Assembly (NCBI GenBank): GCA_016867715.1
Contig: VGIW01000026.1
Span: 1 to 36,752 of the forward strand
Direction: 5' to 3'
Length of the DNA stretch: 36,752 nucleotides
DNA from: Candidatus Eisenbacteria bacterium
Lineage (GTDB): Bacteria > Orphanbacterota > Orphanbacteria > Orphanbacterales > Orphanbacteraceae
A program made the translations under genes and the position numbers. The notes below the pieces were generated by a model that saw only the letters and a list, made by a program, of their open reading frames with translations, was not told the DNA's origin and made no database searches. This document shows, piece by piece, positions 1 through 36,752 of this stretch. The first letter of the stretch is position 1; every line of letters starts with the position of its first letter.

Positions 1-1
1 C

Positions 2-130
2 GTTCTCGCGATCGGCTTCGATCCGAACCGCCCTTTCGGGAAGGAAGGGACAAGGCTCGTCGTCACGGCCGAGGCTCCGAGCAAGACCGTAGATGCCTCG
101 TGGGGGAACTTGAAGAAGCTGTTTCGGTAG
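2..130 (+). CDS. C-terminal end of an unidentified protein (5' partial)
   Basis: The reading frame is open from the left edge and ends at TAG 128-130, giving the last 42 residues of a protein whose body lies outside the window. The tail includes the segment FDPNRPFGKEG and ends in SWGNLKKLFR. This ending closely resembles SWGGVKSLFR, the end of the secreted protein at 17001-17654, so it may belong to a family of exported proteins with a shared C-terminal tag. A strong hairpin terminator follows 25 bases downstream, which supports this being a real gene end. The fold and function cannot be told from this fragment. Confidence 0.6.
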   Translation, partial: VLAIGFDPNRPFGKEGTRLVVTAEAPSKTVDASWGNLKKLFR

Positions 131-154
131 CGTACGCTGCGCGCCGAACAACGA

Positions 155-183
155 AGGCCCCGAGGATCTCATCCTCGGGGCTT
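155..183. terminator. Bidirectional hairpin terminator
   Basis: A perfect 11-bp stem (157-167 with 171-181, core GCCCCGAGGAT) closes on a 3-base loop, with a G-U and an A-U pair extending the base. It sits between the 3' ends of two convergent genes (stops at 130 on + and 239 on -). There is no long U-tract on either side, but position and stem strength fit a shared terminator. Confidence 0.7.
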
Positions 184-238
184 CGAGATTCCGCGCGCAG
201 AGGTCGCTCGACCCGCTTCTCGGAACGCGCGGTCTGGA

Positions 239-1273
239 CTAGCGGACCAGAATCATCTTCCTCCCGAACGAGGCCTTCTCCGCATCGAGACGATAGAAAT
301 AGACGCCGCTCCCCGCCTCGCGCCCCAAACGATCTCTTCCATCCCAAACCGCCTCGTGCGCCCCCGCCTCCGCGTTCCCCGAAAGAAGCTCGCGGACGAG
401 ATCGCCCGCGAGGCCGTACACCGCGAGCCGAACCGGCGAACCCCGATCAAGATGGAAACGGATCACGGTCGCCGGGTTGAACGGGTTCGGGGCGTTCGGC
501 TCGAGGACGACGCGGAGCGGCGCTCCTTCGGCGACGTCCACGACCGGCGAGACCGGCGCATACGCCGCCTGAAAGATCTTCTTCGTGCTTTGCTTCTGCA
601 CGAAGATCATCGTGTGAAGATCTTCCTGCCCGAGCGGCATCTCGTACTTCCACGTGTATTGCAGGGAATCCCCCATCGTCAGCGTGATCCCCTGCCCGCC
701 TCCCCCGGGGACCATGTCGCGGAAGATCCGGCTGTACGGAGTCCCGTAGATGCCGTTCGTGTCCTCAACGACCGCGAGGAAAAGAAGGAAGCCCCCGGCC
801 GTGTCCACGGGGACGACATCGAAGGAAACATTGACCGAATCGGCGCTCCGCGTTTGCGAGGTGACCCGGATCCGCATTTTGCTCGGGACCGAGGTGCAGC
901 TATCGAGCGTGCTCCGAAGATAACTATAGAAGCCGTTGTAGGTCGCGAACTGATAAGGATCCTTGAGCCTCCTTCCGTCGAAGCGGAAGGTGGGGAGATA
1001 GTTCACGGCGTAGTAGCTGCGGCGCGTGTTGATCTCGGAAGAGTTGTACAAATGATAGAGATCGGCCGGATCGGGCCAATGCACGTGATAACGTACCGGA
1101 GCGACCTGCCCCGCGAACTCATCAAAGATCTTGTCGACCGAATCCTTGATGGCGTTGCATTGCGCTCAAGCCACGTTCGTGAACTCTTCGACCGCAACAA
1201 CCCGCGGGACCGCCCATGCAGGAGGCGCGACGAGCACGAGCAGCGCCGCGGCCATCCATGCGTGCATCCGCAT
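239..1273 (-). CDS. Exported thioredoxin-fold (Omp28-like) selenoprotein with FlgD-like T9SS sorting domain
   Basis: Read from ATG 1273 (GAGGAGG about 10 bases upstream) the frame gives 344 residues if the in-frame UGA at 1168-1166 is decoded as selenocysteine. A signal peptide covers residues 1-22 (ends AWA). The motif EEFTNVA-U-AQC follows: U36 and C39 form a UxxC redox motif where Omp28-like and thioredoxin-fold proteins have CxxC. A thioredoxin-type cis-proline motif, YLPTFRFDG (Pro94), and a beta-rich middle follow. Residues from about 256 carry NAPNPFNPAT and a FlgD/Ig-like module ending YFYRL...KMILVR, the outer-surface sorting domain. The frame and its protein-like composition are continuous on both sides of the UGA, and a SECIS-like stem-loop begins 15 bases after it. 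UGA is an ordinary stop elsewhere in the window. An automatic call would start at the internal GTG 1084 and lose the active site. A nonsense mutation or assembly error (TGC to TGA) is the alternative. The redox substrate is unknown. Confidence 0.85.
1121..1150 (-). promoter_or_regulatory. Candidate bacterial SECIS element
   Basis: On the minus strand, 15 bases after the UGA, 1150-1141 (ATCAAGGATT) pairs without bulges to 1130-1121 (GATCTTTGAT). This gives ten pairs, two of them G-U, closing a 10-base loop, CGGTCGACAA. The loop begins 25 bases after the UGA and has G at its second and third positions. Known bacterial SECIS elements lie inside the coding sequence just after the UGA, with an apical loop about 16-37 bases away and a G among the first two loop bases, so this hairpin fits. 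Binding by SelB is inferred. Confidence 0.7.
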
Positions 1274-1328
1274 GTCGCATGCCCCTCCTCTGCTCAAATG
1301 ACTTGGACGGGAGGATCCAATCGGCTGC

Positions 1329-1339
1329 AGTATACCACG
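1329..1339 (-). promoter_or_regulatory. Extended -10 promoter of the selenoprotein gene
   Basis: The minus strand reads CGTGGTATACT, an extended -10 (TGG + TATACT) about 55 bases upstream of the ATG at 1273. No good -35 hexamer is seen 16-18 bases further up, as is common for extended -10 promoters. Very similar 11-mers precede the genes at 16703 (-) and 21004 (+). Confidence 0.45.
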
Positions 1340-1496
1340 ATCGAAGCCCGGAAGGCGACCAGAATCGGCGCCGGCAGGTTCGGAACCCAGCGGCCCGCCC
1401 GGTGTTGTTTCGAGCGTTGCTTGGCGTTAGAGTTTCCGGCGGGGTGGACGCGCCCGCTGCGGGGGATCGTCCCATAGAGTCCGTAAGGAAATCGGC

Positions 1497-1862
1497 ATGA
1501 AAGGGTATCCCATGAGATGGAATGCGTTCCTTGCCGGTTTGGTCCTGGCAGCCGTGGAGCCGCCCGCGGAGGGCCGGGGGGCGGTCGCGCTTCAGTCCTC
1601 GGCGGACGGGACGGTGCGGAACTGGCGCCCGGAGGAGGGGAACCTCGTCGTCGGCGGCCACGAACGAACTTGGTGGACCGCGAGCGGAGAGGCCTGGGAG
1701 CTCACGCTGCAGGGGACGTGGAACCGCGCCCCGACGATGGACCTCCCGGTCCCCATCGCCTCCGTGCGGCTTCTCAGCGAGAACGTTCTCTTCACCGTCG
1801 ACGACGATGTCTGGCACCTCGCCGAGGAGGGATGGATCCGGGCCGACCGCTTTCCACGGTAG
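1497..1862 (+). CDS. Small secreted protein of unknown function
   Basis: 121 residues from ATG 1497, or 116 from the second ATG at 1512, which gives the neater signal peptide (MRWNAFLAGLVLA...). The mature part is rich in tryptophan and short beta-like stretches (ERTWWTASGEAWEL, VLFTVDDDVWHLAEEGW). This resembles one or two blades of a beta-propeller or a small beta-sandwich, but I do not recognise a family. It is divergent from the selenoprotein gene and lies 285 bases upstream of the polysaccharide operon. No lipobox is evident. The frame has codon use like its neighbours, and AAGGAAA lies just upstream of the first ATG, so it is probably real. Confidence 0.5.
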   Translation: MKGYPMRWNAFLAGLVLAAVEPPAEGRGAVALQSSADGTVRNWRPEEGNLVVGGHERTWWTASGEAWELTLQGTWNRAPTMDLPVPIASVRLLSENVLFTVDDDVWHLAEEGWIRADRFPR

Positions 1863-1908
1863 AGAAGAGCCATCGCCGCCCGCACGGCACGCGAAGAGCC
1901 GGACGCTC

Positions 1909-1935
1909 CGAGCTCATTCCCCCGCAATGAGTTCG
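1909..1935 (+). terminator. Hairpin in the gap before the polysaccharide operon
   Basis: A 10-bp stem (1909-1918 with 1926-1935, one G-U pair) closes a 7-base C-rich loop 47 bases after the stop of the small secreted protein. No U-run follows, so it is only a possible terminator or transcript-end structure. The rest of 1863-2147 shows no convincing gene. Confidence 0.35.
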
Positions 1936-2147
1936 AGATGACAGCCGCGGGCATCCCGGGTCAACTATTTCCACAAACCGGCCGAGAAGTAGAGGGACGA
2001 AGAGCGCCGAGGGCCCTGCCGATTCGGCCCGATCCACGGGCGGGCCCGATCGACCGGCGCGCACCCTTGACGAACAGGGCGACGCGGGCGGGTTCTCTCG
2101 GCGGAATCGGAAGGCGGGAAACGTGCCGCCCGGCGGCGAGGAGAGGC

Positions 2148-2990
2148 ATGAGCGTGCCGATCGAACGATCCACGGAATCGGGAGGGCCGGGGGCGGCGCA
2201 TCGGGGAGTGATCGCCGGGCGGGCGAGGGAGCTCTGGCGCTTCCGCTTCATGCTGAGGAGCCTCATCCTTCGCGATCTCAAGGTGAAGTACAAGCGATCG
2301 ACCCTCGGTTTTCTGTGGACCTTTCTGAACCCGCTCCTCACCGTCGGGATCCTGATCGCGGTCTTCCGGATCGTCATCCGGATCCCGCTCGAGCACTACT
2401 GGGCGTTTCTTCTCTCCGGGTATTTCGCGTGGAACGCCGTGCAGCACATGCTTCTCTCCTCGTCGTACATTCTGCAGACCCACTCGGGGCTCCTCCGGAG
2501 CACGGCCTTTCCGAAAGAGGTCCTCCTCTTCGGAGCGGCGATCTCCCGGCTGATCGAGCTTGCGATCGAGCTCACGCTGATCCTCGCGGTGCTCGGCCTG
2601 GTTCACCATCAGGGGGCGCCGATCGGCTTCGCGTTCCTTCCCCTTCTCATGCTCCTTCTCGCAATCACGACCGCGGGCTTCATGTTCCCGATCGCGACCG
2701 CCTCGGTCCTCTTCACCGACGTTCAGCACACGCTCCCGATCCTCACGACCTCGCTCTTCTACCTGACGCCGATCTTCTATCCCGCCGACATGGTCCCGGA
2801 GTCCTTTCGCGGGCTCTACTTCGCGAACCCGTTCGCGCGCCTCATCACGCTCTTCCATCAAGCGCTCTACGAGGGGCGCGTTCCGGACGGCGGGCTTCTT
2901 CTCGGCACCGCGGCCATCGCGCTCGGTCTTTTCGCGGCCGGGTACGCGATCTTCAACCGGTACAAGGACGTCTGCAATGAGCTCGTCTAG
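2148..2990 (+). CDS. wzm: ABC-2 type polysaccharide export permease (Wzm/TagG family)
   Basis: Integral membrane subunit of an ABC exporter for a completed polysaccharide (O-antigen, teichoic-acid or capsule type) across the inner membrane. The 280-residue protein has the family's usual length. It has an amphipathic N-terminal stretch (RFMLRSLILRDLKVKYKRS) with the typical 'RDLKxKYK' signature before the first membrane span, then about six hydrophobic segments, the usual 'YLTPIFYP' loop and 'NPFARLI' near residue 230. I chose ATG 2148 because GAGGAGAGG sits just upstream and the conserved N-terminus follows; the open frame extends further up but reads as non-coding. The 3' end overlaps the ATPase gene by 14 bases, a standard coupled Wzm-Wzt pair. 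Substrate unknown. Confidence 0.9.
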   Translation: MSVPIERSTESGGPGAAHRGVIAGRARELWRFRFMLRSLILRDLKVKYKRSTLGFLWTFLNPLLTVGILIAVFRIVIRIPLEHYWAFLLSGYFAWNAVQHMLLSSSYILQTHSGLLRSTAFPKEVLLFGAAISRLIELAIELTLILAVLGLVHHQGAPIGFAFLPLLMLLLAITTAGFMFPIATASVLFTDVQHTLPILTTSLFYLTPIFYPADMVPESFRGLYFANPFARLITLFHQALYEGRVPDGGLLLGTAAIALGLFAAGYAIFNRYKDVCNELV

Positions 2991-3756
2991 CGCGCGCCCC
3001 GTCCGCATCGAGTGCCGCGGCGTCTGCAAGCGCTTCTACTATTACAGCCACAAGACCACCACGCTTCGGGAGTGGTTCATCCGCGCCGTCATGCGCCGTC
3101 CCCTGCACGTACGGAGCCACGAGTTCATCCTTCGAGACTTCAATCTTCGCGTGGAAAGCGGCGAGGTCGTCGCGTTGATCGGCCGGAACGGCTCGGGGAA
3201 GAGCACGGCGCTCCGGCTCATCGCGGGGATCTACGCGCCGACCGCGGGGACGATCCGCGTGAACGGGCGCCTCGCGTCGGTGATCGAGCTCGGGGTCGGC
3301 TTCCACCCCGATCTCACGGGCGCGGAGAACGTCGAGCTCGCCGCCGGAATGATGGGGCTCGGCCCGCGCGCCCTCCGGCAACGATACGAAGAGATCATCG
3401 ATTTCGCGGAGATCGGCGCCTTCATCGAGATGCCGATGAAGTACTACTCCACTGGGATGAGCGCGCGCCTCGCCTTCGCGGTCTCGATGTGCGCCGATCC
3501 GGACGTCGTGCTGATCGACGAGGTGCTCGCCGTCGGGGACGAGGCGTTCCGCGGCAAGTGCATCGAACGGCTCGCCTCGTTCGTCGAGCGGGGCGGGACG
3601 ATCCTCCTCGTGAGCCACGAGATGCCGACCGTCGCGAACCTCTGTCACCGCGCCGTTTGGATGGAGAACGGCCGCATCCGAAAGGCCGGCCCGGCCGACG
3701 AGGTCGTCGCGGCCTACCAAACGGAAAGCGGCTCCCGATCTGAACTTGAGGAATGA
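2977..3756 (+). CDS. wzt: ABC transporter ATP-binding subunit for polysaccharide export (Wzt/TagH family)
   Basis: Energises export of a glycan through the upstream permease. The 259 residues contain Walker A GRNGSGKST (69-77), signature YSTGMSARL (157-165), Walker B VVLIDEVLAVGD with D181/E182, and H-loop His214. The stretch SVIELGVGFHPDLTG (101-115) and the phrase DEVLAVGDEAF are typical of the Wzt/TagH branch. The protein stops soon after the nucleotide-binding domain, so it lacks the C-terminal carbohydrate-binding domain found in O9a-type Wzt. This suggests export that does not depend on recognising a chain-terminal modification, or a separate recognition protein. It overlaps the permease gene by 14 bases, and nine bases separate it from the first glycosyltransferase. 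Confidence 0.93.
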   Translation: MSSSSARPVRIECRGVCKRFYYYSHKTTTLREWFIRAVMRRPLHVRSHEFILRDFNLRVESGEVVALIGRNGSGKSTALRLIAGIYAPTAGTIRVNGRLASVIELGVGFHPDLTGAENVELAAGMMGLGPRALRQRYEEIIDFAEIGAFIEMPMKYYSTGMSARLAFAVSMCADPDVVLIDEVLAVGDEAFRGKCIERLASFVERGGTILLVSHEMPTVANLCHRAVWMENGRIRKAGPADEVVAAYQTESGSRSELEE

Positions 3757-3765
3757 ACGATTGCG

Positions 3766-4941
3766 ATGAGTAGCTCTGCTCTTGATTTCGATCTCATGTC
3801 GCCTCTCCCGGCGATCGATCTCTCCGAGAAACACGCGCGCGCCTTCGTCGTGGTCCGCTACCTGGGAAGACCGGTCGGCGCGGCTTGGCTGCCGGCGGCG
3901 GACATCCGCGACGGAGGAGAATCGCTGCGAGAGACGCTCGCGGAGGCCGGCGGGAGAGCGCTTCGGCTCGCGCGCCTCGAAGACCGGATCGGATGGAGGC
4001 CGGTTTCCCCGCTCGACCGCCCCGCGTCCCCCGCGACCGTCGGCGTCTGCACGCGCGACCGGCCGGAGGATCTCCGACGCTGTCTGGAGGCTCTCCGCCG
4101 TATGCCGGACGATGGACAGGAAGTTCTCGTCGTCGACAGCGCCTCGTCTTCCGACGAGGTGGAACGAGTCGCGAAAAGCGTTCCGGGAGTTCGATATCTC
4201 CGCGAGGAGCGGCCCGGTCTCGACCGGGCGCGGAACCGTGTCCTTCGCGAGGCGCGCCGTCCGATCGTCGCGTTCACGGACGACGACGCGGCCCCCGAGC
4301 CTCTCTGGCTTCGCGCGCTCGCCCGCAACTTCGAGGACCGGCTCGTTCTCGCCGCCACAGGGCTCGTTCTTCCTCTCGATCTTGCGACGGACGCGCAGGA
4401 GTGGCGGGAGCGGTTGAGCTCCTTCGCGCGAGGCTTCGAACGGAAGATCTTTGAGGCCGCGCGCATGAGCCCCGCCGCCGCGGGGCACGTGGGCGCGGGG
4501 GTCAGCATGGCTCTTCGAAAAGACGCCGCCGATCGCGTGGGACCTTTCGACGAAGCGCTCGACGCAGGAACGCGCACCCGCTCCGGAGGCGACACGGAGA
4601 TGTTCGCGAGGATCCTCGCGGCCGGCTACCGCATCGTCTACGACCCCGAGGCGGTCTCGAGGCATCGACACGCGCCCGGATGGGACGAGGCCCGCGCGAC
4701 GTTCTTCGGGTACGGGGTCGGCGCGTACGCCGCATGGACCCGCCTTCTTCTCTTCGAACACGAGACGACCGTCCTCGGCCACGCCGCCGCCTGGTTCTTC
4801 AAACATCAACTTCCGGCTCTCGTCCGGTCGCTCCTTCGAGTTCCCGGCAGCGCTCCGGCAGATCTCCTCTGGGCGGAGCTCCGCGGCTGCGCGGCGGGGC
4901 CCTTCGCCTATTTCCGAGCGCGCGCGGAGAACGGACGATGA
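3766..4941 (+). CDS. Family 2 glycosyltransferase with N-terminal GRPVG accessory module
   Basis: Transfers a sugar from a nucleotide-sugar donor during assembly of the operon's polysaccharide, in the cytoplasm or at the membrane face. In this 391-residue protein the GT2 fold runs from about 90 (TVGVCTRDRPEDLRRCL) with the acidic donor/metal motif FTDDD (170-174), a GAGVSMALRK acceptor loop and a GGDTEMFARI motif supplying the likely catalytic acid. Residues about 24-75 form a separate small module, VVRYLGRPVGAAWLP..., which recurs in the next two proteins. The C-terminal part (FFGYGVGAYAAW, LLFEHETTVLGHAAAWFFKHQ) is amphipathic and could associate with the membrane. The shine-dalgarno is weak (GAGGAA about 14 bases upstream), consistent with coupling to the ATPase gene. 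Acceptor and sugar are unknown. Confidence 0.85.
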   Translation: MSSSALDFDLMSPLPAIDLSEKHARAFVVVRYLGRPVGAAWLPAADIRDGGESLRETLAEAGGRALRLARLEDRIGWRPVSPLDRPASPATVGVCTRDRPEDLRRCLEALRRMPDDGQEVLVVDSASSSDEVERVAKSVPGVRYLREERPGLDRARNRVLREARRPIVAFTDDDAAPEPLWLRALARNFEDRLVLAATGLVLPLDLATDAQEWRERLSSFARGFERKIFEAARMSPAAAGHVGAGVSMALRKDAADRVGPFDEALDAGTRTRSGGDTEMFARILAAGYRIVYDPEAVSRHRHAPGWDEARATFFGYGVGAYAAWTRLLLFEHETTVLGHAAAWFFKHQLPALVRSLLRVPGSAPADLLWAELRGCAAGPFAYFRARAENGR

Positions 4942-6197
4942 TCGCCCCATGCACCCGCCCGGAGTTCCTTGAAGTCAGCGTGATCGTTCCGACGCGGAAT
5001 CGAGCTCGATTTCTTCTTCGCCTTCTGGACGCGCTCCGCGCGCAGACCTTTCCGGCGGACCGCTTCGAGGTCCTCCCGGTCGTGAACGCGACCGAGGACG
5101 ACACGATGGAACAGATCCTGCGCTTCGACACCCCGTTCGCGCTTCGACCGATCGAAACGGACGCGCCGGGAGCCGCCTCCGCTCGCAACCGCGGGGCGTC
5201 CGAGGCGCAAGCGGATCTCCTCCTCTTTCTCGACGACGACGTGATCCCGTCCCCCGGTCTCATCGAAGCGCACGCGAGCGCGCACGATACGGCCGAACGG
5301 TTCGTCGGCATCGGACCCTACTACCCGGTTCATCTACGAACCGTTGATTTCTTCCGAATCGCCACTCGAAACTGGTGGGAGGATCTCTTCATGGAGATGG
5401 GGAGGCCCGACCATCGTTTCACGTATCGAGATGTCCTCTCCGGCAATCTATCGATGCGGGCCGATCTCTTCCGTGCGCTCGGAGGGTTCGCGCGCGATTT
5501 CGCCGCGTGCGACGGCGAGGACTGGGAGCTGGGGGTCCGGGTTGTTCGGCGCGGAGTCCCTGTCCGATTCCTCCCGGAGGCGCGGGCGCACCACCTCGAG
5601 CACGAGACGATGACGCTCGAACGGTCCTTCGTGCGCGCCCGACGGGAAGGCCGCGGAGACGCGCGCATCTCTCGCCGCTTTCCCGAGCTTGAGCCTGCTC
5701 TCGCGCCCCCGTGGGGAAAGCCGTGGGATCTCTCCCGAAGGCGCGCGCCGGTTCTCCTCGCGCGCTGCGCCCCGCGGACGTGCGAGGCTCCCGCGCGGGC
5801 GCTTGCGCGTCTCCTCCCCCTTCTCGAAGGCATGCGCATGCGCCGGAGCTGGAAGTGCGTCTATCACTTCATCCGAGGATACTGGCGTTGGAGAGGGTAC
5901 TTTGAAGAGATGCGGGCAATCCGCGCCGAGCGAGATTCCGGTACTCCGTCCGAGGAGACGATCGTGCTCGAGGAGACGACACTTCTGCTCGACGAAGGGA
6001 TCGAAGAGGCGCTCCGGAGGGTGGACCGAGAAAGACCGTCGGCCGTCCGGATCATTCATGGCGGCCGCGCGATCGGGACGATCTCTGCGGTGCCGGGGGC
6101 GGAACCGCTTCGGGGGGCTCATCTTCGCCGAATTCTCGGCGGGGCGCTCGCGGACACCCTGGCTGCGAACGGGGAGGACGGCGATTGGTCTCGGTGA
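4938..6197 (+). CDS. Family 2 glycosyltransferase with C-terminal GRAIG accessory module
   Basis: 419 residues from ATG 4938, which overlaps the previous stop as ATGA. The GT2 domain starts at residue 14 (VIVPTRNRARFLLRLLDAL) and has the donor motif LFLDDDV near 98, the acceptor loop LSGNLSMRADLF and the catalytic GEDWELGVRV. A basic, tryptophan-rich middle (HFIRGYWRWRGYFEEM) may touch the membrane. The last ~52 residues carry the same small module as its neighbours (VRIIHGGRAIGTI...), but here at the C-terminus, whereas the upstream protein has it at the N-terminus. The gene ends by overlapping the next gene by 13 bases. Sugar and linkage cannot be predicted. Confidence 0.85.
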   Translation: MIAPCTRPEFLEVSVIVPTRNRARFLLRLLDALRAQTFPADRFEVLPVVNATEDDTMEQILRFDTPFALRPIETDAPGAASARNRGASEAQADLLLFLDDDVIPSPGLIEAHASAHDTAERFVGIGPYYPVHLRTVDFFRIATRNWWEDLFMEMGRPDHRFTYRDVLSGNLSMRADLFRALGGFARDFAACDGEDWELGVRVVRRGVPVRFLPEARAHHLEHETMTLERSFVRARREGRGDARISRRFPELEPALAPPWGKPWDLSRRRAPVLLARCAPRTCEAPARALARLLPLLEGMRMRRSWKCVYHFIRGYWRWRGYFEEMRAIRAERDSGTPSEETIVLEETTLLLDEGIEEALRRVDRERPSAVRIIHGGRAIGTISAVPGAEPLRGAHLRRILGGALADTLAANGEDGDWSR

Positions 6198-9070
6198 TCA
6201 TTCCCGCTCGGAACGCGGCCGACACGCTGCCGGACACGATCCGATCCCTTGAAGATCAAACTTTCTCGAAATGGGAGGCGATCGTCGTCGAGAACAGCTC
6301 GACAGACGACACCGCGATCGTGGCCGAGCGCTTCTGTGCGAGAGACGCGCGCGTCCGAGTTCTCCGGCACCCCGGCGGGGGCGCGAGCGCGGCGCGGAAC
6401 GCGGGCCTCCGCGCGGCGCGCTTCGACTGGGTTCTCTTCCTCGACGCGGACGATCGGATTCAGCCGACCTATCTCGAGAAGATGACCGGGGCTCTCCGAG
6501 GCGACCCGCTCCTCGACGGGGTCTATTGCGGTTTCACGCGCGAGACGGAACGCGGTCTGCCGGGAGGATCCGACCTCCACGAGGACGACAAAGACCTCTT
6601 CCGCGTCTTCGCGCGCTGCTGCGCTTGGAGCATCCACTGCGTTGTCGCGCGAAAGGCTCTCGTCCAGGAAGTCGGCGGGTTCCCCGAGGATCTCGTCACA
6701 TGCGAGGATTGGCTTCTCTGGCAACGTCTGTTCCGGGCGGGGGCCCGTTTCGCCCGCGTCCCCGAGCTGCTCGCCGTTTACCGAATCCGTCCAGCTTCCG
6801 CTTCACAGGACGGGCTCCGGATGGCGCGCGACACGATCCGGGTCGTCGGGATCGGCCACGGTCCCGACCCGGCCGTCCGGAGCCCGCGTCCCGAGCACGC
6901 GAGGGGTCTACCGGAGACGGAGGTGGGCGCCGCGCGCCTTGCGGCCCTCGCGTGGCCCGCAGCCCTCCTCGTCGGGCACAGCGAGGACGGCCGGCGCGTC
7001 CTCGACCTCGTCCCAGGCGATCGTGATCCGAACTTTTCACCGGAGATTCTCGCCTATACCCTCTTCCATGCGGCTCGCCTCACACGGTCGCTCCCCGAAA
7101 ACGCATGGATCGACCTATGGCCCGAGGTGGGGGGCCGGGTTCGAGAGCTGCTCGACGCGTACGAGAAACACACGGGAGCCCCGCACCTCGCGCGCCGCGC
7201 GATGCGGATCCTCGAGTCGATCGTCCTTTCGACGACCGACGAGAATCGCTCGCTGACGTTCGGGTCGCTGCGGAAAGTCGGTATCGAGCTCTCCGAGAAG
7301 ATCCCGGAGCTCGCGGCCGGACCCGGCGTCGAGAGGGTCGATTGCGCGCTCGCTTTCATGGGAAGACCGGTCGGATCGGTTCACCTCCCCGTTTGCGATG
7401 GGATCGTTCCCTCGGCGGTTCTCGCGGACGCGGTCGCAAGCGAGGATGCCTATTCTCTCCTCCGCCTCTATTGGGAGGAGCTCGACCGGGGAAGGTTCCG
7501 CCCCGGGCGTTCGTTCCTTTTCAAGATCGCGCGGCGCGCCGCGCGAGCGGCGGGGTCGCTCCTAGGCAATCGGAGACGGGATTTCGAGGAGTGGGCGCTC
7601 GCCACGATCGACGAGTTCGCGTTATCGAGCGAGATGGATTTCGGGAAGGACTCCGGCCCGCCGATCCGCGTCGCCCGAGAGGCGATTCCGCGCGTGGAGT
7701 TGTGCGCGCCGATCCCGAACCTCGAGGTCGAAGGAGGGGAAACCGACATCGTTCTCGCCTTCGCGGGGCGTGCGATCGGGAAAGTTCGTGTCCGCGCTGA
7801 CCGAGGGATCGTCCGCGCGAGCGAGCTTCGCCGCGCAGCGATCGAAGCTTGCGGTCTCGACCTTTTTTGCCTGGTTGTTCGCGAATCCGTCCTCGAGCGT
7901 TCGCTTCGGGACGGCGTCCCGCTCCGGGAAAGGCTTCGAGAGAAGCTCGAGCGAACGCAGGCCGAGAATCGCTCGGGAGAGGCGGCCGGGTCCGACCCCG
8001 CCCGGGAGGCGGCCCTCTACGGATTCAGGCCGGAAGGAACGGTTCTGTTCGCCCGCCGGGATCCGCTTGCCGTCGGCACGAGCGCCTCGCGCCGCGCGGC
8101 CTTCCCCGCGAACGCAGTCCCCGACCTCCTCGAAACAGCGCGCGCTCTAGGGGAAGCGAGTTTCGTCCCTCCCGAATCGGCCGAAGAACCGCGCCGCGCG
8201 CTCTATGTGCCCGAGTGGATCGCGCCGGTGAAGACGCGAAGCGCGCGCCCCTTCGCGTGCCCCGATCCCCGAAGAGTCCGCGCGCGGAACACAGCGGTTC
8301 GTTTCATCCAGCGCGCATTCCCCACCGCCCGCCGGGCACTCGGCAAGCACGCGATCGCGGATCGCCTCCCGATCCTTCTCTACCACCGAATCGCGGAGGA
8401 CGGACCCGCCGAGCTCGCGCGCTACCGCGTCTCCCCTGCGGCGTTCGAAGAGCAAATGCGCCACCTCCTGGATCGCGGATATCGGGCGATCGACCTGGAC
8501 GAGTGGGCGGAGGCGAGAACGAGGCGGCGGCAAATCCGGGGACGCGCGGTTCTCATCACCTTCGACGACGGCTATGAAGACTTCGCTAGGAACGCCTGGC
8601 CGATTCTGCGCGCGGCAGGATTTCGCGCGACGGTCTTCCTGGTCGCGAATCTCGTCGGGAAGCGCGCCGTGTGGGACGATTCGGTCGGGGAGGGTGCACC
8701 GCTCCTCGGAGAGGATGCGGTGCGCGCGCTCCAAGAGGAGGGAGTTCTCTTCGGCTCTCACGCGATGAACCACGTCCCCCTCACGGCGCTTTCCCCGGAG
8801 GAGATCGTGCGGGAGGGGACCCAATCGCGGCGCGAGCTTGCCCGTCTCCTCGGGGAACCGCCGCGGGCCTTTGCGTATCCCTTCGGGGACGAGGGAGCGC
8901 TGGTCCGGCATCTGATCGGCGCCTCCGGCTATGTATATGGGCTGACGTGCGACCACGCTCACGCCCGTTACTCGCATCCTCTGCTCGCCCTGCCGCGCCT
9001 GGAGGTGGAGGGGAGCTTCACGATCGAGAGGTTCGCCCGGTTGATCGAGACAAGAGAGAAGGGGATCTGA
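6185..9070 (+). CDS. Fused GT2 glycosyltransferase - polysaccharide deacetylase with two accessory modules
   Basis: A 961-residue bifunctional protein. Residues 1-210 are a GT2 domain (VSVIIPARN, LFLDADD at 85-90, catalytic CEDWLLWQRL near 173). Residues about 385-415 and 520-550 hold two copies of the small module (FMGRPVGSVHLP, FAGRAIGKVRV) separated by about 100 residues. From about 727 comes a NodB-type carbohydrate deacetylase: LLYHRI, TFDDGY (792-797, with D794/D795 as base and metal ligand) and SHAMNH (metal ligands H859 and H863), then FAYPFGDEG. It probably adds an N-acetyl sugar and deacetylates it or the growing glycan. The start is TTG 6185 behind GGGGAGGA; the gene overlaps the previous one by 13 bases. 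No signal peptide is present, so the deacetylase should act in the cytoplasm, unusual for NodB-family enzymes. Confidence 0.88.
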   Translation: MVSVIIPARNAADTLPDTIRSLEDQTFSKWEAIVVENSSTDDTAIVAERFCARDARVRVLRHPGGGASAARNAGLRAARFDWVLFLDADDRIQPTYLEKMTGALRGDPLLDGVYCGFTRETERGLPGGSDLHEDDKDLFRVFARCCAWSIHCVVARKALVQEVGGFPEDLVTCEDWLLWQRLFRAGARFARVPELLAVYRIRPASASQDGLRMARDTIRVVGIGHGPDPAVRSPRPEHARGLPETEVGAARLAALAWPAALLVGHSEDGRRVLDLVPGDRDPNFSPEILAYTLFHAARLTRSLPENAWIDLWPEVGGRVRELLDAYEKHTGAPHLARRAMRILESIVLSTTDENRSLTFGSLRKVGIELSEKIPELAAGPGVERVDCALAFMGRPVGSVHLPVCDGIVPSAVLADAVASEDAYSLLRLYWEELDRGRFRPGRSFLFKIARRAARAAGSLLGNRRRDFEEWALATIDEFALSSEMDFGKDSGPPIRVAREAIPRVELCAPIPNLEVEGGETDIVLAFAGRAIGKVRVRADRGIVRASELRRAAIEACGLDLFCLVVRESVLERSLRDGVPLRERLREKLERTQAENRSGEAAGSDPAREAALYGFRPEGTVLFARRDPLAVGTSASRRAAFPANAVPDLLETARALGEASFVPPESAEEPRRALYVPEWIAPVKTRSARPFACPDPRRVRARNTAVRFIQRAFPTARRALGKHAIADRLPILLYHRIAEDGPAELARYRVSPAAFEEQMRHLLDRGYRAIDLDEWAEARTRRRQIRGRAVLITFDDGYEDFARNAWPILRAAGFRATVFLVANLVGKRAVWDDSVGEGAPLLGEDAVRALQEEGVLFGSHAMNHVPLTALSPEEIVREGTQSRRELARLLGEPPRAFAYPFGDEGALVRHLIGASGYVYGLTCDHAHARYSHPLLALPRLEVEGSFTIERFARLIETREKGI

Positions 9071-9072
9071 AG

Positions 9073-10062
9073 ATGAGATGGGAGGCGCGCGGCTATCGTC
9101 CCGGAGACGAAGAAGCGATTCTCGAGCTCTTTCGGGTCGTCTTCGGCGAGGCGAAGATGACGCTCGCGATCTGGAACTGGCTCTACCGAGAGAACCCGGA
9201 GCCGGATCCGATCATCGGCCTCGCCTTCGATCAGGAGACCCGCGCCCTCGTCGCTCACGGCGCGGTTCTTCCCCTCCCCGCGCTCCTCAGGGGTCGCCGC
9301 GCGACCTTCGGGCTCGCGATGGACGCGATGACCGACCCCGCGGTCCGCGGAGCAGCGCTCGGGCGGCGCGGAGCGTTCGTCCTCGCGGCGGAACAGGTGA
9401 TCGGGAGGATCGTTCCGAGAATGCCTCTCGCCTACGGATTCCCCGGGGAGAGGCATCTCGCGCTCGGCCGCCTCCTCCTCGGCTACGAGCCGATCGGGCC
9501 GGTCCCCTCTCTTGGGCGCGCGCTCGACCCGCCGGGGGAGATGCGTCGCGAGAGGTTTCTGGCGCCGTGGAAGATTCACCGCGTGCTACGTTTCGGGGTC
9601 CGCGCCGACGAGCTTTGGAGGGCGGTCCGCCGAGACTACCCGTTGGCCTTATATCGCAATAGTCGATATCTAAATTGGCGTTACTTTAAGATTCCCCATC
9701 ATCGCTATCGGGTCTTCGCCCTGACCGGCCGCCTCGGTCGATGGAAAGGATGGGCGGTCCTCTCCGTGGAGGGGAAGACCGCGCGCCTCGTGGATCTTTT
9801 TGTCCCGAGGGGGATTCCCGACGGGACGGAGTCCCTCGTCCGAAGGGCGCTCGATGAGGCGGCGCGAATGGGCGCCGAGCGATGCGTGGCGTGGATGCCC
9901 AAGCACTCCCCCGGTCGACCTCTTCTCGAGAAGCTCGGCTTTCTTCCAGAGCCGGAGGAGGAGCAGGACTTCCTCGCGGTCCGGATCCACGATCGAACGC
10001 TCACGAAAGAGGCCGTCGAGCGGAGCTTCCACTTTCAGATGGGCGACTCCGACATGTTCTAG
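9073..10062 (+). CDS. GNAT-like acyltransferase at the end of the polysaccharide operon
   Basis: 329 residues from ATG 9073, two bases after the previous stop. The N-terminus (YRPGDEEAILELFRVVFGE) is the usual opening strand and helix of GNAT acyltransferases. The central region matches a variety seen beside polysaccharide genes, with LAMDAMTDPAVRGAALGRRG as the acyl-CoA-binding stretch and AYGFPGERHLALGRLLLGY downstream. A second half (VLSVEGKTARLVDLFVPR, SLVRRALDEAARMGAERCVAWMP) repeats the GNAT topology. The probable role is N- or O-acylation of a sugar, or of an intermediate in the same pathway. The upstream deacetylase would expose free amines, giving a plausible substrate, but this is inference. 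Confidence 0.7.
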   Translation: MRWEARGYRPGDEEAILELFRVVFGEAKMTLAIWNWLYRENPEPDPIIGLAFDQETRALVAHGAVLPLPALLRGRRATFGLAMDAMTDPAVRGAALGRRGAFVLAAEQVIGRIVPRMPLAYGFPGERHLALGRLLLGYEPIGPVPSLGRALDPPGEMRRERFLAPWKIHRVLRFGVRADELWRAVRRDYPLALYRNSRYLNWRYFKIPHHRYRVFALTGRLGRWKGWAVLSVEGKTARLVDLFVPRGIPDGTESLVRRALDEAARMGAERCVAWMPKHSPGRPLLEKLGFLPEPEEEQDFLAVRIHDRTLTKEAVERSFHFQMGDSDMF

Positions 10063-10079
10063 CCTTGCCCGCCGAATCA

Positions 10080-10132
10080 GCGCAAAGAGAGCCGGAGGAG
10101 AACGCGGCCCCTCAAACACCGGCTCCTTGCGC
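10080..10132. terminator. Composite hairpin between convergent gene ends
   Basis: An outer stem GCGCAA/TTGCGC (10080-10085 with 10127-10132) and an inner stem GAGCCGG/CCGGCTC (10089-10095 with 10119-10125) are separated by a small internal loop and close a 23-base loop. It lies across the ends of the polysaccharide operon (stop 10062) and the minus-strand gene ending at 10112. No U-tract is seen. Confidence 0.4.
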
Positions 10133-10576
10133 GCCCCCCGCCTTCCTCGCCGTCCGGCTCATCACCCAGAGGGGGACCGAGACAAAGACGAGCGCGTCCC
10201 CGCTCTCGACGAAGACCGTGAGAGCCTGCCCCCTCTTCTCGACGAGGACCGTCTCCTCGTCGCCCCGCGCATCGACGAGGACGAAGTCGGGCCGATCGCC
10301 GAGCCGGTCGAAGAAGACGCGCGCCGCTCGGGCGCACTGCGCGGCCTCCTCGGGCATCGCGTGAAAGACCTCGTTCGGAAGGAAGGGGAGCACCGCCGCG
10401 ACCGCGATCGAGGGGATGGCGAGAGAGACGTTGTCTCCCCGGCATCTCTTCTCCCTCACCTCGACTCGAATCGGCCCGCCGCGCTCGAGCGCGAGCGCGA
10501 GAGTCGCCCCGGCGGCCGAAGCTGCGAGAACGGCCGCCCCCGCGAGCGCCCAGATGACTCTCGCGCGCCCCGTCAT
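10112..10576 (-). CDS. Exported or membrane-anchored protein of unknown function, one repeat domain
   Basis: 154 residues from ATG 10576, which overlaps the preceding stop as ATGA, so the two genes are translationally coupled. A single hydrophobic N-terminal segment (VIWALAGAAVLAASAAGATLALAL) is a signal peptide or membrane anchor. The remainder is one copy of a domain also found twice in the upstream protein: a strand (IRVEVREKRC), a signature like VSLAIPSIAVAAVLPFLP, a helix and a final pair of strands (DFVLVDARGDEETVLVEKRG, ALTVFVES). No enzyme motif is visible. The frame runs on to a basic tail. I do not recognise the family with certainty; similar small proteins often sit near anti-sigma systems, but none is seen here. 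Confidence 0.65.
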   Translation of the reverse strand: MTGRARVIWALAGAAVLAASAAGATLALALERGGPIRVEVREKRCRGDNVSLAIPSIAVAAVLPFLPNEVFHAMPEEAAQCARAARVFFDRLGDRPDFVLVDARGDEETVLVEKRGQALTVFVESGDALVFVSVPLWVMSRTARKAGGAQGAGV

Positions 10577-11145
10577 CGGACGCCTCCCGAAGGATCGGCG
10601 TCGATCCAAATACGCACGGTCGAGTCCTCCTCGTTCACCACGACGATCTCACCCTCTCCGCTCGTGCCGAGCGCGCGGATCGCGGCGAGGACGTCGAGCT
10701 CCTCCCCCTCCCCCGAGGCGAGCGCATCGAGAACCGAGAGATGGAGCCGGATGTCGACGGTCTCCGGGATCGTGCTTCCCTCCACTTCCTCGCGGGCGCG
10801 CACGAGCAAGAAGTCCCCCTTCTTCGTGACGCGCACGTCCTCGTCGATCCCCTCGACCGAGATGTACTCCCCTTCCCTCGCCTCCCGCACCGCCCTCAGG
10901 ATCTTCCGTATCTCCTCGGTCTCGATTTCCTGGTCCTCGATACGGATCTTCCCTCCCGACATCTCATCCGTCCGGATCGTCTCGAGAACCGACTCGACAA
11001 GCTCAAAGGGGAGGTTGATGCGAACCGTCTCTCCCGCCTCCCCCCGTTCCTCGACGAACACGTGCAGCCATCTCTCCTCGCCCGCGTTCGCACCGGCGGC
11101 GAGGAGAGCGATCGCGAACGCGCAAAGGATCGCTCGGGTCTTCAT
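10573..11145 (-). CDS. Exported protein of unknown function, two tandem repeat domains
   Basis: 190 residues with a clean signal peptide (MKTRAILCAFAIALLAAGANA, cleavage near 21) and a good shine-dalgarno (AGGGAGGG). The mature protein holds two related units: residues about 27-115 (LHVFVEERG, VRINLPFELVESVLETI, helix EEIRKILRAVREA, ISVEGIDEDVRVTKKG) and about 125-185 (VDIRLHLSVLDAL, LDVLAAIRALG, EIVVVNEEDSTVRIWID). Each unit has the order strand, helix, acidic helix, strand pair. The protein is very acidic. The coupled downstream gene encodes a third copy fused to a membrane segment, so the two probably form a complex at or outside the inner membrane. No catalytic residues are apparent. Confidence 0.7.
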   Translation of the reverse strand: MKTRAILCAFAIALLAAGANAGEERWLHVFVEERGEAGETVRINLPFELVESVLETIRTDEMSGGKIRIEDQEIETEEIRKILRAVREAREGEYISVEGIDEDVRVTKKGDFLLVRAREEVEGSTIPETVDIRLHLSVLDALASGEGEELDVLAAIRALGTSGEGEIVVVNEEDSTVRIWIDADPSGGVR

Positions 11146-11179
11146 CGTACCCTCCCTGATCGGCGGCCTCGGTTCCCAA

Positions 11180-11218
11180 ATCCTCTCGACTACCCTTCCT
11201 TACGACAGACGAGAGGAT
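11180..11218. promoter_or_regulatory. Inverted repeat upstream of the repeat-domain gene pair
   Basis: ATCCTCTCG (11180-11188) and its exact complement CGAGAGGAT (11210-11218) are separated by 21 bases, 35-73 bases upstream of ATG 11145. It could be an operator or a weak transcript hairpin. Nothing else in 11146-11322 is convincing. Confidence 0.35.
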
Positions 11219-11322
11219 CGGTTTCCTCGTTCGGAAGATCGGCGGACGGCGCGGCCCTGGAGACCTCGTGCGGCCGTAACTTCTTATGCGTAAAAGCGTT
11301 CCGTCGCCCGACCGGCGGGCCG

Positions 11323-11982
11323 TCATCGGATCAGCACCATCTTTCTTGCGAGGTGGGCGTTCTCGGTGGCGATTCGGTAGAAATAGAATCCGGTCGGGAG
11401 GAGTTCCCCCCGAGCGTTCTTCCCGTCCCAGGGGACGACGTGGACCCCCGTGGCGCTCGGCTCATCGACGAGCGAGACGACCCGCGCGCCGGCCGCGTCG
11501 AAGATCTCGAGCCGCACCCTCTGCGGCGCGCGGATCTCGAAGCGGATCGACGTGTTCGGGTTGAAGGGATTCGGGCGGTTCGGCTCGAGCGCCAGATAGC
11601 GCGGATCCGGGGGAATCGGAGAGGCGCCCGCCCGATCGTGGATTCGAATGCTCACGGAAGCCGGCTCGGAGTAGTTCGGGATCTCGTCGAACGCGAAGAC
11701 GGAGTAGTAGTAGGTCTCCCCGGGCAGAATCCCTTGATGCAAGAAGGATCCCGATTCGCCCGGCCGGGCCGGGAAGCGCCCCCCCTCCTCTCCCTCCTCG
11801 GGATGCGCCGGCGCGCGTTCCCTCGAGAAGCGGACGAGGATCCCGGCAAGGTCGGCGTCCGGCGGGTTTCGCCAAGTCACGGTGACCGTTCGCTGGTCTT
11901 CGGCCGGAAGAAGAGCCGCCGAGAGACCCAGTGCGAACACGAGCGGAAGAAGACGCGCGTTTCGACCGATCACCTTTCCCAC
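11323..11982 (-). CDS. Small exported fibronectin-like protein with FlgD/T9SS sorting domain
   Basis: 219 residues from GTG 11982 (or 216 from GTG 11973, which has GGGAAAG just upstream). A hydrophobic signal peptide (LLPLVFALGLSAALLPA) is followed by a fibronectin type III-like domain (VTVTWRNPPDADLAGILVRFSR, then ETYYYSVFAFDEIPNYSEP), a linker, then NRPNPFNPNTSIRFEI and a FlgD/Ig-like module ending FYFYRIATENAHLARKMVLIR, about residues 130-219. There is no enzyme domain, so it may be a structural or adhesive surface protein, or a binding partner for other exported proteins. It lies 127 bases downstream of the aminopeptidase gene's stop in the opposite sense of numbering, that is upstream on the minus strand side of 11323, after a strong GC hairpin, so it is probably transcribed separately. 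Confidence 0.75.
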   Translation of the reverse strand: MGKVIGRNARLLPLVFALGLSAALLPAEDQRTVTVTWRNPPDADLAGILVRFSRERAPAHPEEGEEGGRFPARPGESGSFLHQGILPGETYYYSVFAFDEIPNYSEPASVSIRIHDRAGASPIPPDPRYLALEPNRPNPFNPNTSIRFEIRAPQRVRLEIFDAAGARVVSLVDEPSATGVHVVPWDGKNARGELLPTGFYFYRIATENAHLARKMVLIR

Positions 11983-12053
11983 CGATCCGGAGCGCCGCGA
12001 TCCCCGGCGCCGGCACCGCCGAACGAACGAAACCCGAGAAGACCCGAAAGCGA

Positions 12054-12085
12054 GGGCGGGCGGTGGACGCGCCCGCCGCCCGCCC
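12054..12085 (-). terminator. GC-rich hairpin terminator after the M1 aminopeptidase gene
   Basis: A perfect 10-bp stem (12054-12063 with 12076-12085, GGGCGGGCGG and its complement) closes a 12-base loop, 24 bases past the stop codon at 12110. On the minus strand it is followed by CTCGCTTTCGGG, only weakly U-rich. It probably separates this gene from the small exported protein gene downstream. Confidence 0.55.
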
Positions 12086-12109
12086 GTTTCGCCGCGTGAT
12101 CGTTTCTAC

Positions 12110-14851
12110 CTATCGGACCAGGACCATCTTCTTCGTGTCGGAGAAGGCGCCCGCCTCCATCCGATAGAAGTACACGCCGGATCCGGCCGCGACTCCCGAC
12201 TCGTTCTTCCCGTCCCAAACCGCCTGGTGCGCGCCCGCCGGCATCGTACGATCGACGAGATCCCTCACGAGCCTCCCCGACGTCGAGTAGATTCGAATCT
12301 TCACGCGCTCCTCGGCCGGGAGCGTGAAGCGGATCGTCGTCGCCGGGTTGAACGGGTTCGGGCGGTTCTGCGCGAGCTCATACACCAGACGCGGCGCCTC
12401 GTCCCCGAGGCCGGTCGGGTTGTACGGCTCGCCGAAGAAGCTCGAGAGGATGGTCTCGACGTTCGCGCGGAGATGCGCGTGGTTCATCCGGTACGGACGG
12501 CCGCTCAGGAAGGCCAGCTTGGCGCCGTTCGGCCGGTGAGTCCCTCCGGCCGCTGGGTTCCGCCACGCGCCGCTCCCCTGAACCCCCACCGCCGAGTTCG
12601 ACGTGAAGAGAAGCTCCGTTTCACCGCTCGCGAACACTGTGTCAAAGAGCGCATTGAACGACTGCGAGGCGGTAAAGCTCTGGTTCACGAGACCCGGATG
12701 GCGCGACACGAAGTTCGTGAGGGTGTTCTCCACGTCCCCGGTCCACGTCACCCCGAGATACTCGGCAAGCGCGCTGTAGAGGAAGTCTTGTCCCATCCGC
12801 GAGAGGAAGAGAACGTTCCCTCCCGCCCGGAGATAGTCGAGCACCGAGGTCGAGAGCCACTTCTCGAGATCGCCGTTGTAGTTGTTCCCCACCCAAACGA
12901 CAGCAGAGAACTGTTTCAGCGTGTCGGAGGGGACCGCCTTGTTCGTCCCGAGCGGCGCGGGGAGCGTCGAGGGATAGCCCCCCGTCGGCGCCTGGAAGAG
13001 ATCCCAGAAGGAGATCGGATGGCTCCCCCAGAAGACGCTGTCCTCGTACGCGGTGCGGATCTCGCTCCCGTAGTTCGTCCAGTCCACGCCGTTCACCACA
13101 AGGATCCCGCGCTCGAAGGTCGGGTTCACGACCGGTTCCTGGATCGCCTTGAGGATCCAGCCCCCCTGGGCTCTGTCGAGCCGGATGTCGATCGGGTCCT
13201 TGTTCACTTGAAGGATGAAGGTCTGACTCGCGAGCGTGTTCTGAACGACGATCGTCGTGTCCCCGGACGCGAACTGGACCCACACGTCGATCGGCATCTT
13301 GAAGACCGTGTTCGTCTGCTTTTGGTCGATCCGGAGCGCGATCTCCCAGCCGCCGCCCGAGGGTTGGTCGGACCAGGAGTATGTGTAGATCGGGTAGTAC
13401 TCCTCGTAGATCCACTGGTGGAAGAAATCCTGAAGGTCCATTCCCGAGATCGTCTCCGAGACCGTCCGGAAGTCCTCGGTCGTCGCGTTTCCGTAGAGGG
13501 TCGGGGCGTATTCGCGCCAAGCCCGCGTGATGTCGAAGAAGGTCGCGTCCCCGACCACGTGCCGGAGCATGTGAAGAACCCAGTTCGCCTTGTTGTACGA
13601 AAGATCGACGTTCAGGATCGACGAGAAGTCTGTCGGGTCCTGGACGTAGATCGTCCCGGGCCCGAAATACTTCGTGTTCCTCATGTCGATGCGGTACTGG
13701 CCGATTCCGTATTTGTACTCGCTCCAGAGCGCTTCCGAGTAGGTGGCGAACCCCTCGTTCAGCCAGATGTGATGCCAGGTCGCCGGCGTGATCATGTCTC
13801 CCCACCACTGGTGGGCGAGCTCGTGCGCCACGACGTATTCGTTCCAGAAGCCCATGCTCGAGCAGGTCTGGTGCTCCATCGCGCCACCCCAGAGAAACTC
13901 CGCATGGCCATACTTTTCATCGATAAATGGATATTCGCCGTAGATCGTCTTGAAGAAGCTCATGATGGCCGGCGTCTCGCTGACGACCGCGTTCACCGAC
14001 GAGTAGTGGCTCGGAAAGACGAAGTTCTGAATCTCCATCGAGTCGGTCGGGCCGTAGCGGTACCACTTGGAGAAGACCGTGTAGGGATGCGCGGCGAGCG
14101 AGACGAGATAGGTGGAAATCGGGTACCTCTCGTGCCACCAGTACGTCTTCTTCCCCGGCGCGCTCGTGCTGTCGACCTCGACGAGGACTCCGTTGGATGC
14201 GACGATGAGGTTCGAAGGAACGGTGACCCTTATTTCGGCGGAGTCCGCCTTGTCGCCGACCACGTCCTTGCACGGCCACCAAGAGCGAGCCCCGAACGGC
14301 TCGCTCAGGCTCCAGATCATCGGGCTCCCCTCGAACGTGTCGAAACCGAACGCCCCCCAGCTCGGGTCGGGCGTCCCGTGGTAGTCCACGACGACGGTGA
14401 AGACCTCGCCCGGAGCGTAGGTCGCGCCCAGGTCGATCGTGAGGAGGTCGTTCGCGTGCACGAAGGCGGCCGGGTTCCCGTCCACGGTGACGGCATCCAC
14501 CGTCATGTTGTCGAGGAGGTCGAGATCGATCTCGTCGATCGAAACCCCGACCGGCTTCGCGTCGGTCCGGACCGAACCGGTCACGACCGAAGTCGTCGGA
14601 TCGAGGTCCAGATCGAGATCATAGTAGGTGACGTCGAACTGCTCCTGAGTCCGCGTCATCTTTCCCATCGCGCGGAAGAGCCTCTCGAAGGCCTTCGCCT
14701 TCCGTTCCGCCTCGATCGGGCCCGCGAAGACGCGTGGGATTCCCTCGTCTTCGTCCTGCGCGGGCGCGGGCGGGGCGAGAACGAACAGTGCGGCGAGGGC
14801 GAGAACCGCTCCACAGAGGTGGCGCGAGAAGGTGCGCAAGGCCGGTTTCAT
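12110..14851 (-). CDS. Exported M1-family zinc aminopeptidase with amidotransferase-like and FlgD/T9SS sorting domains
   Basis: A 913-residue secreted metallopeptidase removing N-terminal residues from peptides. ATG 14851 follows AAGGAGAAACGG and starts a signal peptide ending APAQ (about 31). The N-terminal beta domain begins at FDVTYYDLDLDLDP. Catalytic features are complete: exopeptidase motif GAMEH (323-327), zinc motif HELAH (H343, E344, H347) and third ligand E366, in the M1 HEXXH-X18-E spacing. After the peptidase and a beta region comes an unusual segment, roughly residues 600-810 (ILVVNGVDWTNYGSEI..., FSAVVWVGNNY, LRAGGNVLFLSRMGQDFL), resembling a class I glutamine amidotransferase or ThuA-type flavodoxin-like fold. 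The end is NRPNPFNPATTIRFTL and a FlgD module closing VYFYRM...KMVLVR. A near-consensus promoter lies directly upstream. It probably acts on extracellular protein. Confidence 0.93.
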   Translation of the reverse strand: MKPALRTFSRHLCGAVLALAALFVLAPPAPAQDEDEGIPRVFAGPIEAERKAKAFERLFRAMGKMTRTQEQFDVTYYDLDLDLDPTTSVVTGSVRTDAKPVGVSIDEIDLDLLDNMTVDAVTVDGNPAAFVHANDLLTIDLGATYAPGEVFTVVVDYHGTPDPSWGAFGFDTFEGSPMIWSLSEPFGARSWWPCKDVVGDKADSAEIRVTVPSNLIVASNGVLVEVDSTSAPGKKTYWWHERYPISTYLVSLAAHPYTVFSKWYRYGPTDSMEIQNFVFPSHYSSVNAVVSETPAIMSFFKTIYGEYPFIDEKYGHAEFLWGGAMEHQTCSSMGFWNEYVVAHELAHQWWGDMITPATWHHIWLNEGFATYSEALWSEYKYGIGQYRIDMRNTKYFGPGTIYVQDPTDFSSILNVDLSYNKANWVLHMLRHVVGDATFFDITRAWREYAPTLYGNATTEDFRTVSETISGMDLQDFFHQWIYEEYYPIYTYSWSDQPSGGGWEIALRIDQKQTNTVFKMPIDVWVQFASGDTTIVVQNTLASQTFILQVNKDPIDIRLDRAQGGWILKAIQEPVVNPTFERGILVVNGVDWTNYGSEIRTAYEDSVFWGSHPISFWDLFQAPTGGYPSTLPAPLGTNKAVPSDTLKQFSAVVWVGNNYNGDLEKWLSTSVLDYLRAGGNVLFLSRMGQDFLYSALAEYLGVTWTGDVENTLTNFVSRHPGLVNQSFTASQSFNALFDTVFASGETELLFTSNSAVGVQGSGAWRNPAAGGTHRPNGAKLAFLSGRPYRMNHAHLRANVETILSSFFGEPYNPTGLGDEAPRLVYELAQNRPNPFNPATTIRFTLPAEERVKIRIYSTSGRLVRDLVDRTMPAGAHQAVWDGKNESGVAAGSGVYFYRMEAGAFSDTKKMVLVR

Positions 14852-14915
14852 CCGTTTCTCCTTCTGTCTGTCCGAGCAATTGTTGAAACGCCGGGAGAGC
14901 GGGGAGTCGCAGCTG

Positions 14916-14944
14916 ATTATAGACCCGAACTCGCTGTCCGTCAA
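14916..14944 (-). promoter_or_regulatory. Near-consensus sigma-70 promoter for the M1 aminopeptidase gene
   Basis: On the minus strand TTGACG (14944-14939), a 17-base spacer and TATAAT (14921-14916). Transcription should start near 14909, giving a leader of about 58 bases to ATG 14851. The -35 lies five bases beyond the stop codon of the deiminase gene, so the aminopeptidase can be transcribed independently of it. Confidence 0.75.
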
Positions 14945-14948
14945 GGGG

Positions 14949-16703
14949 TTACCGGACGAGAACCGCCGGGCGCGCGTAGGAGATCCCCGCGGCGCGGAGG
15001 CGATAGACGTACACCCCCGAGGGGACCTCGCGTCCCGCCTCGTCCGTCCCGTCCCAGACGACCTCGTGCGCTCCGGCCGCGCGCTCCCCCTCGACGAGGC
15101 GCCGCACGAGCCTTCCTCTCGCGTCGAACACGAAGAGCTCGACCCGCTCCGGATACTTGAGATCAAAACGGAACACGGTGGAAGGATTGAACGGGTTCGG
15201 GGCATTGGGATGGAGACGGGCCGGCGCGTCCGGCGCCCCCGCGAGAACCTCCGTGTCGATGCCCGCGCGGATCGGGAACGTGTACCAGGCGGCCGGCTCG
15301 GTGCGCGGCATTCCCTCCTCGCGCCCGCTGTTGTCCTCCGCGTGAATGAAGTAGTCGACGGTCGTCGACTCCGGAGGGCTCGGGATCTCCCCCTCGTAGA
15401 GATCGCCGCCGGCCGCGCTCATCGGAACGGTCTCCCAAGACTCCCCGGCGAACCGGTAGGAGAGATCGACCAGGCTGATCCCCGTTTCGCTTCGATCGTC
15501 CACGAACGCGGTCACAGACACGGGACCGGTCTGGACCCCCTCGATCGGGACGTGCGAGACGCGGAGCATCCCACGGTCCGCGACCCCCATCGCGCGGCAG
15601 TGAAGCGCGTCGTCGGTGAGGAAGCCGCTGTAGGAATAACCCGCGACCGTGTAGCCCGGAGCCGCGGCGCGGTACGCATTGATCGCCTGGTTGTCGTAGG
15701 TCGAGTTCCCGAAGAACGGGACGTAGATCTTCCTGTTCAGAATGAGCGAGTTCGTGTAAGCCGCCGGTTCGCTTCCCAGGTTGTAGCAGTACACCCGATG
15801 CACGTTGTAGTTCCGCCCGGTGGACGCTTGCAGAGAGGCGATCAGCGTCGCGCGCTGCTCGAGAGCGGCGTACGTGTAGTGGCTCGTCCAGACCTGCTTG
15901 ATGAGAACGTTCTCCTCGTCGAGGAATTTCGCCCATGTGTCGATGTGGTGGATGCCGCCCGATGAGATGTCGTCCACGACATAGTATGTGGCGATCCCGA
16001 GGTAGTCCTCCATCAGCTGGTCGACCTGGGCGGGGGTCATTCCGTGATAGCTCATCGCCTCGTCATAGACGAGATCGGTCGACATGCTCGTGTGCTCGCC
16101 GTCCGTCATGTAGTTTCCGCCGGTGTGCACCATCCCGTGGTAGTAGACTGGGATGCCCTGCTGCGCGCCGAAGAGGCCGTTGATCGCGTCGTCCTGCGGG
16201 CGCGGTCTGTTGTACTTGTGGTCGATGAGCCCGATGTCGCCGTACCCGTCGAAAACCCACCAAGGCCCGTAGTCGCGGGTCCAGATCGAGTTGCTCGCCG
16301 CGATGAGCCACTGGACGCGGCTCGTATCGACCCCGTTCGCCACAAAGTTGCTCACGGCGCTCGAGTAGGAGCTCGAGCTCACGATGACGTGAAGGATCAC
16401 GTCGTCGTCGAAGTCGCGAAGGAGGTTGTAGGGAAGCCCGAGCGGATAGCGGATCAGAACGCCCGTAGACGGTTCCCACTCGGCGCAGTTTCGAATCGGC
16501 GCGAGCGGCGGCGGGTCGGCGCGGAAGCGCAAGGGGACGAGCTTCCATTCCTCAAGAAGGAGAAGCTCATCCTCGGTCGGGGCGCGCGGGAGAAGCTCCT
16601 CGAGCCCGTCGACATCCCATTCAGCCGGAATGGGCGCAGGGAGGAGAGCGAGCGAGAGAACGGCGGCTAGAATCCAGGTGCGAAGCCGAAAGTCCGACAT
16701 CAT
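14949..16703 (-). CDS. Exported peptidylarginine/agmatine deiminase (PAD_porph family) with FlgD/T9SS sorting domain
   Basis: Hydrolyses a guanidino group, giving citrulline (from peptidyl-arginine) or carbamoylputrescine (from agmatine), plus ammonia. It has 584 residues from ATG 16703, after GAGAGGGG, with a signal peptide (RTWILAAVLSLALLPAPIPA). The catalytic set of Porphyromonas gingivalis PPAD (Asp130, His236, Asp238, Asn297, Cys351) maps with near-identical spacing to Asp144 (WTRDYGPW), His253 and Asp255 (HHIDTW), Asn318 and Cys369 (LHCRAMGV). An Ig-like domain follows (about 385-480: VSVTAFVDDRSETG, DYFIHAEDNSG), then NAPNPFNPSTVFRFDL and a FlgD-type sorting module. This domain order, catalytic-Ig-sorting, also matches PPAD. 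Extracellular location argues for protein or peptide arginine over the intracellular agmatine pathway, but substrate is inference. An extended -10 promoter lies upstream. Confidence 0.9.
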   Translation of the reverse strand: MMSDFRLRTWILAAVLSLALLPAPIPAEWDVDGLEELLPRAPTEDELLLLEEWKLVPLRFRADPPPLAPIRNCAEWEPSTGVLIRYPLGLPYNLLRDFDDDVILHVIVSSSSYSSAVSNFVANGVDTSRVQWLIAASNSIWTRDYGPWWVFDGYGDIGLIDHKYNRPRPQDDAINGLFGAQQGIPVYYHGMVHTGGNYMTDGEHTSMSTDLVYDEAMSYHGMTPAQVDQLMEDYLGIATYYVVDDISSGGIHHIDTWAKFLDEENVLIKQVWTSHYTYAALEQRATLIASLQASTGRNYNVHRVYCYNLGSEPAAYTNSLILNRKIYVPFFGNSTYDNQAINAYRAAAPGYTVAGYSYSGFLTDDALHCRAMGVADRGMLRVSHVPIEGVQTGPVSVTAFVDDRSETGISLVDLSYRFAGESWETVPMSAAGGDLYEGEIPSPPESTTVDYFIHAEDNSGREEGMPRTEPAAWYTFPIRAGIDTEVLAGAPDAPARLHPNAPNPFNPSTVFRFDLKYPERVELFVFDARGRLVRRLVEGERAAGAHEVVWDGTDEAGREVPSGVYVYRLRAAGISYARPAVLVR

Positions 16704-16761
16704 CGTACCCCTCTCGGTCCGGAAGACCCAGCGGTCGCGCATGTTTTGGGAGAGCATGTTG

Positions 16762-16772
16762 ATGATACCACA
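16762..16772 (-). promoter_or_regulatory. Extended -10 promoter of the deiminase gene
   Basis: The minus strand reads TGTGGTATCAT (extended -10 TGG + TATCAT), about 59 bases upstream of ATG 16703. No clear -35 is seen. It is nearly identical to the elements before the selenoprotein gene and the gene at 21004. Confidence 0.45.
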
Positions 16773-17000
16773 GAACAGGCTCCCAGACCATGCGCCGAAT
16801 CGCGCCGCGCGATCCGGGCTCTGCCGAGCCCGCCGGAACTGGAAACCCTCGAGGGGACTGGAGGGTCAAGGAATACGGTTCTTGGCCGATCCTCGGATGG
16901 GGTACGGACAGGCGCGGCGGGTGGGCCTGCCGACCGAACCGCGGCGGTCGGGCCGCCGAGTCGTGTTCCGGTACCCTCGGGCGATCGGAGGCGCGAAAAG

Positions 17001-17654
17001 ATGAGAATCGAGCGTTGGGCCGGTGTTCTCCTCCTCGTTCTTGCCGCAGCGGGGCCCTCCCGGGGGACCCTCGCGACGGAGCATCTCTCCTCGGACGCGG
17101 TGCTCTTGGCGATCCTCCCGGAGGTTTCCTTTGTGTGTGAAGGAAGAATCGGGGACCGCGAGGGGACGGCGACCTTCGAGCTCGACATCGGATCGTCGAC
17201 CTCGGCCCACTCGGAGACCGCCCAACACGGGTGGTCGAGCGGTCTCGAGGAGCCCTTCGAGGTCTCGTATCACCCGGCGACCGGGATCGTCACGTTCGCG
17301 CTCGGCGCCGCGATGCTGACCTACGCGCCCGATCTCCCCTTCACCGAGCTCTTCCTCCGGACGCGCGCGACGCTTCCGGGAACATCCGCGCGGCTCTTCG
17401 ATCTCTCGCTGAGCGGGGAGACGGTGAACGACGCCTCGGCGGCCGATGGAGACGCCTCGGGGATCGACATTCTCCGCATTCGGGGGGCCGATCTCGCGCG
17501 CGGGTTTGCGTTGACGGGGAAGGCGGTGTTCGAGTGGACCGGGACGGCGCCCTCGCAGTCGCGCCTCGCCCTTCAGATTCAGGCGGGCGAACCGCAGGCG
17601 ACGACCGAAACCGAACCGATCAGCTGGGGAGGCGTGAAGTCTCTCTTCCGCTAA
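17001..17654 (+). CDS. Secreted choice-of-anchor-type protein with SWGxxKxLFR C-terminus
   Basis: 217 residues from ATG 17001, with GGAG ten bases upstream and a signal peptide (RWAGVLLLVLAAAGPSRG). The mature protein looks all-beta: EGTATFELDIGSS, EEPFEVSYHPATGIVTFALG, AMLTYAPDLPFTELFLRTRAT, ARLFDLSLSGETVND, then DILRIRGADLARGFALTGKAVFEW. This is the pattern of the short 'choice-of-anchor' beta-sandwich domains of bacterial surface proteins. There is no FlgD-type sorting domain here; the protein ends ISWGGVKSLFR. This is close to the ending of the partial gene at the left edge and may be an alternative C-terminal tag. It is divergent from the deiminase gene and is followed by a cluster of palindromic repeats. 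No enzymatic motif. Confidence 0.7.
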   Translation: MRIERWAGVLLLVLAAAGPSRGTLATEHLSSDAVLLAILPEVSFVCEGRIGDREGTATFELDIGSSTSAHSETAQHGWSSGLEEPFEVSYHPATGIVTFALGAAMLTYAPDLPFTELFLRTRATLPGTSARLFDLSLSGETVNDASAADGDASGIDILRIRGADLARGFALTGKAVFEWTGTAPSQSRLALQIQAGEPQATTETEPISWGGVKSLFR

Positions 17655-17656
17655 TT

Positions 17657-17827
17657 CATTCTCGGTACCAGGTTCTCACGCTCCGTACCGGATTCTCTCG
17701 GGGGGCTCTGCACCCCGAGGTATCCGGTACGGACACCTCGCTTCCGCAGAGGTACCTGGTACCGACACCTCATTCTCGGTACCAGGTTCGCTCGGTGTCC
17801 GCACCGAGGTACCTGGTACCGACACCT
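17657..17827. repeat. Cluster of palindromic (REP-like) repeats
   Basis: Two units occur in alternation. Unit A, CATTCTCGGTACCAGGTTC, is exact at 17657-17675 and 17771-17789, with a degenerate copy at 17681-17695. Unit B, with core GGTACCTGGTACC followed by GACACCT, is exact over 22 bases at 17749-17770 and 17806-17827, with a variant at 17717-17738. Unit A is nearly the reverse complement of unit B, so each A-B pair folds into an imperfect hairpin and the tract could form three in a row. The last copy runs into the stop codon of korB (17828-17826). This looks like a dispersed REP-type element, perhaps spread by an IS200-like (RAYT) transposase that is not in the window. Confidence 0.7.
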
Positions 17828-18836
17828 ATTTGATCTCCCAGCACTCCCCGCCCCTCAAGAGCGCGTCGAGATCCACGGGACCTTTTTCTTCGCGCGCGCG
17901 GCGGATCTGTTCCTCGACCATCTCCTCGTAGGTCGGGCGCCGCACGCTCCGGAGGACCCCGAGCGCGACCGGAAAGCTCGGGGCATCCATGCGCGCGAGA
18001 TGGAACGCGATCCCCGGATCCGGCTCGTCCTCGCGGTGCACGAGAAGATCCTCTTCGCCGACGCCGTTTCCAAGCGTCACGACCTCGAGCGCCCCGTCCT
18101 TCCGGCGGATCCCCTTCTCCCGGTTCGCCCCGAAAACGATCGGCTCGCCGTCGACCAGATGGACGGCCCGGTCGTCCCCCTTCTCGACGGAATCGAACGC
18201 TCCGTCGTTGAAGATCACGCAGTTCTGATAGATCTCGACGAACGCCGTCCCCTCGTGCCGCGCCGCCCGTTCGAGGACCATCGCGAGATGCTTCGTGTCC
18301 GAATCGATCGTGCGCGCGACGAACGTCCCGTCCGCGGCGAGAGCGAAGCAGCACGGATGGACCGGGTAGTCGACCGATCCCATCGGGCTCGAGCGGGTCC
18401 GCTTCCCGAGCCCCGAGGTCGGGGAGTACTGCCCCTTCGTCAACCCGTAGATCCGGTTGTTGAAGAGGAGGATCTTGACGCCGAGGTTTCGTCGGATCGT
18501 GTGGAGCAGATGATTCCCGCCGATCGAGAGGCCGTCCCCGTCCCCAGTCGCGATCCAGACCGAAAGATCGGGATTCGCTGTCTTGATTCCGGTCGCAACG
18601 GTCGGCGCGCGCCCGTGGATCGTATGGAACCCGTACGTGTTCATGTAGTAGGGAAAGCGGCTCGAGCACCCGATGCCGGAGACGAAGACATACTTCTCGC
18701 GCGGGATGCCGATCGAGGGGAGCACCTTCTGGGTCTGGGCGAGGATCGAGTAGTCCCCGCAACCGGGGCACCACCGAACCTCCTGATCCGACACGAAATC
18801 CTTGCGGGAGAGAGCCGCCGAACGTTCTTCGCTCAT
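17826..18836 (-). CDS. korB: 2-oxoacid:ferredoxin oxidoreductase, beta subunit
   Basis: The thiamine-pyrophosphate subunit of an oxidoreductase that decarboxylates a 2-oxoacid (2-oxoglutarate or similar) to an acyl-CoA and reduces ferredoxin. The 336-residue protein has CPGCGDY (Cys23, Cys26) and GIGCSSRFPYY (Cys57), cysteines typical of the single [4Fe-4S] cluster in KorB-type subunits. It also has the TPP/Mg motif GDGDGLSIGGNH (98-109). The C-terminal tail (VLRSVRRPTYEEMVEEQI) is the usual one for this family. It follows korA on the minus strand after a ten-base gap. The stop codon falls in a copy of a palindromic repeat, so an insertion may have reset the last residues. No separate delta ferredoxin subunit is seen, as expected for the two-subunit type. 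Confidence 0.93.
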   Translation of the reverse strand: MSEERSAALSRKDFVSDQEVRWCPGCGDYSILAQTQKVLPSIGIPREKYVFVSGIGCSSRFPYYMNTYGFHTIHGRAPTVATGIKTANPDLSVWIATGDGDGLSIGGNHLLHTIRRNLGVKILLFNNRIYGLTKGQYSPTSGLGKRTRSSPMGSVDYPVHPCCFALAADGTFVARTIDSDTKHLAMVLERAARHEGTAFVEIYQNCVIFNDGAFDSVEKGDDRAVHLVDGEPIVFGANREKGIRRKDGALEVVTLGNGVGEEDLLVHREDEPDPGIAFHLARMDAPSFPVALGVLRSVRRPTYEEMVEEQIRRAREEKGPVDLDALLRGGECWEIK

Positions 18837-18846
18837 CGGTTGATCC

Positions 18847-20703
18847 TTAAATGAACTCCTCGATCTTCGCGAGCACTTCGCGGATCTTGAACGGCTGCCC
18901 CGCGACCTTGTTCATCCCAAAGGCATCGATCAGATAGCGTGAGCGGATCAGGAAGCGAAGCTGGCCTGTGTTGTTCTCCGGAACGAGCACCTTCTCGTAG
19001 CCTCGAAGAACATCGCCCAGATTTTTCGGGAACGGGTTCAGATACCGGAGGTGAACATGCCCGACCGACCGTCCCATCGCGCGGGCCTTCTTCGCCGCCT
19101 GCGAGACCGCGCCATAGGTGCTCCCCCACGTGAGGAGAAGGAGATCGCCCTGCGAAGGCCCTTCGACCGCCGCCTCGGGGATGTCGCCGGCAATCCCCTC
19201 GACCTTCCGCAGACGAAGCTCGGTCATCCGCTGATGGTTGGCGGGATCGTAGTTGACGTTCCCGCTCTTGTCGGCCTTCTCGATCCCGCCGATTCGGTGC
19301 TCGAACCCGGGAGTCCCTGGAACCGCCCAGGGCCGGGCGAGCGTCCTCGGATCGCGGAGATACGGCATGAACCCCTTCGGTTCGTTTGGATGTCGAACGT
19401 CGATCTTCGGAAGATCCGCGGCCCGCGGGAGCTTCCACGGTTCCGCGCCGTTCCCGAGATACCCGTCGGAGAGCACGACGACCGGAACCATGTACTTCAC
19501 GGCGATGCGGAACGCCTCGATCACGATCGCGAAGCAGTCCGCCGGGGTCGCCGGCGCAAGAACGACGACCGGCGAGTCGCCGCTCCTTCCGAAAAGCCCG
19601 AGAAGAAGATCCGACTGCTCGGTCTTCGTCGGAAGCCCGGTGCTCGGCCCCGCCCTTTGGATGTCGAGGACGACGACCGGGAGTTCCGTCATGACCGCGA
19701 GACCGAGCATCTCTCCCTTGAGCGCGAGCCCGGGACCGCTCGTTCCGGTGACCCCGAGGTGTCCCGCGAAGGCGGCGCCGAGCGCGATCCCCATCGCGGC
19801 GATCTCATCCTCGCTCTGCACGGTGCGGACCCCGAGGTGCTTGTAGCGGGCGAGCCCGTGGAGCACGTCGCTCGCCGGCGTGATCGGGTAGCTCGCGTAG
19901 AGGAGCGGCGTGTCGGCGAGAAGGGAAGCCGCGACGCACCCGAGCACGAGCGCCTCGTTCCCCGAAACCTTGCGATAGAGGCCCGGCTCGATCGACGCCT
20001 TGCGCACTTTGTAATGCGTCGTGAAGACCTCGCCGACCTCCCCGTAGACGAACCCCGCCTTGAGCGCGGTTGCGTTCGCTTCCGCGAGCTCCGCCTTCCC
20101 CGCGAACTGCCCGCGGATCCAGTCGAGGGTCGGTTCGAGCGGCCGGTCGTAGAGCCAGTACAGGAGGCCGAGCGCCCAGAAGTTCTTGCAGCGGTCGGTC
20201 TGCTTCTTCGGGAGCGCGCTCTCCTTGAGAGCCTGCGCGTTCAGCGTTGTGATCGGGATCTTCACGACCTGGAAGTCGGCGAGGCTCCCGTCCTCGAGCG
20301 GGTTCGATTCGTAGAGCGCCTTCTTGAGATTCTGGGGCGTGAAGGCGTCGGTGTTGACCAGCACGCGCGCGTTCCTCGGAAGATCGGGGAGGTGCACCTT
20401 CAAGGCGGCCGGATTCATCGCGACGAGAACATCCGGCTGATCCCCCGGAGTCTGAACGTCCGTGCTGCCGAAGTGGATCTGAAACGAGCTGACCCCCGGA
20501 AGCGAACCGGCGGGGGCGCGGATCTCGGCCGGATAGTCGGGAAGGGTGCTGATGTCGTTCCCGATGACCGCCGACGTGTGCGTGAACTGCGAGCCGGTGA
20601 GCTGCATCCCGTCGCCGGAATCCCCGGCGAAGCGGATCACCACCTGCTCGACTTCCTCGATCGGCCCGCTCCGAGTCTTCGGCTGTTCCGCGCTTCGCTC
20701 CAT
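18847..20703 (-). CDS. korA: 2-oxoacid:ferredoxin oxidoreductase, fused gamma-alpha subunit
   Basis: 618 residues from ATG 20703, chosen for GAGAGG just upstream; an open frame further up reads as low-complexity arginine/serine and is not coding. Residues 20-215 are the gamma domain (VVIRFAGDSGDGMQLTG at 21-37, IRAPAGSLPGVSSFQIHFG). From about 248 is the alpha, pyrimidine-binding domain with SYPITPASD (271-279), the Y-P-I-T-P motif diagnostic of this superfamily, and TGTSGPGLALKGEMLGL. A C-terminal transketolase-C-like domain (LLLTWGSTYGAV, VHLRYLNPFPKNL, VLVPENNTGQL) follows. With korB it forms the two-subunit enzyme used for oxidative or reductive 2-oxoacid conversion with low-potential ferredoxin. 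Specificity (2-oxoglutarate versus pyruvate) cannot be fixed by eye. Confidence 0.93.
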   Translation of the reverse strand: MERSAEQPKTRSGPIEEVEQVVIRFAGDSGDGMQLTGSQFTHTSAVIGNDISTLPDYPAEIRAPAGSLPGVSSFQIHFGSTDVQTPGDQPDVLVAMNPAALKVHLPDLPRNARVLVNTDAFTPQNLKKALYESNPLEDGSLADFQVVKIPITTLNAQALKESALPKKQTDRCKNFWALGLLYWLYDRPLEPTLDWIRGQFAGKAELAEANATALKAGFVYGEVGEVFTTHYKVRKASIEPGLYRKVSGNEALVLGCVAASLLADTPLLYASYPITPASDVLHGLARYKHLGVRTVQSEDEIAAMGIALGAAFAGHLGVTGTSGPGLALKGEMLGLAVMTELPVVVLDIQRAGPSTGLPTKTEQSDLLLGLFGRSGDSPVVVLAPATPADCFAIVIEAFRIAVKYMVPVVVLSDGYLGNGAEPWKLPRAADLPKIDVRHPNEPKGFMPYLRDPRTLARPWAVPGTPGFEHRIGGIEKADKSGNVNYDPANHQRMTELRLRKVEGIAGDIPEAAVEGPSQGDLLLLTWGSTYGAVSQAAKKARAMGRSVGHVHLRYLNPFPKNLGDVLRGYEKVLVPENNTGQLRFLIRSRYLIDAFGMNKVAGQPFKIREVLAKIEEFI

Positions 20704-21003
20704 TTGCCTCTCGCTCCGGCTCGACCGCGATCGCCGCCGAGCCTCTTGTCGCGAGAACCGCTTTCCCTTCGCGCCCATCCGAAAACGCGCTCGGAGGGAC
20801 GATGACGCGCGTGTCCCCCGCGGGCACCCGATGCTCGCAGGTCGCTCGGCGATCGTCAACCGCCCCGATTCCCCGCGGCGGAGAAGCGCGGAATCCAGGA
20901 AGACGATCCCCTTCTGTGGTACTATCTATGATGCGCGGGGCGCCCGCGCAAGCCATCCCGAGACAACGGCAATCCAATCGGCGGCCCCCCGCCCGAAAGG
21001 AAC
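20704..21003. other. Divergent intergenic region between korA and the Asp-box protein gene
   Basis: This 300-base gap should hold the promoters of both genes. On the plus strand an extended -10 is visible at 20915-20925. On the korA side I see no TATAAT-like box. The sequence is GC-rich with several open frames that look like codon shadows. No tRNA, small ORF with a shine-dalgarno or strong hairpin is evident. Confidence 0.5.
20915..20925 (+). promoter_or_regulatory. Extended -10 promoter of the Asp-box protein gene
   Basis: TGTGGTACTAT (TGG + TACTAT), 79 bases upstream of ATG 21004. It matches the elements at 16762-16772 (-) and 1329-1339 (-). No clear -35 hexamer. Confidence 0.45.
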
Positions 21004-23490
21004 ATGGTGAAGAGATACGCGCCTTTCCTCCTCGCCGGTCTTTTTTCCGCTCTCGCGCTCCTCTTCGTGCTCGCTCCGAGGGGGGCGAGGAACTACCCCG
21101 CGCCGACCGAGCACACGCTCGACGAAGACGCCGAGCGGCGCAACCGAACCCTCCGCCGGGCGTGGATCGAGGAGATGCACCGGGCGGCGCCGGATGTCGA
21201 CTGGCGGGCGATCGAGAGAGCGAACGGCGCCGAGCGGCAGCGCGTGCGGAACGAAACCCCCCGCCCGCGAATCTCCCTCTGGACCGAGCTCGGCAGCCGG
21301 AACCTCGCCGGGCGGATGCACGCGGCCGCCCTCTCCGCGTCGGGGGACAGCCTCTACGGAGGGTCGTCGCGCGGCGGGGTCTGGAAAGCTTCCCTGAACG
21401 GTGAGGGATGGCGCCCCCTCGGGGACAACCTCTTCGGCGGAAGCCACGGGATCGCCGTCGCCGCGGGCCCTCCGGAGATCGTCACCTCGATCACCGACGA
21501 CGGGCTCCTCCACTACACCGACGACGGCGGGGCGACCTGGCTCGTCCCGGCCGGCCCCGAACCGGATCTCACCCAATGCAAACGCGTTCTCTCCGACCCG
21601 GGAACGCCGAACCGCGTCTATCTTCTCGCTCGAAAGGATGCCACATCAAGCAAACTCTGGCGCTCCGACGACGGCGGACGGACCTACACGCGGATCGCGC
21701 GTCTCGGTCCGAACCCGGCCGACATTTGGATCGACCGGGTTTCCGGAGGGAGCCTTTACCTGCTCTCGACAAACCGCCTCCTCCGCACGGACGACGCCGG
21801 CGCCTCGTGGGACACGCTCGGCCTCCTTCCACCGGCGAGCCCGGGGAACGTCGTCCTCACCGGCTCGGAGGCGGGCGCGCCGACCCTCTATGCCGCGGCC
21901 GAAAGCGGCGGATGGAAGCTCTATCGATCGTCCGACGGCGGGTGGACGTGGACGTACCGGCACGACATTCACGACTTCTGGGAGACGCTGTGCGCCTCGA
22001 TCGCCGATCCGAATCTCGTCCTTTTCGCGGGGGTCGAGATGTGGCGCTCGACCGACGGGGGCGACGCTTTCGCCAAGGTGAACAACTGGTGGGATTACTA
22101 CGGCGACCCCCTCACGAAGCTTCACGCCGACTTCCCGGGAACCGACTGCGTGTGGGGGCCCTCCGGCGAAATCTTTTATATATCAACGGACGGCGGACTC
22201 TACCGGAGCGACGACGGGGTGGCCCGTGTGACCAACATCTCGCTCGAGTACCTCGGCGTGAGCCAGTACTACAGCACGCTCACGAGCGTGAACGACCCCT
22301 CGCTCATCCTCGCGGGATCCCAGGATCAGGGCTATCAGAGGAGCCTCGGCGAGGCGATCGGGACGTGGCGCGATTTCGATCAGCTGTGGAGCGGCGACTA
22401 CGGGCATCTCACTTCCACCGACGGAAGCCACAATCGCGTCTACTCGGTCTATCCCGGCTTCTTCCTCATCCAGAAGGGGGAGACGAACCCGGTCCTTTCC
22501 TCGATCGACTTCCCCGCGGGGGAATCGTACTCCTGGATGCCCTTCATCCTCGCCGACCCGGAGGATTCGCTCGCGTTCTTCTTCTCGGCGAGGCGCCTGC
22601 ATCTTTACCGGGTGGGAACGCACGGCTGGTCCTCCACCGTCTCGGCCCAGGATTTCACCGTGCACGGCGGCGCGTACCTCACCGCCCTCGGGATCTCGCC
22701 GGTCGATACGGATCGCCGGATCGCGGTGACGAACTCGGGCATCGTTTGGTACTCGACGGACGGCGGCGCGGCTTGGAGCGTCTCCCCCGACAACGGCCCC
22801 TCGGCCCACTACTTCTACGGAACGGCGGTCGCGTTTTCGCCGACGGATCCCGAGGTCGCCTTCCTCGGCGGGAGCGGGTACAGCGGACCCGCGGTCTATC
22901 GGACCGAGGACGGCGGGATCACGTGGGACCCGGCGAGCGACGGCCTCCCCTCGACGCTCGTCTACGGGCTCGCGTTCGAGGACCCGTCCGGGGGCCCGCT
23001 CTACGCCGCGGCCGAGGCGGGGCCGTATCGGCGCGATCCCGCGACCGGCCTCTGGGAGGCGATCGGCGCGGCCGACGCGCCTCTCACGACCTACTGGTGC
23101 GTCGAGGCGGTCCCTGCGGCGAGCGTGATGCGCTTCGGGACCTACGGGCGCGGGATTTGGGACTACGACACAGGCGTACAGAGCGCGGTCGCTTCCGCGG
23201 AGAACGACGCGCACGCAGCCTCCGCTCTCGAGAGCTTTCCGAACCCGTTCAACGCGGCGGCGACGATTCGTTTTTATCTAAAGGACAGCGGGCCGTTCAC
23301 GCTCGCGATCTACGAAGCCTCGGGCCGTCGCGTCCGTCTTCTCGCGTCGGAAAGCCGCGCGGCGGGCGAGCACGAGATCGTCTGGGACGGAACGAGCGAC
23401 CGAGGGATGGGCGCCGCGAGCGGGGTCTACACGGCGCGGCTCGAGAGCGGAGGACGCGCGTGGACCCGCCGGATGGTTCTCGCGCGATAG
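21004..23490 (+). CDS. Exported Asp-box (BNR/sortilin-like) beta-propeller protein with FlgD/T9SS sorting domain
   Basis: 828 residues from ATG 21004 (AAAGGAAC upstream), with a signal peptide (FLLAGLFSALALLFVLAP). At least seven Asp-box motifs of type S/T-x-D-G-G-x-T/S-W/Y are visible, for example YTDDGGATW, RSDDGGRTY, RSSDGGWTW, RSTDGGDAF, YSTDGGAAW and RTEDGGITW. They mark beta-propeller blades of the VPS10/BNR type. The C-terminus has FPNPFNAAATIRFYL and a FlgD module ending VYTARLESGGRAWTRRMVLAR. Asp-box propellers include sialidases, xyloglucan-active glycosidases and pure binding proteins. I see no convincing glycosidase catalytic pair, so a binding or structural role is as likely. It converges with the MATE gene, 13 bases away. 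Confidence 0.85.
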   Translation: MVKRYAPFLLAGLFSALALLFVLAPRGARNYPAPTEHTLDEDAERRNRTLRRAWIEEMHRAAPDVDWRAIERANGAERQRVRNETPRPRISLWTELGSRNLAGRMHAAALSASGDSLYGGSSRGGVWKASLNGEGWRPLGDNLFGGSHGIAVAAGPPEIVTSITDDGLLHYTDDGGATWLVPAGPEPDLTQCKRVLSDPGTPNRVYLLARKDATSSKLWRSDDGGRTYTRIARLGPNPADIWIDRVSGGSLYLLSTNRLLRTDDAGASWDTLGLLPPASPGNVVLTGSEAGAPTLYAAAESGGWKLYRSSDGGWTWTYRHDIHDFWETLCASIADPNLVLFAGVEMWRSTDGGDAFAKVNNWWDYYGDPLTKLHADFPGTDCVWGPSGEIFYISTDGGLYRSDDGVARVTNISLEYLGVSQYYSTLTSVNDPSLILAGSQDQGYQRSLGEAIGTWRDFDQLWSGDYGHLTSTDGSHNRVYSVYPGFFLIQKGETNPVLSSIDFPAGESYSWMPFILADPEDSLAFFFSARRLHLYRVGTHGWSSTVSAQDFTVHGGAYLTALGISPVDTDRRIAVTNSGIVWYSTDGGAAWSVSPDNGPSAHYFYGTAVAFSPTDPEVAFLGGSGYSGPAVYRTEDGGITWDPASDGLPSTLVYGLAFEDPSGGPLYAAAEAGPYRRDPATGLWEAIGAADAPLTTYWCVEAVPAASVMRFGTYGRGIWDYDTGVQSAVASAENDAHAASALESFPNPFNAAATIRFYLKDSGPFTLAIYEASGRRVRLLASESRAAGEHEIVWDGTSDRGMGAASGVYTARLESGGRAWTRRMVLAR

Positions 23491-23503
23491 GCGAAGCCTC
23501 TTC

Positions 23504-24916
23504 CTATCCGCGGCGATCGACCGCCCGATCGTCCGAGAAGATCCGCATCGCGCGCCATCTCCCCGAGCGATACCGATAGAACGTCCCCGCGGCCATCAGG
23601 AGATAGCTCGCGCACCCCGCGATCCAGGCATCGAGAACGCCGCCCCCCCTTGCCTCCACCATGTAGTAGGTCACAGGAACGAAGAAGAGAAGCAGCACGA
23701 CGAACGCGAACACCATCGGGAAGCGGGTGTCCCCCGCGCCCTGCAGGATGCCGAGACCGATCATCCGGAGACCGTCGAAGATCTGGAAGACGGCGGCGGC
23801 GAGGGCGAGCCCGCCGGCCATCGCGAGCACCTCGGGGTCGGCGGTGAAGAAGCCGAACACCTCGCGCCCAACGAGCGCGACCGCGGCGGCGAAGACGACG
23901 GTGTAGTAGAGACAGAAGAGATAGACCTCGTTCCCGTAGCGCTCTGCGCGGTCCGGATCGCGCGCGCCGATCTGATTCCCGACGAGAATCGTCGCGGCCA
24001 TCGTGAGCCCCCAAAGCGGCATGAACGAGAACGAGAGGATTTGGATCGTGATCTGGCTCGCCGCGAGGCTCGCCGCGCCCGCGCGCCCGATGAGCGCGCT
24101 GAAAACGGTGAACCCGAGCATGTCGATGAAATCGCCGATGCTGGCCGGAAAACCGACGCGCGTCATGTCCCGGATTTTGGCGAGCGAGGGGACGCGCGGG
24201 AGATGAACGCGGTAGCGGGCTCGGAACCGGCCCGGTGAAAAGAAGCAGACGAGCAGGATCGCGGCGTTCGTGAAGACCGCGAGGCTCGTCGCGATCGCCG
24301 CTCCGCCGATCCCCATCGGCTCGACCGCGAACCGAAGCTCCCCTCCGATCGAGACTCCGCGGAATCCGAAAATGAGAAAGTAGTCGAGCACGACGTTGAG
24401 AAGGTTCGCCGCGATCCCGCTGATCATCGGGGTCTTCACATCCTTGCGTCCGTTGAAGAACCCCGTGAGGCACATCACGAGCTGCGTGCCGACCGCTGAA
24501 TAGGTCCGGATTCGAATGTACACATACGAAGCTTCCTGGATCTCGGACGAGTTTCCGGTCCATCCGAGGACGATCCGGCTCCACCCGCCCGCGAGCATGA
24601 GAAGGAACCCGGTCGCGAGCGCGATGTAGATTCCCTGCCACGTGTAGTCGCCGACTGCGGGGTCGTCTCCGCGGCCGTTCGCTTGCGCGACGAAGGTCGA
24701 CGTAACGCGCGAGAGCGCGTTGAAGACCGTGTACATCGTCCAGGTGATCATGCCGCCGAGGCCGGCCGCGCCGAGCGCGAGGCTGGAGACGTGCCCGAGA
24801 AACGCCGCGTCCACCGTCCACATGAGCGTATGAGAGAGCATCGTGAGGACGGTCGGCGTCGCGAGGGAGAGAATCTCCCGCCCGTGCCGAATCCCGATTC
24901 TTTCCGCCAGGCGCAT
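23504..24916 (-). CDS. MATE-family multidrug/cation antiporter
   Basis: 470 residues, with the family's usual length and twelve predicted membrane spans in two six-helix halves. The first half opens ILSLATPTVLTMLSHTLMWTVDAAFLGHV and contains AANLLNVVLDYFLIFG, a strong MATE signature. The second half opens RVGFPASIGDFIDMLGFTVFSALIGRAG and includes ILVGNQIGARDPDRAERYG. It exports organic cations or drugs across the inner membrane using a Na+ or H+ gradient; the substrate is unknown. It stands alone on the minus strand between convergent and divergent neighbours. A GC-rich hairpin lies in its upstream gap. Confidence 0.93.
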   Translation of the reverse strand: MRLAERIGIRHGREILSLATPTVLTMLSHTLMWTVDAAFLGHVSSLALGAAGLGGMITWTMYTVFNALSRVTSTFVAQANGRGDDPAVGDYTWQGIYIALATGFLLMLAGGWSRIVLGWTGNSSEIQEASYVYIRIRTYSAVGTQLVMCLTGFFNGRKDVKTPMISGIAANLLNVVLDYFLIFGFRGVSIGGELRFAVEPMGIGGAAIATSLAVFTNAAILLVCFFSPGRFRARYRVHLPRVPSLAKIRDMTRVGFPASIGDFIDMLGFTVFSALIGRAGAASLAASQITIQILSFSFMPLWGLTMAATILVGNQIGARDPDRAERYGNEVYLFCLYYTVVFAAAVALVGREVFGFFTADPEVLAMAGGLALAAAVFQIFDGLRMIGLGILQGAGDTRFPMVFAFVVLLLFFVPVTYYMVEARGGGVLDAWIAGCASYLLMAAGTFYRYRSGRWRAMRIFSDDRAVDRRG

Positions 24917-24968
24917 CGTTCCGTCCTCGAGTGCGGGCGAACGCGCCCCCCCGCGGGGCGCACGCGAA

Positions 24969-24991
24969 GGCCCCTCGGAAGCGGAGGGGCC
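24969..24991. terminator. Hairpin in the divergent MATE-oligopeptidase gap
   Basis: GGCCCCTC (24969-24976) pairs exactly with GAGGGGCC (24984-24991) around a 7-base loop. It lies in the divergent gap (24917-25197), so it is not at a gene's 3' end. It may be an attenuator in the MATE leader or simply a palindrome. Confidence 0.3.
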
Positions 24992-25045
24992 GCGCCGAGC
25001 ATTCTACACGAGGAGCGGCCGGAAGCGGGCGAGCGAATCGTCATC

Positions 25046-25074
25046 TGGAAGGCGCGATGCCTTCGCCGTATAAT
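25046..25074 (+). promoter_or_regulatory. Promoter with embedded inverted repeat for the oligopeptidase gene
   Basis: A perfect TATAAT at 25069-25074 lies 124 bases before ATG 25198. The -35 (TGGAAG at 25046-25051, 17-base spacer) is poor. An exact inverted repeat GAAGGC-N5-GCCTTC (25048-25064) covers the -35 and spacer, where a repressor or activator could bind. Confidence 0.5.
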
Positions 25075-25197
25075 GCCGCGATGGCGCGGACGCTCCGCGC
25101 CGCGCGATCCTGCGGCTGGAAGGGACGGGCGGACCCGCGAGCCGTTCATCCGCGCCGAAGAGGAACCGAAGCGCCTCTCCGAAAAGGAAGAAGACGA

Positions 25198-26985
25198 ATG
25201 CGCACATACGATCCGACCTGGAACCTCGACTCCCTCTACCGGGGTGGCAGCCGTTCGCCCGAGTTCCGGAGCCATCTCGACGCGTGCGACGCGGCGCTCG
25301 ACGCGTGCGGCCCCTCTCTCTCCGAGCTCCCGAAACGCCCCGGCCCGGAGTGGGCGCGGGCGATCCTGGGCCTGCAGGACGTCGGCGCGTGCATTTGGGA
25401 CGCCAACAGCTTCGTCGAGTGCCTCGAGGCCCAGGACGTTTCCGACGCGCTCGCGGGACAGCTCGCCGGCCGCGTGCAGACGATGAACGCGCGTCGCGCG
25501 ATGCTTCTCACCGAGATGGAGAGCCGTCTTCTCGCGGCGACCGAGGAGGAATGGAAGGAGTTGCTCTCGCGCCCCGATCTCTCCGCGATTGCTTTCACTC
25601 TGAATGAACTTCGGGAGATCGCCCGCCTCAAGATGCCGCCGGAAAAGGAGCGGCTCGTCGAGGAGCTCTCCGTCGACGGCTACCACGCTTGGGGGCGGAT
25701 GTACGAGAAGATCGCGGGGAGCCGGCGCGTCGAGTTCGAGGAAGAGGGAAAGAAGCTCGCCCTCTCGATGGGACAGGTTCACAACCGCCTCGAGAACCCC
25801 GACCGCGACGTTCGGAAGAGGGCGTTCGAAAAGATGGAGTCTGCCTGGAGCGAGGTTGCCGAGCTCGCGGCGATCGCGCTGAACAGCCAGGCGGGCTATC
25901 GGCTCAGCCTCTACAAGAACCGCGGCTGGGAGTCGGTGCTCGCGGAACCGCTCCGGATCAACCGGATCAAGCGGGAGACCCTCGAGGCAATGTGGAGCGC
26001 CGTGGCGGACGAGAGCGCGCGCCTCGTCCCTTACATGAAGGAAAAAGCGCGCCTCCTTGGAATCGAGCGCCTCGCCTGGTACGACCTCGCCGCGCCGGTC
26101 GGATCCTCCGACCGGAAGTTCACCTACGGCGAGGCGGCCGAGTTCATCCTCGAGCAGTTCGGCCGCTTCAGCGAGGATCTTCGCGACTTCGCACGCGGCG
26201 CGCTCGAGAAGCGATGGATCGAGGCGGAAGACCGGGCGGGGAAGCGCGCGGGGGGATTCTGCACCGATTTCCCCTTGAAGGGAGAGACCCGCATCTTCAT
26301 GACCTTCGGCGGTTCTTTCGGAAGCGTCTCCACGCTCGGACACGAGCTCGGACACGCGTACCATAGTTGGATCGTCAAGGATCTCCCCTTCTGGGCGACG
26401 CAGTACCCGATGACCCTCGCCGAGACTGCGAGCACGTTCTCCGAGATGATCCTCTCGGACGCCGCGCTCGAGGCGGCCTCCTCCGACCGGGAGCGGCTCG
26501 CCCTTCTCCGCATCCAGGCGGATGACGCGGTCACGATGATGATGAACCTCCGGGCGCGCTTCCTTTTCGAGACGTCGTTCTTCGACGCGAGGCGGACGAA
26601 GAGCCTCACGGTCGAGGAGCTGAACGCCGAGATGAGAAAGGCCGAGGAGACCGCATACCGCGGCGCTCTCGATCCGAACGGGTACCATCCGCTCTTCTGG
26701 GCGTCGAAGCTTCACTTCTACATCACGGGCACGCCTTTCTACAACTTCCCCTACGTGTTCGGGTACCTCTTCAGCAACGGGATCTATGCACGCGCGGTCC
26801 TGGAGGGTCCGTCGTTCGCGCGGAAGTACGCGGCGCTTCTCCGCGAGACCGGAAGGGGGACCTGCGAGGAAGTGGCGAGGAAGCACCTCGGCGTCGATCT
26901 CGCGAAGCCGGAGTTCTGGAAGAGCGCGACGGACCGCGCGGTCGAAAAGGCGGACCGGTTCGTCGCGCTCGCGGGCCGGGTGTAG
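25198..26985 (+). CDS. pepF: M3-family oligoendopeptidase (PepF-like)
   Basis: Cytoplasmic zinc peptidase that cleaves short peptides, using 595 residues. ATG 25198 is supported by AAAAGGAAG upstream and the standard opening (YDPTWNLDSLYRGG). The active site is GHELGHAYHS, with H382, E383 and H386, and a third ligand in LAETASTFSE (E409). The C-terminal YITGTPFYNFPYVFGYLFSNG is the classic substrate-binding segment of PepF/oligoendopeptidase F. There is no signal peptide, so it likely degrades peptides released by Lon-type proteases or imported from outside. It has its own promoter with a perfect TATAAT, and the gene ends in a probable terminator. Confidence 0.93.
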   Translation: MRTYDPTWNLDSLYRGGSRSPEFRSHLDACDAALDACGPSLSELPKRPGPEWARAILGLQDVGACIWDANSFVECLEAQDVSDALAGQLAGRVQTMNARRAMLLTEMESRLLAATEEEWKELLSRPDLSAIAFTLNELREIARLKMPPEKERLVEELSVDGYHAWGRMYEKIAGSRRVEFEEEGKKLALSMGQVHNRLENPDRDVRKRAFEKMESAWSEVAELAAIALNSQAGYRLSLYKNRGWESVLAEPLRINRIKRETLEAMWSAVADESARLVPYMKEKARLLGIERLAWYDLAAPVGSSDRKFTYGEAAEFILEQFGRFSEDLRDFARGALEKRWIEAEDRAGKRAGGFCTDFPLKGETRIFMTFGGSFGSVSTLGHELGHAYHSWIVKDLPFWATQYPMTLAETASTFSEMILSDAALEAASSDRERLALLRIQADDAVTMMMNLRARFLFETSFFDARRTKSLTVEELNAEMRKAEETAYRGALDPNGYHPLFWASKLHFYITGTPFYNFPYVFGYLFSNGIYARAVLEGPSFARKYAALLRETGRGTCEEVARKHLGVDLAKPEFWKSATDRAVEKADRFVALAGRV

Positions 26986-27003
26986 CCCCGCGCCCCGGTT
27001 TTT
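26976..27003 (+). terminator. Probable rho-independent terminator after the oligopeptidase gene
   Basis: CCGGG (26976-26980) pairs with CCCGG (26994-26998), extended by G-U pairs, and is followed at once by TTTTT (26999-27003). The stem begins inside the last codons (stop 26983-26985). The stem is short, so strength is uncertain. Confidence 0.5.
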
Positions 27004-27004
27004 C

Positions 27005-27010
27005 TATATT
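27005..27010 (+). promoter_or_regulatory. Possible -10 (TATATT) for the AhpD-like gene
   Basis: TATATT lies 71 bases upstream of ATG 27082 in an AT-rich island (TTTTTCTATATTGAGAAG) between the terminator hairpin and the gene. No clear -35 is seen. Confidence 0.35.
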
Positions 27011-27081
27011 GAGAAGCGGAGCCGGCCGGAAGGCGCGGGAACGCCCGGGAGAACCTCTTTTGCCGGGGAGGTGCGTCACGC

Positions 27082-27447
27082 ATGAAGAAGAAGAAGCCGA
27101 TGGGGGAGTTCCGGGCCTACCGGACCGAGATGAACGAGCGTATCCTCGCCGAGGGGATGAAAGAGCTCAACCGGTTCTTCGCCCTCGACACGGGGGCCTA
27201 CCGGGAGGGGGAAATCCCGGTCGTTTGGAAAGAGCTGATGGGGCTCGTCGGATCGATGGTCCTCCGGTGCGATGACTGCATCTGTTATCACATCGACCGG
27301 AGCGTCGCCGAGGGGGCGACCCGCCGGCAGGTGCTCGAGGCGATGAACATCGCGCTCGTGATCGGAGGATCGATCGTCATCCCGCATCTTCGGAGGGCGT
27401 TCGAAACGCTCGACGAGCTCCTCCCCGAGGAGAAGCCGGGCGGGTGA
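27082..27447 (+). CDS. AhpD-like carboxymuconolactone decarboxylase-family protein
   Basis: 121 residues from ATG 27082, with GGGGAGG 13 bases upstream. The core is ELMGLVGSMVLRCDDCICYHIDRSV, with Cys63, Cys66, Cys68 and His70 and a preceding Glu51. This is the ExxxxxxxCxxCxxxH arrangement of AhpD alkylhydroperoxidase-like proteins, in which the CxxC pair reduces peroxides or disulfides. All these Cys positions are encoded by cysteine codons, so it is not a selenoprotein. The following helices (RQVLEAMNIALVIGGSIVIPHL) are typical. It lies 16 bases before the metallo-hydrolase gene and probably shares its transcript. Some family members have no peroxidase role. Confidence 0.88.
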   Translation: MKKKKPMGEFRAYRTEMNERILAEGMKELNRFFALDTGAYREGEIPVVWKELMGLVGSMVLRCDDCICYHIDRSVAEGATRRQVLEAMNIALVIGGSIVIPHLRRAFETLDELLPEEKPGG

Positions 27448-27463
27448 TATCGCGGAGAGATCG

Positions 27464-28354
27464 ATGATTCGTGTCGGAAATTATGAGATCGTTTCGGTCG
27501 CGGCCGGGCACGACCGCCTCGACGGAGGCGCGATGTTCGGGGTCGTGCCGAAGATCCTCTGGGAGAAGACTGAGGACGTCGATGAGAAGAACCGGATGCG
27601 GATGGCGCTACGCGTGCTCGTCGCGCGGGACCGCGCGGCGGGACGGCTCATCCTCACCGACGCGGCGGCCGGATCGCGATGGGAGAAGGAAGAAGCGGAA
27701 CGCTTCGGGATCGAGGATGACCCGGGGGCGCTCGACCGCGCGATTTCCGCGTTCGGATGCGCTCCCGAGGACGTCACCGACGTCATCCTCACTCACCTCC
27801 ACTTCGACCACTGCGGCGGCGCCGTTCTCGCGGACACCGAAGCGAACGACGAAACGCGCCCCCGCTTTCCAAACGCGACCCTCTGGGTTCACGCGCTCCA
27901 ATGGAAGCACGCCGCGAGCCCGTCGGTGAAGGACCGCGCTTCTTATCGCGCCCGAGACATCCGCGGAATCGAGAGCACCGGGAAGCTTCGGGTTCTCGAT
28001 GGGGACCCGCCTCCATCCCCGTTCCCCGGGATTCGCTTCTTCGTCTCGAACGGGCATACGCCGGGACAGCTCCTCCCTCTCTTCGAGGACGACCGCCCGC
28101 TTCTCTTCGCCTCGGACATGATCCCGACAGCCGCTCATCTTCCTCTTCCTTGGGTGATGGCGTACGACCTTCACCCGATGACCACGATCGAGGAGAAGGA
28201 GCGCGTGTTCGCGATGTGCCGCGACCGAGGGCTTCGGATCGCGTTCTGCCACGACCTTCGCGCGGGCGCCGTCTCGGTTGCGATCGAGAAAGGGAAACCG
28301 CGCGTCGCGGAAGTCCTCGACACGGACCCGCCGCGCGCGTTTGTTGAATCATAA
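27464..28354 (+). CDS. Metallo-beta-lactamase-fold hydrolase (lactonase-like)
   Basis: 296 residues from ATG 27464. The zinc motif HLHFDHCGG begins at His111 (His111, His113, Asp115, His116). Later ligands are in SNGHTPGQL (about 190) and the SDMIPTAAHL Asp. The variant NGHTPGQ with a long N-terminal strand region matches the lactonase/AttM-like and quinolone-hydrolase-like branch of the fold rather than glyoxalase II. Possible substrates are homoserine lactones or other lactones and esters; this cannot be decided here. No signal peptide, so it should be cytoplasmic. The downstream gap holds a perfect 8-bp hairpin. Confidence 0.85.
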   Translation: MIRVGNYEIVSVAAGHDRLDGGAMFGVVPKILWEKTEDVDEKNRMRMALRVLVARDRAAGRLILTDAAAGSRWEKEEAERFGIEDDPGALDRAISAFGCAPEDVTDVILTHLHFDHCGGAVLADTEANDETRPRFPNATLWVHALQWKHAASPSVKDRASYRARDIRGIESTGKLRVLDGDPPPSPFPGIRFFVSNGHTPGQLLPLFEDDRPLLFASDMIPTAAHLPLPWVMAYDLHPMTTIEEKERVFAMCRDRGLRIAFCHDLRAGAVSVAIEKGKPRVAEVLDTDPPRAFVES

Positions 28355-28362
28355 AGCGCCTT

Positions 28363-28382
28363 GCGCGACCCCTAGGTCGCGC
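28363..28382. terminator. Hairpin between the metallo-hydrolase and aceE genes
   Basis: GCGCGACC (28363-28370) pairs exactly with GGTCGCGC (28375-28382) around CCTA. It falls nine bases after the stop and about 39 bases before ATG 28421. No U-run follows, so it may be a weak terminator or a processing/regulatory hairpin in the aceE leader. Confidence 0.4.
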
Positions 28383-28420
28383 GCCGAATCCGCGGGAGAT
28401 CTTCGGCCCGGAGGGTTCCC

Positions 28421-31090
28421 ATGCCGGACAAACTCGACCGAACGTTCAAGCATCACCTCTACGATATCGATCCCGAAGAGACCAACGAGTGGATCGAGTC
28501 GCTCGACCGCGTCCTCGAGAAGGACGGGCCGAACCGCGCGCGCTTTCTCCTCCGCAAAATCCTGAAGCGGGCGCGCATGCAGGATCTCGGCCTCGAGCTC
28601 GTCCGCACCCCGTACTTCAACACGATCCCTCCCGAGCTCGAGCCGGAGTTCCCCGGCGACGAGGCGATGGAGAAGAGAATCCGGCGCATCGTCCGATGGA
28701 ACGCGATGGCGATGGTGAGCCGCGCGAACTCCCGGTTCGCGGGCCTCGGCGGCCATCTCTCGACCTACGCGTCGGCCGCCTCGCTCTACGAGGTCGGGTT
28801 CAACCACTTCTTCCGCGGGAAGAGGGGAAACGACCCCGGCGACCAGATCTACTTCCAGGGGCACGCGGCGCCCGGCATCTACGCGCGCGCGTTCCTGGAG
28901 GGAAGGATCACCGAGGAGCAGCTCGAGCATTTCCGGCGCGAGACCGGGGGGAAGGGTCTTCCGTCGTACTGTCATCCGCGCCGGCTTCCCGACTTCTGGG
29001 AGTTCCCGACGGTGAGCATGGGGCTCGGCCCTTTGAACGCGGTCTACCAAGCGCGTTTCAACCGATATCTTCACGCCCGCGGCCTCGCGGACACGTCCGC
29101 GTGCCGCGTTTGGTGCTTCACGGGAGACGGTGAGATGGACGAGCCGGAGGCGATCGCCCCGCTCCGCATCGCCGCGAACGAGAAGCTCGACAACCTGATC
29201 GTCGTCGTGAACTGCAACCTCCAGCGCCTCGACGGCCCGGTGCGCGGAAACGGAAAGATCATCCAGGAGCTCGAGTCGGTCTTTCGCGGGTCCGGGTGGA
29301 ACGTGATCAAGGTGGTGTTGGGACGCGAGTGGGACGATCTTCTCCGCAGAGACGCGCACGGCGTTCTGATCGAGCGCCTGGACACGGTCGTCGACGGATG
29401 GTTCCAGCGCTACAGCGTCGAGGACCCTTCCTTCACGCGCGAGCATTTCTTCGGCGCGGACGAGCGGCTTCGCGCGCTCGTCGCCTCGCTCAGCGACGAC
29501 GACATCTGGCATCTCCGGCGCGGAGGGCACGACTGCCGGAAGGTGTACGCGGCCTACCGGACGGCGGTCGAGCACGAGGGAGAACCGACGGCGATTCTCG
29601 TGAAGACCGTGAAGGGGTGGGCGCTCGGATCCGGCTTCGAGGGGAAGAACGTCGCGCACCAGCTCAAGAAGCTGAACACCGATCAGCTCCGCGCCTTCCG
29701 CGACAAGCTGGAGCTTCCGATCCCGGACGAAGATCTCGAGGAGCTGCCTCCCTACTACCATCCGGGCGCCGAAAGTCCGGAGATCCGCTATCTCTGCGAG
29801 CGGCGGAAAGCGCTCGGCGGTCCGGTCCCCGAGCGCCGCGCGCAAGCGAAGACGCTCGACCTCCCCGGCGGCGCGCTCTACGACGAGTTCCGCACGGGAA
29901 CCCCGGAGGGTCAGGAGGTCTCAACGACGATGGCCTTCGTCCGCCTTCTCCGGAAGCTCGTCCGCGACGAGAAGATCGGCAGGCACATCGTTCCTATCAT
30001 TCCGGACGAGGCGCGCACGTTCGGTATGGAGTCTCTCTTCAAGGACCTCGGCATCTACGCCCCCTTCGGGCAGAGTTACGAACCGGTCGATCACGATTTT
30101 CTTCTTCGCTACCGCGAGGCGCCCGACGGGCAGATCCTCGAGGAGGGGATCACCGAGGCGGGGGCTCTCGCGAGCTTCACGGCGGCGGCGACCTCGTACG
30201 CCACCCACTCCGTCCCAATGATTCCTTTCTACATCTTCTATTCGATGTTCGGATTTCAACGGGTCGGCGATCTCGTCTGGGCGCTCGGCGACTCGCTCGG
30301 GCGAGGCTTCCTTCTCGGCGCGACGGCGGGACGGACCACCCTCGCCGGCGAAGGGCTCCAGCACAACGACGGCCACAGCCACGTCCTCGCCGCAACCGTG
30401 CCGAACGTGCGCGCCTACGACCCGGCCTTCGCCTACGAGCTCGCGGCGATCATCCGCGAGGGACTCCGCGCGATGTTCGAGAGGAACGAGGACTGCTTCT
30501 ACTACATCACCCTCACCAACGAGAACTACTCGATGCCCCTGATGCCCGAAGGATGCGAGGAGGGGATCGTCCGGGGGATCTATCGCGTGCGGCGGGCCCC
30601 GGAGAGCTTCGAGCGGCGCGCGACGCTTCTCGGAAGCGGGCCGATCCTTCGCGAGGTCCTCCGCGCGGCCGGGATTCTCGAGGAGCGTTTCCAGGTCGGC
30701 GCCGATGTGTGGAGCGTGACGAGCTGGCAGGAGCTTCGCGCGGATGCACTCCAGGCGGAACGGTGGAACCGACTTCATCCGGAGAAGGAACGGCGCGTGC
30801 CGTACGTCACGAGAATGCTTAAAGGGGCAACCGGTCCCTTCGTCGCGGCGAGCGACTGGATGAAGCTCGTTCCCGACATGCTCGCCCGCTGGATCCCCGG
30901 CGACTTCGTCCCGCTCGGCACGGACGGCTATGGGCTCAGCGATACGCGCGAGGCGCTCCGCCGGCACTTCGAGGTCGACGCGGAGCACATCGCCGCGGCG
31001 GTCCTCTCCACGCTCGCCGCGCGCGGGGAGTGGGACGCTCGCGCCGCCGCCGATGCAATCCGCGCGCTCGGCATCGATACCGACGCGTAG
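28421..31090 (+). CDS. aceE: Pyruvate dehydrogenase E1 component, homodimeric type
   Basis: Decarboxylates pyruvate and passes the acetyl group to the lipoyl arms of E2. The 889 residues match the family's usual length (887 in E. coli). The start at ATG 28421 has GGAGGG upstream. The TPP/Mg motif GDGEMDEPEA (from Gly235) continues to VVNCNLQRLDGPVRGNGKIIQELE. The N-terminal EETNEWIESLDRVL and RANSRFAGLGGHLSTYASAASLYEVGFNHFFRG and the C-terminal SVTSWQELRADALQAERWNRLHP and FVPLGTDGYGLSDTREALR are family signatures. No E2 or lipoamide dehydrogenase gene is next to it, so the complex is encoded elsewhere. Its coexistence with a ferredoxin-linked 2-oxoacid oxidoreductase in the same window suggests flexible redox handling, if the latter also accepts pyruvate. 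Confidence 0.95.
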   Translation: MPDKLDRTFKHHLYDIDPEETNEWIESLDRVLEKDGPNRARFLLRKILKRARMQDLGLELVRTPYFNTIPPELEPEFPGDEAMEKRIRRIVRWNAMAMVSRANSRFAGLGGHLSTYASAASLYEVGFNHFFRGKRGNDPGDQIYFQGHAAPGIYARAFLEGRITEEQLEHFRRETGGKGLPSYCHPRRLPDFWEFPTVSMGLGPLNAVYQARFNRYLHARGLADTSACRVWCFTGDGEMDEPEAIAPLRIAANEKLDNLIVVVNCNLQRLDGPVRGNGKIIQELESVFRGSGWNVIKVVLGREWDDLLRRDAHGVLIERLDTVVDGWFQRYSVEDPSFTREHFFGADERLRALVASLSDDDIWHLRRGGHDCRKVYAAYRTAVEHEGEPTAILVKTVKGWALGSGFEGKNVAHQLKKLNTDQLRAFRDKLELPIPDEDLEELPPYYHPGAESPEIRYLCERRKALGGPVPERRAQAKTLDLPGGALYDEFRTGTPEGQEVSTTMAFVRLLRKLVRDEKIGRHIVPIIPDEARTFGMESLFKDLGIYAPFGQSYEPVDHDFLLRYREAPDGQILEEGITEAGALASFTAAATSYATHSVPMIPFYIFYSMFGFQRVGDLVWALGDSLGRGFLLGATAGRTTLAGEGLQHNDGHSHVLAATVPNVRAYDPAFAYELAAIIREGLRAMFERNEDCFYYITLTNENYSMPLMPEGCEEGIVRGIYRVRRAPESFERRATLLGSGPILREVLRAAGILEERFQVGADVWSVTSWQELRADALQAERWNRLHPEKERRVPYVTRMLKGATGPFVAASDWMKLVPDMLARWIPGDFVPLGTDGYGLSDTREALRRHFEVDAEHIAAAVLSTLAARGEWDARAAADAIRALGIDTDA

Positions 31091-31107
31091 AACGCTCGGT
31101 CGCGGGA

Positions 31108-33723
31108 TTACATTCCGCGCGGCTTCTTCTTTCCGGTGTGTGCGGCCCTTGTTCCCTGCGCTTTTTCGATCGACTTCTTCTGAAGAGCAACGAGGCGCTT
31201 CTCCACCCGCTCGAAGAGGGTTCCCTCCTGCCACGATCCGTCCGCTCGACGGACACCCGCCTCGATGCCGGTGAGGATCTCGATCCCCTCCTCGACCCGC
31301 TTCACCGGATAGATGTGGAAGCGCTTCTCGGCGACCGCGCGTCTCACCTCTTCGTCGAGCATGAGATCAGGAACGTTCGCCTCCGGAATGAGGACCCCCT
31401 GCTTCCCGGTGAGACCGCGCTCCGCGCACGTGCGGAAGAACCCCTCGATCTTCTCGTTGACGCCGCAGATCGCCTGGATGTCCCCCTTCTGGTTCACCGA
31501 TCCGGTGACCGCGAGGTCTTGCCGAAGAGGAACCTCCGAGAGCGCGCTGAGGATCGCGTAGAGCTCCGTCGACGAGGCGCTGTCACCGTCGACGCCGCCG
31601 TACGACTGCTCGAAGCAGACGCTCGCGCTCAAGGAGAGCGGGACCTCGCGCGCGAACTCCTCGCGCAGGTATCCGCTCAGGATGAGGACCCCCTTGTCGT
31701 GCGTGCTCCCGGAAAGCTTCGCCTCCCGCTCGACGTTGATGATCCCCGCCTTCCCCACGCCGACGGCCGCCGTGATCCGCGTCGGCACGCCGAAGCGGTG
31801 CTCCCCGTGCGCGAACACGGCGAGCCCGTTCACCTGTCCGACGCGCGAGCCGTCCGTATCGATGAGGATGATCTTCTCCTTCAGGCGGTCGCGGACCTTC
31901 TCCTCGAGGAGCGAGATCCGGTCCCTGCGCGCGTCGATCGCCTTGCGCACCGAGTCGACGCCGACCTTCTCCGACTCCGAAAGCCGCGCCCAGAATTCCG
32001 CCTCGCGGATCACGTCGGCGATCTCGCCGAAGCGGCTCGTGATCCGGTTCCGCCTCCCCGCGCGGCGCACGCCGTACTCGATGACGCGCGCCACCGCTTC
32101 ACACGTGAATGGTCTCAACTTCTCGTTCTCGGCGAGAAACGCGACGAACGAGGCGTATTGCCCGACCGCCTCTCCGTTCAGGGCGATCTCGGTGTCGAAA
32201 TCGGCCCGAACCTTGAAGATCTTCGCGAAATCCTCGTCGTACGCATGGAGGAGGAAATACAAATGCGGCGGACCGATCAGGATCACCTTCACGTCGATGT
32301 CGATCGGCTCCGGCTTCAGGCTCGCGGTCGAGAGCTGGAGGAGCCCCTCGATCCCCTGAATCACGAGCTCGCGGTACGTGAGAACGCGCTTCAGCGTCTT
32401 CCACAGACCCGGCTCCGAAAGGGAATCGAGCGCGTTCAACACGAGATATCCGCCGTCCGCCTGCAGCATCGATCCGGCCTTGATCTTCGTGAAGTCGGTG
32501 ACCGCCTGCCCCCATCGGGTCACCGTCCGCTCGATCGTCCCGAAGACGTTGTTGTAGGTCGGGTTGGTCTCCATGACGACGGGGCACGCGCTCGTCTTCG
32601 AGTTGTCCAGAATCACGTTCACCCGGTAGGGAAGATACGGATCGGCCGGCTCCGCCGTCTTCAAAGGATCCGGCGGCCCGTCCCCCTCTCCCCCGGCCGC
32701 CTTCAACCGGTCGAGATGCGAAAGGACGTGCTCCTTGAGATCGTCGAGGTACTCGGCGATCCTCGCGTTCTCCTTGTGCGCATGCTTGAGGTCGTCGATG
32801 AAGTCGTCGATCAGCCCGTCGACCGCGCTCCGCTCGAGCCCCTCGAGCTTCTCCATCATCTCCGCGTTCAGGCGCCGCGATTCCTTCATCACCTCGCGCA
32901 TCCGCTTGCGGAACAGGCCGTCCTTCTCCGCGAACCCCTTGAGGGTCGCCCCCTCCGGGAGCTCGATCTGGCCCGACTCGACGAGAAGCGCGAGCTGTTC
33001 GTACGGATACGCCTTGTCCCCCACGGGGATCAGGATCTCCGGCCGCGTGACGGGCCCGACCCGGATCTGGCTCAAGATGAAGCCGTTCTTCTTCAGCTCC
33101 TCCTCGAACGAGTGAAAGAGCTCCTTCTGCCGCTTGAGGTACGACTCGGCGAGCGCTTCCTTTCTCTCCGCGAACGATCCGCTCTCGAGCGCCGCGGGGA
33201 GCTCCTTTTGGAGGATCTGGACGAGACGGCCCATTCGACGGGCAAAAAGACCGCCTCCCCCCTCGGCGAACGTGAGGAGAACCGGGTTGTACGGATTCTT
33301 GAAGTTGTAAACATAGCAGAAGTCGCGAGGCCCGGAGCAGCGTGGCCGGATCGTCTCGAGCACCTTCCGCACGGTGCTCGTCTTGCCGGTGCCGGAGACG
33401 CCGCTGACGTAGATGTTGTAGCCGGGCGAAAAGAGATCGACGCCGAGGCGAAGCGCCCGGATCGCGCGATCTTGCCCCATGATGTCGTGGAGAGGCTCCA
33501 CTCCGGAGGTGTCGGCGAAACCGAGCTTCGAGGGATCGCACCGCCAGGTGAGATCGTCCGCCTCCAGACTCGCCCTCGCCGCGGCCGGGCGGAGAGCGGC
33601 GAGCCGTTCCCTCTCCGCTCGTCGGGATTCCTTTCGATGCGAAGCTTCCGGCTTCCTCGATCGCGTCTTCTTCTTCTTCGCCGAGCCCCGGACGGCGCGG
33701 CCGCCTTTCTTGTCGGATGCCAT
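31108..33723 (-). CDS. Lon-like AAA+ protease (AAA_32/Lon_C architecture)
   Basis: An ATP-dependent serine protease of the Lon-related group without the classic Lon N-domain. After a basic tail (1-55) the AAA+ core starts near 75 and has Walker A GVSGTGKTS (108-116). A long helical, probably coiled-coil insert runs about 190-330 (RVMKESRRLNAEMMEKLEGLERS in its centre). The second ATPase half carries DNSKTSACPVVMETNPTYNNVFG. The proteolytic domain has Ser715 in GDSASS and Lys758, exactly 43 residues apart as in E. coli Lon (679/722). 871 residues in total. It would degrade damaged or regulatory proteins in the cytoplasm. It converges with aceE (18 bases) and is divergent from the YIP1-family gene. 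The AAGAGGAA and GAGGGA before ATG 33723 give a plausible shine-dalgarno. Confidence 0.92.
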   Translation of the reverse strand: MASDKKGGRAVRGSAKKKKTRSRKPEASHRKESRRAERERLAALRPAAARASLEADDLTWRCDPSKLGFADTSGVEPLHDIMGQDRAIRALRLGVDLFSPGYNIYVSGVSGTGKTSTVRKVLETIRPRCSGPRDFCYVYNFKNPYNPVLLTFAEGGGGLFARRMGRLVQILQKELPAALESGSFAERKEALAESYLKRQKELFHSFEEELKKNGFILSQIRVGPVTRPEILIPVGDKAYPYEQLALLVESGQIELPEGATLKGFAEKDGLFRKRMREVMKESRRLNAEMMEKLEGLERSAVDGLIDDFIDDLKHAHKENARIAEYLDDLKEHVLSHLDRLKAAGGEGDGPPDPLKTAEPADPYLPYRVNVILDNSKTSACPVVMETNPTYNNVFGTIERTVTRWGQAVTDFTKIKAGSMLQADGGYLVLNALDSLSEPGLWKTLKRVLTYRELVIQGIEGLLQLSTASLKPEPIDIDVKVILIGPPHLYFLLHAYDEDFAKIFKVRADFDTEIALNGEAVGQYASFVAFLAENEKLRPFTCEAVARVIEYGVRRAGRRNRITSRFGEIADVIREAEFWARLSESEKVGVDSVRKAIDARRDRISLLEEKVRDRLKEKIILIDTDGSRVGQVNGLAVFAHGEHRFGVPTRITAAVGVGKAGIINVEREAKLSGSTHDKGVLILSGYLREEFAREVPLSLSASVCFEQSYGGVDGDSASSTELYAILSALSEVPLRQDLAVTGSVNQKGDIQAICGVNEKIEGFFRTCAERGLTGKQGVLIPEANVPDLMLDEEVRRAVAEKRFHIYPVKRVEEGIEILTGIEAGVRRADGSWQEGTLFERVEKRLVALQKKSIEKAQGTRAAHTGKKKPRGM

Positions 33724-33903
33724 TCCCTCGATTCCTCTTCTCGCCGCGCGGCCGAAGGAGCGCTCCGCGCGAGGCCTCCTCCCGTTTTCGTTCGAGGATC
33801 CGCTCGGGAAACCGATTCTCGTTCCAACCTACCCGAGCCGGCGTCCCCCGTCCAGCACGGAGTCGCGGGGCGAGAAGACGCGCGCGTCCGCAATGGGATC
33901 TCT

Positions 33904-33932
33904 TTGACACGCGCGGCGCGCCGCGCTACATT
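33904..33932 (+). promoter_or_regulatory. Near-consensus sigma-70 promoter with perfect palindrome in the spacer
   Basis: Consensus -35 TTGACA (33904-33909), a 17-base spacer and -10 TACATT (33927-33932), about 59 bases before the GTG start at 33991. The last 16 spacer bases (33911-33926, GCGCGGCGCGCCGCGC) are a perfect palindrome, a possible operator. The transcript begins near 33939, inside a stem-loop (33934-33966) of the leader. Confidence 0.75.
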
Positions 33933-33990
33933 GCCCGGAGCGGGGAAGCCCCGCGCGGGAACCGGGCGGATCGGAGAGAGGAGGAGTCTC

Positions 33991-34506
33991 GTGTCCCCGT
34001 TGGTCGAACGAATGGTGCGCGCGGCGAAGCTCGATGCCCGACTCTACGAGGAAGTGGAAACGGACACCACCGCCCTCGGACCGGCGACGATCGTCGTGAT
34101 TCTCTCCGGCCTCGCGGCGGGGATCGGGATGATCTCGGTCCGTGGAATCGGCGGCCTCATCGCCGGCACGGTCGTCGCGGTCGCCGCGTGGTATGTGTGG
34201 GCGTACCTGATTTACCTCATCGGCACGCGCGTCCTCCCCGGGCCCGAGACGAAGACCGACCCGGGCGAGCTACTCCGCGCCCTCGGCTTCGCGAGCGCTC
34301 CGGGCGTGATCCGCGTGCTCGGGATCGTGCCGTTTCTCCGCGACTTCGTCTTCTTCGTTTCGTCCGTGTGGATGCTCGCCACGATGGTCATCGCGGTCCG
34401 CCAGGCGCTCGATTACAAGAGCACGGCGCGCGCGGTCCTCGTGTGCGCGATCGGCTGGCTCGTCCAGCTCGTTCTCCTCTGGCTGTTGCAGGCGCTCTTG
34501 CGATAG
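33991..34506 (+). CDS. YIP1-family integral membrane protein
   Basis: 171 residues from GTG 33991; the strong GAGAGGAGGAG five bases upstream fixes this start even though the open frame continues far upstream. The N-terminal amphipathic helix (LVERMVRAAKLDARLYEEVETD) is the usual YIP1 opening. About four to five membrane spans follow: VVILSGLAAGIGMISV, LIAGTVVAVAAWYVWAYLIYLIG, ALGFASAPGVIRVLGIVPF, VFFVSSVWMLATMVIAV and AVLVCAIGWLVQLVLLWLL. Bacterial YIP1 proteins have no settled function; a scaffold in membrane stress or trafficking is often assumed. The strong promoter with its palindromic spacer suggests regulated, possibly high expression. Confidence 0.85.
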   Translation: MSPLVERMVRAAKLDARLYEEVETDTTALGPATIVVILSGLAAGIGMISVRGIGGLIAGTVVAVAAWYVWAYLIYLIGTRVLPGPETKTDPGELLRALGFASAPGVIRVLGIVPFLRDFVFFVSSVWMLATMVIAVRQALDYKSTARAVLVCAIGWLVQLVLLWLLQALLR

Positions 34507-34604
34507 AAACGGCGCGGCCGCGACTCGCCTCGAGCACGAACCTCGCGGGCGCCCTTTCGCAGCGTCGGAGCCGGACCGAAGAAGAAACCGCGCGGATCGC
34601 CGGG

Positions 34605-36752
34605 CTAGCGGATCACAATCACTTTCCGGCTCGAAAGGTCCCGCCCTCCCCCATCAGTCCTCATGAAGTAGACGCCCGAAGGAACCTCTCTTCCCCTCTC
34701 GTCCGTACCATCCCACCCGACGACTGCCCCGCTGGGAATCACAAGCTCCCTCACGAGACGCCCGTCGAGCGAGTAGATTCGAAGCGCGGACGCAGGGCCG
34801 ACCAAACGCCGCGCGGCGAGGCGAAGAGGTCCATGGGTCGGGTGGAAGGGCAAAGGACCGACGACGATTCCAGGACCGGATTCGACGCGCCCGACGACGT
34901 CGACGACACCCGTTTCGATTTCCAAGTCGTAGTCGAAATCGACCCAGATCGGGCTCGACCAGGCAACGCCTTGTCCCCCCTCTTCCACGCGCAGGTATAG
35001 TAAGCGGTCGTCCCCGCGACGACCGGATCCATGTCGACGAAGGACGCGCTGTCGCTCATCGATCCGACCGGCATCGACACATACCAATCCGGATTGCCGT
35101 TCTTGAGGACTTGGACTCGCAACAACGGCCTTGTCCCGACGACCCGGTAGGAAATCGTCGGGGGTTCTTCCGCCACGTGTTCTTCCCCCATCAGATGGTC
35201 GTCGATCCGAAAATCGAGGAAGATCTTACGCGAATAAGAAGTCCCGTAGCACCGGCGCGCTCGGAGCGCCTCGAAGATCGCTTCGCGCGTTCCGTTCTCC
35301 GCGAGGACCGCGGTGAAGCCGTTCCCGGGGTTGTGGTCCGCCGCCGACACGATGCCGAGGCGAAGACCCTTGCCCCAGGCCGACTGGACCCATCCGGTGT
35401 CCGGCTGAACGACTGGAGGCCGATGCTCGAGCGGACACCCCGGATACTCAGAGGAACCTCGGGTCGTCTGAAAGATCTCCACCAGCCGAAGCACGTTCGG
35501 GAGGCCGCCTCCCGGGGGGATCAGCTCGTCATAGATCGTGAACCCCGTTCCGATCTTCTCCACCGGGTGATGCGGAATCACCAAGACGTCCTTGTTGCCG
35601 AAGTTCGCATAGAAGTCGAGCCAGCGGAAAGGGGTCGTGACAAGGGCATCCCGACTGCTCCATTCGTCCGAACTCAAGTAGAGCGCGTTCTGATCGCCGC
35701 GCCCGCCCCACGTGCCGGTGCGCCCGGCTTTCTCAAATCCCGGAAACGTGACGAACTGGCCCGGAATGTGACGGAGATCGATCCACTTGGCGACGAGATT
35801 CCAGACGAGCGGCGACCACCACTCCACGTGATCCGCCGGCGCGTACCAGTCGTAGCCCACGCGCTCGTACGCCGCCGAGAACGTCTCCTCGAACGGATAG
35901 TCCCAGATCCCGTCATAGGAAAAGTCGCACGTGTGTCGATGGTTCTCGCCGAAATAGACGCCGTAGGTTCCTTCCGAGGTTTGAATCTCGAAGCGAGGCA
36001 CCGTCCGCGCTTCGCCGGGATTCCACGAGGACGGCCACTGATGCCCGGTGACCGAGAGGGATTGTCCTCCGCCGAACCCGACGAGGAACGTGTCGACCCG
36101 AACATCGGAATCGGGACCCAGAATGTTCTCCGTGTCCCGAATCGGTTGGACGTCGCGACGGTCCTTCGTCCAGGCGAGCCAGAGAGTTCCCTCCCCGTCA
36201 AGCGCGGCCGCAGGAGCATTCCAGAAGTGCGCGCCCCGAGAGAGAAACACGCGCGGAACATCCGACCAGTGAGTCCCCTCGTAGTACACGCCGAAGATTC
36301 CCCAGTACTGATTTCGGTATCCGTTCTCCATGAAATAGCCGTTCATCTTCGAGAAGACCCACAACCGGCCTCGACCGTCGATCAGAAGATGCGGGCGGTA
36401 GCCGTACACGCGAATCGGATTCGACGGAACGTAGTAGCCGACCTCCTCCATCGAGGGGCGGGGGACCCGTCCCGACCCGGAAGGGGTGCCATGCGGAACG
36501 GCGAGGGAAGCCCCGTCCCAGCCAAGCAAGCGAACCGAGCCGAGATCCGAGGGCTCCGGATCGCTCGATTCGAACTTCCGCCACTCGCGATTGATCCGGT
36601 AGTACGCGACCCAGAGGTTCCCCGACGGATCGACGCCGATCGATGGGTAGCGAGACCATGTCATCTGGGAATTCGTCGCGCGGACCGACGGACCGAGGAT
36701 CCCGGACAACAGCGAACGAAGGCAAATCTCCATGTGTCGATTCCGTATCGAT
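34605..36752 (-). CDS. Exported PHP/DUF3604-like protein with FlgD/T9SS sorting domain; frameshifted and 5' partial
   Basis: A large exported protein open at the right edge, so its start lies outside. The first part (from 36752) contains beta-propeller-like repeats (RYPSIGVDPSGNLWVAYYR, GRLWVFSKMNG, EGTLWLAWTKDRRD). The middle matches DUF3604, a PHP-like metal-dependent phosphoesterase fold: GENHRHTCDFSYDG, WYAPADHVEWW, LVIPHHPVEKIG and SAADHNPGNGF give the expected His/Asp ligands. Near 34992-35002 the frame changes: the main frame runs into ALPGRARSGSIS and stops at 34751, but the shifted frame continues sensibly as LRVEEGGQGVAWSSPIWVDFDYDLEI and ends in a FlgD-type module (RIYSLDGRLVREL, VPSGVYFMRT, SRKVIVIR, stop 34605). 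One missing base at the run TACTATACC, where TACTATTACC would restore frame, explains this. A sequencing error or a true decay mutation cannot be told apart. Confidence 0.7.

Follow-up and report, generated by a model that had tools for sequence, protein, structure and literature searches.

The window, by which we mean the whole 36,752-nucleotide stretch of DNA analysed, carries a gene for a predicted exported selenoprotein in which an Omp28-like, thioredoxin-fold domain with a UGA codon at the first position of its redox motif is joined to a C-terminal domain resembling the T9SS type A sorting tails. The gene does not strictly represent a new family, being a distant variant that carries a T9SS-type tail and is missed by the curated family model NF045500; what looks new is the pairing of an Omp28-like selenoprotein with a T9SS sorting domain. 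We have good confidence in the proposal as a whole, in which an exported selenoprotein would acquire selenocysteine (Sec) under the direction of a hairpin, be delivered to the surface by the T9SS and act as an oxidoreductase. The features concerned, all on the minus strand, are as follows:

239..1273 (-), Omp28-like selenoprotein gene; read-through translation of 344 aa with UGA taken as Sec
1284..1289 (-), Shine-Dalgarno-like AGGAGG, 10 nt 5' of ATG 1273; a similar site is found in the relative L032
1211..1273 (-), signal peptide-like N-terminus MRMHAWMAAALLVLVAPPAWA, from reading of the sequence; cleavage probably after A21
548..1210 (-), thioredoxin-fold/Omp28-like domain including UxxC and the cis-proline P94, from a profile of 43 homologues
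1166..1168 (-), putative Sec codon UGA, residue 36, first of UxxC, from the codons of homologues; the second is Cys39 (TGC)
1120..1151 (-), candidate SECIS hairpin; stem of 11 bp, starting at its base 15 nt 3' of the UGA
242..502 (-), FlgD_ig / T9SS type A-like sorting domain, about residues 258-344, from PF13860 and TIGR04183
157..181 (-), strong intrinsic terminator-like hairpin 3' of the gene; 11-bp stem, then CTTCGTTGTT

Results

The gene and its fold

The contig belongs to a genome of 3.51 Mb with a completeness on record of 100%. Translation from ATG 1273 to the terminator TAG at 241-239 gives 344 residues interrupted by a sole in-frame TGA, codon 36 (window 1168-1166), after which the frame continues with AQC, as the first-pass annotation had read it. 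In the same-genus orthologue both the ATG and a similar spacing of the AGGAGG are retained, while an out-of-frame ATG present at 1280 in the window is missing. Rfam detected no known RNAs around the gene.

Searched against the PDB, the profile of the 43 homologues matched thioredoxins, HBP35 of P. gingivalis (5y1a) and Omp28 (2r2c), and its UxxC column was aligned on the thioredoxin CxxC; the motif EEFTNVA-U-AQC places U36-A-Q-C39 at this site. E29, position 36 (Sec or Cys), C39, P94 and G100 are invariant among the 43, P94 being the proline of YLPTFRFDG. This proline, the signal peptide and the FlgD domain had all been listed by the first-pass annotation, and all are present. An AlphaFold model computed from three sequences was too poor for use (mean pLDDT 43); its secondary structure gives no more than a hint that a helix begins at residue 37.

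The window protein stands at some distance from every curated family. The nearest, NF045500 ('Omp28-related selenoprotein'), gives 37.2 bits (E 2e-9) with a cut-off of 200, a score that was reached in none of the 386 genomes searched. The Pfam Omp28 family PF11551 gives 21.5 bits (2e-4), below its gathering threshold of 34.9, and matches 37 of the 43 homologues at E <= 0.01; the NCBIfam Omp28 model NF033782 (22.9 bits against a cut-off of 150) misses the window protein.

The C-terminal tail and the T9SS

The tail exceeds the gathering cut-off of PF13860 (FlgD_ig; 29.3 bits, 8.6e-7, against 27) and is matched by several T9SS models. With TIGR04183 it scores 19.7 bits, under the cut-off of 23, and this margin leaves room for another reading, namely that the protein is a true selenoprotein that is periplasmic or anchored in the outer membrane, with the FlgD_ig tail as a structural Ig-like domain and not as the address of a T9SS cargo. 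FlgD_ig is a general fold that also occurs outside the T9SS, and such a tail is lacking in C78-type Cys homologues. However, the same model gives 32.2 and 28.7 bits, above cut-off, for a paralogue in the same genome (C63, 45% identity over its full length) and for the orthologue of this paralogue, and the genome encodes both PorU (555 bits) and SprA (539 bits), each above its cut-off. Furthermore, a search of the genome with the window protein returned 129 matches, nearly all of them on the FlgD-like tail and mostly in long open frames, which is the pattern expected of a shared sorting tag. We thus regard the periplasmic or anchored alternative as unlikely. Export of the window protein is very likely, and its routing by the T9SS probable. 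The earlier assignment to T9SS sorting holds for the genome, whose PorU and SprA pass their cut-offs; it is weaker for the window tail, which stays below the TIGR04183 cut-off.

In other lineages too, Sec homologues (L050, L077, L082, L090 and L099) have tails that exceed the TIGR04183 cut-off. Each of the five genomes tested for SprA has a match above cut-off, and the title of at least one of them reads Gemmatimonadetes. According to a review of the T9SS, neither the system nor its tails occur outside Bacteroidota (PMC10202324). We also observed that the 129 matches, together with PorU and SprA, give the source genome the aspect of one with a large T9SS-like secretome; a plasmid search with the window protein gave one match, to the tail only.

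A conserved UGA at the redox site

The codon at site 36 was read one by one in 54 homologous genes, the window gene included: it is TGA in 18 and TGC or TGT in 36, and the motif's second Cys is retained in every one. The first-pass annotation had placed Sec at the N-terminal position of the CxxC and had proposed a search for homologues with Cys at position 36, and these counts bear out the one and supply the other. The closest relative, L032, whose contig bears the title Gemmatimonadetes bacterium DeMMO4_6, shares 83% protein identity and likewise reads TGA at this codon; L042, from genome G001, gives the same reading. Paralogue C63 has TGA at site 36 too, as does its counterpart in G001. Past the TGA, the same-genus orthologues show dN/dS values of 0.22 (redox domain) and 0.26 (tail), and the region behind the apparent stop is therefore translated. 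On these grounds, Sec insertion at residue 36 is, as far as sequence comparison can tell, close to certain.

Two other explanations of the TGA were considered, and both are highly improbable. The first is that UGA is read as some other residue through a change of code (Trp or Gly, for example), or that the downstream part is made from an internal start. An open reading frame starting at GTG 1084 and ending at 239 does exist, but such a start would drop the conserved signal peptide and the redox motif, and in homologues site 36 is Cys, neither Trp nor Gly. Moreover, the C63 gene and its orthologue both terminate with TGA, so UGA is not reassigned in this lineage, in agreement with the unaltered code that had been supposed from the window; with this, the reading was rejected. 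The second is that the TGA comes from a mistake in assembly or sequencing, or that the gene is a decaying pseudogene with a nonsense mutation, so that the product would end at residue 35. A lone in-frame stop in one genome would look just like this, but we rejected the explanation because the TGA recurs in a separate same-genus assembly and in the paralogue, and because the frame behind it is intact and under purifying selection. The TGA is real, a point on which the first-pass annotation had kept a reservation about the assembly. Sec at residue 36 thus stays as our reading of the codon.

Sec and Cys forms are interspersed: a quick tree of the 43 domains requires seven changes or more, and well-supported branches force two of these, so that Sec and Cys have replaced each other on more than one occasion. 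As separate observations, (i) the source genome has a third Omp28-like gene (G000:C78:9280-9936, L031) with Cys at the site, a lipoprotein-like N-terminus and no FlgD tail, so that Sec and Cys forms stand together in one genome; (ii) a single distant genome, G064, holds three Sec-containing Omp28-like genes (L060, L064 and L069), two of which, judged by eye, end in dockerin-like repeats in place of the FlgD tail; and (iii) an Omp28-like match in another genome (G216:C22:149450-150127) has two in-frame TGA codons and is possibly a double selenoprotein.

The Sec decoding machinery

The source genome encodes SelA (544 bits), SelB (387 bits), SelD (358 bits) and a tRNA-Sec (73 bits), all above cut-offs, so that the machinery that the first-pass annotation had named as a check was found. 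The anticodon of the tRNA-Sec is UCA according to ARAGORN, and the SelD gene has its own UGA at the catalytic Cys/Sec position (AG-U-AAK). Across genomes, selA is present in 17 of the 19 with a TGA form versus 12 of the 24 that are Cys-only (Fisher p 0.009), where the TGA site lacks a codon-by-codon reading in 5 of the 19 and Cys-only means among the matches listed; the two TGA-form genomes without selA are drafts with completeness of 91% and 82%. In genome G109, which has a TGA-form Omp28-like gene, the selA match (G109:C83:7374-8537) has two TGA and one TAG inside, and this selA may be broken or misassembled.

A candidate SECIS hairpin downstream of the UGA

The segment 15-46 nt past the UGA is more stable than its synonymous-codon shuffles in the window gene (z -2.2) and in four close Sec homologues (-2.0 to -2.6), whereas the Cys homologues have no hairpin and a mean z of +0.1 (Sec versus Cys p 0.012, from 12 Sec and 17 Cys genes that are non-independent). 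The nine-pair core of the hairpin is complete in four of the five Sec genes; the remaining one, L056, keeps eight of the nine pairs, with one compensatory A-U to G-C double change. A second group of Sec genes (L057, L058 and L065) shows a hairpin of its own, GGNUCGG-UGGAU-CCGRNCC, which lies 16 nt from the UGA and in which A-U, U-A and C-G occur as three different pairs at one position. The covariation, seen in both hairpin groups with three to five sequences each, is suggestive and, against shuffles, not significant.

The published model for bacterial SECIS elements calls for a G in the first two loop positions, a spacing of 16-37 nt and a loop of 3-9 nt (PMC13188914). The hairpin of L057, L058 and L065 conforms to it, and that of the window fits loosely: left unconstrained, it folds with a 10-nt loop, over the 3-9 nt limit, and a model-compliant alternative fold has -8.2 kcal/mol. 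A strict bacterial SECIS scan was positive in 12 of the 18 Sec members versus 12 of the 36 Cys members, a weak separation. The distant Sec members L050, L064 and L069 gave no hairpin signal. With dinucleotide shuffles of 64 nt around and after the UGA, z was -1.0 and the signal was confined to the synonymous-codon shuffles.

Discussion

The best reading of these results, by analogy, is that the window protein is a surface-delivered selenol-disulfide oxidoreductase whose closest functional analogue would be HBP35. In the route that we propose, SelB with GTP and Sec-tRNA-Sec would recognise the hairpin 3' of the UGA and insert Sec at residue 36, and the N-terminal signal peptide would take the protein through the Sec translocon. 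By homology, the thioredoxin-fold domain should present U36-A-Q-C39 at the start of the first active-site helix, opposite cis-Pro94. The C-terminal FlgD/Ig-like domain would then send the chain through SprA, the translocon, and PorU would probably cleave the tail and attach the protein to the surface; SprA and PorU are encoded in the genome, and it is their use by this protein that we infer. At the surface its most likely activity would be that of a selenol/thiol-disulfide oxidoreductase in which Sec36 makes the first attack and Cys39 resolves, with disulfide exchange and peroxide reduction both possible as its chemistry.

The window protein shares features with several known proteins, and differs from each of them: (i) GOS_C was reported in 2008 by Zhang and Gladyshev as a family of 74 Sec sequences that has a Trx-like fold (PMC2398784), and a 2026 review enters NF045500 as GOS_C, with a UxxC motif (PMC13188914). 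It has in common with the window protein the Trx-like fold, a UxxC with Sec first and the existence of Cys homologues, and the alignment covers residues 24-239 of the window protein; however, the score is 37 bits against 200, and for GOS_C we found neither a T9SS tail nor an export route described. (ii) HBP35 of Porphyromonas gingivalis (5y1a) is likewise exported, with a thioredoxin-type CxxC and a type A T9SS C-terminal domain (PMC10202324), but its own active site has Cys, not Sec, and its match to the window family is a distant profile match. (iii) Omp28 (PF11551; 2r2c) is similar in the second half of the domain, whereas the window protein lies under the Pfam gathering threshold and NF033782 is a lipoprotein family. 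(iv) The Sec-containing DsbA/DsbG-like and thiol:disulfide interchange proteins (PMC13188914) are also selenoproteins of the thiol-oxidoreductase type with UxxC, but belong to other families, and for them a T9SS tail was not found described.

Since NF045500/GOS_C, with its UxxC and Trx-like fold, was already described, the kind is known and the window gene is a distant relative; the claim of a new selenoprotein made in the first-pass annotation does not stand as worded. In the literature examined, a link between selenoproteins and the T9SS was not found, the two being mentioned together only in an unrelated animal-feeding study; Haft and Tolstoy 2025 may hold an earlier description.

On balance, we lean towards the existence of a widespread and undescribed class of T9SS-delivered, surface Omp28/HBP35-like UxxC selenoproteins with type A-like tails, present in several distant lineages, in which Sec and Cys would have been exchanged repeatedly and the SECIS hairpins would differ from lineage to lineage. 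Sec is costly and easily oxidised, and its probable display outside the outer membrane therefore suggests surface redox chemistry, of a kind that appears not to have been assigned previously to T9SS bacteria. Gene callers for which UGA is only a stop will truncate these genes, so that the class is probably under-annotated, and since no member that we found passes the NCBIfam model, a broader model is argued for. The hairpins described here also extend the set of candidate SECIS elements, among them one that deviates from the loop rule in the literature.

Two minor observations concern the surroundings and the 5' part of the gene. Adjoining it on the opposite strand, at 1938-6197 (+), are genes for an ABC-2 type permease, a polysaccharide-export-type ABC ATPase and two glycosyltransferase-like proteins, named from translations only, and a small secreted-looking ORF lies between them and the selenoprotein gene at 1497-1862 (+). 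Codons 1-35, up to the UGA (window 1169-1273, minus strand, compared with L032 3401-3505), show 99% DNA identity with one synonymous change, in contrast to about 83% in the remainder of the gene and about 60% in the 5' flank; the C63 pair L021/L055 likewise has zero synonymous-codon change in its first 35 codons, and the Cys paralogue pair L031/L062 differs in this respect.
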